NCBI GenBank assembly: GCA_037042915.1
Contig: CM073194.1
Coordinates: 744,001-808,000, forward strand
Length of the DNA stretch: 64,000 bases
Origin: Auricularia sp. M13
Taxonomy: Eukaryota > Basidiomycota > Agaricomycetes > Auriculariales > Auriculariaceae
Reading direction: 5' to 3'
Under the pieces are notes generated by a model. That model was given only the letters and a program-made list of their open reading frames with translations, searched no databases and was not told where the DNA came from. The first letter of the stretch is position 1, and each line of letters begins with the position of its first letter. Of this stretch, positions 1 through 64,000 are shown in pieces. A program made the translations under genes and the position numbers.

Positions 1-2229
1 AGGGTCCGCCTCCTCCGTCGCCTTCTGCTTCCCCGCAGCGTTGGCAGGGGACTTCTTACCACCAAACGCGGCTTTGAAGCGCCCGAGGATGCCGGGCTGG
101 GGCGACGCCGCTTTCTCCTTCTCCATTTCGTTCTGCTTTTCCTTCTTTGTCTTGCGCGCATCATCCTCCTCAACGTCCTCCTCCCACGCAAAGTCGCCGT
201 CAATGTCCACCGCGACATCGCCCTCCTTTTGCACGGCGAACGGCGGCGGCGCCTCCTCGGCGTCGAGGAACTTGGCCATGCGGATGACCGACGCGCGTGC
301 CTGGGCGAGGATGGAGATTGACGCCGGGAATATGAGCAGCGGCATGCGCAGGATCTGCAGAGGTGTTAGACTTGAGTGCTTGTTGAGGACTGGAAGAAAT
401 GAGATGCTCACGTTGAACAGCTGGAGGGCCGAGAAAATTGTGGCGGGCGTCAGCGCGTGGCCCGTGAGCGAGTAGGTGACCTGAGACGAAGGTCGGTTAC
501 GGAGAAGAACGGAAGAGGGAGATGTTCACAAAGGTCATCGTGCAGCACAAGATGGGGATGAGAGTCATTACGCCCATAGTCACCGCCAGGACGATCCTGA
601 GCCGCCTTCAGCGCGTTATTCACCCAGTTCATCCGAATACGCACGCAGACTTCCGGATGAGCTTAATCTCGCGCGTCCTGAACGTCGAGATCTTGTGGCC
701 GTAGAAGTTCTCCCAGGCGTACATCTTGATGGACCGGATGCCTTGCAACACCTATATCGGAACGCGACATGCACGGTGAGATCAGCATTCTGCTGTCAAA
801 GATAACCTGCTTCGCGAAATGTACCTCCTGCATTAAGCGCACGCGCTGGTCCGTGACCCCGAGATTTTTGCGAACCGCTTTGAAGTATGTGGCCACGAGC
901 ACCGACTGAATCGGTGCTGTAATAAGAAGCATCTGTCATTTAGCGTTGCGGCTCGGTCAATGCTGCATTCGCACGAGAGGCGGTGGGAGGACATACTCCG
1001 AGGCCGACAAGCGCTGAATAGCCAAGCTGGAGAGACATCTCAGTATCAAAACATAGGCTCGGTTCTCAGGGAATCATACCAGTCGAATAATCAGGGCCAC
1101 GGCGATGATAATCTGGAGGTTGACATGTCAGCGCCGGTCATCTGTGTCGACGGGCTGTCCCAAGTACCTGCAGAGGAGCGAGCCAGACCCTGGGTAATGT
1201 GAGCGAGGCTGTCCATTCATTCTAGGCTAGCGAGACGAACATGTGACCCATATACAGTGTACGCTCGAGGCGCGGGGCGTCTTCAGACAGCATGGTGGTG
1301 ATTTGCCCCTTGCTGTGGATTTGTCGGGAACGGTTGGAGAGTCGCAGGCTCTTGCGGAATAGGTTCGAGGATACCTACCGGTGCCGATTCAATGCCGGTT
1401 CGACTCGAAGAGATAGTTATGCAGCAGGGGAGACTCACTCCTGTTCGCATCATGATTCCCGCGTTCAGTGTGCGGTACGCGAACTGGTAATCGCACATGC
1501 TGGCGATGGCTGCAGCGATCGGTCAGGGCCGCCGAATAAAATACCAGGAAATGAACTGGCCTTGCATGAGGAAAAGGGCGACAGCAAGACCCGCGCCGTA
1601 GCCGACTGGGCGTGGGGCGGGCGTGTCGTCGGGCGCGCGATGGTGAAAGTACGCCAGGGTGAGCCACTTCAGCAGCTCCTCGGAGACGATGGGCGATGCG
1701 ACGGTCAAGGTGTCGCCGACCAGCTTAAGCAGGCCCGAGAGCCATACCACGGACTTGATGGTCGAGTACAGCGCCCACACGAGCGATGCGCTGTCAACCT
1801 CCGCGTCTGCCTTCGCCGGGTCGGGGACTTGTCCCTTCTCCGTTGCGTCTGGGTCCGGTGTTATGGTTTTGGAGGTCCTTTTCAGAGCGCGCTTGCGTTT
1901 GCGTTCGATGTGGTGGGCTTCGACGACATCCCCGAGGTGGCGTGCGCGCCGGAAGTCGTTCACCTGCCACAGATCTGGCGGCATTCAGTGCCCGTCGTTT
2001 TAGGCGGTAGAACACAGCGCATATACCGTCTTGCTGTAATGGGCGCGAGAAACCCACCCTCAAAAGCGGAAAGACCCAACCCAACCACACTTGACTCCAG
2101 ATCCTGTAAGACGAGGTCAGTTGTTCGTATTTTTCTGAGCGACAAAGCAACACACGATGCATAGGGTTCCGGGATGGTTCGGCCTTGCGCGAAGGCCGGC
2201 GGGGCAGGCTGGGGTTGAAACAGACCCAT
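1..2229 (-). CDS. ABCC (MRP-type) ABC transporter, 5' part only
   Basis: This is a membrane exporter of the multidrug-resistance-associated (ABCC) family, which moves conjugated or bulky organic compounds across the plasma or vacuolar membrane using ATP. Only the N-terminal part lies in the window; the nucleotide-binding domains are beyond position 1. I start at the ATG at 2229 (MGLFQPQPAPPAF), a typical beginning for agaricomycete members that lack the extra TMD0 domain. Seen in order: WVFPLLRVGFSRPLQ, WALYSTIKSVVWLSG, the FRKSLRLS segment of the first coupling loop, GIRSIKMYAWEN (second loop), and TYSLTGHALTPATIFSALQL. These are spread over at least nine short exons; one clear intron is 1975-2026. 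The part nearest position 1 encodes the charged linker before NBD1. A DNA transposon sits just upstream of the start. Family assignment is firm; exact exon borders and substrate are not known. Confidence 0.88.
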
Positions 2230-2370
2230 GGGAAGCGTTGCAGCACGAAGAGGAGCGGCGTCAGGCCGCGTATGGCTATATACTCCAGCTAAACGCAATC
2301 CATTGGGCGCCATGTGCGTGTTCCCTGCCTGCGCAGCTGCGCATTGCACCTTCGTGACTCGATAAAGTGT

Positions 2371-3360
2371 TAGATTCGGAACCAAACCCCTCCGGCCGGC
2401 AGCCGGAGGGGTTTGTGCCAAAGTCCGCTATACGGGGGACCTAGGATTATAGAATAGCAGCTGAACGACACATTTTAAAACCTAGGTTGATATGTAGAAT
2501 TGAAAGCCAAGAAGCATATCTACTATTCCAGATACTCAGGATATTTTACTATAGCCATTCCTCGCGTCGTAAGCGGCAAATCAGTCGGGGGTCACGACAG
2601 CCTCAACCTGACAATACACAGCTCCTCGAAGAGCCAGATACGCTCTGACAGGCTACCTCACAGACTTGAAAATTCAATTAGGTCTATATCTATGTGGTAA
2701 ATTAAATTTGGCCGATTTAAACGACCTCTGGTCTCGTCGCAGGTAATATACGCTGCATTGTGGCCGCCTGCTCCGAGTTCATGACCCATTTCCCACATAA
2801 AATCGGGAATTCTGCTCAAAAACTTATGTTATGGGAACTGAATAAGTCATTTGCTTGCATAACACGCCGTTTTCTGGCCCCTGAATCTGCGTTTGGCTGC
2901 CGACACGAGCATCGGTCGCGGGTCTGATGGAGCGGATATACTTCCGACATTGCTCCCGGATTCGCCCTCTCCGCCTACGGGAAGTTGCATTCCCATGAAA
3001 CGGCAGCTCCTAGCGTGCATATCCCTTATACAAAGCTTCATAGAACTATTTAATAAGATTTATGAATAACCTTTGAGGACGACTGGATGACCATGACATA
3101 AGATATGCCTAGAGGATGTTGAAAAAATGAAGAGCTCCATTGCCTCCCCACCAGAGCAGTATGCACATACTCTACGGCTATTCTGTCTACATATTCAGGT
3201 AGAGTTGGTTCTTGGCTACAATTTTGGTACTTGTAGCGAGTCGCCAGGAGTTGAGGAGGATGCACTATTCTATAATCCTAGGTCCCCGATTTGGCGGACT
3301 GAGTCATAAGCCCCTCTGCGAGGGCGCTCGGCTGGCGCCGAGCGGGCTTAGTTGAGTCTA
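2371..3360. mobile_element. 990 bp non-autonomous DNA transposon with 9 bp target duplication
   Basis: The element is flanked by the direct repeat ATAAAGTGT (2362-2370 and 3361-3369). Its ends are inverted: TAGATTC on the left and the reverse complement of TAGACTC on the right. Just inside each end is a self-complementary hairpin (left stem 2383-2396 with 2402-2415; right fold 3308-3350). Next comes a second inverted-repeat block, 2422-2457 against 3265-3300, identical at 30 of 36 positions. No transposase-like reading frame is visible inside, so it would depend on an autonomous relative. A 9 bp duplication suggests a Mutator-like or similar superfamily; an 8 bp hAT or KDZ reading is possible if one flanking base is coincidental. 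Confidence 0.82.
2383..2415. repeat. Perfect 14 bp-stem hairpin in left end of the transposon
   Basis: Positions 2383-2396 are perfectly complementary to 2402-2415 with a five-base loop. It lies between the outer terminal repeat and the inner repeat block of the 2371-3360 element. A similar but longer imperfect fold occupies the same place at the right end (3308-3350). Confidence 0.85.
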
Positions 3361-4587
3361 ATAAAGTGTCGCCGATATCAACAAGGATTGCTCAGCGCTC
3401 AGCTCCGTGTGAATCGCCCTGTCAAACGCACAAGAAAATTTTCGCTATGGTCAGTCGGAGTAGTGGACACGGCGATAAAGGAGTAGGCATGGAGTTCAAT
3501 GGCTCTCGAGAGCATTGCAGATGACGTGGGTGGGGTGGGAAACTGGTGGGAACATGAGGACGGAGATCTACGGAGATCTTCCGACCATTCAGGGCGCGCC
3601 AGGCACCTGGATCTGTCGGCGCAGTTTTCTCGTCTTAAATCGATCCCTCAGACTCTGGACTAAGTACAGTATCTAGATGCGTATATCTTCAAACTCTCTC
3701 AGCAAACTCATCCGCACGTCGCGTTAGATTTTCAGACAGGGGCTACGCCATCCTCTCAAATCATCGGCAACAGATTGCCCGCAGCCCGTAGCGCTCCGCA
3801 ATCCCGTAAGACTGCAGCATGCAGCGTGATGCAACCCGTAGTAAATACAGTATATATGTAGTGCCTGCGCAAGTCCTGCTCATCTTGCACCGGGAATCCC
3901 GGTTCCTCCATGGGCAGGACGACTAGCTTCGCTACCCCCGTTAGCTCCGTGGGCGTGGCATTTCGCTGCGGGTCGACGCATAAATATCGCCTCCCACGGC
4001 CTGTGTTTGTATGTTGAAATGATTCCTGGAAGAGCTACTTCGACAGATTAATGAGCGCAGTGACAAGCGGCGTTGCCTGAACTCCTAATTAGACGCGACT
4101 GAGGGGTGTCATCGTGTCTTCGAACTTCGAAGTTGGATCCGTCATGTCCTCCCGACGGAATCTCAGTAGAAACCAATGTCTGCGCTTGGAAGCTCAGGCT
4201 ACCACTCAACCTCGTGCGGCGATATACGGCGTCTCTCACGATGATCTTTGCGGGACAGTCGGCCTCACCGTGAATGCGCTCTAAACCAGATATCAACGTG
4301 CATCTACCGCACGCCTACTGCTTCCGGGCACTTTACATATCAGCACCCATTCTATTCTCGGTGCGTGGATCCACTGTGGCTCAGAACTATCCGTCTCAGC
4401 TGCAGGTCACTGAACTGAGGTTTTGAGCCGCCTGACCCGTCCGAAGACGCCCGTATGGCACAAATATTGTCGGGAGCTTCGGGCAATGAACAAGCTATAT
4501 CAATTCAGGAGTTGAATCCCTAACGTCACAGAAGATCCTCTGATTCAGGTTGCGGGAGCCCCTCGTTGAAGCCCAAGGGCAGACGCA
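3361..4587. other. Intergenic, no supported gene
   Basis: About 1.2 kb between the transposon's right target duplication and the 3' end of the cysteine-rich gene. Reading frames are short, without family motifs or plausible splice structure. I see nothing convincing here. Confidence 0.5.
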
Positions 4588-5208
4588 TCAAACGGAGTTG
4601 ACAGAGACAAAAGCAGCTGGTGATTTGACGGGTCAATGTCGGCCCACAGTCCAGTACTGTTTCCACTCACGATCGAAGCAACCAATGATGGGCTGGATGG
4701 GATTGTTATTGTTGGGCCCAGGGCCGGTCTCGCGGATGGTGCCGCTACAGCAGAGACCCACGAAACCCGTCTCGCCGAGGCTGGCAGAGTAGAATCATAC
4801 CAGCGTCAGTGACACCATCCCAGGCATATTTGGACTCTCGACGACCATGAGATGCTCACCAGTTTCCGGTAGCGGGTGCGACATGGAACGGATCGTTCGG
4901 CGGGAGCCACGAGGGGTTGAAGAAGCATGGGTTGGCAGTCGTGCCGGCGGTTCTGTTGTCGTCCGTGTTGGTGCCGGAGACAGTGGATGTCGGGCAGCAG
5001 ACGGGGTTCCCCACGCGGCCGAAGATGCCGGACTCGCACGTGAAGGTGGTCGTGCCGCTCTGGCGGGCGACGACTGCAGCAGCTAGGAAAAACCTTGAGC
5101 ATGCTTTTATATAGGGGAGATGAGGCAGAGGGCGCCCTCACCTTCGGCGGGACGAGCCGCGATGAACGGAGCAATGATAATGAGAGCGGTGAAGGCTGCC
5201 AGCTTCAT
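4588..5208 (-). CDS. Small secreted eight-cysteine protein, two-module, hydrophobin-like spacing
   Basis: The model has four exons (5208-5142, 5082-4860, 4780-4671, 4616-4588) joined by GT-AG introns and gives 142 residues in one frame. It begins with a signal peptide (MKLAAFTALIIIAPFIAARP). The mature part has exactly eight cysteines arranged C-X12-CC-X22-C-X21-C-X9-CC-X22-C. The order C-CC-C-C-CC-C matches hydrophobins, but spacing differs from both classes. The two halves resemble each other (each is C, then CC after 9-12 residues, then C-F after 22), which suggests an internal duplication. Likely exported to the wall or outside; function unknown. It could be a divergent hydrophobin-like surface protein or an effector-type protein. 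Confidence 0.75.
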
Positions 5209-5299
5209 ATCTGCCGAGTAGGTCGAGTAGGAGCTCTTGCAAGGTCAATTTTCTGAGTGCTAGTGGGCTGAAGACCACAGTATACTCCCGCAGTTGGTT

Positions 5300-5305
5300 T
5301 TTATA
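5300..5305 (-). promoter_or_regulatory. TATA box candidate for the eight-cysteine protein
   Basis: A TATAAA sequence on the minus strand lies about 90 bases upstream of the ATG at 5208, a usual distance for a strongly regulated fungal secreted-protein gene. Inferred from position and sequence only. Confidence 0.4.
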
Positions 5306-6179
5306 CCTCCCACATTGTCTACGAGAGCGCTCATATCGAGTTTTCGGCATCACAGGGATCATACACCCCTAATACATGGAAGCTGTCGTGGCCACAGGAA
5401 GGATCACTCGAAACGTGAAGCGTGAGTGCGTGCGGGGATACAGTGTCTCTAGTTCGGCTGAACTAGGTTTCGGAACAAGCGGCCATCACGGGCGCTACCG
5501 TTCTGTGTCTTCCTTCCTTCTGCCAGACTCGCCCGAACGATGCTTGTTCACAGCGGCGTCCATTTCTTGTGGCTGACTCCCTAGAACCCACGATGTGGTG
5601 GCAACTAGGTGGCTCGAGCCTCGAGCCTTTTCACGCGGATCAAGCGCACCTCGATTTCCCGGCGCGCCTGCGGTACGACTGGACGGCGAGATGCTTGCGT
5701 AGGCGCTTCAAAATGAATGCATACTGTTGGAATCATTTCCCAGTCTCTTCGTGCCTATGCGCTTCTTTTTTTGCCTTGCGAGCAACTCGGCAGACGACTT
5801 TTTAATGCGGGAGCCCGCACGCGTCTCGCGGCACTTATGGAACGTCTTCTTAGGGCGTTTACTTCAGAACTTCTTGATCCCTTGGTCATCCCTGTCGTGC
5901 AAGTGCCTTGGCCCGCTGGCAGAACCGTCTCCAATACGCGCCGGCTGGCAGACTGAGGCCAGGCTACTCTGCGCGCCGACTTGAGCTGCTATTTTTAGAT
6001 ATCTAGTGCTCTCGCAGAGCTCCAACCACTCACTCCAATGTCGCGTCACCCCTTTTCTACTCCGCACGACGACTTGCGCGATCCTGGCTCCAAGTGGGTG
6101 CGGAATTGTCGCGGGACCCGATCGCCACGCACGGGCACATAAACACTCACACGACGAGCGTCGATTCTCCTGGATCGTC
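5306..6179. other. Divergent intergenic region, no supported gene
   Basis: Roughly 0.9 kb between the start of the minus-strand cysteine-rich gene and the plus-strand secreted gene at 6180. It must hold both promoters. Short frames here lack motifs or splice support. Confidence 0.5.
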
Positions 6180-6727
6180 ATGCTCGTTCTAGTGGCCCTT
6201 GCACTCGCAACCCTGCTCTCCGCAGCGTCCGATTCCGCCTCGGGAAAGCCGCTCGTGTGCACGAACGTCACATCCGGGTACCTCGCGTACAAAGTCGTTA
6301 GCTACGTCCACAACACCATCGAGGCCATCCTAAGCAGCCCCGCGCGCGAAGCCAACGGGCATCCGTACCTGTACGCCGACCACACGGCACCGCTGCAGTT
6401 ATTCACGCTGCAGACTTGCAACTCGACCTTCCTGGGTTTCTCACCCAACGACACCACTGCAGTATACGGCCGGTGGTCATCCAAGGGCTCGTGCATTACT
6501 ACGCAGAAGAGCGATGGGGCACTGGTCTTAAAACCGTGTGCGACAACGGATGGTAGTGCGCTGCTGAGGCAGTATTTCGTTCGTCGTCCCCGCGCTCGCC
6601 CGCCTTGTTCAGTCACTTATGCGCGCTTTCGCAGTCGATGTCGGCGGGTACGACGCAGCTCGTAGGAGGCACTGCTCAGAACAAGTACGCTATAATCCTC
6701 CAAGGCGGTCACTCGAGCGCGCTCTGA
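6180..6727 (+). CDS. Secreted protein of unknown function, possibly lectin-like
   Basis: Two exons (6180-6578 and 6635-6727) with a 56 bp intron give 163 residues. The protein opens with a hydrophobic signal peptide (MLVLVALALATLLSAAS). The mature part contains VCTNVTSGYLAYK, the phrase LFTLQTCNSTFLGF and SSKGSCITTQKSDGALVLKPC, a layout that resembles ricin-B-type beta-trefoil repeats, although I could not place the QxW signature. Five cysteines and two N-glycosylation sequons (NVTS, NSTF) are visible. The ATG at 6180 was chosen because it opens the signal peptide; the frame stays open further upstream. I do not recognise the family with certainty. Confidence 0.6.
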
Positions 6728-7638
6728 TGTCTCTGCAGCACTCTGATGTACACGTACGTGGTGAGGCATCAGGTAGGTAGGTAGGTAGGTAGATTCGCGG
6801 TATGTGGTCCTATACAGAACACCGAGCTTCAGGGGATTAACGTGCCCACGCGTAAGTGCGGTGCTGCTTACTACCTAGCTTGTGATGAATCCGACGCTCA
6901 TAATCTATGGAGCAAGCTGCAAAGCCGCCGGGATGGACCTTTCAACGTCCCTATTATCGCCGGTACCTCGTGTACTGTGCATTTCCCTCGAAACCACCTG
7001 TCAGGTGGTTCCATTAATGCCCAGACTGGTTAATGCATATATGACCATTCTTCTCTTTATGGTGACGGCGTGTGTTCCTCCCTTTACTTCGAACGATTAT
7101 CTTCGAACGTCAAAGTCTGCGAAGGAGACTAGTTCCTCCCCAGTTCGACGCGTAAGTCCTTTACTTTAGAACGATTGTTTGTGACATTTGTCTTCCTCCG
7201 TCAAGTCTGCAAATGAGTCTGAGCCGAGGAGTGCAACAGCAGAGCAAAATATGGCAGGGATGCAGTGAGAGTGAAATCTTACACACGTTGCCAGATCATG
7301 GCAACTGTCATGGGGATGGCAATCGCCCCTCCAGAGTCACTGGCAACGCATTGAGGCTTTGAATGCCCCATCCCAGGTTCTCCTAACGTCGTCACCATGG
7401 AGGACAGGCCTGCTGAAGCAAACTATACAGCAGTCCACGAAGTTTCATAGTCAAAAGCAAAGAGAATAATAAGACATAGATGCAAGGTCGGTCACATGCA
7501 ACCGGAAAAATATCGTCCTCCGAGTCAGCCTGAGGATGGCTGGCTCCTCAACTCATACAAGCACCCACCCACTCTCCAAGTCACGCAAGTCATCCGTCAT
7601 CCCCGCCCCCCACACACGACGATCGCCCTCACGCGCCA
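6728..7638. other. Intergenic with AGGT microsatellite
   Basis: About 0.9 kb between the secreted gene and the 3' end of ASE1. It contains the microsatellite listed separately. Other frames are short and unsupported. Confidence 0.5.
6771..6792. repeat. (AGGT)5.5 microsatellite
   Basis: A 22-base run of the tetranucleotide AGGT, uninterrupted. It lies 40 bases downstream of the stop codon at 6727 and is probably in the 3' untranslated region. Confidence 0.95.
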
Positions 7639-10048
7639 TCAATAAACATCCTCATCCTCCTCCAACACCGGCCATCCCGTGAACTTGCCCTGCTCGCGCG
7701 TGAGGATGCCGACCGCCTCGGCCCACGCGTCGACGCTCGCGCGCGGCCGGAAGCTCTCGCGGCGCGCGCGCGCGTACAGCCCGCGCGTCGAGCCCGTCGA
7801 CGCGTTGCTCGGCCCGCGGCGCGTCGCCGAGCCGGGCTTGTGCTTCGGGTGCCCGAGCCCGAGCGCCGCCTGCTGGTGCGACGCCGAGGGGACCGGGAGG
7901 TGCGACTGCGAGGACTTGCTGCTGGGCATCGGCAGGTGGCTCTTGCCCCCCGACGCCGATGATACGGACAGCGGTTTCACACTACCGCCGCCGCCGCCGA
8001 CGTATTGCCCGTTGTGTGCGCTCAACGGCGGGCGCGACTGGCTTTGCGTTTGGGGTGTCAGTTTCGCCCGTTTGGTCGGCGGCGCCTGCGCGTAGCTTGC
8101 TGTCGACGCGCTCCGTGTCGTCGGTGTTGTACGCTTTCCGTTTATATTCTGCACGGGCTGCGGCGTCGTCGCGCGGGCTGGTACGACGTTGGGCTTGGGA
8201 CGCTGGGGAAAGTAAATATCAGAGAGGGCACGGAGCGTACGCAAAGTAGCACGGACCTTCTTGTTCTCCTTCTCCGCAGACGCCTCCTCGATCATATCCA
8301 GCGCGCGCATGCCGCGCACATAGAATCCACGCCCATTCTCGCGCTCCCACGTCGGTATCGCGACGCGCAGTTCTTGCTCAAGCTAGTACCAGTCCGTCAG
8401 CGAACAAGTCATGAAGCGCACCGGTAACCAGAACTCACCCTCGGCTTCTCCTTCTGCACGCGCTTGCGCATCTTCTCCTCGCGCAACAGTCTACCAGGAT
8501 CACGCGGCCCGCGACCCAGCAAGCGGGACTGGTCCGACGCAGCAGCCGCCAACTCGCGCTCCTCATCGCAAATGGCAAGCCAGCGCCTCACAGCAGCCAA
8601 CAGCGGGGCCTTGGTCCGCCGCTCGTCCTTCAAGCGCGCGATCTCCTCCTCATGCAGCATGAGCAGCTCCTCGGTATGCTCCTCGTCGTCCATCGCAGCA
8701 AAGTCCGCGTCGTCGCCGCACATGAGGTCGTCCCAGAGCGCGCGGATCTCCGCGCGCGCGTTCTCGACGAAGACGGACATGCGCTCGCGCTTGAGCTCGA
8801 GCATGCGCTCCAGCTCGTCCTCGTACGCCTGCACGGTCTCGAGCGTGCTCCCGCGGTGCGCCTCGACGAACTCGTCGATCGCGCCCTCGTCCACGCTCAG
8901 CCGCTTCCAGAGCGCCTCGAGCGTGTCGTAGAGCGCCTGGATGGATGCCTCGCGCTGCGCTTTCAGGTCGTCCAGCTGCGGAACGTTAGCGATGTTGCAT
9001 GTACGAACGCGGGGGACTTACGTCTGCTTTCAGGCGGTCCGCCCAGGCGATGAGTGGCACGGTCGGCTCGACGCCTTCCACGCCGAGCGTCTCGCTGTCC
9101 ACCGCGAGGCTCTCGTTCTCCGCCTCCTCGAGCCGCGCGACATATTGCGCAAAGACACGCGCGTATCCTGTGTCGTCGCCTGGCGCGGCGAATGGGTCGT
9201 CGGAACACGACGAGGTCGAAGGCCTGACATGCGCGTATGTCGTGCGGCTCAGATCACAGTCGTCCACCTCGGGAAGAGGGATGCCGAGCTCGGTGTGCAG
9301 CCATGTAATCTGCTCGAGTGTAGTCGCTAGATGGGATAATCGCCGAGTCTGCGCAAGGAAGGCGTCAGTCAACATTTCATTGAAAGAGCAATACCACAGG
9401 CAGTATGAACTCACGATTTCAGTCTTGCCGCGCACGAGTTCTTTCTCGAGCCGGTTGAAGCGTTCGGGTGTGACATCGCGCCAGCCGTCGGGGTCGTCTG
9501 TCGCGGGCGCGGGCTCGAGAACGTCGCGTGGGTAGAAGGAAGGGCCCAGGGTGCCCGAGAGCGATACGATTCGTGATGTTGCTGACTGTAATTGTTCTAG
9601 CCGGGCGTTGTACAAATGTACAAGTTTCTCTTGATGTGCTGTTAACTGCTCGTGTCGTCTGGGTAACACCTGCGCGTGAAGAAAGGGTTAATTAAAAGTA
9701 GCAAAAAATGTACATTGATCTACTTACTTGTTGCTTTCGGATTTCGCCAACGCTGACGCCAACAGCGCGACCATGGCCGCCCAGGGCCCGCGCCAGCTTC
9801 GCGCAATCGTCCTCGATGGCTGCGCAGCGCGCCATCCAGCGCTCAACTTCGTCCTTGCGGCTGTCGACCTGCTTTTCGACGGCCTGGACCAGTGCCCGGC
9901 GCAGCGCCTCGAGCTCGTCCGACAGCGCCGACGTCGGCAGGCCCAGCTGCGCGTGTAGCGTGGGTAGTAGTGATATTTGTTGGGTCATATGTGCCTGCAG
10001 CGACGACAGGAGCGTCGATACGGACGGCGCGCCGCCGTTTGCGCTCAT
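7639..10048 (-). CDS. ASE1: Microtubule-bundling spindle midzone protein, Ase1/PRC1/MAP65
   Basis: Members of this family cross-link antiparallel microtubules in the anaphase spindle midzone and guide cytokinesis. Six exons separated by introns at 9670-9727, 9349-9414, 8976-9021, 8383-8438 and 8203-8256 give 709 residues with every frame consistent. The N-terminal two thirds are long heptad-rich helices (LLSSLQAHMTQQISLLPTLH, EALYDTLEALWKRL, LEQITWLHTELGIPL), followed by KAPLLAAVRRWLAI, typical of the spectrin-like microtubule-binding region. The C-terminal 180 residues are Ser/Pro/Thr-rich and disordered, with a basic patch (PTKRAKL) and several TP sites that fit Cdk control known in this family. 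I start at MSANGGAP (10048); frames further upstream use non-ATG codons. Two introns are in-frame and could be read through in naive translation. Confidence 0.88.
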
Positions 10049-10574
10049 AGTGCCGGCGTTACGGTGTCGGTTGTGGTTGAGGAGGGAACGGCCAAACAAG
10101 GACAAACGCGCCCGCAACTGTACACGTGACGCAGACACGCGGCATCAGCGTGGTAACTCAACCGTCTCAAGCTTCATCTGACCCTGTTTTCTCAAGACTA
10201 AATTCTAAAAAATTTCCTCATGTCGCCGAATTTGTGGCTATTCATCGCCATCGGGCACGACTCGGTCCTTCGCACGACTCGGAGCTGCGCATCCGACATC
10301 GCGTTCCTGGGCGCTGACACTGACAGGTGTATGAGGTAGGACGTCCCGGCACATGAATATCTCGTAAGATTAGTTAGAGTTCATGTTACAGCTAATTTTT
10401 CTCTCAAGTCACCGCGTCTACATATCTAGTCACGGAATGGCATTCTAAGTCTCTCCCCTGAAGACATTGCCTTTCCCTGTTTTCCCTATTAATGTAGCAC
10501 GCCATCGATGCAGCCTGCCATGAACCCTGAGGCAAGTGACTCTAAGCGGCCGCAGAGCGGCGTAACCCTAACGC
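10049..10574. other. Divergent intergenic region, no supported gene
   Basis: About 0.5 kb between the start of ASE1 and the promoter of the first tandem secreted gene. Nothing with family motifs is visible. Confidence 0.5.
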
Positions 10575-10580
10575 TATAAA
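10575..10580 (+). promoter_or_regulatory. TATA box candidate, first tandem secreted gene
   Basis: TATAAA lies 49 bases upstream of the ATG at 10629. The paralogous gene downstream has TATAAAA at nearly the same distance, which supports a shared promoter design. Confidence 0.5.
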
Positions 10581-10628
10581 GAGCAGCGCTGCTGGGCAGA
10601 GGAGCGCTCTCGCGCCCGCTCTCTCACC

Positions 10629-11300
10629 ATGCACCTCAAGATCTCCGCTATATTCTGCCTCCAAGCGCTTCCTGCGCTTGCCCACATCTCCGGTCTCGCA
10701 CCGTTCAGCGGGACGTACCACGCTACGAGCACTTCCACCTTCCCGCTCGTGTTCAAGACGATCGCCTCTCCCACTGTCAAGTATATCAGACATAATCTGC
10801 TGCTGTGAATGTCTGATTGATATCGTGCACACAGCGAAGACTTCAGCGCCGCCTTGGGAATCGCGCCTGCTGGTACTTTAGGCACCGGTAACACCGGCCT
10901 GGGCACCTTCTTCCAGGCAAGTCAGCTTCAACTTCCTCTCCACCTTCAAGGGCGTTCTCAACAGTCCCCGCATAGAACCTCGACCTCGAAGCGCTAGGCC
11001 ACAGCGGCACAGTCAGTACTTTCCCCTTGGCGCAGTGCTCAACTTACGTTGCCCCTTGGCAGAACACAGGAAACTTCACGATCAACGTCAACCTCAGCGC
11101 TGTTTGGTTCTTCCAGGGCTCGGGGAACTACACGCTCACTGCCGCCGTCACGTCGGCGTTTGGCGTAAGTGCCGCATTTACAAATTAAAGCGCCCAATGC
11201 TCATACTAATCAACCGCTCGCCGATTCCGTGCGGATGTAACAGGCACAGTGGAGTACGCAGTTGGAGTTCTTCAGGATCAATTTCCCAGTTGTTGTATGA
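10629..11300 (+). CDS. Small secreted protein, tandem paralogue A
   Basis: Five exons (10629-10780, 10835-10916, 10976-11011, 11063-11164, 11244-11300) give 142 residues in one continuous frame. The protein starts with a signal peptide (MHLKISAIFCLQALPALA). Its body has no cysteine cluster; it alternates short hydrophobic strands (DFSAALGIAPAG, NFTINVNLSAVWFFQGSG, NYTLTAAVTSAFG) like a small beta-sandwich, with N-glycosylation sequons NFT and NYT. It is a paralogue of the next gene: the last two exons are the same lengths (102 and 57 bases) in both. Intron 2 (10917-10975) begins with GC rather than GT (CAG|GCAAGT), an accepted GC-AG donor. Function unknown; the family recurs in agaricomycetes as uncharacterised secreted proteins. 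Confidence 0.78.
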
Positions 11301-11722
11301 GGAAAATGAGGCGGCGCGAATTGCGGACCGGAATGAGATGAAAGGATGTTACAGTACTAGTTCATCGACTGCCGCCAAGTTGACGCTGCTGCTCCAAACG
11401 GCAAAAAAAGCTCTCACCGTGCTCCTACCGTCGGACAGCGCTAGTGTAGTCATCAGGTTGACACCTGGCAAACACTAGCAGCTGAAACTCCAAATACTCC
11501 GAGTCCGTATTCATTCAATGCGCACGTGTTCCCCAGTCTGGAATTCTCCTGAATGCCAAGCCCAAAGAGTCATATGTGATCTCACCTCGAGCGCTCACTC
11601 AATACGCGCGCCGATCTATAGTATTTGATTCATCCGCCGACGTGCGGAGAACGGAGAAAGCGTCTTCCGTCCACCGTGACAGTACAGTAGCGTTAAAGCC
11701 AAAACGACACCGCCTTCTCTCC
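11301..11722. other. Spacer between the tandem secreted genes
   Basis: About 0.4 kb between paralogue A and the promoter of paralogue B. No supported gene. Confidence 0.5.
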
Positions 11723-11729
11723 TATAAAA
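11723..11729 (+). promoter_or_regulatory. TATA box candidate, second tandem secreted gene
   Basis: TATAAAA lies about 43 bases upstream of the ATG at 11772, matching the spacing seen in the paralogue upstream. Confidence 0.5.
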
Positions 11730-11771
11730 GTGGCCCGGAATCCCCCTCTTTCTTCCCGTCTTCAAGTGAAG

Positions 11772-12398
11772 ATGCGCGTCGCCCCCGTCGCCGCCGCTGC
11801 CGTCTCCCTTGCTGGCGCTCAGGCTGCCATCGTTGGCCTCGACGCACCGGCCGGGCTGTACCATCCTACGACGTCGTCACGCCTTGCGCTCAACTTCCAG
11901 ACTGCGTCGACGTTCGTTCAGCGGTACGCCGATTGACAACGCATATTCGCTGACACTGCAACTGAGCTTCCGTTCATCCACCGCGTTGCTGTAACAGTGA
12001 CGACTTTTCCATCGCGCTGGGTGTATACGCGTCCTCATCAGCGCTGGGAGACACTCAGATTGGCGCCCTCTGGGCCAACGTCGACCTCGTCGCTCGCGGA
12101 CTATCCTCAACGGTAACCTCATTCCTTGAAGGTTCCTCTACAGTGCATTTGACTGACTCGAACGCCCATGGCAGGGAAACGGCAACTTCACACTGTCCCT
12201 TCCTCTCCCGCCCAACTTCTTCGCGGAAGGTTCGGGTCCATACGACGTCGTTGCTGCGGTGACCTTCGGGAACGGGGTACGCATGCGGCCTGTCCAGTTG
12301 CTGAACCATTCGGATGACTGACGCATTGCACTTCGTTGCAGCCCGACCTGTCCACTGGCGTCGAGTTCTTCAAAGTCCCGCTCAACGCGACGCTGTGA
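11772..12398 (+). CDS. Small secreted protein, tandem paralogue B
   Basis: Four exons (11772-11923, 11998-12112, 12175-12276, 12342-12398) give 141 residues. Signal peptide MRVAPVAAAAVSLAGAQA. The body matches paralogue A in order: DDFSIALGVYASS, ANVDLVARGLSST, GNGNFTLSLPLPPNFF, YDVVAAVTFGNG and STGVEFFKVPLNA. Exon 1 is the same length as in A (152 bases), as are the last two exons. Exon 2 here corresponds to exons 2 and 3 of A joined, so one copy lacks the GC-AG intron. Function unknown; probably extracellular. Confidence 0.8.
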
Positions 12399-12522
12399 AC
12401 GTTCCTACGCGTTTTTCTGTAATTCTGGATTTGTACTACTCCCCCGCCGTTATAATACTGTACAGCCCTTCGAACGGGCGCCAGCGCATATGGCCACGCC
12501 TCAGGCGGATAGTATCCCGTGT

Positions 12523-14675
12523 CTCATATAGCGGCCAGAGACCGCTCCGCTGGTACAATCTGGTCCCATTTCGCCGACCTCAACTTGATCTCGCATTTGA
12601 AAGGGGGGGGATGGCTTCTCACATCTCAGTCTACGAATAGCTGCTACGCACTGCAGGAAACGTACCTTATGGTGCCAGATTCGTATCTGCCATCCGGCGT
12701 GATGGGCTCCCCGTTTGCGTCCTCTGCTTTTGAGATGGTGAACGCGGCAAGCGTCATCGCCACAAGTAGCCACACAGACGAGTCCGCGATGTACTTTCCC
12801 GGACACTCCCTATTCAGCGAATGTTACTAATACATATATGATCTGCGTTCGCACGGAGCGGGCTCACCTGCGACCATACCCGAATGCATGGATCTTCGGA
12901 TCCTCGTTTACACCGGAGCCTTGGACGGCATCGAGGAACCGCTCTGGGTAAAATTTCATAGGCTCGGGATACCGAGCGGGGTCATGAAGCAAGTGCCTGG
13001 CGCGCTCGAATCAGCGCTCGTGCGTGCCTAATAGTATGAAGCGCTTGTACCAAATATTTGACATAACGATAGACCCAGCGGGGATGTGCCAGCCGCGGTA
13101 CTCGTCATCCTGTGTGGAATAATGCGGAACTCCTGACGATTCAGAGTGTTCAGCGGTCAGCTCCGAGTGGAGGTTCTCACCTAATGGCGCGACGGGGTTC
13201 CAACGGTGGATCTCCTTGACCAAGGCATCGACGTACGGCAGCCGATCTCGGTCTGCGTAGACGGGAAGTCGGTCTCCGCCTGTGAGTGCGTCAATTTCCT
13301 CCTGGGCCTTGCGTTGAATGTCGGGGTAGAGCGTCATAGCGAGGAAGAACGAGAGGTTGGAGGAGACGGACTGCAGCTTTGCATCAGAATGCACCTCAAG
13401 GTAAGTCATGAGGTAGCTGAACCCACCGTGTCCGCGCCGCCTTAATGAGTAGTTCAAGACCTGCTTCAGGACTTCTATTTGATGCGACGCACCGGCGTAT
13501 AAAGCACCTGCAACCCACTTGATGATTTCCTCTTCCTGCGGGGAGATGCTCTCGCCCTCTTCTGCCTGTAACAGCGACACGATCAGGGCATGAGGAGCGA
13601 TTCCCGCGTCCTGCATATTTCTTCAGCGCAAAATGCATCTTCAAAAAGGTTGCCACAGACAAGTTGTGCCTTGACATATTTGTACGGCTCCTCAATCATC
13701 GCCATCGTTTCTTCGCGCCAAATCCGAGCCTGTCGAAGGAAGCCTATACCGGGGAGCCAACTCGGTAGGAAGCGGACTGGCACGACGAATGGTCAGTGAA
13801 AGCCTTTTTCACAGCAAGTGAAACGCGAAACGCACTGGCGGGCACCAAATCGACAATCCATCCTGGCGCCGTCGCCAACGAGAAATTGGCCATGCCTTTC
13901 TCTGCGATGTAGACCAAGCGATCGTCGTCCTCCGCCGCGTCGTAGCCGTAAGTGAGTTTCAAGACCAGTGCCGCCGCGACCCTACGATTTATAAAGATCC
14001 AGAAGCTCCGTTCCATGCCTAGTTCCAGGCAGAATTCGGGCGGTAAGGCGTACCAGTGAACATGGCCGTGGAAGTTCTCCGGCGACTTGATCAGCCTGCG
14101 CAAGAAGACGGCCGTTGCGTGCTCCTCTACAGGAATGTACGATTGCGACGCCCGTGCGCTGAGGATCCCGCTCATGTAGCGCCGCGTCTGCCGAAATCGG
14201 TCGCCGTAGCGCATGACACCGAGCAACTTGCCCCAGCCCACACTATACAATTCATGAGAATGAACCACGCTGGCGCATTCGAACGGACAGTTCGCTAGCC
14301 ATATAGAGGGGTGGTCGATCCGAGTAGATAGCGCCACGCTTGACGAGCAGATCGTCTACGGCCTCGGCGGAGCCGAGTAAAATAATATGCTGCCCAAGCG
14401 CGTCGAGAGACACGACGTCCCCTACCACTAGAGGTCAAGCAGGGCCGCGAAAGTCTTTGCGCAGGCAACACACCGTATTCTCCTGCCCAGGTGAAGAACT
14501 GCAGCCAGGGATGCTCAGCTGGGATGCTGAGAGCATTCCCAAGCACTGGGACACCTCGAGGTCCTGGTGGAAGGCTTCGTCCCATGCGCCACTTGTGCAA
14601 TGCGAGATAGGCAGCCGCACATCCCAGAATTGCGGTAGCACCAAGCGCAACGGGCGAGATGGCCGTAGAGGACAT
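12523..14675 (-). CDS. Cytochrome P450 monooxygenase
   Basis: A membrane-anchored haem enzyme of the large fungal microsomal P450 group that oxidises small organic substrates. Start at the ATG at 14675 (MSSTAISPVALGAT) with an N-terminal anchor helix, then the proline hinge SLPPGPRGVPVLGN. Also seen: IYSDRPPLYMASE, YGDRFRQTRRYM (helix C), KEIHRW (the ExxR motif), YPEPMKFYPERF (PERF), and FGYGRRECPGKY (haem loop with the cysteine ligand). It ends HPPPFKCEIKLRSAKW before the stop at 12523. About nine exons. The helix I region (near 13475-13505) reads AGASHQ where most family members have AGGSDTT, so the usual acid-alcohol pair is not visible. It sits next to an MFS pseudogene and a SnoaL-like gene. 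Substrate unknown. Confidence 0.85.
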
Positions 14676-15264
14676 TGCGGAGGTGACCACGAGGTGCCCC
14701 AATCCAGGCCGCAGTTATATGGGCCCCGAAGAGCGCCTGGCAGAGGTCAAGCATTGAATCGGCTCCAGAAGCGCCTGCCAGTCACAATTGCAGCCAAGGC
14801 ATTCCCAGGCCGAACAGCGAATATCTTCTGTCGGCGCTTGAGCACTTTTCTGGAATGTCGGGCAACCTTACTTTTACAGTGATCAGAAGTGAAGATACCC
14901 ACGTACGAGACGAAGGAGCAGTGAGCTGACCGCGAGAGCGGTTTTTTAAAACTCAAGCCTAGATTATGTCATCCGACCCATTCTGGCCGACATCGTAGAT
15001 TGAATAAGTGAGGGCGGCAGCTCTTATGCGAGCAGAGGTGACCTTGAAGGAGTGTGCAGTGGCGAAGGTAAAAATACCCCCGCGTGAAAAATACCTTTGA
15101 CCCAACGACAACGAATTGCCTATGTGATTTGCTTGGGCAGTTACTGCACAACCCGCCTGGAATTGAAACCAATATACAAGTGTAACTTGAGAATTGTACT
15201 TTGCAGTAGTCCCTGTGATTGCGCAGAATACAATCGTCTCAGTGTTTGCATAGTCGGAAGATAT
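14676..15264. other. Intergenic, no supported gene
   Basis: About 0.6 kb between the P450 start and the 3' end of the MFS pseudogene. Contains the P450 promoter; no coding motif seen. Confidence 0.5.
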
Positions 15265-16851
15265 CTACGAACTTCGTCTCCCGTAGGGTTCAAAGGGAAA
15301 GCAGGCGGAGACTACAGCGAGCACAATGTACAGTGCGGCGCAAATATAGATAGGAACCGGAGTGCTCGCCTAGTGGCGGGTCAACACGAGCACCGAAAGA
15401 TGAGACGGAAACGACTCACATCGGCCACCATCCCGATGACAGCGCTCAAGACGCCCATGACCCTGTTCAGGCGGATGGCGATACCTTTCCTATCCCTCTA
15501 TGCGCACTAGGCAGTACCTCGGGGGTGTAGGCGAACAGCGTGACGTAGTATATGTTGAGGCAGAAGTAGACGGCACAGTTGAACCCGAAGTTTTGCGCAT
15601 CGCTGCGCACCTTGGTATACGCAAACAAGAATATCGTCGTGAGAAGAGCACCAACGACCATCGCGCCGCGCCGCTCGATGCGCGTCGCGCACATGAAGCC
15701 CGCGGGAACGGGACCGAAGATACCGCAGAGGTTGATGATCGCGTAGTTGCGCCACTGGATGTACGCGGACGTCTGTCCGAACTGCGCGCCGCGCGACGCG
15801 AGGTAGGCCGCCAGGAAGACATTGTAAAGTGGATTCGCGAGCCCAATGCACATCCAGGAAAACCAGATGAGCGTCGTCGAGAGGCCCATACGTTTTGAGG
15901 CATATGTACAGGCCGCGGATGTGGATCCAGATCTCAGAGAACGAGACGCGCTGGGCGGCGTGAGATCTCGTGCTGTTGATCGGCCCGCACGCCTCGAGGT
16001 TCGCGTGTGTGAGCGAGCACGGCCGATTATACTTGGTAGCGATCATCTGCAAAGTCTCGACGATCTCAGCGTCCTTTCCCTCCGCGATGAGATACTTGGG
16101 CGACTCGCGAAGCCGGATGACCGTGAGGCGCAGGATCGACATGACAAAGACGAGCCCGCCGCCAGCAAGCCAGACATAACGCCAGCCCATGTTGTCCTTC
16201 CTGAGGCACGGAGGCGTGTCAGGATTGAAGAGGGGATCAGGGCAGGAGAAGATGGGCAGGAACGCCCAAGCGAAGAGTCCTGCGGTGAGCTGGCCGACGC
16301 CCCACTATGCGGCCATAGCGGTGAGTAGCCACTGGTCCTTGCTAGGAAGGTACTCGAGGAAGACAGTAGTGTCCAGCACGAGGTTCCCGACGGCGCCGAA
16401 GCAGGCGAGAGAGACGAAGAAGCCGAGCACAATCCAGTTGGTCGCAGCGCCCGCTATAATCGCGAAGATGGAGCAGATCATGAGCAAGCAGTTGAATGCA
16501 ATCCGCCGACCAATCATGTCCGCGCTGAGGCCCCAGAAGAGCGCGCCGGCGAGCAGGCCGACGTAGGTAGCGACAGTCAAGCCGTTCTCAAAGCCGGGGT
16601 GGAACTCGAGGGCCGTCTGCCTCGCAATGAGTGGCAAATACCCTATGTCTGTCTGTTAGCTGGCGTTCACGTAGCGCGAGAGTGCAATACAGCGGCCAAG
16701 TCAAAGTCGCAGCAGACCATGCTGAGTAGCCAGGTTCCAACCTCCAGTTAAACTGCTGTAGATCACAGCCAAGTCCCAATAATATTACCGCGAGCAAATG
16801 ATCTTGACCTTGAATATTTTTAGGTGTTGAGACGCGCCCTGGTGGGTGCAT
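15265..16851 (-). pseudogene. MFS transporter, decayed
   Basis: The remains of a major facilitator superfamily transporter of the sugar/SV2-like group. Recognisable stretches: LFWGLSADMIGRRIAFN (loop 2-3 signature), GNLVLDTTVFLEYLP, NMGWRYVWLAGGG, RESPKYLIAEGKD, TTLIWFSWMCIGLANPLYNV, AAYLASRGAQFGQTSAYIQW, EVLPSAHRG and NRVMGVLSAVIGMVAD, ending FPFEPYGRRSS at 15265. At least three lesions break it. A TAG at 16305-16307 stands where the following WGVGQLTAGLFAW continues in the same frame. A frame change occurs near 15894-15908 between RGLY and SKRMGLSTT. Another is near 15480-15490, between AHRGIG and GIAIRLNRV. The first 150 bases of the N-terminus are also hard to read. An assembly error could explain one but hardly all. 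It lies between a P450 and a SnoaL-like gene. Confidence 0.75.
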
Positions 16852-17018
16852 TGCCCCGGAGAATGAAATAGTACGCCGACATCCTCAGAGGCGTTGGTGT
16901 GGTCATTCCACAGTTGTTAGGAGTGCCAATTGACGACGGAGTGAGGGGAGGAGCACCTTTCTAGCGGAGCTACAAATCTCTTGACCTGCTTATTCAATCT
17001 GCCGATCTCGTCGTTGCC

Positions 17019-17366
17019 ATGACCCTTGAAGCAAGCTATCGAGCATATCTGAAGGCCATCGATGCAAAAGACTGGGAAGCCGTGGCTTCTTACGCCCAGC
17101 CTACGGTTACACACAACAACCGGAGCATGAGCAACACCGAGTACGCTCTCATGATCAGGGACACGAGCAAACCGTACTCTGGAATTCTGTTCGTCCCGGA
17201 GAAGCTCGTTTGCAATGAAGAGACGGGCCAGGTTGCCTGCAGAATCCGGTTCGACCCCCACACCTGGGATGGGCCAGCGTATGAACACGTCTTTTACGAT
17301 TTTGTTGACGGCAAGATCTCGAATGTCGTCTCCATCATAGAGTCGCAACCAGCAACCTCCCGGTGA
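17019..17366 (+). CDS. SnoaL-like (NTF2-fold) small protein
   Basis: A single-exon gene of 115 residues. The pattern YRAYLKAIDAKDWEAVASYA followed by THNNRSMSNTEYALMIRD and a final beta-hairpin (YEHVFYDFVDGKISNVVSII) is typical of SnoaL-like polyketide cyclase or ester-cyclase relatives, which fold as an alpha-beta barrel with a central cavity. Length fits the family (about 110-140). No signal peptide, so cytosolic. Members act as cyclases, isomerases or hydrolases in secondary metabolism, but many are uncharacterised. It is divergent from the MFS pseudogene and close to a P450, which fits a small metabolic cluster. The precise reaction cannot be told. Confidence 0.75.
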   Translation: MTLEASYRAYLKAIDAKDWEAVASYAQPTVTHNNRSMSNTEYALMIRDTSKPYSGILFVPEKLVCNEETGQVACRIRFDPHTWDGPAYEHVFYDFVDGKISNVVSIIESQPATSR

Positions 17367-17704
17367 TCCTCTTACAATTGAACATCTCTGGTGCGTCGGT
17401 CTCTTCTGTGGGCCAACCAACGCACTAACTCCTTGCAAATACTTCAGGCTGCGGTGTTCAGCGTTTTGAATTGTTAGTAGAAAAGTCTGTCTACCGGCAT
17501 GTACTTACCTCTCTCTGTACAGTCAGCGCCGTAACGTCCGATGCTGCGATCAGCGTTGTAACACCAATCCCGATCCACAGATGGCTGCTAGATGGCTGTG
17601 CCAGTACTCTTATCAGCCTGGGCGCGACTCGCGTGATCCCAGACTCTTTCTCTTCCTTTCGTCTTCAGCAGCCTTTCGTTTTCTTCTGGCAGGCGGTAGC
17701 CACC
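17367..17704. other. Intergenic, no supported gene
   Basis: About 0.34 kb between two plus-strand genes; promoter region of the GxGYxYP gene. Frames that run through it start upstream of the likely ATG and show no motif. Confidence 0.5.
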
Positions 17705-19894
17705 ATGGTCTCCGCTCGCAACAACTTTCTTCTTCCGCGTCTCTTTACTGCGCTCCTAGTATTTGCTCTTCTTTCTCATGGCCTTCCCTCGCGCGGCTCG
17801 TTAAGCAAGCGCGCTCGCATGCAGAGTACGTATTCGGCAATTCTTCCTCTTCAAAAGCTCACCCGCACCTATCTCAGAGCGCGCGTGCGTTCCCGCGACG
17901 CCATCGCCTACTGAGCCGCCAGCTACGCCTACCCCGACACCGGCGCCGGAGCCCGAACCAACTCCAACGCCTACACCCGCTCCGCCGCCAGAGCCGACAG
18001 TCAAGACCCTTCCACGCGATTTGCCATGGAAGAACTCCGAGTTCCCGACGCCCGCGAAGCTGTGGATACAGCCGCCGCCGAAGGACGACTGGGGACTGGA
18101 AGTTCTGCAGCGCTCGCTCGTCGGACTGTCCGTCCGGCATTCGGTGGAGGATCCCAGCACGCCCATACTGTGGATCAAGACGAACGGCGACCCCGACAAC
18201 CTCCTGCGCGGTCGCTTCGTTGAGCGTACGGGTGTGCCAACCGAGGAAATCGACGGAGATATCTGGGCGACTGTCAAGAAGTACGCCGAGCTTGGCGCCG
18301 TGAAGGTACGCTTTGGAAGTGGATATTCAACACCAGCTAACAGCGCCATGCTTTAGGGCTTTGTGGTGTACAAATTTGACGACAGCAAGACCGGCGAGGG
18401 CGACTTCAGCTCGAACATCGCGACCAGCATGAGCGCGCATCTGAGCGCCGTCCTCGTCGGCGAATCCATGATCGACGCGGCGAAGAACGCCGGGCTGGAG
18501 CAGCTCGCGGATGCGCGCGGGATGACCTACGATGACCTCGTCGCCAAGGGATTCAAGTTTAACCCGGACCTCGCCGCGATTCTGCGTACGGACATACCCG
18601 CCGCCCGCGAAATGGTCATCGCGACGGGCGCCATGCTCGCCGTCGACTCGCCGAACGGCGGGTACTTTAATGCGCTCGACGGAATCAGCGTCGGCGGCAC
18701 GACTATTGGCTATGGCCTTCACGAGGTGCGTCCTCAATCTTGAATAGCTATTCTTCAATAACGGTAACGCGTGTCATGCAGCACGACATGGTTATGACGG
18801 GCTCTGAACGCGGAGGCAAGGGACTCGTTGCGTCGGACTGGACCACAAACTGGCCGGTGCTGTCGTCGGGCCCTCTGCCCGAGCTGCCTGCCTTCCGCCA
18901 GAACCACACGGCCATGGTGGACGATGGCGAAAGCCACTACGTCGCGTTTGTGCTCACTGACGGCGACAACCTTGCCTGGACCATCGGCGACGGCGCGACC
19001 AGCCCGACCTGGTACTCGTCCAAGCACCGCGGCAAGATTCCCTTCACCTGGTGCGCATTTGCCATTCCTCAAAAAGCAAGCCTCTGATGATTCATTGCAG
19101 GGGTCTGCCCGTCTCGTCCATGTACCAGAGCGTGCCCGACTCGCTCGCGTGGTACCAAGAGACGGCGACCGCGAACGACGGCTTCATCAACTTCTGCGAC
19201 TCGTACGGTCCGTAATTCAACACCCACAGCGCGCCTCTTGCTCACAGAACGACAGCATTCCTCGAAGTTATCCACGAGAAGGTTGGCTCGGACGCCGTGA
19301 CCGAGTTCACGAAGCGCCGCCAACCATGGGCGCACCGCGTCGGGCTCGACCTCGCCATGGTCTTTACGGACAAATGGGACAGCCCATCCGCCCAGGGCGC
19401 GTACGACGACATCGCGCGCGCGGCGCCCGACCTCGACACGCTCTTCGTTCTGCAGTACGGGCCGTACGCCGCGGGCCAGGGCAAGGTCATGTACGGTAAC
19501 CGCGGCGACGGCCAGCCGCGCCTCCCGGTCGTCAGCGCAAAGATTACGCTCTGGAACGCCGGCCCGACCGACTTCCTCGGCGGGCCTGAGTTCGTCGCTG
19601 GCAAACTCGACGAGTGGGCGCGCGACAAGTCGCCCGGCAAGCCGCTCGCGGACCGTGTGGCATGGGGTGCGCATTCCCCTCATTCCTTTTCCAGCTTACT
19701 CACGCTTGCTAACGTCTGCAGTACCTATCCATGCATGGAGCTCATGGGAGGCGCCGGAGGATGCGCAGGACATTGCGCGCAACGGCAAGCTCGGAGGGTA
19801 CCAGGCCGGGCTCTACACCAGCCGTCTGCTCAAGGAGGGCCAGAAGCTCGTTACGCTCTGGGACATCCAGGACATGTTCAAGGCGGCAGCGTAA
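17705..19894 (+). CDS. Secreted GxGYxYP-family putative glycoside hydrolase
   Basis: Seven exons (17705-17825, 17878-18305, 18357-18725, 18782-19050, 19101-19202, 19248-19666, 19722-19894) read in one frame to the TAA at 19892. The N-terminus is a signal peptide or anchor (MVSARNNFLLPRLFTALLVF), then a Pro/Thr/Glu-rich linker of about 35 residues. The body carries family marks: WIKTNGDPDNLLRG, AFVLTDGDNLAWTIGDG (the conserved DGDN), ISVGGTTIGYG, SMYQSVPDSLAWYQETAT, AAPDLDTLFVLQYGPY and HAWSSWEAP near the end. This family is called a putative glycoside hydrolase and is best known from bacteria. The name motif GxGYxYP is expected just after ETATANDGFINFCDS, but the exon there joins directly to TTAFLEVIHEKVG, so the motif seems absent. 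Activity is therefore unproved. Confidence 0.75.
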
Positions 19895-20037
19895 GGAACA
19901 AGCCCTCCCTCCGTGTATATTTATCGTTTTATATTATCGGATGCCTTCCTTCTTTGCAACGTGCGATGGAAAAGCCTTAGGACGAGGCCCTTTCCTTCTT
20001 CCCTGGTAAATACTGTACATGACAAGTCGTGTTCGCT

Positions 20038-23000
20038 TCATACGGACGAGCTCTCAGGCGGGCCCAGATAGCTGGTCTGCAGACCGCCCATATCTGCGAC
20101 CTGTAGACCGTAAATCGGTCAGTGATTGCATTGGTTTCGCGGTGCCAGGTGGGATTACTCACAAATTTCTCGAAGACAAGGCCAGGCGTGATCATCGAGA
20201 CTTTGAGCGTATGCTTCCCCGGCGCGACATTGGGGAACGTCGTCACATGCGCGCGGACAGCGTTCCCAACCGCCTGGTTCCAATCGTCCGGCACGTAGAC
20301 CTGGTTCTGCGGCGTCGACACGATGTTGGGGATAGGCTGGACGGTCTGGAAATCGGACCCGTCGAGCGAGAGCCCGAACAGGCACGGCCCGTCGGCGAGC
20401 ATGTTGAAAGAAGAGTACAGGAAGGTCGTGAGCTTGAGACTAGTGGTGTTGCCGCCCGTGGGCGTGTTGAAGGTCACGAAATCGAACTCGATCGAGGGCT
20501 GTCGGGAGGTAAGTACGCGTGCAATTCAAATGTGACGACGCACTCCTGTTCCCACTGGTGTGAAGTTGCCCGACAGGCCTGGGAATGTCGACACGCCGTC
20601 AAATGCCCTCGTCCCGAAGCTGGGGATGGCGGCGAAGCCGACAGCGTTCACGGGCGTGTTGCGAGTCCAATGAGATGCCTCCATCGACTACATACCATTC
20701 GGTATTTAGCCACAGGTTCGGGAGTCCAGTGCGAGGTACTCACAACGACACCGTCTCCTTCAACGAAGCCTTTGAAACCAGCGGGAGGAGAGGTCTTGAT
20801 CGCCGGAAGCGTCACGCCAACGCCATCTCCAACTGACGAGGTGACGCGAAGGACGCCGTTCTGCATGCCCGTGGCGCCTAAGGGGAACTTGCTCCAGTCC
20901 ACTCCGACCTCGACGCGATGAGGCAGGCTGTTGCTTTGCAAACTGCCACTCCCATTCTTGATGGTCAGCCAAGGCGTAGAGCTGGTCACGTTGAAAGAGA
21001 ATTCTCGCGGGCCACTGGGTGAGACGTCGATAAAGCGCGACTGAGGGCCGAACGGTGAGAGCGGACGTAGTGTGGGATCTGTGCAGCCATAGCCGTTTGC
21101 GCAATTGTTGACGTTATCGCCCGGCCAAGCTCCCTTGCTGTTCTCCACCGTAACTCGCATCGTTCCAGCCAGCGCAGGAGACGCAGTGAATACGCGTGCG
21201 ACGGGAGGAAGCGTATCTTGCATTGGCTGACAGGTGCATGAGACGGCGCGTTTTACTGTCGAAAATCAAGCAAACACACCTGCTGCCAGTACGCGTACCC
21301 GAAATGCGTCTGATCCATCATATGATCCCATTTCCCGTCAAGCATTGTATGGAACTCGTTTTTAAGGTCCTGGTCTACACCAAAGCGCTCCTCGATCTCG
21401 TCGGAAAATGCGTTGGCCGAGTTAGACGCCTGAGAGGCCAAGAGGACGTTGCGTCCAGCAGCGATATAGAGCGCATGCAGGTTCGCGGTCGCATTGATTG
21501 GATGAAGGACCGTCTCGAAGAAAGCAGGTCGTGCTTTCTCGGGAAGCTGCTTCATCACAGACGCAGCGTCGTTCAGAACTTCGTCCCAGAGTGCCGAGAC
21601 TGTCTCAGCTTCGCGGTAATTCGTGACGGAGAACGTTGAAGGGTCTACGAGCTCGGGTTTCCGCATTGCTGTAAGCCGCGTGAAGTTGGACGCGATGGCA
21701 GCTATACGCGGAGCAAGCGCTTCAGATCCAAATTCGCGCTGAGCCCAACGAGCTTGGTACTCGAGAATATTGTCCTTGTTGCTAGAAACGAGTCAGCGCA
21801 CAATCACTCAGATCATATTAAGCGACCCACAATGCGGAGGCATTGTACGCCATCGAGAGGAAGAAGTCGGTTGGCATTTCGGTGGCCTTCAGATCGCCAA
21901 CGTTGAGAACCCAGACACGCGTCGCGTTGTACTCCACGGCGAGGGATAACTGTTGCCACGATTGGACACTAAATGGGTCAGTATCTCAGCTCTGGAATGT
22001 TGCTCATGGCTCACTTATTGACGGTGTTGATCCACTACAAGCACGTGAGGAATGAATAAACTGGTAATATGCAATCGTACCTTATAGTCTCTGACGTCTC
22101 CCACCTTCAGGAAGTTAAGCTAAGAGTGCGAGTCGCTCCGAAATATACGCACATCTAAGAATTTATGTCAGACATTGGTTTCCCGATTACAGTTCTCGAC
22201 TCACAATCGGCATGGAAGTAAACACCGGCGCCTGTTGCTTGTGAGAACACAGTAAGGCCTGATGATCTGGTTCTCACCTCCCCATCTGGGCCGCTCAGAG
22301 TCGCTTGGAAGGCGCTGAACGTGCCCCCAGTTGTCATCTGTCCAAAGAAGTGTAATGTCGTCTGGCACGCGCATGCCTCCGCTGTAATAGTTTTGCACCT
22401 CCTGCACGACTGTTAGCTCGTGGTGGGAATTGAAGCCGTCCATAGCAGACCTTGTAGAGACCTGGAAGAAAAGGTGTGAGTTTATTTGCATGTGGATCAA
22501 TATTTGGCACGTACACCACACTTGAGGCACGCTGGTCTGATCAGTCGTATTGAAGACGTCCTGGATAATCTGTCTTTGAGCTGAGATTATGATAAGTCAC
22601 TGAAACCGCCAGCGCTGTGCTTGGCGTACTGTCGATGATTTTTTCCAGCAGCGCGATGTTGGTGGAATCCCCGAGAGGCAGGTCTCCCGAGCCTGAGGTA
22701 TCAAATTAGCTCGTCGCGCGAGCGCATGAGGGCGCATTACCTCGCATTCCCATTGTGAAAACGCTCTCGAAAGGCTTTGCTCTCTTCGTTCCGTCGATCC
22801 AGTATTGCTATTTCATCTCATGAAGCCGTTTACTGTGGCACCGAAGATATACACTCACAGTGATGTTAGCGGCATTGGTATTGAAGTCATACGGGCCCTG
22901 GGCGAATTTGTTGAACTCGAGAGGGGTAGAACGCATCATGGGCTCCTGATGAGAGGTCCCCATTACGACACCATAATAATCAGCCAGGAACTGGCTCATG

Positions 23001-24100
23001 GGATCGTCAACCGCGAACATGCTGAAATTATCATCAACTTCAAGGAATGCTGCATGACAGGCGGCGAACCTGTTCCAGATGGCGGGCCAGAGGAAGTTCG
23101 CTTTCATTCTCAGGATGAGCTCGAATACCAGGACGTAGAAGTTTGAGCGGAACGTCGGCAGGTTAGAGCCAGCGGGTCTAAGCTTCTCATTCGCCCAGTT
23201 GGTAAGGGCAGGCTGCTCGTCGTTGAAGAATCTGAGGAAGTCAATTACATGTTATGCAATTTCTCGCGTGCGAGACTTACATGCCGCGATACTGCACGGT
23301 GGGTTTTCCCGCGCTGCAGTCGGAGCCTCGAACGAGGAAGACACCATTGTTCCGCTCTGCAGGCGGAGAATCCGTCCAATACCACCTACGGAGTTGGCTT
23401 GAGCAAGCGGAGTCTCCGCGCAGAGCCAACGTGGCTGCTTACCATGGCGATACGCCGAGCTGCTCAGAGAGTGTGTATAGCCCAAAGATAGTACCCCGCT
23501 TGTCCGCGCCAGCGATGACGAGGGCGTCTGACAGCGAGAAGCGTCAACCGAGATGCAGGCCCATGAATAACCGCGGCGCACCTTTGACCCCAGGCATTGG
23601 CGAAGCGACATGCTGCAGAAGGAACGCTTCCCACTGACCCCGAGTGCCCGACACATCGATCTTGCCAGATTTAACCAGCGAATCTATCACGTCCGACCTT
23701 CCTATCGTGCCCGCGATTATGGCCGTGGGCGCGTTGACGGGTGCTTGCGCGGGTCCGGAGCCAGTAGACGTGGTCGTGCGATTCACAACGGGAATTTTCG
23801 TGCCAGTCGTCCGCTGGAAGTCCAGGGCGAGGTCAGCTGCAGTGCGGTGCACGCCTGTTGCACCTGTTCAGCTTATAATTTCAGCAGCGTTCAAGACCGC
23901 GAAAACGAACCCGGCCAGTCCGAAGGCGACGTGATAATCGGCGGGAATGCTGATCTTTGGCCTTTGGCGAGGAAGGTGACCGTGTTCTTAGAGGGCGCGA
24001 ATGCGAGACATTGCGGCGTATCGATGGGCAGAATTGCAGATACCTGCAATACCTGCCAGGTGAGGAGCGGCGCAAGATTCTGAATATTATATAACCGCAT
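20038..24100 (-). CDS. GH115 xylan alpha-1,2-glucuronidase, copy 1
   Basis: GH115 enzymes cut (4-O-methyl)glucuronic acid from internal and terminal xylose of glucuronoxylan, so they debranch hardwood and grass hemicellulose. The protein spans about a dozen exons. Seen in order: DTPQCLAFAPS, IITSPSDWPG, PTAIIAGTIGRSDVID, DDPMSQFLADYYGVVMGTSH and QEPMMRSTPLEF, SGDLPLGDSTNIALLE, MRVPDDITLLWTDDNWGHVQ, VWVLNVGD-type strand, GKWDHMMDQTHFGYAYWQQ, SPSGPREFSFNVTSSTPW, then a C-terminal beta-domain ending LQTSYLGPPESS. All motif blocks match copy 2 and no frame break was found. The N-terminus from the ATG at 24100 has a weaker signal peptide than copy 2, so the first exon may be mis-set. A TATA-like TATAAG lies near 24153-24158. 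Presumably extracellular and induced by xylan. Confidence 0.88.
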
Positions 24101-24159
24101 GTGGGGCGAGTGGGTGCGCGGTAGCCGTCATGTTCATGGTGGGAAACGACCCTTATATG

Positions 24160-25041
24160 TCTCGCAGACGGAACGCCATCATCATCACAGGGTCCACATA
24201 CGGCAGTTATTTTCGGAGACGAAGGCGAGCCAGATTGAGGAGCAGGATGGCTCCCAGCGCTGAAGACGACGTGTGCAAGACCGTGTGACCTCAGTGCGGC
24301 TGAATACTGTCCCTAAAGCGGCCCAGACGGAAAGCGGACCGGAGGATATAGCTTCCACTGTCAGAGGCCCTCCAGAGGTTCGCGAAGACCAATAGACGAG
24401 CAGAGCGGACATGAATAGGCGCGGACAGCGGCGGTCCGTGACCAAGTGCGCTCGGGCCAGTGTGTGAAAATTGCTGTCCAGTACTCAGCAGAGGCGTGTG
24501 ATCTTTGAACGTGTCGAAAAGGGCGCAGATACATAGCTTCCGCGACTCCTTCGCGAGCCTCGGCCGGATGTTGGCGAAAAAACAAGAGTCCGAGACCGGA
24601 TTGACCGCTTAGCATGCAGTAAACTGCGCATACGCCATGGCAAAAGTACATCATAGACCGCGCGCCGTCCGCGGCTGCGTTGCAGTATGTAATGGACGAC
24701 AAGCTTCAAGAGGTCAGACCGGTCAGGACTCGGAGGACAAAGTGGCTGGAATTTGCCGCAGACGGCGTTCTCAACCTGCTCCCCGAGGCCCAAATATTTG
24801 CCATCTCTTGTCAATGCCCCTAACAACTTGGATCGGAAACAAAGGTCTGACAGTTCGAGTTGCGATTAGTTTCTTGTGGGGCATAGGCTTTTTGGGCAAC
24901 AAAAGGGTAATCAGATTCAACGCCAATGATATGTACCCGGGGCGTAAGCTACGCGATTAGAACAAACGAGCGGCTGGGGGAAACGAGCGAGGACATGACG
25001 ATGTGCAGGGTATAGATTGATAAGGAGGTATGTCACTCGAG
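24160..25041. other. Intergenic, no supported gene
   Basis: About 0.9 kb between GH115 copy 1 and the acidic membrane protein. It holds the GH115 promoter; other frames are unsupported. Confidence 0.5.
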
Positions 25042-26356
25042 TTAGTCCGTTAAAGGGACTGCTGCGACATTGGAGGGGGCAGGCTTGACGAACCAAGGAC
25101 CGACATCTTCGCGCCCGAGCGCATGGGGGTGAGCATGTCCCTTCTCTACGTCCTCTATGACCTCAACTTCCGCGGGAATAGCAACATAGCTGGAAGGGCG
25201 GCGACGACGGAGCCGGAAAGCGAAAAGCGCGAGGACGCCCAGCAGGAAGACCGAGCTAGCGGCGACAATGCAGGGAGATGCGCCATGTGCGAAGGCGGTC
25301 ATATCCGCAAGGCGTGGCAATTGAGCGTGAGCTTCGTCTTGCAGGGACCGAGGAATAATCTTGGACGAGCTCGCTGTACAACGACGGTTAGACAGGTAAA
25401 TGGCAGTGAGAGGGTGGCCATATACCTTCGAGGTCGATGGTACCAACGACATCGATCTTGCTGGATGGGAGAGCAACCTTGACACCCACGGACGCAGAGA
25501 CGGTCGGCGCGGCAGGTTGAGCACCTTCGTCGTCGCTGCTGGAAACACCATCCTCGCTGCTTTGCGAGGACTCCCCATCGCTCGCGCTGGGCACGCCTTC
25601 GTCGCCACTTGACGCGGCGCTGGCCGCATTGGCCCTCGGAGAAAGACTCCTGATACGACGAGTGTGGCGTCCCTGGACAGCGCGACGCTTAATACGCGCT
25701 GCAGTAGCGGGAAGAATGGGGACAATGATGTCCTTGTCGTCCTTGTCCTCGCCTTCGTCCTCCTCCTCCTCTTCGTCGTCCTCGTCGGAGCTGCTATCGC
25801 TGGAGCTGGAGGAACTATCGTCTTCGTCTTCCTCCTCGTCTTCCTCCTCCTCCTCGTCTTCTTCCTCGTCGTCGCCTTCCTCTGCGTCCTTCCCGTCTTC
25901 GATCTTGACAAGAACGGTACCATCGACGGCTGCGTTGGCGGCCGGCTGAGCGTGCGCGTGCTGCTTACAGTTGCACCGCCGCTCGATCGCAGCCCTCGAG
26001 AGCTGAGGACCAGAGCGTTTCGAACGGCGGGCTCCAGAAGTGCCGACGTGGAGAGGTAGCCGTGCTGTCGATGCGGCGAGCCCGACGGCAGCTTCCACGC
26101 GCACGCTGCCGGTAATCGCGCCTTCCGCGCCGCTGTCACTGTCGGACTCGTCGCCGCTGCTCAGACTGTCGTCCGAGGTAAGGCCACCGTCGCTCGACGT
26201 ATCGCCGTTGGCGCCGATGCTGATTGCGATGCGCTGGCGGCGGCGAAGACCTTGAGCCTGGGGCTTATGCACCTGCGCCTTGGCGTACGGCGCCGTGAGG
26301 ACGACAGGACCACCTGGCGCACGCCGCGCGCCTGCGTACGAAGCCGGCAAGCGCAT
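25042..26356 (-). CDS. Single-pass membrane protein with very acidic Ser/Asp/Glu domain
   Basis: Two exons (26356-25426 and 25373-25042; 52 bp intron) give 420 residues. Residues 55-85 and 185-235 are strongly acidic, the latter an almost pure run of Glu, Asp and Ser. One hydrophobic helix (IVAASSVFLLGVLALFAFRL) near residues 340-362 is followed by RRRRPSS and a 60-residue tail, suggesting an acidic N-terminal domain outside or in the lumen and a short cytosolic tail. A basic stretch (RRSKRSGPQLSRAAIERR) and dispersed Ser-Asp pairs could be kinase targets. No known domain recognised. It lies between the two GH115 genes on the same strand, but nothing ties its role to xylan. The start is uncertain because no signal peptide is seen; an upstream exon may exist. 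Confidence 0.6.
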
Positions 26357-27222
26357 TCCGAGTCGTAGGCACTGAACAAGGGAGTGACTCGAGCAAAAGG
26401 TGGGCAGCCAAGAGCAGCCAAGTTTCAAGAAATATAAAACGAAAGCTCGCGCCAGGCGAGCGAAGCGAAGATGGAGTCGTGGAGCAGCCAATCCGAGCGG
26501 GCTCACACGACCAGAATTTTATGCAAATCCCGGCCATTGGCGTCATGGAGATTGCCAAGCCATCGCAACGGCTTCGTGCCGAAAGGCTGGTACTCAACAC
26601 CGCGCCATAGGCAGGTTTGTGCCTACTCGATGTAGATGGCAAAATGAAAAGCAGGTATCGAGGGTGGGACGAGAGGGAGAAGTCGGATTGACCTTGCAAG
26701 CTGTTTTTTTGAGGTGTTCAACTCTGGTAAACTCCGTCAACCTTCGCGGAGACAGAAGCTCAGAAGCCCCGCGTAAATCGCCGCGCCTCGCACAGGCGCA
26801 AAGGGGTTGTGCGAAAGGTTGCAGAGTAAAGCCTTGGTCCCCCGCAGCTGAGAAAGCACTTTCAGAGGACGTGCGTTCAGCGCCAGATTGGGACCCAATA
26901 TCATGGGAACAGGAGCCACGGCGCCTGCAATCGATTCTGGGTGATGCCAAGAGAGACTGGTGCAAATGTAAAGATAGTACTGCCAAGGAGCTTTGAGCAA
27001 ACACCACAGAAAGGCTGAAGCAACGCGCAGAAGTTGCAAAGGTCGATATTCTTCGTGTCTCTTTTCTCATCAGATTGCAGTGGCAGATGAGTGTACTTGG
27101 GTACCTTGGGTGCGGGGACAGGAATCGCTGCAGCACGTTTGAATAGCTTGAACCCATGTCGACACAGACAGTGCCAATATTAACCTGTTATTAGTATTAA
27201 CGTAATACAGTGGCCGTGTTCA
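26357..27222. other. Intergenic, no supported gene
   Basis: About 0.87 kb between the acidic membrane gene and the 3' end of GH115 copy 2. A long minus-strand frame at 26594-27157 has no motif and no ATG-supported structure. Confidence 0.5.
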
Positions 27223-30200
27223 TCATACGCGCGAACTCTCCGGGGGACCAAGGTAACTCGGTAGCAAACCGCCCACGTCCACGACCTGCAGGTTTGAAAC
27301 AAAGGATCAGCTTCCATCGTACAGACAACACCCATAAGCAGCGCACGCACAAATTTCTCAAATACAACGCCGGGAGTCATCATCGAGATTTTGAGCGAAT
27401 GCTTTCCCGGCGCGACGTCCTCGAAGGTAGTTGTGACGACGCGCACGCCATTCGCGACGGCGTCGTTCCAGTCCGGCGGGACGTACTTCTCCGGGGGCAG
27501 GAGGGGCACGGGCTGGACGGTCTGTACCGCGCCGCCATCCAACGAGATGCCGTACAGCAGCGGGCCGTCCGCGAGCAGGTTGAACGACGAGAAGAGATGC
27601 GCATTCACGGTGTATGTCGTCGAGTTGCCGCCCGTGGGCGTGTTGAACGTGAAGAAGTCGTATTCAACCGATGGCTATCCAAGGTATCAGCAGTCGAACG
27701 ACACCCTAAGACGAACAAAAAAAATAAAACGCACACCAGCGCCCGCAGCGAAGTTGGGTGCAAGGCCTGGAACGTTGCTGACGCCCGAGAACGCGCGGGT
27801 GCCAAAGGCTGGGAACGCAGCAAGGCTGACCCCGTCAACTGGCGTGTTTCGCGACCAATGCTCTGCCTCCATAGACTGCGCACATCAGAAAAGCTTCATC
27901 ATTAGCGCATGCTGGACGCACCACGACACCGTCGGCCTCAACGAAACCCTTGAAGCCGGAAGGAGGGGTTGTCTTCACTGCAGGTACAGTGACGTTGACA
28001 GCGTCGCCAGCGCTGGATTGGAACATAACAAGCCCATTCTGCACACCGCCGCCGGACGGGAACTTCGTCCAGTCAACTGAAAATTCAACGCGGTGCGGCA
28101 AATCGGCCGGGCCCACGCGTCCTTTGCCGTTGTTCACGACGAGCCACGGTGCAAGACTGGTCGCGGTGTACGTGAAGGCACTGGGCCCGCTGGGCGAGAC
28201 ATCGATATAGCGCGACTTGGGGCCATACGGCGAGAGCGTCCCAAGCGTCGGCCAGCCGCAGTTGTACCCGTCCTTGCAGTTATTGCGGTTGTCGCCTGGC
28301 CACGCGCCCACACTGCCTTCGGCAGTGATGCGCATGACGCCCGCCAGCGCCGGCGCACGCGTGCGCACTTTGCGTAGCGGTGGTAGCGTATCCTGCATCG
28401 GCTAGAGCAAGAAATCAGCCTAGCTGGACCAGACCACCACGACCGGCGCACCTGCTGCCAGTAGTAATACCCCAGATGCGTCTGGTCCATCATATGGTCC
28501 CACTTGCCGCCCTGGATCGTATGGTACTTCTCCCGCAGGTCCCAGTCGACGTCGAACGCATCTTCGACCAGTTGCGCATAGACATTGGCCGAGCTGCTCG
28601 CCTGGCTTGCTAGATCTTCATTCTTCTTAGCCGCTATGTACAGCGCATGGAGGTTGGCAGTCGCCGCGACGGGGTGCAGCACAGTCTGGAAGAACGCGTC
28701 CTGCGCCGCGCGTGGAATCTGTCGGTTGACATTTTCAGTGGCGGCGAGGAGCTGCTGCCATTGCGCGTTGTACGTGTCGGCCTCGCGGTAGTTGATGGTC
28801 GAGAACGTCGCGGGCGTCGTCAGCTCCGGCTTTCGGATCGCCGTCAAGCGCGAGAAGGTCGATACGATGTTCGATATCTCCTTGGCGAGCGTCGGCGCAA
28901 CATGGAACTCGCGCTGTGCCCAGTTCGCGTAGTAGTCGAGCAAGTTGTTGCGGTCGCTGGAACGGGAATTTAGTACAAGACAGCCTAGATATGAATCGCC
29001 ACGCACAATGCAGACGTGTTGTAGGCCATGGATAGGAAGAATTCGGTCGGTATTTCGTTCGCTTTAAAGTCGCCGACGTTCAAGATCCAAACCCGTGTCG
29101 CATTGTACTCGACCGCAAGGTTTAGCTGCTGATAAGACTGTGCGCTGCGGAGACGACATGTAAGAGCCAGGCTGGTCTTGCTGTACGCAGACGCACTTGT
29201 TGATTGTGTTGATCCATTTGTAGTCCACTGGGTCGCCAACGTCTGTATGAACTCGATTAGCATCGTCATCGGTCTACAGGTGACAATATAGCACGCACAA
29301 TCGACGTGGAAGTAGATCCCCGCGCCACCCCAGCGGCTGCGTTCTGCGTCGCTCGGCAAGCGCTGGATGTGGCCCCAATTATCATCCGTCCAGAGCAACG
29401 TAATGTCGTCCGGCACACGCATGCCCATGTTGTAATAGTTCTGCACCTCCTTGTACAAGCCTATGCGAAGCGTCAACAACGCGAACTCGTAAACCGCTGC
29501 GAGGACGTACACCAGACTTGCGGAACAGTCGAGAGATCAATCGTGTTGAAGACATCAGCAAGGATTTCACGCTGCTCTACACCGAAGTAAGCTCGGAGTC
29601 AAGCTGCGCAGAGCGTGAGAAACACACTCTTGATAACTCGCTCGAGCAAGTCGATGTTTGTAGTCGGGCCAAGTGGCAGGTCACCGGAGCCGCGCATGCC
29701 GACGGTGACGACGTTCTCGTACGGCGCGCCGCGCCGTGCGCCCTCTATGAAGTATTTCTGCAGCAGGAAGGTGAGCAACAAGACCAGCATTCCAGGTGCG
29801 TATGCCAGACATACGGTGACATTCTCCGGGTTCGACTCGAAGCTCCACGTGCCCAACCCCAAGCGATTCCACTCGACAGGGCTCGAGCGCATCATGGGCT
29901 CCTGGTGCGAGGTGCCCATGACGATGCCGTAGTAGTCCGCGAGGAACTGGTTCATCGGGTCGTCCAGCGCAAATGCGCTGTTCCAGATCGGCGGCCAGAA
30001 GTAGTTGGCCTTCAGGCGCAGGAGGACCTCGAAGATGAGCACGTAGAAGTTGGAACGGAAGGATGGCAGGTCCGACCCTTTGGGGCGCAACTTTTCCTCG
30101 GCCCACTTGGTGATGGAGGGCTGCTCGTCGTTGATGAAGCTATCCGGCACCGTGAGCCGGGGTAGGAGGTAGGGAGGGAGAGGTTCTATCACGCACATGC

Positions 30201-30928
30201 CGCGGTATTGCACGGTCGGCGACCCCGCGCTGCAGTCAGAGCCTTTGACAATGTATACGCCGTTGTTCCGCTGCACGGGCGGCGTATCCGTCCAGTAATA
30301 CCTAGGTTCTCCGGTCACCCTTCGCTGTACACATCAAGTACAAGAGCGCATACCATGGCGAAACACCCAGCTGCTCAGATACGGTGTACAGACCAAAGAT
30401 GGACCCGCGCTTGTCAGCGCCGACAATGACGAGCGCATCTTGTGCACGGTCAGTTGGGATTCACGAATGTCACGCGACGAACGGCCCACCAGAAATACCA
30501 GCCACGGGCTCAGAGACGTGCTTCAAGACGAACGACTCCCACTTGCCCCGGATGGCAGATACATCGAGCTTGCCCGCCTTGACGAATTGATCCACCAAAG
30601 CCGAGCGGCCGAGCGTGCCCACGATAATGGCAGCAGGCGTTTTCAACGGCTTGCTCGCGCCAGAGATGGTGTAGTTGACGACAGGAAGGAAGCTGCCAGT
30701 CGTACGCTTGAAGTCTTCGCTAAGGTCCTGCGCGGCGCGCTGCACGCCCGGCCAGTCTGTGGGCGAGGTGACGATGGGCGGGAGGTTCGCGCGCTGCCTC
30801 GGCGCAAGGAGAGGCGCAGCTTTCGCAGACGGCGAGAACACCAGACACTGCGGCTGCACGACCGGGAGGACGACCGCCACGCTTCGCGCTGCGAACGCGA
30901 GCGCGAGCGCAAACGCGGAAAGCTGCAT
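27223..30928 (-). CDS. GH115 xylan alpha-1,2-glucuronidase, copy 2
   Basis: A second GH115 enzyme, collinear with copy 1. It starts with a clear signal peptide (MQLSAFALALAFAARSVAVV), then VVQPQCLVFSPS, PTDWPGVQRAAQDLSEDF, PAAIIVGTLGRSALVDQF, WYYWTDTPPVQRNNGVY, DDPMNQFLADYYGIVMGTSH, SGDLPLGPTTNIDLLE, MRVPDDITLLWTDDNWGH, RVWILNVGDFKANEIPTEFF, GKWDHMMDQTHLGYYYWQQ and a C-terminal domain ending LLPSYLGPPESS. Intron positions appear shared with copy 1 in most places, which supports gene duplication rather than independent gain. No frame break found. CATAAAAGG near 30963-30972 may serve as a TATA box. Secreted; it would act with xylanases on glucuronoxylan. Confidence 0.9.
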
Positions 30929-30972
30929 GATGGCAATCAGGCGATGGTGCGCCCGTGCGTCGCCCTTTTATG

Positions 30973-32528
30973 TCGCGAATATTCCGTGTGAACGAATATG
31001 CCATTGCGCGGGCGGCTTGCTTGGCACTGTCGCACCGAGTTCGGAAAAACCATGCGAAGCGGCGGCGGCGGCGGCGTACCCCGTACCCCGCGTACCCCGC
31101 AATATCGCGGAGCCGAGTCGGAATAGGCATGGAGGCATGGACGTGCCACACTACGGGCTCCGGGTTGAAGACGAGCTGGGAGGCGCGCCTATGGTCGCGA
31201 AACCAAAAGGCGTATATCACGTATATCCGGGATGAACGCTCACGCGCTCACGTGTTGCGTCAGGGCGCCTGTGCGCCGTCGTCGATAAAACTTCGGGCTG
31301 TCGCGGCCAGTCATGATGCTAACAAGGCACATAACCTGAACCCCCTGCACAGTGCCAAATGCTCACGAACAGGGTCTGCGGCGGCCGAGTCGACAAAGAG
31401 CGACCGCCGTGCGAACAAGAAATGGTCGTCTACAAGAGCCGCAGCGATGCCAGTCGGAGCTACAGTGACAGTCCAGGTAAAGCAGCAATAGGCGGCTGTC
31501 AATTCATCGATGCTCTGCTCGTTCATGCCACGAGGAAGAGCGCCGCCGTAGCCGATAATTGGGAGATTCGTCGTAAAAATGGCTGAACCGGTATGTCAAT
31601 GCGACCTGGAGTTGCAGTTGGGACTATGGAGGACGGAGCGAGCGGAAATTCCACGATTTTTTCGCGTCAAAAAATCATTTGCAACCTGTTCTCGCAGCCA
31701 TTTCATCGTCCCGACAGCCGGCCCAAAGCAGAAATCGCCATGGTGCGGTGTGCAAAGCTCGCTCTTATCATTATTTCGCCTCCCGATTCTGCTCAGAACG
31801 GATACACCAGCCGGCGTTACTTTAGTTCAGACGAAGATTTGTTCGCTACTAGGTCGTGCGCAACACTCACGATTTAAGTTCTGCATGACACTCAAAGCCA
31901 TATAGTTCTCCCATCAAGACGATTAGAGCGTGTGAAGACCACAGCGGATTGTTGGAGGAGCCAGGAGGATCTGAGCAGGAGAACGATGCCAACACGCATT
32001 CATTCTCCGCCCGTGTTCTTCCCACCCGACCAAAAAGGTTGGAGGTGCGATCCTGCTTGGACTCTTGATCGTGGTTCCGACCGTCATGGATGCTGCACCT
32101 GCGCTCTTATCAAGGTACGATCAGCTTGCGGCTACAAGATAAATTGTTTTTTCAGCCGTACATCGTACCCCGCCCGCCATCTCTTTGCTCTGCAGCTTAC
32201 CCTGTCCTCGGCTTTTTCCTCGCGCTCAATCTTAATCTTTTTAAAGCGTACATAACGTCCGAATCCTCGTACTAACCTCCAGCTGCGTGCACACCAACCG
32301 CTTCAACGGTTTTAGGCCAAATTGACGTGTCGGGCCTTGACTTTGAGGCGATTTACGCAATATCATGGCTTTCAGCTGAAAAAGATGCGCGGAAGTCCTG
32401 CCCCAACGCAAACAGGCGACCGGGCTCTGTTTAAACCGAGGATCTGTCGATTCCCGCGCTGGCAGGGGTTGTCGGAGTTGCTTGCTCTGGGGCTGGTTTC
32501 TTTGTCTCATCGACGCTCACCATATTAG
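30973..32528. other. Divergent intergenic region, no supported gene
   Basis: About 1.55 kb between GH115 copy 2 and the F-box gene. It includes a GGC run and a short ACCCCGCGT-type tandem near 31062-31100. Several medium frames exist but lack motifs. It must contain both promoters. Confidence 0.5.
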
Positions 32529-33728
32529 ATGAGCTCCCTTGCTCTGCCCTCAGAGCTTTGGGTGATCATCTTCGAGCGCATCGCCAACCTCGGCGTTGCC
32601 CATCATGATCCTCGCGGGCTCAGGTCCAGAGCGGAGAGCAACTCGCTGTTATGTTCGTGCGCTCTTGTATGCCGAGCATGGACGTCCCCCGCACAGACAG
32701 TTCTCTTTAGATCCATTCAGCTGGGAACCAGAATCTCCAGGGATAATACACCGGCCGTTGGGGACACGACTGACTCGCTGAGGGACGTCTACATAATTCT
32801 CAGCCAGCGCGCCACGCTTCCTAGCCTCGTTCGCTCGGTTCACCTCGGCGTAGACTTGGAGACCTCTGCGCGCGATGCCCCAGCCGTCTATATCACCCAC
32901 TCCCGCTTACCGGACGTTCTAAACGTCATCGCGCTCTGTCCCCAACTCATACACGTCAACATACTAATCGGTGCTGCTCCCCCCAACGACGGCACAGTCA
33001 CACCGCCTTTCTTCCACGAATCTGCGATTGCTCGCGCACTGGCTTCGAAGCCGAGGCTGTCGCAGCTGACAATCAGCAATCTATACAACGTGGGGGTCTG
33101 CCACGAATTCGGATTGCAACATCCCTCCTCCGCGGTGGCGCATCAGTTCATCCACGCAGTGTCGTCTTCTCTGACCGTGCTGGACGTTCGTCTCACCGCC
33201 GCGGACGAATGGTTCGTGCTTCTTCCGAGGTTTCCCAAGCTGAAAGAGCTGCGCTGTTACTCGCACTCCACGGAGCACTTCACCCTAACAGCCTCATTGC
33301 GCGCGGTGCTACGGGAAGGCTGCCCAGCCCTGCGTCGCGCGCGTCTGGACGGGATCGACGGGGAGGTGCTTGGAGCCATACCAAACTATATAACCCACCT
33401 TTCTCTACGCACTTCCGTTGGGGCGGAGGCTGACGACGCCGACCTATCGCGCTTCCCCTCGCTGCGGCACCTGGAAATAGATACAGGCAGTGGCGCGAGC
33501 GTGGTCAGGCTTTTACGGTACGCGCCCCCGACTCTGCGGTCCCTGAGGATTCCGGTGTTTGCCTTGTGGTCGGCGAATGATGCGATGGCTTTCGAGGCGG
33601 CGTTGTGTGGTCTCCCTGCGCTCGAACGCCTGATCATAGTTCGACGGTCGCCTCACGTTGAATTTGTCATGCCGTCCCTTGCTGCAAACGTCGATGTTGT
33701 AGACGATGTGGGTGAACCGTCGCGGTGA
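32529..33728 (+). CDS. F-box domain protein
   Basis: An intronless gene of 399 residues. The first 60 residues form an F-box-like motif (LPSELWVIIFERIANLG, then CALVCRAWTSPAQTVLFRSI), which recruits substrates to SCF ubiquitin ligase through Skp1. The rest has irregular leucine-rich strands (LPSLVRSVHLGVDL, FPKLKELRCYSHS, FPSLRHLEIDTGS, PPTLRSLRIPVFAL, LPALERLIIV) like the leucine-rich repeats of the large agaricomycete F-box families. The domain order and length are typical. Target unknown. Frame is open throughout, with the ATG at 32529 directly before the F-box. Confidence 0.85.
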   Translation: MSSLALPSELWVIIFERIANLGVAHHDPRGLRSRAESNSLLCSCALVCRAWTSPAQTVLFRSIQLGTRISRDNTPAVGDTTDSLRDVYIILSQRATLPSLVRSVHLGVDLETSARDAPAVYITHSRLPDVLNVIALCPQLIHVNILIGAAPPNDGTVTPPFFHESAIARALASKPRLSQLTISNLYNVGVCHEFGLQHPSSAVAHQFIHAVSSSLTVLDVRLTAADEWFVLLPRFPKLKELRCYSHSTEHFTLTASLRAVLREGCPALRRARLDGIDGEVLGAIPNYITHLSLRTSVGAEADDADLSRFPSLRHLEIDTGSGASVVRLLRYAPPTLRSLRIPVFALWSANDAMAFEAALCGLPALERLIIVRRSPHVEFVMPSLAANVDVVDDVGEPSR

Positions 33729-33955
33729 CGCATGGAGCAGCTAATGATTTTTCACCAGTTCAACCCGGAAGACATAACGACTACTCCTTCAGAGTCCAGC
33801 CCAGCTGGAGCTTAGTGTTGTATATGAGACATGGGTATGACGACTATTTTGGAGATGGTCTCTTCTCGCCATGTATTCACAAATTTCCTCGTTAGATGCG
33901 TTCCAGGGCCTAGGGACAGATCGTTCCATTGTTCTAATAGAATGCTAGAGAATAT

Positions 33956-35614
33956 CTATTCATTTCTGTTTAGATCGGATAAACTCCTGAGTTCCACATC
34001 ATTTTGCTCTACAGATTCACTGCCCGTGACCGCACCCCTGCCATTCAGGAAACCACCAATCGTCCGGAATTGCATAGTGATGCTACGATATGACCCTCCA
34101 AGAGCGGTCGTGGAGCTTGGCGAATGCATCGCTTGTCGTGCTGAGAGGATAAGACGCGTGCCGCCTATAGCGCTGATTGACTCCAAAATCCTAGAACCGC
34201 AAGTAAGTCGTCTTGGTAACCTCCTTTCTATTAATGTGCCCGGAGCACACATACGCGTCATTCATAGCGGCCAGATTCTGTATTCGTTGAGCTTGCATAT
34301 TTCCCCGTAAAAGAATTATGCCTACCGGCGACGTGAGGAAGAGAATGGTAGCCACTGCCATGACGGTAGCAACTCTGCACCGTGCGATGCGTGAGCGGCA
34401 TCTTCTCCGCGTCATGAAGATTCACGACGCACATAAAGAAGTATATAATGGAATCGCGAATGAGTATGCTGAGGATATCATCCGCGCCCAGAGGAGGGAG
34501 AGCTCTTCGAGTAAGAAAGCTCTTGTAAACTGCGAGCGCTGCAAGATAGAACTCGAAGAGCATGGCTGAGAGAAACACTATCGGATGAGGTTCTGAAGCT
34601 GCTTCGGCGAACTTTGCTCACGGCATATGAAACAGTATGCGAATCCTCGTGGGTCAACCTCATGAGTGACGCAGGACCCCGCGGAAGCCGCCACATTGGT
34701 GAGACCTATTCAAGGGTCAATGCCATAGCGTAGCTCCACTTAGGACCGACGTTGAACTCGAGGTGCCATCTGGAAGTATATCACCAGCGTAATCCCGACT
34801 TCCATGAAGGTAAGCACTGCGTTTGTCCATGCGAGGACTCTTGACCGGTGATACATGATATAAATTCGAAGTTGCAGCACAACTCATCAACGGTCCAGTA
34901 AGTGACGCATTCATCGAAAATGATAAAATACTTACCTTGGACCAAAATCATGATGACGATCATACCAATGTCGCCAATGAGACCCTGAATTTTACACCTA
35001 GGGAAATTAGCAATACACTCATTGCATTCCGCTGAGACAGTCAACACTCACGTCTAGTGCCTGTATTAAATCCCCATGTGGCAACGACAGAAGCGTCTGC
35101 AACTCTGCACCTCACCTGGATGGACAGTCCACCACGCGTAACTTCTCTCATTTTGAGGCAGACGAGGACGAATGCGCCATATCTCAGCTACTGAAGCTCA
35201 GGATGAGTCATAGCGGAACACTGAGATATTTACGATGATGAAGAGCGCTTCCTTGCTGCTCCAGTCTCGACGCTGGATGGCCGTAGGATCAGCGAACTGA
35301 TGAACTGTCGAAGAAAACTTGTAAGCTTACCCAGATGAATTCGATCTGAGACTCTTCAGCATCCGATTCTTCAGGTAGGCCAACACTGCGCGTACCTCAT
35401 CCCCAAGAGTCAATGCTGGAACAAAAAGACGGCGTTCAGGTCACTTTATTGAGAAAGAACGACAATGATTGCAGCACTGACCCCAGTCGTAAAAGAATAA
35501 TGTTATGGGTACAACTGATTGTGCGTCAGTATTAGGTCGAAAACCGAGTGCGGGAGTGCTTCACACACGAATGAGATAGATGCTAAGTCGCGCATCACCG
35601 TCGGTAACCGACAT
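33956..35614 (-). CDS. DUF6533 seven-helix membrane protein
   Basis: A GPCR-like protein of a family found in large numbers in agaricomycetes. I traced about eleven small exons. Exon 1 starts MSVTDGDARLSIYLI; after the first intron come VPITLFFYDW, ALTLGDE, SQIEFIW, RRDWSSKEALFII and LRYGAFVLVCLKMR, which together are the DUF6533 signature YDxxLTLxDExxxIW-RRxWS. Further helices are LIGDIGMIVIMILV, VVLQLRIYIMYHR, NAVLTFMEVGITLVIYFQM, ICPMLFEFYLAALAVYKSF, ILIRDSIIYFFM and VATVMAVATILFLTSP. The end, ISAIGGTRLILSARQAMHS, matches the usual PSIxGSRLILNLR. The tail is Ser-rich. Function unknown; probably a receptor or sensor. Intron borders are predictions, but reading frame was kept at each junction I checked. 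Confidence 0.75.
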
Positions 35615-36139
35615 GGACTCGGAATGGCAGGGGCCTTGGTGTCGCGTTCGAGACGAAGCCTTTTTATACGCAAGAGCGTCGGAAGTGCATATTCAGCTGT
35701 GCGCGGAACGCTGGATCCGCCGCAGACGCGCGCCGCTCTGAGACGCAACCAGGGTTCGTCTACCGTTGACCGGGAAGGGTTTCGTGAGGCGATGCTCGTC
35801 GCAGCATGTGGCACACAGTTCTTTGCTGTAGGCGCTGACTGTTCTTCTCCCAAACTTGACAGCTTCGCTGTTGTTCAGAACGCCATTTCGCTCGAAATGA
35901 CGGCCTGAATCGCGAGGAAGCCAAGAGCATGTCGAGCGGATCGGGCGGGTGCTGCCTTGCAGCAGTTCGAACCAGATCGCCAGAAAAAGAAGCTCGCAGA
36001 CACGCTTGCCGTCAAAGCTAGAAGACCTTTGCATCGGAAACCTCGCAGAGACACTGCAAAGACACCGGTCCTTAGGATCGGACGATTCCTTCCGCCACCA
36101 ATAGCGGGTCTTGTATGATACACACGAGCAACTAGAAGC
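35615..36139. other. Intergenic, no supported gene
   Basis: About 0.5 kb between the DUF6533 start and the GH52 stop. It holds the DUF6533 promoter and the GH52 3' region; no gene seen. Confidence 0.5.
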
Positions 36140-38420
36140 TCACTGCAACTTTTCCGTGCACCACAGGATGCTCGTGACACCACGCGGGTAGTATTTGCTG
36201 CCTTGCGCAATATGGTCGATGATCTGGTCGCTGCAAACAACGCCGTCAACATCCGGCCCAAGGACGGAGGACAAACATACCTCCACGCCCAGTACGAGTT
36301 GTTCTTTTCGCGGTCCGTGAGCCACGCCACGTGCGCCCGCTCGGCGGCAGGGTCCTGTGCCTCGCCTAGGATCGCGCGGGCAACGTACTGGCATAGATAC
36401 GTCTTGCTCAGCCACGAGTTGGTGCTCGTGCTCGACAGTTTCCACGCGCCGCTATCGAACAAGCACACGCCTGGCTTGAGGACAGCGCGAAGGTGCACAC
36501 CCAGCGCCTTGACGTAGTCTGCGTACGGCCCGTCCGACTTCAATGCGTCCTCGCGCCCCGTGAACCGCGGGTACACAAGCGCCTCTATGGCGGGGATGAT
36601 ACGCGCCGGGTGGGGCGGGTCGAGGTGCATGATGGCCGGCAGCAGGCCTGTCTTAGGGTCTACGCTGCCCGTGATGGTCCCCGCCGCGCGCTGCGCCTGC
36701 TCGCGCGCGAGTGCCGCGGCGTCGGCGTCGCCCGCATCACCCAGGATCTTCTCGAGCGCGAGGTACGACGCCCAGCACTTGCCGCCGATATAGACGTTGT
36801 CCGTAGCCTGGCCGAGCGACGCGTCGAGCGAGTCATACGTCGTGATCTCCGACCCGCCGTCCGTTCGCGACGAGTTGCACTGCATCACGCCGACGCGCTT
36901 CGCCGGGTCGGGGTGGTCGCGGTTGACGAGGCTGAGCAGGCACTCCTTGAAGAGCGCCTTGTGGCGCGACAGGAAGTCCGCGTCCTGCGTCTTCGAGACG
37001 TACATGGCCGCCGTGAGCGTCCAGTTGGTCAGCTGCTCGCACGTCATATAACTGAAGCAGTCCGACAGATGGGGGCGCTCGTAGACCGAGTAGTGCGGCG
37101 GGCTAATGTGGTTGGCGACGCCCATGTCGTGCGTGAAGGACACGCCGCCAGGGAGCAGCTTTGTGCGGTCGGATGGGTGCGATACCTGGTCGGTATAGGA
37201 ATGCGTCTTCGCGTATGCGTCGAGGTTGTTGCGGACAGTCCACGGGTTCATCGCGAGCTCGAAGAAGCAGTGGTCGATGACGAGGTCCAGCGTATTGATC
37301 ATCCTGGACGCAGATTATTCTATAACGAACGCTGGCCTGTCCACAGTGCGCACCTGTACTCGCCCTCGTTGACAATCCAAAACGGCGTTCCGTCCACAAG
37401 CTGCAGGAGCTGGGTGCTGCCATAGTAGCTATGGATCGAATGCACGAGTTGGAAGAGCTGGTGCTGGCTGAGCGACGGATTCTTTAGCAACGAGCTGCCC
37501 GGCTCGCGCCAAAGCTTAACGAGGCGATCGTGGTGCGCGACGGCGTACTTGGCGACATCACGGGCCGACTTCCACCAGCGCGTGTACAGATAGCTCGCGT
37601 CGAGCCCGGTGGTGACGATCCCCTCGCGGTGGAAGCAGACTGCAAAACGGAGCGTCGTCTTCTCGCCCGCGGGTACATTAGACACCAGCGCAGCGCATCC
37701 GCCCAGCGACGTGGTGGGGTCCTCGGCCGGCAGAAGGACTGCCTCCAGGTCAAACCCCACGCGGGCGCCGACTGTCCCATTGAGCGGGACGAGAGCAAGA
37801 TTGCGGCCTTGTCCGATGCCGTTGAGCACGCCGAGCTCGCCGTGGTGGTGCTTGAGGTAGTGCAGCGCAAAGTCCCATTGCGAGTCGGTGGAGCCGAAGC
37901 CAAAAGCAACACGGCGCGTGTGCTTCCCCTTGGAGTTGTCCACGGCGATTTCGACAAAGACGGCGGGGAGGAGCACGTCCTGCAGTTCCGCGTCTGAGGC
38001 CGTCGCGGGATCGGGGATGCTCAGCACGGGCGAAATAATTGTGAACCCCAGGTCGCCCGCGCGCCACGTATCGGTGGTGAGGGTGTATTCGCGCGAAATG
38101 GCCTCGTCAGGGAACGTCCTGACCAGATTCTCCTGCCGCGCGATATCCGCTGCCGTATAGTTGGCCAGCGAGCCGTCTGCGGCGCCGAAGAACGGCAGGA
38201 AGTCGAACGTCCCGGGCTCTTCAGCGCTTTCCAGGGCGATGTAAACATTCTGGTCGGCGGGTTTGCCGATCTCGTGTCCAAAGCCACCTGCGACAGCATC
38301 TCAAAATGGCCTGGGATGGATATCCACGCCCAACACACCTTTGGGACCTTTCTCGCCGAGCGTAAAGGAGGCAAACGCGCCGATGGGGGAGTGCTGAGCG
38401 TTGAAGAATACGGGAGCCAT
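36140..38420 (-). CDS. GH52 beta-xylosidase, intact and intron-containing
   Basis: GH52 enzymes release xylose from the non-reducing end of xylo-oligosaccharides with retention. Four exons (38420-38339, 38287-37354, 37303-36281, 36230-36140) read without a break into 709 residues, close to the roughly 705 of Geobacillus XynB2. Matches run from end to end: MAPVFFNAQHSPIGAFASF, GKPADQNVYIALESAEEPG, TTDTWRAGDLGFTI, VNEGEYRMINTLDLVIDH (the Glu of NEGEYR is the known nucleophile position), GVSFTHDMGVANHISPPHYS, EITTYDSLDASLGQATDNVY, RIIPAIEALVYPRF, STNSWLSKTYLCQYVARAIL and GSKYYPRGVTSILW. No signal peptide, so probably cytosolic, working on imported oligomers. GH52 is known mainly from bacteria; three typical fungal introns argue against contamination. 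Lies 5 kb from a GH115 gene. Confidence 0.92.
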
Positions 38421-38829
38421 GGCTGGGCGCGGTTACGACGTGGCCAAGAGATTTCATACATCCCGTCGAGGATTTTATAGGGACGAGGGGCCGCTGTAGC
38501 TTCGGTCGCTGCGGTCCGAGTGCCTGTCCCCGAGTCCGAAAATTCACCGGTATAAACCCCAGCAGTACGGGTCCAGGACGCAGAACAGCAGAGCTAGCAG
38601 GCACATAGCAGGCGCAGGATCTGAGCCCGACATCCCAGATACTAATCGAGGTTGCAAATCCACAAGCGAAGCGAAGGACGCACGACACGGTTTCAATCTC
38701 CGATTGCGCTCTTCAACTGAAGGCGGCAGCGGCCAATTGCTGGAGCTACTTACGAGGGTGAGAAGGCACGGTCTCGGATCGATCCAATGCCATTCTTCAA
38801 TTCCACGGGGCGGTCCGTGCAAACGACGA
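38421..38829. other. Upstream region of the GH52 gene
   Basis: About 0.4 kb containing the GH52 promoter. No supported gene. Confidence 0.45.
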
Positions 38830-39130
38830 TCGTATGACGACGACGAAGAGGAAAATCCAGAGGACGGTGTGGCGGATAAATGAGCAGGCGCGTCGATTTC
38901 GTTCGCTCAGTTGCGTCGACGACTGAGCCGTAAGTCGTGAGCAAATCGGCGGTAAAAGTGGACGGCGACGCTCTTGCTATTGTCCATTCCGGCGCAGGTT
39001 ATCTGCGTCGGCTGCTTGTTGACGTCCATGGGTAAGTCCAAGTCGTCGTATAGGGCCATGGACGTCACGGTGGTCGGGGAGCAAGAAGCGCTCAACCGTG
39101 CAAACTCCGACTCGCGCTCCTTGTTCGCCA
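38830..39130 (-). pseudogene. Fragment copied from the 5' end of the AT-hook gene
   Basis: Read on the minus strand, this stretch encodes SEFARLSASCSPTTVTSMAL and PMDVNKQPTQITCAGMDN, clearly the same as SEFARLSASYSPTTMMSMDL and AMDVYWQPTQIPCAGLDN at 42.35-42.51 kb. Base similarity starts at AACAAGGAGCG (upper end near 39125) and runs for about 300 bases before fading near the CACCGTCCTC site. Only the 5' leader and about the first 75 codons were copied, so it cannot encode the full protein. The ATG used by the parent gene is GTG here. A truncated, silent gene duplicate is the simplest reading. Confidence 0.8.
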
Positions 39131-39419
39131 GTTTTCGCATGCAAGTTGGAGGTCATTGTTCGTTCATCGATGTGCTATCTGTAACGTACTTCATCGGCAA
39201 TTCACTGGTTCTTCATCTGATACTTTACGAGGCGACCATGAAAACAACACAAAAAACGAGTTGTTCGAACTTCGCGTTCTTTGAAATCGTGCAAAGCAAG
39301 AGACGCTAATTCACTCGATTTAACCCACGGAGGCGTGACAGTGAAAACCTCGTCTGAAGCCGTGAACATCCATAACCATTACGACATGCCATAACAAAAC
39401 GAGACGCGAGATCGAGGCA

Positions 39420-40802
39420 TTATGCCTTATGCTCCATCTCCTCCTTCCACCACTGAAAAGACAGAGTCAGAAGCGAATCCACGAAAAGTTTGGGTACTCA
39501 CCGCAACGCTTCGCCGGATGCCTTCCTCGATGCCGACGTCGGGCTCATAGCCCAACACACGGCGGGCCTTTTCGATGTTGTGCCACCGGTGCGCACACGC
39601 CATCGTGACGCGGAAGCGGGTGAACGTGGGGTTCGCCATGAACAGGCCGAGCACGAGCTCGGACAGCGTGCCGAGGACCATGGCGAGCGAGCGAGGCAAC
39701 ACCACGACGCGCTTGTCGACGTTGAAGCCGTCGCCGTACGCGGCCCAGATCGCGCGCGCGTACGACCAGAAGGGAATGGGCTCGCCGTTGGTGATGAAGA
39801 ACGCCTGGCCGGCGACGGCGAGCGGGTCGGGCTCGCTCGGGTCCGTGCTGCGGTCCGACGCGTCTAGCGCCGTCGGCGCGAACTGGTCGAACTTGGAGCG
39901 CATCACGGGCGTCGCGTGCTCCGGGTGCGCGGGCGGCGACGAGGGGATCGGGCGCGCGGCGAGCGTCACATTGATCGACGGCAGGCGCGACTCGACGTCG
40001 ACGTCCGGATGGCCGCCCGCCACGAGCTTCTCGGCCGCCAGGAGATGCGCCTTGACGACGTTGTCGACGTAGGTCGCGTCCCAGAGATTGTTGTTGTCGC
40101 CCAGTTGGAAGCCGTATTTGCCTTCCTTCAGCACCTTGATGAAGCCGGGAATATTCTGACGATCTCCCGGCCTGTCACAGGCTAGTTTGAGAACGACTTG
40201 AACCGTTCCAGGATGATCAGCGTACCCAAATATTCCTGCTGGCCGAAGAGCAACAGTCTTAAGCTTCCCATGGCCGTTGGCGTTGAGCACCAGCTTTTCG
40301 CCTTCGATCTTGGTAGTGCAGTATTCGTCCACAGGATTTGACGAGTACGGTACGCGTTCGTCCACGTCGATCAGGTCGCGACCGTCGAAGACAACCGACG
40401 CGCTGCTGGTATATACCAGTGTCGGCACGTTGGATGCAAGGCATGCAGCAATGACCGAGCGCGTCCCCTCGACATTGACCTTCCAATATGTGGACTTGGG
40501 AACCTCTGGCGACGCTAGGGGCGAAGCGGTGTGAAATACGACGGTTGCGCTAGTCTACACGCGAGTTAACCGTTAAAATACTTCAAAAAGGACTCTTGGA
40601 GACATACTTTTCTTATGGCATTTTCCAGGACCTCCTGGTCGCACATATCACCAGTGAAAAATTGGACGCGGTCATCGTGGTACCGCTGCACAATGTCGAA
40701 GACGGCTACGGAGGGCTCGCCGCGGGCCAGAAGCGTCTTGACAATGTTCCAGCCGACGAAGCCACAGCCGCCAATGACCAAGTACGACTGTCGAGTGCTC
40801 AT
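39420..40802 (-). CDS. ERG26: ERG26-like sterol-4-alpha-carboxylate 3-dehydrogenase (3-beta-HSD family)
   Basis: This short-chain dehydrogenase removes the C4 carboxyl group and oxidises the C3 hydroxyl in ergosterol synthesis, at the endoplasmic reticulum. It begins MSTRQSYLVIGGCGFVGWNI with the NAD-binding GGCGFVG. Then come VFHTASPLASP, LVYTSSASVVFDG, the catalytic YCTTK, ALRPAGIFGPGDRQ (joined across an in-frame intron), YGFQLGDNNNLWDATYVDNV, AFFITNGEPIPFWSYARAIW and a C-terminal membrane-associated stretch, ending RRSVAWWKEEMEHKA after the last intron. At least four exons. All motifs of the family are in order. Other 3-beta-HSD relatives in fungi look similar, so the enzyme name is strong but the substrate is inferred. 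Confidence 0.85.
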
Positions 40803-41231
40803 GGTGAAAGGCAAGGTAGGATGAGAGGCGCCGAATTTTCGCCTGCTGGCGCCACTTCCAAGCCGTTGACGGAAGCTTCCGGCCCGGTTGCGAGTCTGTG
40901 TCCGTTCCGTGAAATCACTTCAAGTTAAAGGGCTCAAAGGCATACTAACTTGCAGTCGAATCAGTCAAAGCCAAAGAACCAGGCAAGTGAATCAGCAACC
41001 CTTCGGGCTGGCCCTCATCTTGCGGGAGAGCTAGACGGGAACGGCCCCGCTTTCTCATCTGCGGTCTAAGGCAGTAAGCTTCGCGATTGAACACCCAGGG
41101 AGAAGCACAACACAATTGGGACGCAGGATGAGGATGGATAATATGATACAATGACTTGGGAGTGGAATGCGCGACGGACGCCACCGCCGCGAGGGTGGCT
41201 TGGGTTAGGGAAGCGATGGCAGATGGACGAC
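40803..41231. other. Intergenic, no supported gene
   Basis: About 0.43 kb between the ERG26 start and the AT-hook gene stop; contains the ERG26 promoter. Confidence 0.5.
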
Positions 41232-42449
41232 TTAGACGGTCCGCTGCACTGGCCGGTCGTACTGGCTGCAAATAGCTTCTATGGTTTCAATGTCGAACCC
41301 GAGCGAACCGAAGGACGTGTCGGACGTGTCCGCCTCGTCGTCCTCAGGCTGGGCCGACTGCGCGGGCACAGGAGCGGACACTTTGGCGGGCGCGGGAGGA
41401 GCTGGCGCTGGCGCTGGAGCAGAAGCGGAAGCGGGTGCAGGCGCGAGGGGCGGCTTGAAAGGTCGATAACCCGCAGCAGCCGAATTTGACGAGGAAGACG
41501 AAGACGACTTGGCGCTAAAGCTAGAGCTGACAACGTTCACGGGCGGACGGCGCATGCCTAGCGCCTTAGCCGCCGTGCGCGATTGGGACGAGGTGGGCAC
41601 GAACTTGGGTGGCTGGGGTTTCTCCGCAGATCGAGCTGGTGCTGGTGCGGCAACAGCTGCAACCGAAGAGGACGAGGCGGCCGCGCCTGAAGCTGAAGCT
41701 GCAGAGCGGAAGACAGGCGGTGGCGCTGGATTGCGGGACGAGACCACTGAAGGACGGGACGACGACGCCGATGTTTTGAGTGACGAAGAAGACGTAGACG
41801 ACGGCGGATGCAAGGCCGCGCGCCGCGGGTGCATGCCCAGTAACCCGCCATTGCCGTGTTCACCGGCGCTGGCATCCGCATTTATGCCTTGGGTGCGTGG
41901 CGCACGCTCGGGAAGCGCGTGCCTCTGTGGTGCCACACCAACAGAACCAGAGTCACCGTCGACATCCATGGTGTCTGCTTCGCGCACAGAGGCCGGCGTT
42001 GGTTGGCGCACGCTCCTCAAGCTTGCGAGCGTGGGCGGTGAGCCGAGCAGGCCGGAGACGGTAGCGACAACCAAGGTCTCCATCTTCTGCTTCATGACAA
42101 TTTGCGCCTCCGTCCGTGGCACCGCTGATTTGCGCGGTGGGCGACCGCGCGGCCGGCGCTGTTGCGACTGGGACGAGCTTTGGCTCTGACTGGACTCCGA
42201 GCCAAACGACGAAGACGTGGATGAGCCGGAGGACGGTGCTGGTGGGGCCGGGCGTGTTGCTTTAGTTTCTTCAGCTGCGTATATGAGGAACCCGGGAGAT
42301 GTGAGCAATTTGACGGTCAAAGCGGACAGCGATAACGCACCGGCTCTGCGCTTGATATTGTCCAGCCCAGCACAGGGTATCTGAGTCGGCTGCCAGTAGA
42401 CGTCCATGGCCGAGTCCAGGTCGTCGTCGTCCAAGTCCATGGACATCAT
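41232..42449 (-). CDS. AT-hook, Ser/Ala/Pro-rich putative nuclear protein
   Basis: A single long exon of 405 residues. The first ATG in frame is at 42449 (MMSMDLDDDDLDSAM); a TAG lies in frame 60 bases upstream. Residues 15-60 form the only compact-looking part (VYWQPTQIPCAGLDN, LSLSALTVKLLTSPGFLIYA). Residues 97-107 (QRRPRGRPPRK) are an AT-hook, a minor-groove DNA-binding motif. The rest is low-complexity Ser, Ala and Pro, with an acidic run near the end and a conserved-looking C-terminus (FGSLGFDIETIEAICSQYD). No further domain recognised. The gene is divergent from GPI8 with start codons only 60 bases apart, and part of its 5' end is duplicated at 38.8-39.1 kb. A good GTAAGT donor in the leader leaves room for an upstream exon. 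Confidence 0.7.
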   Translation of the reverse strand: MMSMDLDDDDLDSAMDVYWQPTQIPCAGLDNIKRRAGALSLSALTVKLLTSPGFLIYAAEETKATRPAPPAPSSGSSTSSSFGSESSQSQSSSQSQQRRPRGRPPRKSAVPRTEAQIVMKQKMETLVVATVSGLLGSPPTLASLRSVRQPTPASVREADTMDVDGDSGSVGVAPQRHALPERAPRTQGINADASAGEHGNGGLLGMHPRRAALHPPSSTSSSSLKTSASSSRPSVVSSRNPAPPPVFRSAASASGAAASSSSVAAVAAPAPARSAEKPQPPKFVPTSSQSRTAAKALGMRRPPVNVVSSSFSAKSSSSSSSNSAAAGYRPFKPPLAPAPASASAPAPAPAPPAPAKVSAPVPAQSAQPEDDEADTSDTSFGSLGFDIETIEAICSQYDRPVQRTV

Positions 42450-42509
42450 GGTGGTCGGGGAGTAAGAAGCGCTCAACCGTGCAAACTCCGACTTACGCTC
42501 CTTGTTCTA

Positions 42510-44646
42510 ATGCGATTGCCTGCTGCGCTGCTCGTTCTTTCGCTAGCCCTGGCGCCGGCGACGGCTCAGGCTGCTACTGCACATAAGGCTGCCCAAGAGT
42601 TCTTCGCGCCCCATGCCTCAAACCATACGAACAACTGGGCTGTGCTGGTCAGCTCGTCAAGATACTGGTTCAATTATCGCGTGCGCACGCTGCGTCTTAC
42701 AATTAATATTACTATATTGATTGACGTATTTTGCCTAGCATATGGCGAATGCTCTGGGCATGTACCGTACCGTGAAGCGACTGGGAATACCTGACAGCAA
42801 CATAATCCTCATGCTCGCCGACGACGCCGCCTGCAGCGCGCGCAATCCGTATCCTGGCGCTGTATATGCGAACGCAGGTCGTAGGTATGTAATGCTCCCG
42901 CACTGGGAGCAGGGCTGGGAATCTCTTGAGTAGCTGACAAATATCTTGCCTTGACGTTTCAGATAAATGGCATGAGTTTCCCCAGAGTATCCACAGTAGT
43001 TCCAGCTATTATACTCGTGAGAATCTCATGCCATTTATTTGAATGCCAAGGCAATACATTTGTCAGCTATTCAAGGGATCTTCAGCCCTGCTCCCAGCGC
43101 CACCTTCACGGCTTTGACGTGATCATAATGTTACAGGCTCGACCTGTATGGCGACAACATCGAGGTCGACTATCGCGGCTACGAGGTCACTGTCGAGGCA
43201 TTCGTTCGTCTGCTCACTGGTCGCGTGCCCCCAGAGACTCCGCGCAGTAAAAGACTACTTACCGATGATCGGTACATTGTTAAGATTCCGACTTGTTTGT
43301 GCTACATTTCGCTGAGGAAGCATACAGGAGTAACGTATTTATCTACATGACCGGCCACGGAGGGGACGGCTTCCTCAAATTCCAGGACAATGAGGAGATA
43401 TCCAGCTGGGACCTCGCGGACGCCGTCGAGACGATGTGGCAGAAGAAGCGGTGCGTGAGAAAGAGAGGCAATACACCCAAATCAAAGCTGACTTGCTTTC
43501 TACAGGTACAACGAGCTCTTCTTCATGGTCGACTCGTGCCAGGCGAGCTCGCTCTACTCCAGATTCTACAGCCCCAACATCCTGGCGACTGCAAGCAGTC
43601 AAGTCGGCGAGAACTCGTATGCAGTATGATATGCCTCGGCAACGTTACATTCTCCCTGTCTCGGTTCTGACGTTTAAATTTCCCTCGCAGAAGCAGCGCG
43701 ACTGGGATATCGGTGTCTACGTCATCGACATGTACACGCATCTCGTGCTTTCTGTGCTCGAAGGCGTCAACAAGACGAGCGCCATGACGATGGAAGATCT
43801 GGTGCGTGTGTCTGCCACATATACACTCTTCCCGTATTTCGCGCGAGGTGCTGTCACTTGGAGCAGGGCTGAGAATCCCTTGAGTAGTTGATGAGTATCT
43901 TAGCTTGACATCCAGCCATTTTACTCTTGGGAAACTCTGTGCCATTTATCAGAATGTCAAGCCATGATACTTCAACTACTCAAGGGATTCTCAGCCCTGT
44001 TCGCAGACCAGAGTCTCTGTGATTGTGCATGAGACTGGGCAGGGCCACGGCAGAGCACTGTCGCCCTCCTTGTCTGTCATACGCGAAGCAGTGTTCGCAG
44101 GCGTGCGTCCACTATGTGATCGCCTGTATTCCAGTCGGGCCTGCCATGTCTTCCATTGTGAGCTTGTACACTGGCAGTGCCCTGCATCTGCGCTCGCCTG
44201 GGCACAGATCCACATACGTATTACCTCTTCATAGGGGTCATCTCCCTATCTTCCACTTCACTCCATGATGAAATCAAGCTTGTTGCTTACTTTACTCTGT
44301 GTTGCAGTTCTCCGAGTACGACTTTAAGAAGATTAATTCCACGGCGGGCATCCGGGCGGACCTCTTCCCGCGCCGGCTGTCCCAGACGCGGTTGACAGAC
44401 TTCTTTGGCGGCGTTTCGCAGGCGGAGGTCGTCGCCGTTGTCGACTCCGCGATAAGCATGCCCAATGAAGACGAAATGGCTGCCTGGCACGATACTCGGA
44501 GGGAAACGGAGGAGAGGGAGGAGCCAGTTGCGGTGGGCGTCGAGGAAGTGACGAGAAGCTCACAGGGCCGCCGGCGCACCGTGGGCAGCTTCGCTGCTCT
44601 CGGGATGTTGGGCGCGCTGGTGTGGAACGTTGCACGGAGCGGGTGA
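42510..44646 (+). CDS. GPI8: GPI-anchor transamidase catalytic subunit (GPI8/PIG-K)
   Basis: This caspase-like cysteine protease in the ER membrane attaches preformed GPI anchors to proteins. A signal peptide ([21 protein letters not shown]) is followed by [82 protein letters not shown] (catalytic His in GHGG), [20 protein letters not shown] (catalytic Cys in DSCQA), [33 protein letters not shown] and [13 protein letters not shown]-terminal membrane helix ([15 protein letters not shown]) ends the protein. About seven exons. Two introns are unusually long because each carries a palindromic MITE (42903-43097 and 43857-44006). No frame damage seen. Confidence 0.92.
42903..43097. mobile_element. 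195 bp palindromic MITE in a GPI8 intron (copy 1)
   Basis: The two ends (42903-42976 and 43024-43097) are inverted copies of about 74 bases, near 88 per cent alike, starting CTGGGAGCAGGGCTG. The loop between them is about 47 bases. It has no coding capacity. It lies inside the intron after NAGRR. No convincing target duplication is visible. Confidence 0.85.
43857..44006. mobile_element. 150 bp palindromic MITE in another GPI8 intron (copy 2)
   Basis: Same family as the element at 42903: ends CTTGGAGCAGGGCTGAGAAT and its inverted partner, with arms of about 55 bases that share long stretches such as GGGCTGAGAATCCCTTGAG. The centre matches copy 1 (CCAGCCATTTTACTC against CCAGCTATTATACTC) but is shorter. 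It lies in the intron of about 0.5 kb before FSEYDFKK. Confidence 0.85.
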
Positions 44647-45793
44647 GCGTGCGTATCTCTTTGACGCTGGTTTAAGCATATGGTTGCTGATTAATTTGAC
44701 AAGTTAGCATGCCTCCAACCCTTCAACCTGAAGTGATATCAGCAACTTGCACATTGGTGGTCGTGTGCATATGCATCGAGCATCAAATCCCGCCGACCGT
44801 GTCTGCGCAAGTTACAACATAACTCCCATGTAAACCACCCCGTCTGCGTCCGACCTCAAGTACTGTAATGCCTCTGCCGCTGGTTACCTGGGTTGTTCAA
44901 GTGAAATGCCGCAAAACAACACATTCCGCGGCGGCTCGCCGCCGTTCTGCGGTCATGCCCGACGTCATCGAGGTCTAAAAAGTTTGGTTTCAATTCGTGT
45001 GGTTGGTATTCTTGTGGAGACTGGAGAAGTGACTGGGAAATCTCCGCTGCTTCTTTGCGGGGGTCTGTCTCAGCACGCGGAAATTTATCGGACTATGAGA
45101 TTTCCTGATTTCGCAGTGACGTCAGGCACGAGGTTCAAGGGCGCAGCGGCGCGTGATCCCGACCTACACGTCTTCCTCCTCGCACAACCAGCGCACAGCG
45201 CTCGGCGAACCCGCCGCACATTAGCCTGCCGCTCGATTAGCCGCTCGCAGACTTGTGGCCGCACTGTGCATGCGCCGCACTGGCCGATACACTGTGTAAT
45301 CGCCCAATTCAATTGCAGTGCGTCTGGGCACTTAGCGCTTTCCAGCGATTAAAAGATCTAAATTACCTGTAGGCTTCGGCGAGCCAGTAGCTCCTGCAAC
45401 TGCATTGTCCCGCTCCCCGCCCGTCTCGCTGCTTCTCAGAAAAGGCGGCCCGCTGTTCATCTAGCAAAACACAACACTATAGTCAGGATCATCAACGGCC
45501 TACGCCTGCTCCTGCACACCTTGCACCCTGAAGAGATAGCTATAGCTGCCTGCGGCGATACACAAGCTTTGCGCTAGTAACAGTAGCCGCATTTCGCCGT
45601 TGCCCGCTGCCAGCGCCAGGTACGAGACAGCTGCTAGAAGTTTTGAACCCTGTCCAACGACTATACAGCTCCAGCGCGCGCCGCCTGTTTGCACCCCGCG
45701 CCTCGCCCTCCGCCCACGCTGCCGCGTTTCCCGAAACTTCGCATCCGCCGCAAGCTCAAGGCCCTGCTCGCTCTCGCGCTGCCGCGGCCGGCC
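44647..45793. other. Intergenic, no supported gene
   Basis: About 1.15 kb between the GPI8 stop and the next plus-strand ATG. It should contain the promoter and 5' leader of the large proline-rich gene. Frames here show no motif. Confidence 0.5.
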
Positions 45794-48700
45794 ATGGGCT
45801 TGTTCTCCAAGAAGCACAATGACGCCAAGACACCCTCGACACCTACGAAGCCGGCGCTCGCAACGCCCACATCCCCCGGGCAAGATTCGACATCTACGCG
45901 GGCCACGCCGCTCTACGAGCGCTTCGCCCGCACCTCCTCCTTCGCTTCCAGCGGGCTCGAGGACGGGTACGCCTTCCCGCGCTCGCAGAGCATGGTGGGA
46001 GACTTCAACCGCCCGCCGTGGATGTCGACGTACGCCGAGAGCTCGAGCAGCGTGCACCTGTCCGACCCGGGCCACATCCGCGCCGAGCGCGAGCGCGCGC
46101 GCGTGCCCTCCGGCTCGTCACGATTTGCGGGTGGCACGCTCAACAAGGAGCTCGACCTGCTCGGCGACGCTGCCAAGGAGCGATTCCTTGCTGCGTCGTC
46201 TAGCAGTGGCGCGGGAAGACGGAGCCACAGCGAGCACAGCACAAGGCCGACGTTGGCGGTTCTTACTGCGACCCCGAAGGTGCGTTCGAGTGGCACTGGG
46301 AGCAGCCGAATGGGCGTCGAGTAGTTCTGGCTTGACTTCCAAAAATATGGAACAAGTCCATATAGGAAGAAATCATGCCGAAGTACTCGATATCCATTCA
46401 TGGGGCTATCTTGCCTGCCCCCCAGTGCAGCACGAGGGACAAAGATGCTAATCGTGCACTACAGGTGTTACTGCCCTCACCACCCACCCCGCCAGATGAC
46501 GACCTGCCACCGCCGTTGCCCTTGAAGACCAACGGGCCAACAAAGATCAAGGCGCGCATCGTCGCCGTCACGCGCTCGCCAGCCGTCGTTCCACAGGCGC
46601 CTCCGAAACTGGAGCTGCCAGCGAAGAAGACGAGCGAGGACGACTGGGAGGTCGTGCAGTCGCCGACGGTGCAAGAAGACGCGGTGCGTCATCACCCTGC
46701 CTGTGCATCAGCGGTTGCCAATCTGAAATCTGAATCTTTGCAGCGTAATCAGTCTTCAGAAGAGGTGCGCGGAAATCCGCTTATCTGATTTGCTGCAATG
46801 CTCAGCAATTTGTATTTGTATTTGCCTTTGCAGAAGAAACAGCGCTCGCTGGACTCGGTGAACGGCTCGCGATTGCTGGGCAACATCGGGTTGCTACGGA
46901 GTAAACAGTCTGAGCCGGCGCTCGACAAGCCCGCCCGCCCGCGCATCAAGCTCGACACGCCGCCCGAGGGCGCGCAGGTCGTCCCGCCCGCGGTCATCCC
47001 CGCGAGCAGACCCATCCCGGACGAGCCGGACGACGGGCCCGTCACCCTCGCGAGGTATGCGCACGGTGACGCACGCGCTGCGTCATCGCCGTTGCTGACT
47101 GCGCGCTATACTATAGCATCCCCATCCAACTGCCGTCTGCGGTCTCGCCATCAACATCACGTCCGGGAGCGAGTGGGACGCCGCCGCGCATATACTCGCA
47201 CGAGGCCGCGGGGCCGTTCAGCCATGCGGCGCTGATGAACCGGCCGGCGACGCCGGAGAGCCCGAGCGGGCGCAAGGCCAGCGCGGCGGTGTTCCGCAGC
47301 GTGCGCTCGCCGCCGGCGTTGCCGACCACGGCGCCTGTCATCAACATTGTGCGTCTCTCTCCCCAGCCTTCTGTAGCTTAGTCAGCCTTGCGCTCATTCA
47401 CTCATTCACCCGCGTCATAGTTGCCGACAACACCCAGCGCAACACCCACGCCGGCGCAGGAGGACCCGCTGCCGCCGCCGCCGACGCCGCCCGCGGACGA
47501 GAAGCTGCGCACGGTGTACGGGCCCACGCCGGTGCACGTGTCCGGCAGCGCCGCCGCACGGCCGGTCGTGCTCGGGATGAGCGGGAGCGCGCTGGAGCTC
47601 GAGTTGAGTCGGGAGCCGAGGCATGAAGGTGCGTTTGTACTTCCGTGCGACAGTGGGCAGCGAGCGATGCACATCCATTCCCGATTCCTTTCATCACACT
47701 GTCCCGATCCCCTGTGTCGATGGCAGCTCGCACTGCGCGCTCGCCCGGTACCGCCTTCGCGACTTGCTCTCACCCGACCTCTGTTCTTCCGTCGATCCAC
47801 TTTCCCCGCGCCTTTTTGGGAAGTGCTATGTCCTTTTTCGGGGACAGCTGTGCGGATCCTCGTAACTTACCAGTGCGGTCGGGTGCATTCATTTGGGCAG
47901 TCCTTCACGGCGATTCCCCCGTCCCATCTGCCCATTCATTCGTGTTCAGTTGGGCTTCTAATGCCCCTCGCATGGGCTTGGCCTTCCCCGCTCCGCTCGC
48001 CCCTACGGTGCGAGACGGTGTAGCGATTGCAGCCGGGTGAAACAGCGCATCCGGGGGGTGTTGCCATCTGAATTCGCAGCCTGAGCATCGTTCAGCCGCG
48101 GCAGCTCGCGTGGCCGTTCCTGCAGCCATGCCCTTCGCGCGCGCGTCTAGGGCTATATTTGCAAGCGCGCCGCGCTTCGTGGGCAGGCTCGGTTTGCGTC
48201 TGTTGTGCCGGCTTTGTCTGCGTCCTTTTCTTCTCCTTCCACGCCCGCTGGCTGCATGTTCGCGCTGCTTTGTGTTAGCAGTGGCAGGAGTCGTCGCAGT
48301 CAGTACACTACCTTTACATATCCTCTCGCTTTTCGTGTCTTTCCTTTCCGATTCCTGCTTTCTTTATCACCTTTCTTCTCGCGCGCGTGCGCAAGCATAA
48401 CGGCAGACGCGCGGCTTATTGTTGCGATTGTGCCCAAGCGCGCTCTCCGCGCTGTCATCCTCCCCGCCGCCGCGTCTGCCACGTCCTTCCTCGTTGCCGT
48501 GTCTTCGCCTCGTGCCCGGCGTTCTGGCGTAGCGCAGTCGGAGCCGGGAGCCTATCTTTGCGATTGCGATTGCGATTGGGTGTTGCGCAGGCGATAGCGC
48601 ACGCACGCGTCGGTCGGTTGGGGGCCGCCACGGCGGATCAGCCGCGCGTTATCGCGTTCGCGTTTCATGGAAAAAGAATGCACGCGTTATCTCGCGCTAT

Positions 48701-51700
48701 GGGCTGCCGGAGAGCTCGGGGCCTTGGCGTCGGGCCCTAGCTGCCTCGCGCATGCAGCGTGCGCCGTACTTGGCGCGACCTACGTCTGCCTGGGCTGCGG
48801 GATCGGCGCGGAGGCCGCCGGAGGGCAATGCAGATTTCTAATCTTGGGCCAATGGCGCGTCAGCGCGCAGTCGCATCTTCAGGGTTATTTTTCGTGCATT
48901 TTCTCCCCCTTTTTTCTGCGCCGTTCCGTCGTCCCGTCGTTGCACGCGTGTTGCGTTGGAGTCGCAGCATGCATCGCATGACGGGCGGCGGGACGGATGT
49001 TAATCAGAGTTGCGTATGCGCGTATCTCGTGACGTCATATCTGGATTTTTTCCGGCGTGATTCCCACGACGTCCGCGACTGAGATTGTACGCGCCCGTCT
49101 CGGATTCGTTCGCCGCCGATTGCTCCCTTTTTCCCTTTGCCTCTGTCCTCGTCGTCGTCCGCGTTCGCGTCGCTCGTTGCCCGCCCTGTCGCCGTCACTC
49201 ACCGTCCTTATCAAACGCTTCTCACTCCGCCGCGCAGGCTCCACGGCCGGCCGCAAGGACCGCGAGCGCGAGCGCGACCGCCCTGCGCTGCCGGCGTTCG
49301 TCGCGCCATCCAAGTCGCAGCCGGGAACCTTACGGCCTTCTGGCGGCGGCTCGGGCTCGGGCTCGGGGTTCAACTCGGCCAGCAGCACCTCGACGGCCGT
49401 CTCGTCCTTTGGCACCACCGCCGCCGATAAGGACGCCAAAGGCCACGCCCAGCGGCCCAGCTTCGAGCTCCCGCCGGGCGCCGCGCCGCCGTTCGCGCAG
49501 GTCGTCCAGCCCGCTGTCGTCGACGTCGACCACGAGCTGCCCGCGGACTTGGCGGAATATGCGGCCACGGCCTCCTTGCTGTCGCTCAGCCTCGCCGGGC
49601 ACGACGATGCAGGCGCCGCGGACGCCTCGAGCAGCTCGCTCGCGCTGCCCGGCGGCGTGTCCGGCACGCTCTTCCACAGCACGCCAAGCAGCACGGTATC
49701 GCATGTCAGCCTGCCGCAGTCGCCGCCGCAGTCTCCGCCGGAGGCACCCAGGCCTGCGCTGAACGGTGCTGGCGGCGGCAGCGCGCGCGGGAACAGCAGC
49801 TTCGTGTTCGTGCGCGGCGCGAAGCTCGAGGCCGCGCCGGACAAGGGCCAGGACCCGTTCACCAGCGGCGTGGCGAAGGTCGGCCGGCGGCGGTCGCAGC
49901 TGTTCGACGAGCAGGGCCGCACCACGCTCTTCGACCCGCCTTCAGCATCCGCCTCGACCTCCACGCTCTCGCACTCGAACGAAAAAAAGGACGGCAAGCC
50001 CAACGCGCCCAGCGCCTTCGCCAGCCTGGGGTTCGCGCTCGGCCGCGGGCGGAGTGCGACGGTTGGCGATGCGGACCAAGATAGCAAGCCTGCAGAAGCT
50101 GTTGCTGCCCCTCTCAAGCGCAGCGAGAGCACGAGTACGCGCAGGCTTAGTAAGCGCCTCAGCAAAGCGCCGCCGCCGCCCTCGCCCGTGGTGGAGACCG
50201 CTGCCGAGCAGCCCAAACCGCCCAAGCCCTTATCGTCGCCCAAACAGGCGGAGGTAGCGCTTCCGCCGCCGCCGCCGCCGGTGACGACGTCACCGATAGC
50301 GACGCCGGGCAAACGCGACCTCGCGCAGTTTGCCGCGTCGTTACAGCCGCAGACGCCGACGAAGCGGCCGAGCCCGCCGCTGCCGTCCGTCGTGCTGACG
50401 CCTTCCCCGCCGCCCCCGCCGCCGGAACCGACGCCGCAGGCTAGGGCTGGCCCATCTTTAGCACCCAAGTCTCCTCAGCGCAGTCACACACCACCAGCGG
50501 TCATTGCGTTATCGCGGTCGCCACCCTCACCCGTGCTGTCCCCGACGCGCACACCGCCGCCCCATGGGCGCCATGCCAACTCGTCTTATCGCCTGTCGTC
50601 GTCCTCCAGTCACGACGCGTTGTCCTCGCTCGGCACCGCGAGCGCCCTGGCGTCGCAATGGGCCCCTCCGTCCGCCGGCGTGCCCATCGCCGCCAGCGCG
50701 TCGCATCCGTCCTTCAACAACAACAGCACACCCGGCTCCGGCTCGAGCTCGCTCCCGACGAGCATGTCGCACCCCGCGCTGTCCTCGCTCGGCTCGCCCG
50801 CATCGCCCACGTCGCGCGGCCCCGGCGGCGACCCGGCAGCCTTCCTCGCGAAGATGCGTACGACGTCGCCCGCCGTCTCTGGTGCTGGCGGCGCGCGCAA
50901 GCGGTCGCCGCCCGTGCCGTCCGGCGCGCAGTGGGACCCGCCGCGGCTGAATGCGGCGAACCGCAACAGCAGCGGCGAGTCGCTCAGCGGGAGCCCGTTC
51001 TTCAAGACGGCGCAGATTGCACCCGGGGAGTACTCTGCGCCTGCGGGCGCACATACGCGCCCGAGCAGCTATTATGGTGCTGGTGCTGGGAGCGGTGGGG
51101 AAGACAGCCCGACGTCTACGGTGGGAAGGAGGACGGGCGGCGCGGCGCCTAGAGCGTTGCGCAGTGCTGGGCCTAGTGTGGAAGACTTCCATGCGAGGCA
51201 TGGGAACGGCGGGGTGCGTTTTTGTTCTCTTATTTTTTGGTGAGGTTCTAGTGCTCATGCGGGTTCTGGTCTTGGTAGAGGTCACCGGGAAGCTCGCCGC
51301 CGTCGACGCAGAGTCGGTTCCGCGACCGGTCAAGCTCGACGCCGGCGCGACCTGGTCTGCCGCTGACCGCGCCGTCGCGGCGGTCGGCGCTGGCGTCGAG
51401 TAGCATGCGCGCGCCCAGCCCGACGCGGCCGTGGACGTACCGCGCGCCGGGCCTCTTCCCGATCATTCAGCACGTGAGAAGACCCGAGTTGCTCGACGGC
51501 TTGTTGCGGTTCTTGGACTGGGAGGACTGGCGCGCAGTGTGGAATGCTAGTAAGAGCGTTAGAGCGGCTGTGGAGACTAAGGAGGGGAAGGAGGTGCTCC
51601 TGGAGCGGTTCTTGGGCTATACGGGATATCGGCGGTGGACGTGGAGAGTCGCGGAGCCGTTGCCGCTCAACATTCAGGTAATGTCTCTTTCCTTCGTTCA

Positions 51701-53011
51701 GCCCGCGTTTGGAGGCTGACGAATGATGTTGCGATTTGCAGGACTTGAATGCGTATATGCTCGGGGCCCTGACGCCGCACGACATGCACATCACGCATGC
51801 GGCTGTGGCGTGCCGCACGAATCCGCCGACGCGGACGCCTGCGGTGTCTGCGCTCGCGGCGAGCGCGCGCGCGTACTCGCGCGTGATCATCCGGCTGAGG
51901 CAGCAGGCCGAGGCCGTCGCTGCTTCGTCGAACGTCGGCATGAATGGCTTCTCGATGAATGGGCGTCCGACGAGCGTTATTAGCACTGCGTCTGGCATCG
52001 GTGCGTTTGCTTCTGCTGCCCCTTCTAATGGATGATACTGATGGGTCTTGCCTTCTAGCAGGTGGTTCCTCACACGGCTTCAAGTCCACCTTCTTCCGCC
52101 TCGGGCACGCGCCTCTGTTAAAGGTGTACGTGCCGAGCCCCGAGGGCATCTGGCTGAGCGACGAGAGCGTGCTGGCGTGCGAGAACGAGATCAAGCGTTC
52201 GGGTGTCGTGCAGTTCTTAAGGCCGGGTGACGTCGTGTGGGACTGCGCGCTGGGCAGCGAGGGCAATGTCGGCCGGCTGATTTGGGACGGCGGGTACTTG
52301 ATTGTGAGTGCTGCTGCTGCTGCTTTTTATGGCGCTGCTCGCTGGTCGGTGACGTCTGCTACGACGTCGAGGATCGGCGCGCACGTTTTAGCGTTAGCGC
52401 AGTGCTGATTGCTTGCTTGTGCTTTGCAGGACCTCGACTACACCTACTCCCCGGGAGGGGATGTGCCGACGTACATCCACTCGCTGTCGCTCCCGCCCGC
52501 GTACTTCCACAAGGTCATCCGCACGGGGCCGAACCCGCTCGTGCATGCGGACTTGATGCCGTGGGCGAACGAGATTTTGGCGCAGGTGCAGTTGATGCAG
52601 GATCGGCATCCGACTGAGATGTGCGTTGTTGTTTCATCTCATGAGCCATCTATCCCCCTGGCTGACGCGCGTTTGTGTTGTGCTAGGCCTACGACTCCTG
52701 AAGGCGCCGTGGGCCGCTGGGTGCATCGTTCACGGTGCCGCGTGCGCGGACGCGAGCCGATCGTCGGCGTGCAGGGCCTCACTGTCGATTCCGGCTGGAC
52801 GGGCACGCTGATCATCGAGGCGGAGGGCACGAACGAGGGCATGGCTGAGCTGCGCGAGCGGCTGGGCGTGCCCCCTCCGGGCACCAAGCGCCGTTCGTCG
52901 CAGGTCGGGCCGCCCAAGGAGCGCGCGCGGACGTGGCGGCTGCTGCGCGACCGCAGCCGCCCCGGTGAAATATGGCTGAGGGCCATCACGGACAAGGATC
53001 GTCTGCAGTGA
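45794..53011 (+). CDS. Very large Pro/Ser-rich protein with conserved C-terminal domain
   Basis: I read this as one gene of more than ten exons: 45794-46279, 46465-46683, a 21-base microexon 46744-46764, 46834-47054, 47117-47348, 47421-47628, then after a 1,609 bp intron 49238-51213, 51279-51677 and at least four more to the TGA at 53009. Phases agree at every junction checked, including across the long intron. The first 1,250 or so residues are disordered: MGLFSKKHND start, many Ser-Pro, Thr-Pro and proline runs typical of a scaffold or polarity protein. The C-terminal 450 residues look folded: LFPIIQHVRRPELLDGLLRF and WEDWRAVWNASKSVRAAVE (F-box-like), LGALTPHDMHITHAAVACR, GDVVWDCALGSEGNVGRLIW and PPAYFHKVIRTGPNPLVHAD. 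Function unknown. It might be two genes split at the long intron. Confidence 0.68.
47629..49237 (+). other. 1,609 bp intron of the large Pro/Ser-rich gene
   Basis: The donor (GAAG|GTGCGT) and acceptor (CGCGCAG|GC) join in the right phase to give HEGSTAGRKDRER. The interval is rich in pyrimidine runs on the plus strand and short unsupported frames. If two genes are present instead, the second promoter would lie here. Confidence 0.55.
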
Positions 53012-54430
53012 CGACGGAACGTTCGACTCAACTCACTCACGCATTCTCTGCTTGCTGGTTGTTCGCATGGGATTGACACACGATGGATGCACGACTCATT
53101 GTTTATTCGGCATGGACTATCGCTTACCGTTTTTTGCTGGCGCACACGCTCGCTTGCTCGCACACTCATTCCTTCGCGGCGCTTACTCTACTCTATTCCT
53201 CTTCCTCTCTCGCTCCCGCTCATGCTCTGTGTTTTCTCCTGCAGCATATCTGTCCGCACTCGTCTCTCGTACTCTCTCTGTCTCGCATACTCTTTCTCTC
53301 TTTCTTTCTCGCTCGCAATCTCGCTTGTTGCCTTCTGCATGAACCCAACCCGAATTTCCCCGCTTTTCCATCTTTTTCAGTCCTTACCCCCCCGTTGTGC
53401 TAGATATCTCCGGCGTTTTCATTTGCCTCTGAGTTCGCTAGACGCGCGCGTATGTAATGCGAGACGGGGGGCGCATACACGCTCGCCCCATGTGTTTCTT
53501 ATATGTCTGACTCTGAAATTTGACGTCGCTTTAGATTGTAAGCACTAGTTTGTCGACGGTCGGAGTTGCTGCAACAACAGGCGTTCGATCTTGTCTTCCG
53601 ATAGCTATTACTATTAGCCTTGAGCACTTGCCGCTGCCTTGGGTGTTTCTGGACCCTGCGACTGCTCGCTCTGTCTGCGCGTGGCTGTCGGCGCGCGAGG
53701 CTGCGTCTTTGAATGCTGCTGCCGCCTTCGGGGCATGATGCGGCCCTGCCGTGTTCTGGGGACCACACGCGTCTGGTGTATGCTTTGTGCATCCTCTGGG
53801 AACGTTACCACGGCGTCCCTGGCGCTTGACAGTTGCTCAGCTCGAGGTCGCTGCGCTTTTTACCTTGCTGGCTGAAACTTGACTCGTGCTGCACTACACC
53901 TCTTCGTACGACGCTTCTTTGCCTCTGAGCACTTCAAGGACATTGGAAGAACTTATTCTCGTTTTGCCCTGACCGGACTACTAAACACGACAGGCAATAC
54001 CATAGTCATTGTCTTAGCTGGGCGCGTGCTTCTATCGCTATTTTATTTCCTTTATTCGGCGATGATTTATCAGCTCAAGGCAAATTTGCAATCTGGTAGA
54101 CCCGATTTCCCGTTGTCGACATCTGCGCGCGAAACTCTTGGTTATGGCCGAATGTTCGACGATCTTTCTCACGTTGACAGGCTGACTCGTACGCACGAAG
54201 AATCGGGGTTGCGATCGCAGATACGATTGCCTACCGGGTCAGCGACGCCCACCCTTCCCGAAGCCCGAGAGTAATGGCCGTCACATTTCGCTAGAAAGGG
54301 GTCATTGCACGCAATCGAGTGTTCTCAGCTGAAGAGCACAATGGGTCTTTCGGATACTGTGGGGGAGTATAAATCTGCGTGTCCGGGTCACCGTCGAATG
54401 CTCGCCCACGCTTAGTGACGTTCGTTCCAA
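53012..54430. other. Intergenic with pyrimidine-rich tract; no supported gene
   Basis: About 1.4 kb between two plus-strand genes. A strongly CT-rich stretch lies at about 53190-53335, probably in the 3' region of the upstream gene. A 131-residue frame ends at 54274 with a hydrophobic middle, but it starts at a TTG and I cannot connect it to an ATG exon or a family. Confidence 0.45.
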
Positions 54431-55947
54431 ATGCGCGCCGGTCTCGGGTTCCTCCTCGCCATTGTGGCCTCTGTGGTCAGTGTTGCCGCTGAAAGCACTG
54501 TGCGGACGACGACGAAGCATCTGCGCGTGGCAGAGTCGCAGGTCGGATGTGGCCAAGCGGCAAGCTGCAGGACCCCAGCCCATTGGTCCAGATGGCAAAG
54601 GAGCTCTGCTATTGGGTACGCAGTCATTCTCAGCCCGAATGTTGGGAAGTCCCAGTCGACCCTTTGTTCCGAAGGCGGCACAAACGCCGCGCTAGATGCC
54701 CAGCAGCCTGACAACCTTGTTCCTCCTGGGACCGACAACGGCGTTGTTGTCAACCTGAAGTGGTCGTTCTCCGACTCGCACATGCGCCTCCTCAATGGTG
54801 GCTGGGTGCACGAGCAGGTGAGACTGGTTGACTAACGATGCTGGGCCGAGAAGTACTCACGAACCTGCCAGGCTTTAACCGACCTACCTTCCAGCAAAGA
54901 CCTTGCAGCGGCTCAGCAGCATCTCAAGAAGGGCGCCACGCGCGAGCTACACTGGCATCGCGTGGCCGAGTGGGGCATTCTGACGCATGGCAGCGTGTTG
55001 GTACGCATCTTGTATTCATCTCCCATAATGTGCTGAGAAAGGAAATCGCACTGGCAGGTGACAGCAGTCGACGAGGCAGGCAAGAATGCTATCTGGACGC
55101 TCAACGTCGGCGACATCTGGTACTTTCCCAAGGGCTCAGGGCATTCCATCTAGGGCCTCGAGGATGAGAACGAGTATCTGCTTATCTTCGACGACGGCGA
55201 TTTCGACCGCGCCGGGACGACGTTTAACGTGGATGATTGGCTCGTGCATATCCCGCCGGACGTTCTCCTGAAGAACTTCGGGTCAAATAAGCCGTCGGAC
55301 GTCTTTGCGGGCGTACCAAAGCCAGACCCGTACATCGGCCCCGAAACCCCATCCAAGATTGTCCCTCCCAGCTCAAATGGTCAGCTCGCGGGTCCAGGGT
55401 CGTACGTCTTCTTCCGGAGCAACAAGACCGCGACCGAGGTTCCCGGAGGTGGCGGCATGCTGGCCATCGTCGACTCGAGGAACTTCCCCATTGCGACCAC
55501 TATCGCTTCAGCAATAGTCACGCTGAAGCCCAAGGGGCTGCGAGAGCTTCACTGGCACCCTAACGTGCGTCTTGTGGCCATTTCTCCGTGCCGCGCACGG
55601 TTTCGCACCCAGTCTCACCCTTGCCTGGGCAGGCCGACGAGTGGCTCTACATTCACAAGGGAACCGCGCGCGCGACGGTCTTTTTGGGCGGCTCCCTCGC
55701 GAGGACGTTCGACTTTACCGCGGGCGACACAGCCGTTTTTCCCGATAACTCGGGACATTACATTGAGAACTCCTCAGAGACGGAGGACCTCGTGTGGTTT
55801 GAGATCTACAAGAGCGATCGCGTGGCGGACATTTCGCTCACGCAGTGGCTAGCGCTGAGCCCGGCTGACCTCGCCGCTCAGATGCTTAACGTCAGCATTA
55901 ATTTTGTTCTCCAGTTGAAGACGCAGAAACAGCTTCTCCTTGTATGA
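54431..55947 (+). pseudogene. Oxalate decarboxylase (bicupin) with an in-frame stop
   Basis: The enzyme turns oxalate into formate and CO2 with manganese; wood-decay fungi secrete it to control acidity. Two cupin domains are visible. Cupin 1 has ELHWHRVAEW (His, His, Glu metal ligands), TAVDEAGKNAIWTLNVGDIW and YFPKGSGHSI. Cupin 2 has ELHWHPNADEWLYIHKG and TAVFPDNSGHYIENSSE. A signal peptide opens at 54431 (MRAGLGFLLAIVAS), and about six introns are seen. At 55151-55153 the frame reads TAG between GHSI and GLEDENEYLL; related enzymes have glutamine (CAG) there, so a single C-to-T change explains it. The code downstream remains clean, which suggests a recent loss, a sequencing error or an allele. 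As written, the protein stops before cupin 1 is complete. Confidence 0.8.
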
Positions 55948-56702
55948 TTGGGTCTGGGTTTATTTGCTGATAGAGAGAAACTATTTGGTGTTCAAGGAAG
56001 TGCTTTGATGTGGCGTAGACGGCAAATTCTTCCACGTGTCGGCCATGAGCACGTGCATCGTGGGAGTTTGGCCGACAATGCAGTGCCGCATCCTCGGCGG
56101 CTCCTCGAAGTACTTACCCCGAGCATTCGAACATAAACACACACTACAAGTGCGGTAGCAACGCAGTTACCAGACGTCGATGCTCAGGTTTAGTGGATGG
56201 GAGCGTGCACACCTAACGTCAGGTCTGGCTGCACCTCATGCCCGAAACTAAAAGGTCGTGCTGCAAATGGTTGTCGCCTGTGGCGCGTGACGTATGCGCG
56301 TGTCCTCTTCAGACTATAGGCATTGCAGATTTCCAAAGAGAACGGCATCCCTGCAACTTCCGGACCTTCATCCACGCACATCGGCGAGGCGCCTCAGCAC
56401 GATCAGTGCATGGTGTGCATTGCTTGCACGACTAGTGCCTAGCTCACCAATCATCAGACACAGGATATTTGCCTGATACCGCGTACTTCGTGATTACGCG
56501 CATAAACGCGAGATCAGCGCGCGGAGGGCAGCCTCGAGGCAGACATGAGGACGCGCCCCGCACCTACTTGAGCCCGCGCATCCGGCGTCCGTACGCGTGC
56601 AGCGTGCATCGATACAACGTACTTATAGGCCTTCGCTCGCCAAAGGAAAACACTTTCCTCTCGCCCATCCTGTTGCATCTAACACTATCCGCTGACGCCG
56701 TA
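55948..56702. other. Intergenic, no supported gene
   Basis: About 0.75 kb; promoter region of the WASP gene. An open frame leads into the WASP exon from 56469, but the ATG at 56703 is preferred. Confidence 0.5.
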
Positions 56703-58777
56703 ATGGCCGCGCTCGCCCCGCCCCCGCCGCCGCCGCCTCCTCCCCCACCTCCCCCACCAGCAACAGGCTTTATTCTGCGCGCGCCGCTGGCCGTCGAATC
56801 GGCGGCGGACGCGCCGCCCGCTGTGCTGGGCGTCATGCTCACGGCAGAGCCGGAGGAGGCCCCGGACTCGGAGCTCCCGCCCACGCCGCCGCCAGCAGAG
56901 AAGCTCACGGCCGCGGAGAAGGCGCTAATACGCTCGGTCCTGACGCCGGCCACGCACCTCGTGTTTGGTGCTGCGCGCGCACGGATCCAGTACAGCGATG
57001 CGTTCGCGAGCGACTGGCGCCCGTCCGGCATGCGCGGCGCGCTCGTCATCACGCGGCGCATCACGCCGCCGCCGACCGAGGAGGAGAAGAAGGCGGCGAA
57101 GAAGGAAAAGGAGAAGAAGGAGAAGGCGGCGCGGAAGGAGAAGAGCAAGGAGGCCAAGGCGAAGAAGGACAAGGACAAGGACGCGCCACCGCCCGCTGGC
57201 GACGGCGGGAAAATAAAGCGCGCCGAGTCGCCCTTGCCGGCCGCGCCGGTGAGCCTCAAGCTCCTCGACTTGGGCGGCAGCCGCGAGGTCTTCTGGGAGT
57301 ATGACATCCCGCCGCTCGGCTCGATAGCCGATATCGAGATGGGCTACAAGCGCGAGCGCGCGCTCTTCCACTCGTTCACGACGCCGGAGAACATCGTCGG
57401 ACTTCAGTTCGACAACATCGAGGAGGCGGACGAGATGTTCCGCCTTGTGTCGGAGAGGAATACACTGGCGACCGAACCAGGTGCGCAGCGTCCCTTATAC
57501 CGACGAGGCCTCGAGTGCTGACGAAAACTCTTGCAGCCAAGAAACGCTCGAAACGCGAACGGGCGACCGCGATGCTCGGCCGCTCCATGTCGTTCACGAT
57601 GAAGGCCTTCGGGCACCGAGGCGACAAGAAAAGCTCTGTTGATAGCACGACGAGCATACCGCCGCCACTGGCCGAGCTGAGCCGCGCGAGGTTGGAACGC
57701 TTCGGGTCGGTGTCCAGCGTCAACACGCTCGGGAAGGGCCAGCTCTGGACCAGCATCATTAAGCAGCTGAAGGAAGACGGCGTAAGGCCAGACCAGATTG
57801 ACGAGAACACCGTCGACGAAGTCATGCAGCGCGGTTTGAAGGCTCTGAAGCGACCAACCTGGCTGACGCTGACCGGTTCGCTTCGGGGAGATGTGCCAAA
57901 GCCTACGCATACGCGCCACTCTTCAGATGTGCTGCTGCACGAATCGCCAGAGTCCACGTCGCCGAGGAGAATGTCGGACGCGTCAAATACGACGCCAGAA
58001 CCAGAGCCGGAGGACGCGAAGCTGTCGGCGTCGGCGCCGTCTGACCCGCCACCGCCGCCGCCCCCGCCGCCGCCTCCTCCTCGTCCAGCACCAGGAGCGC
58101 TCCACAGAGCCAACACGACTGGCGCAGTCGGCATGCTTGGTCTGGCGCTGCAGAATCACCGCACGCCGGCGCCCACGCGGCCCCTCCCGCCGATTCTGAC
58201 GAAATACATCGCGGAGCAGACGAAGATGGCCGACTCGCCCATCGAGCAGGGTCCGCTGCCGCCGGATACGCCCCAGGATGCGCCAGAGGACGCGCTCGTC
58301 GCGCCTGCGTCGCCGCCCCCGCCTCCTCCGCCGCCGCCGCCCCCGCCCGCAGGCCGAATCATCCCCGTTCGCGCGCCGACCGTGGACTCGCTGTCCACCA
58401 GCACATTTGGGTCCCACATGCCGCCGATGTCCGCGCCGATTCCTATCCCAGGACGCGCGAACCAGGCCGAGTTCCTGGCGGGCATCCAGCGCGGGCAGGC
58501 CTCGCTGCGCAAGACGAGATTAGAGCGCGCGCCGAGCAAGCGCGAGCGGCTGGAGACCGGAAACATCTCGCCCGCGCAGTGGAGCACCGTCGTCGAGCCG
58601 CCGCGGTCGGACACGTCGTCTCCTGCGCTGAGCTCGAGCAGTGTCGGCAGTGTCGGGTCCATGGGCAGCACACGCGCTATCGACCTGGCCGCAGCACTGG
58701 CCTCCGCCCTTGCGCAACGGAAGAAGACGATGCGAGAAGATGACGAAGAGGAGCCCGAGGAAGACGAGTGGGATTAA
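56703..58777 (+). CDS. WASP/Las17 family actin-nucleation promoting factor
   Basis: WASP proteins switch on the Arp2/3 complex at cortical actin patches and endocytic sites. Two exons (56703-57480 and 57537-58777) give 672 residues. A WH1 domain is seen: EKALIRSVLTPATHLVFGAA, ARIQYSDAFASDW, GALVITR, then LLDLGGSREVFWEYDIP and FHSFTTPENIVGLQFDN. The middle has long proline runs (PPPPPPPPPP twice), a WH2 actin-binding motif near residue 566 (NQAEFLAGIQRGQASLRKT) and a terminal acidic tail ending EEDEWD with the final tryptophan region used to bind Arp2/3. Two oddities: a 14-proline run lies before the WH1 domain, and a Lys/Glu-rich insert of about 45 residues splits it (KKAAKKEKEKKEKAARK). The start is the ATG before the first proline run. 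Confidence 0.88.
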
Positions 58778-59841
58778 AGCCAGCGCAAGATGCGAAGCAT
58801 GTCGTCTCGAGCCGTGGACAGTACCTTGTACCATTAAAAGAAACCAAGATAAGTCACGCCCTAGTGGCGTCTTTCGTGCATAGTTGCCCGCTGGCTGGCG
58901 CGAAGTCTCTTCATTGTCCATATATTGAACTCTGTACACTCGTCAACAAAATGCACATAAAGTTTTCTCTCTGACCTATCGTGCACGACTACGGCAAGTA
59001 GTCCGTGGCCATGGACCAGGTGAGGATATGCCAAGCACAGTCCGCAGGGTCGAGCCGAAGCTTGAATAGTGATACGCAGACCGTTTATGAGTTCATCGTG
59101 GAAATTTTCTCTGCCGCTTATGGCTAGAAGGGTGCCAATCTCTTAGTAGAGCGTCCACTAGACTGTGACTGAAGTCGCCTGTCCCGAAATTGTGTAAACA
59201 GAGGTCCGTGAGAATTAGGAGACTCAGGCAAAGCAAAACCACGCAGTGGCCTTGAGTGCGAAGCGCGATCCACAGGGTCGGATTTTGGGACGCCAGGATG
59301 TTTGCGAAGCCAACTTGAGGCAAGTGCCGCCGACATTTCAGACACCAGGGCCAATATGATGGGCATTTCACACCCGTACAGCAATAGAGTAGGTCAACCA
59401 GCTGTATGGCTGCCGGTATGAGGATTCATCGTTGATCGTCCGTGGTGACGGTGTTCGAGGAAGGGAAAGCGTGTAAACTCCGCAATTGCTCCGCAAGCCG
59501 GATTTTTCCCCCGCCCATCCGACCTCGACAAGGGTCATCCAGAAACGCCATCCTTTGGAAGTTGGGACTCACTCCAAACGAGAAATGGTGCTAATACTCT
59601 CGGTCCAGTCGCGGCCGCGCTGCTCGCGCTCGACGGGACAAGTACCCAGGCCAAGTTCCGTACAAAACAAGACGATGTGCCAGGGCCCTGCTACATATGA
59701 ACATGGAAAGCTGCAACATTTGCGGAAGCCAGGGTATCGTTGTTTTCATTGCGATTCCTGTATAAACTTTTGCATACTTATTCTGGGCAGTCCAACGTCA
59801 AGTTTGCTGCAACATCGACATAAGGCAAAGCGGCCTATCGC
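58778..59841. other. Convergent intergenic region, no supported gene
   Basis: About 1.06 kb between the 3' ends of the WASP and HAD genes. No motif-bearing frame. Confidence 0.5.
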
Positions 59842-60722
59842 TCACACACTCAAGATTTCCGCAAGGGTAACAAGTCCGCCTCCCGCGCTCCCGTCCGTCG
59901 CCTCGATGAAGCAGTCAAACTCAGCACGCAGAGCTTGCATATCTTCATGCGGGTCCTCCGTCGACCGTTGGATATAAATCGTCCGCATACCCCTGCAGCC
60001 AGGTCGCCCCCGTTGTCAAAAAGACTTCCAACACAAGGCCATTGGATATTGGTCACTCACACGTTCTTGGCCGCACGCAAGTCATATGCATGCGCCGCGA
60101 CCATGGCCGCCTCCCACGACTGGACGTCTAGCAACTCCAGCGCGCGTTCATAGATGCGCGGATCGGGCTATCAGGTCAGAGTCAATGACCACGATTAGGC
60201 ACCGCTTCATGCGCGCGGTGCTGGGACTTGGCGCGCCTTTGTGAGGCCGAGGAGCTGTGACGAGAAGAGCGCGTGGAACGGTAGCCGGGCAGAGCGCACA
60301 ATGTCGAGCTGCAGCCTGGTTGTGCCGTTCGCCAGTACCACCACATCGAACCGGTTGCCGAGCCGCGCGAGGCCGCCCACGGTGTCAGGCCAGGCCGTCT
60401 GGGTGTGCCATGCTCGCACGAGGCGCTCTCGCTCTGCGTCATCCCACTGAATAAGATGCTTCTCGAGGAGAGTGTCGAGGACGCGCCGGTGCGTCACGTC
60501 TATGTCCTCCTGCGGGAGGCCGGTCGCGAACCGCGAGTGGATCTCGTCGAAAAAGCCCGCGCGCCAGGATGCCGCCAGTTCCGCATGCGACACTGGCGCT
60601 GCATAAGGAGGACTGGAGGCCAATGCGTTCTGGATGGACGTGGACCAGTCTGCGCACGTGCCCATCAAGTCGAATACGAGCGCGCGGACGCCTTGCAGCT
60701 TGCGATCGGGATCGTTGGGCAT
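59842..60722 (-). CDS. HAD-superfamily hydrolase, haloacid dehalogenase type II-like
   Basis: The HAD fold uses a nucleophilic aspartate. Here motif I is ALVFDLMGTCADW (Asp in FDLMGT). Motif II is VVVLANGTTRLQL, with the S/T-type site occupied by asparagine-glycine-threonine. Motif III is the lysine of GLTK, then PDPRIYERALELL. Motif IV is MVAAHAYDLRAAKNVGMRTI. The cap helices between motifs I and II match the type II dehalogenase group. Three exons; start at the ATG at 60722 (MPNDPDRKL). The first intron has either a GC-type donor after GLTK or a GT donor that adds three residues; both restore the frame. Fungal relatives are often called haloacid dehalogenases, but natural substrates are unknown. 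Confidence 0.8.
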
Positions 60723-61169
60723 TCTGGTCACTGAGCAAGAAGCACGGGGATAATTAAAGGGTTTGTAAGCCCGACTCGGTCTGCTCTTTTGGGATAGGTA
60801 GGTGGCTGCGATCGTCAAGTCGAGTCCAACGGCTGGCTTGTTGTCTGGCCATCCTCTGGCTTTCCGGGACTTTCTAGGCCTACAGGTAGTTTGGCACCAA
60901 CCTTAGCTGACATCCAAGGGTTACGGCCAAAGCCCACGATCGGGCGTAACGCTATTACACCGTCATCGGCCGCCGCTTGGTCCTCCACGGCCCAAACAGG
61001 CGTTCGGCAGCTCCTATATGCGGCCATACTTAAGGCGAGGCTACCGTTTATCTGCATCCGCTCTTCCCCCACGGACCCAACGGATTTCTTGCTTTCTCAA
61101 ACTTATCGCGCTCCTCGCTTTCAATTTTACGCCACTGCACTTGGATCGTCGACTTTGAAACTGGTCAGA
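60723..61169. other. Divergent promoter region
   Basis: About 0.45 kb between the HAD start and the WSC-CBM1 start; both promoters lie here. No gene seen. Confidence 0.5.
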
Positions 61170-61918
61170 ATGCTGCTGTCATGCTCGCTCGCCTCGCTGT
61201 CTCTCTTCTTCATTTGCACATCCGCTTTGGCCGTGACAAATCCCAGCGCCGGCGGACAACGCCAACCCGAACACGCTCGCGACCTCTCGCGGCGCATGAT
61301 CACCATCGCACCCTTTCACCCCTCCGACTCGCACTCCTTGCCCTCTTCGCCTCACATCGAAACCGTGGCCGCACCAGCCGCAGGGTGGGCCGTCCTCTCC
61401 GCCTGCGCATACGACGACCCGCGCCTCCTCCTCGACAAAGTCTCCTTCCCCCTCCCCAACGACAATACGCCCGCAGCCTGCATCGCGCACTGCGACCGCG
61501 CGGGCTACCTCTACGCCAGTGTCGAGTACGGCCGCGAGTGCCGCTGCGCGCCCGACATCGACAACGAGTATCTCAAGGAGGTGGACCCGCAAGATTGCGA
61601 TACGGTGCGCAGCAGCACTGAGCACAGAGACAGGGTGCTGATGTCGCTAACTCGAATGCTCGTAGCCGTGCACTGGGGACGCCTCGAAGACGTGCGGCGG
61701 CGCGTTCCTCACGCAGCTCTACCGCAGCACGACGACCACCGGCGAAGCGCGCCCGTATGGGCAGTGCGCGGGACTCGGGTGGCGCGGGCCTACCATATGG
61801 TGCGTTGCCACTATTAGGAGGCAACGCTTGCTGACGACTTCGATGGTGTAGCCCGAAAGGTTTCCGCTGCAAATTCCTCAACATTCTCTACTCGCAGTGC
61901 AACAAAATAATCTCTTGA
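61170..61918 (+). CDS. Secreted WSC domain protein with C-terminal CBM1
   Basis: Three exons (61170-61604, 61666-61799, 61852-61918) give 211 residues in one frame. Signal peptide MLLSCSLASLSLFFICTSALA. Residues 76-168 are a WSC domain, a cysteine-rich carbohydrate-binding fold: SACAYDDPRLLL, TPAACIAHCDRAGYLYASVE, GRECRCAPDID, DCDTPCTGDASKTCGGAFL. Residues 176-211 are a fungal cellulose-binding module (PYGQCAGLGWRGPTICPKGF, then LNILYSQC) with four cysteines and the usual aromatic positions, one of them Trp. No catalytic domain is present. The protein probably binds plant or fungal wall glycans; WSC alone is known in wall sensors and enzymes, so the role of this pairing is open. Confidence 0.85.
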
Positions 61919-62231
61919 TTGCGGCTGCAATCTCAGACGCGCTTTGACCTGGTCTTGGAACTTGGATCTTGCTGTATTTTTTGGCACCACATGTATTCGA
62001 TGTCTCAGATAGTTCAATTGTTTGACCGTGTAACTCCCGACGTGGCTCAGTTAATGAATACAGTAGGTTGCTTCAGCGCAGCGCAACACTAGTTACTAAG
62101 TTAGGCGCGCATGAATGTCGCGCGATCGCACGTGACGCATGACTTTCCGTTCAGCACGTGAGGTTTTTATCCAGGACCACAAAGTAATATATAACTGGGT
62201 ATACAGCAGTTACATCCAGGCGTGAACCGAC
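61919..62231. other. Convergent intergenic region, no supported gene
   Basis: About 0.31 kb between two 3' ends; no gene seen. Confidence 0.5.
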
Positions 62232-62831
62232 CTAGACAGCGTTGAGAACAGGACCGTAGGTGTTGAAGAGGTCGTTGACAGCGGACGGCTTCGTCTTTGT
62301 CTGCAAAGACACGTCAAATTCATGCTGCCAGTCCTTGCGAGAGGTGTACGAACCGTGAACGTGATAGCAACCTCTCCAAGAACAGTGTCGTTCTTGGGGA
62401 CGACGAAGACGAGGTCCGTCGCATGCGCCTCCTTAGGGCTGATCGTGACGGACGTGCCATCCCGGCTCGACAAAATGACCTTCATCGTGAAGTCCTTCTC
62501 CGGTATGGCACCGATCTCTTCCTGAGCGAGGCAGGCGGGGATGTTCTGGTGAGGTAAGGGATGAATACAAGTCCACGTCGCCACCGCCGGTATGATGACT
62601 TACGAGCAATTGAAGATGGTATTCCTGCCCGGCCACGAGACCTGTGGTGATCTTGAACCCCAGCTCCGCGACGCCAGAGGAAGTAATATCTCCATAGTAG
62701 ATGTCAAGCCAGTCCGAACGACCGCAGAGCGGGGGAGGGGGCGGGACGCCCCCACCGCGCTGAATGATAGAGGCGCCGGAGACGGAGAGGACTGCCGGGA
62801 GGAGAACGAGCGCGAGCGTGAAGAACTGCAT
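62232..62831 (-). CDS. Small secreted beta-rich protein of unknown function
   Basis: Three exons, starting at the ATG at 62831 with signal peptide MQFFTLALVLLPAVLSVSGA. The mature part reads SDWLDIYYGDITSSGVAELG, FKITTGLVAGQEYHLQLL, then after the first intron NIPACLAQEEIGAIPEKDFT, ILSSRDGTSVTISP, LVFVVPKNDTVLGEVAITF and, after the last intron, TKTKPSAVNDLFNTYGP. The alternating hydrophobic pattern suggests a beta-sandwich of about 140 residues. Only two cysteines are present. I do not recognise the family. A proline run follows the signal peptide. Probably extracellular. Confidence 0.65.
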
Positions 62832-63274
62832 GGTGAGAAGAGAGAACGGAACCTGAAGTTGAACCTTGTGCGAAGTCCCTTAAATATGAGACTGCAGCCG
62901 CGATGCCCGGATGCTGAATCAGGAACTTCGAGACGATCATGCATCCAACATTGGCGCCGCTTCGTCGCGGGGATCACAACATGGCGGTGAATACTACCTT
63001 GTGCTCGCGGGGCAAGCCTTGGGCTCAGTGGCAACAGCAGGCACGCGGCCTGCAGACCAAGGAATCTTGTGGATCGCCGTTTATTTCGGAGGGTATGCAC
63101 AACAACAACAGCCCGCTGTTGTTCCGGTTATGTTATTCCAACTTCGGGCACTCAAGAGAGTAATTCATGAATACCAGCCAACCGAACAGCAGCACATGTT
63201 GATCATGAACTTGCTGTGCGAAAGACATATGAAATTTGTTCAGGAGTCGCTCATGCTCTAGTGCTACAGTCGGG
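62832..63274. other. Intergenic, no supported gene
   Basis: About 0.44 kb holding the promoter of the small secreted gene and the 3' end of the next gene. No gene seen. Confidence 0.5.
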
Positions 63275-64000
63275 CTAATAGAAGAGGAGGGCACGCAGCT
63301 CGATCGATTCGCGGCGTGGTGCATCCGGAGGCGTCGTAGGATCAATGAACGCCGTATGCGCAGTCATCAGAGAAACATCAGGGTACGCTGAGTCGTAGCT
63401 GTACGAGTGCCGGTTAGTACGTATTCGATCAACGATTACGATCTGTCACTCACCACTTGATCAAGACGAACTCATCTGGACGCATGCCGCGGACATACTT
63501 CCAACGGTGCTTCTCGTTGTACTTGACCACAAGCGTCTCGCCTTCGTAGGAGGCAAAGATGATGCGGTGCGGGACCAAGTCGTTCGCAGCGTCAATGGAG
63601 CGGAAGTCGCAGAGCGCAAGCGGGAAGTCGAGCGCGGGGTGGCGGATCGGACGCCAGAGGTTGATGATCTGGAAGCGTGTGCCCTCGCTGAGGATCTTCT
63701 CCGCGTCTTCCGCCGGGAGGTGGCGCCGGACGCGCACAGCTGCAGACTTGGCAGTCTGGTCGCCGTGAACGGACGGTACTGGCTGACGCTTCTTGGCGTC
63801 CGAATCGATTTCTCCCGGGCGATGACGGCGCACAGCTACGAAATATGAATGAGAGCTTTGCGAGAACACGGAGCAACATACTATGGTCGAATAGCACAAC
63901 CCGCTTTGCGCCAGTAGTTTTCTTGAGGTACTCAATGCTCTCAGGATAATATACCCGCGTGATGATATCGTCGTCAGAAAAGTCGTCTGGCTTGAGTGCC
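63275..64000 (-). CDS. CmcJ/NvfI-family oxidoreductase (asaB-like), 3' part
   Basis: The gene enters from the right edge, so its 5' end is missing. Visible in order: DDDIITRVYYPESIEYLKK, TGAKRVVLFDH, VPSVHGDQT (the H-x-D pair expected to hold the cofactor or metal), RRHLPAEDAEKIL, GTRFQIINLWRPIRHPALDF, SIDAANDLVPHRIIFASYEG, ETLVVKYNEKHRWKYVRGM, PDEFVLIKW, then after an intron YDSAYPDVSLMTAHTAFIDP, TPPDAPRRESIELRALLFY and stop at 63275. This matches fungal proteins annotated as CmcJ/NvfI or asaB-type hydroxylase/desaturase, relatives of the cephamycin 7-alpha-methoxylation component. Many serve secondary metabolism. The exact reaction is unknown. Confidence 0.8.

Follow-up and report, generated by a model that had tools for sequence, protein, structure and literature searches.

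The window, the whole stretch of 64,000 nucleotides of DNA that was analysed, includes an intact gene for a 709-residue protein of glycoside hydrolase family 52 (GH52), which lies on the minus strand (38420-36140) and is interrupted by three introns. The gene structure, the family, the conservation of the catalytic residues, the host-like codon use and the eukaryotic-style neighbours of this gene are established here. The best explanation as a whole, to which we give a probability of roughly 0.7, is that the product is a working cytosolic GH52 beta-xylosidase of a filamentous fungus, and that its gene was acquired long ago from a bacterium and has gained introns and host codon usage since.

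Gene structure and chromosomal setting

The spliced model of the GH52 gene is composed of four exons and three introns, all read on the minus strand. Exon 1 (38339-38420) begins with the start codon at 38420 and is followed by intron 1 (38288-38338; 51 nt, GTGTGT...GCAG), which has an in-frame stop inside. Exon 2 (37354-38287) codes for the N-terminal domain as far as the motif NEGEYR, and exon 3 (36281-37303), which lies between intron 2 (37304-37353; 50 nt, GTGCGC...CCAG) and intron 3 (36231-36280; 50 nt, GTATGT...GCAG), codes for the bulk of the C-terminal catalytic domain. Exon 4 (36140-36230) includes the segment SDQII...GSKYYPRGVTSILW and the stop codon. Besides the spliced model, exons 1 and 4 are supported by alignment to bacterial GH52 proteins, exon 2 by the Pfam match and exon 3 by the PDB matches. 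All three introns have the GT...AG form, the lengths of introns 2 and 3 are no multiple of three, and when the DNA is read without splicing the frame ends in a stop after 39 residues. Comparison of the spliced product with two bacterial GH52 sequences shows no gap at the junctions GPK/GGFG, NEGEYR/MINT and YWAW/SDQII. The sequence-only reading had described an intact 709-residue model with three short introns in correct phase, and this description proved correct in detail, as the same length, exons and splices were recovered. A pattern search for the branch site CTRAY gave no match in any of the three introns. A candidate TATA-like element is found at 38473-38479 (minus strand), 59 nt upstream of the ATG; as to its chance level, 26 out of 2000 shuffles of the letters had TATAWA within the final 100 nt.

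Genes of eukaryotic style are found on both sides. At 5 kb from the GH52 gene and on the same strand there is a GH115 alpha-glucuronidase gene (27780-30928, minus strand; Pfam PF15979; PDB 4zmh and 4c90), whose spliced model reaches 27780 with the 3' end further on. Its product has a signal-like N-terminus, and its coding region is divided by at least 11 introns of 46-57 nt, the 50-51 nt introns of the GH52 gene being in the same size class as these 11. The other neighbour (39430-40802, minus strand) is a sterol-4-alpha-carboxylate 3-dehydrogenase-like gene of the ERG26/NSDHL type, which belongs to the 3-beta-HSD family (PF01073) and has a sterol-4-alpha-carboxylate 3-dehydrogenase (PDB 6jkg) as its closest solved relative. 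It includes at least two exons, of which the separate N-terminal one was read by eye. Between the GH115 and GH52 genes stands a 399-aa frame on the plus strand (32529-33725) whose N-terminus bears a weak resemblance to an F-box (21.1 bits, under the Pfam cut-off of 24.3). In codon usage, the GH52 gene correlates at 0.92 with GH115, at 0.86 with the ERG26-type frame and at 0.79 with the F-box-like frame, compared with 0.32-0.60 for four bacterial GH52 genes.

These results bear on the idea that the GH52 gene is a bacterial contaminant or part of a misassembled contig. Against it are the three spliceosomal introns that the frame requires, the host-like codon usage (0.79-0.92 with the neighbours), the intron-bearing genes on both flanks, and the identity of just 53.5% between the protein and the closest of 109 bacterial rows. 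The chance that this idea is right appears negligible, and for practical purposes contamination is ruled out by the introns, the codon usage and the flanking genes, which place GH52 in the host chromosome. It had been claimed from the letters of the DNA that contamination was unlikely and that fungal neighbours lie on both sides; we agree on both counts, the neighbours being the intron-bearing GH115 gene on one side and the ERG26-type gene, of eukaryotic or fungal style, on the other.

Other features of the window include an 85-nt direct repeat, 89% identical (39042-39126 and 42423-42507), that flanks the sterol dehydrogenase-like gene, and a 59-nt inverted repeat (42900-42958 and 43042-43100) whose arms are 83% complementary and separated by 83 nt, possibly a small mobile element. 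A cupin-domain frame (55154-55849) and a WSC-domain frame (60798-61814), both on the plus strand, exceed the Pfam cut-off. The GC content varies between 51 and 68% in 2-kb steps; together with the dense, very short introns (46-57 nt in the GH115 gene) and the style of the genes, it suggests that the host is probably a basidiomycete. No RNA family reached the gathering threshold in the window, and no tRNA was found in it by ARAGORN with the bacterial code.

Family membership and catalytic residues

The sole Pfam family found in the 709-aa protein is PF03512 (Glyco_hydro_52), matched at residues 19-440 with an E value of 2.1e-140 and a score of 468.8 bits against a cut-off of 25, and with positions 1-413 of the 413 in the profile covered. 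A phmmer comparison revealed matches to the GH52 beta-xylosidases of PDB entries 8qme, 4rhh and 4c1o (E 4.9e-226 to 1.2e-224) over residues 4-706, which also cover the C-terminal remainder beyond the Pfam match; the protein is thus near the 700 residues of GH52 enzymes and aligns end to end with the solved chains. NEGEYR and GSKYYPRGVTSILW are both present, so that the earlier claim of a full-length GH52 match, including NEGEYR and the C-terminal motif, is borne out.

A close relative of known structure is GT2_24_00240 of Parageobacillus thermoglucosidasius (PDB 4c1o and 4c1p), whose catalytic residues are reported as Glu-357 and Asp-517 (PMC6887791). To map these residues, the first Glu of NEGEYR was taken as Glu-357 and 160 residues were then counted along the 4c1o chain. 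The equivalent of Glu-357 is E335 (codon at 37365-37367, minus strand), the predicted catalytic nucleophile, and that of Asp-517 is D496 (codon at 36832-36834, minus strand), the predicted acid/base; these positions are occupied by E and D, respectively, in 109 of 109 bacterial rows. By this mapping and the alignment, the catalytic Glu and Asp of GH52 are unchanged. The window protein resembles GT2_24_00240 and the chains 4rhh and 8qme over residues 4-706 and has the same catalytic Glu and Asp, while it differs from GT2_24_00240 in sequence (52% identity to 4c1o), in the three introns of its gene and in the fungal-style chromosome in which this gene is found.

Among the 115 columns that are at least 98% conserved in the 109 bacterial rows, the window protein retains 110 and departs in five (A45, T506, A572, E660 and H686). 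Arg at position 506 and Gly at position 686, both invariant across the 109 bacterial rows, are replaced by Thr and His (exons 3 and 4), and Asp at position 660, present in 108 of 108, is replaced by Glu. Since T506 and H686 take the place of residues found in every bacterial row, altered properties are possible. An intact frame with a changed function, be it another substrate or an inactive relic, would be compatible with any origin of the gene, and the five departures as well as the long branch of the protein in the trees described below can be counted in its favour. However, the nucleophile, the acid/base and the motifs around them are intact, and five departures fall within the range of the bacterial members, which departed in up to 7 such columns when each was left out in turn (the 12 highest of the 109 rows being listed). 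We therefore consider a loss or change of function decidedly unlikely, and a working GH52 enzyme remains the preferred reading.

Distribution of GH52 genes

The genome_contigs collection includes 219 confirmed GH52 stretches, the best 80 of which were kept. In the phylum of locus L082, a GH52 match was found in 34 of 387 genomes (31 above the cut-off and 28 at E <1e-100), and in that of locus L003 in 14 of 398 (14 above the cut-off and 11 at E <1e-100); none of 14 control genomes had one. Bacterial GH52 is widespread but patchy. Several loci (L090, L093-L102, L104-L106 and L112-L116) are roughly 37-45% identical to the window protein; a number of them are long-branched, and they may differ in specificity. 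Matches on plasmids amount to 2 of 72,556 records, one of them (603-2638 of Kitasatospora fiedleri plasmid 2, locus L002) being an actinobacterial GH52 gene broken across several reading frames. Carriage by viruses or phages was considered and dropped, as all 55 candidate stretches in viral_contigs failed confirmation and the phage collection gave no GH52 match.

Phylogeny and origin

From 119 loci examined, 109 bacterial rows were kept and ten were dropped, namely the broken Kitasatospora gene (L002, L083 and L084), duplicates of L036, L003 and L082 (L085-L087), a partial sequence (L103) and three loci with no blastp hit (L117-L119). The first tree was thinned at 80% identity to 61 rows including the window protein, and the second and third were built from 48 and 47 hand-picked rows. 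In all three trees, which are unrooted and include one fungal row, the window protein lies inside the bacterial family at a branch with 100/99 support, in a group that also includes most of the Bacillota rows, one Lentisphaerae record and a small number of relatives. Its own branch is long (1.24-1.67 changes per column, with the midpoint taken as root in these unrooted trees).

Within this group the protein joins no single bacterial line with confidence. In the free trees it falls outside Bacillota; when it was constrained to group with Bacillota, the AU test did not reject this grouping (p values of 0.097 with the Kitasatospora fragment and 0.538 without it), and in the latter case the constrained tree even surpassed the free one by 0.54 log units. 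The Bacillota group in these tests comprised 29 rows up to L081 and excluded L112 and L116, which are of the phylum of L003 and belong to a far group. In the second tree the window protein was paired with the broken Kitasatospora plasmid gene at 96/91. The two have in common 10 residues seldom found among the bacterial rows, but L100 likewise has 10 in common with Kitasatospora. Since, in addition, both sequences form long branches and the letter make-up of the Kitasatospora row is odd, an actinobacterial donor is not claimed.

Inheritance from a common ancestor of fungi, or of eukaryotes, followed by loss nearly everywhere would suit the long branch and the loose attachment of the protein, both of which could reflect great age. 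On the other hand, provided that the midpoint root is right, the 100/99 branch puts the protein within the bacterial family and not outside it, and very many losses would be demanded. Vertical descent thus seems highly improbable. An old transfer from a bacterium, followed by intron gain and adoption of host codon usage, is most likely the simplest and best reading of trees that include one fungal sequence, and the best bacterial identity of 53.5%, together with the host-like codon use and the three introns, suggests that the event is old. We infer the transfer, and also its direction, given the long branch and the midpoint root. The sequence-only reading had proposed an old horizontal transfer with later intron gain; the nesting among bacterial sequences in unrooted trees with a single fungal sequence, the patchy distribution in bacteria and the host-like codons lend this proposal partial support.

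Another route would be a single entry from bacteria into fungi, for example into the line of Umbelopsis and its kin, with later passage from fungus to fungus. A GH52 enzyme of Umbelopsis was described in 2021 as a typically bacterial enzyme, possibly obtained by horizontal transfer (PMC7928374), and a survey published in 2013, which covered 103 fungal proteomes, reported GH52 in one zygomycete (PMC3652786), so that more than one fungal line may hold the family. The same survey reported none in Basidiomycota or Ascomycota, which argues against such a route, and we consider it rather unlikely in comparison with a direct bacterial origin.

Proposed function

The N-terminus of the window protein has no extension, its residue 4 corresponding to residue 5 in both 4rhh and 8qme, and its peak hydropathy (1.52) is close to the median of the 109 bacterial rows (1.49), the start of the neighbouring GH115 protein reaching 2.40. 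The absence of a signal peptide noted earlier is consistent with these values, which give no signal-like start. Given a start at the same point as in the solved bacterial enzymes and an N-terminus that does not exceed theirs in hydrophobicity, the protein is expected to act in the cytosol.

Four of six bacterial GH52 loci, in a scan that covered 20 out of 54 neighbouring frames, are near genes for sugar ABC transporter parts, GH10 or GH43. Among the scanned frames, the neighbours of L021 include sugar ABC transporter parts, GH10 and an aldose epimerase, those of L036 sugar ABC transporter parts, those of L003 sugar ABC transporter parts and GH43, and those of L082 GH43; no transporter parts, GH10 or GH43 were found among those of L024, and those of L007 include a member of the tagaturonate epimerase family but no transporter or xylan gene. 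The neighbourhoods of these four loci are in line with xylan use, and, by analogy with the bacterial genes that lie near sugar transporters, the fungal enzyme would release xylose from xylo-oligosaccharides after their import. Its likeliest role would then be that of a cytosolic retaining beta-xylosidase acting on such oligosaccharides; we infer its activity, its location and the import route as parts of the explanation given above.

Secreted xylanases, together with the GH115 alpha-glucuronidase whose gene lies at a distance of 5 kb, would produce the substrates extracellularly. This alpha-glucuronidase is of a secreted type and would remove glucuronic acid side groups there, and the resulting xylo-oligosaccharides would be imported into the cell. 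Acting in exo mode on xylobiose or a short xylo-oligosaccharide, E335 would attack the anomeric carbon of the xylose at the non-reducing end, and D496 would give a proton and then take one back, as in a retaining mechanism. The free xylose released could enter pentose metabolism. That GH115 and GH52 work as a gene pair is a guess from their nearness. A full xylan gene cluster was considered and discarded in favour of a pair only, as apart from GH115 no other xylan gene or transporter was found by Pfam among the 30 frames scanned, out of 89 stop-to-stop frames with 170 aa or more. As a tentative extension, which we regard as possible but with the odds against it, a basidiomycete line may have taken GH52 independently of Umbelopsis from an unsampled bacterial branch, possibly actinobacterial, and its placement near the secreted GH115 may have produced a two-gene glucuronoxylan locus that combines de-branching outside the cell with trimming inside.

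Relation to known fungal enzymes

GH52 had been called a family known mainly from bacteria. It is indeed of bacterial type, but fungal members and the idea of transfer had already been published (PMC3652786, PMC7928374), so that neither is new and the surprise is smaller than the sequence-only reading implied. Like the window protein, the Umbelopsis enzyme is fungal and transfer has been proposed for it (PMC7928374), although Umbelopsis (Mucoromycotina) is of another phylum than the probably basidiomycete host of the window; the zygomycete enzyme of the 2013 survey is also fungal, and the entries given there for Basidiomycota are zero (PMC3652786). A description of fungal CAZyme portfolios tables GH52 as a beta-xylosidase family, with no species given there (PMC7998857). 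In the GH52 literature consulted, we found no GH52 protein assigned to a named basidiomycete. The white-rot fungus Obba rivulosa, a basidiomycete, is reported to have intracellular beta-xylosidases of family GH5_22 (PMC9330253), which have the same presumed intracellular job but belong to another family than the window protein. The job would thus have a precedent; what would be new is the family that performs it.

Should the host prove to be a basidiomycete, the range of a family regarded as bacterial would extend into another fungal phylum, and the gene would be a clear and testable case of a fungus adopting a bacterial sugar-trimming enzyme. GH52 would then also be an added intracellular route of xylan use beside enzymes such as the GH5_22 beta-xylosidases reported from white-rot fungi, and a GH52 enzyme adapted to a eukaryote would be on hand for enzyme work.
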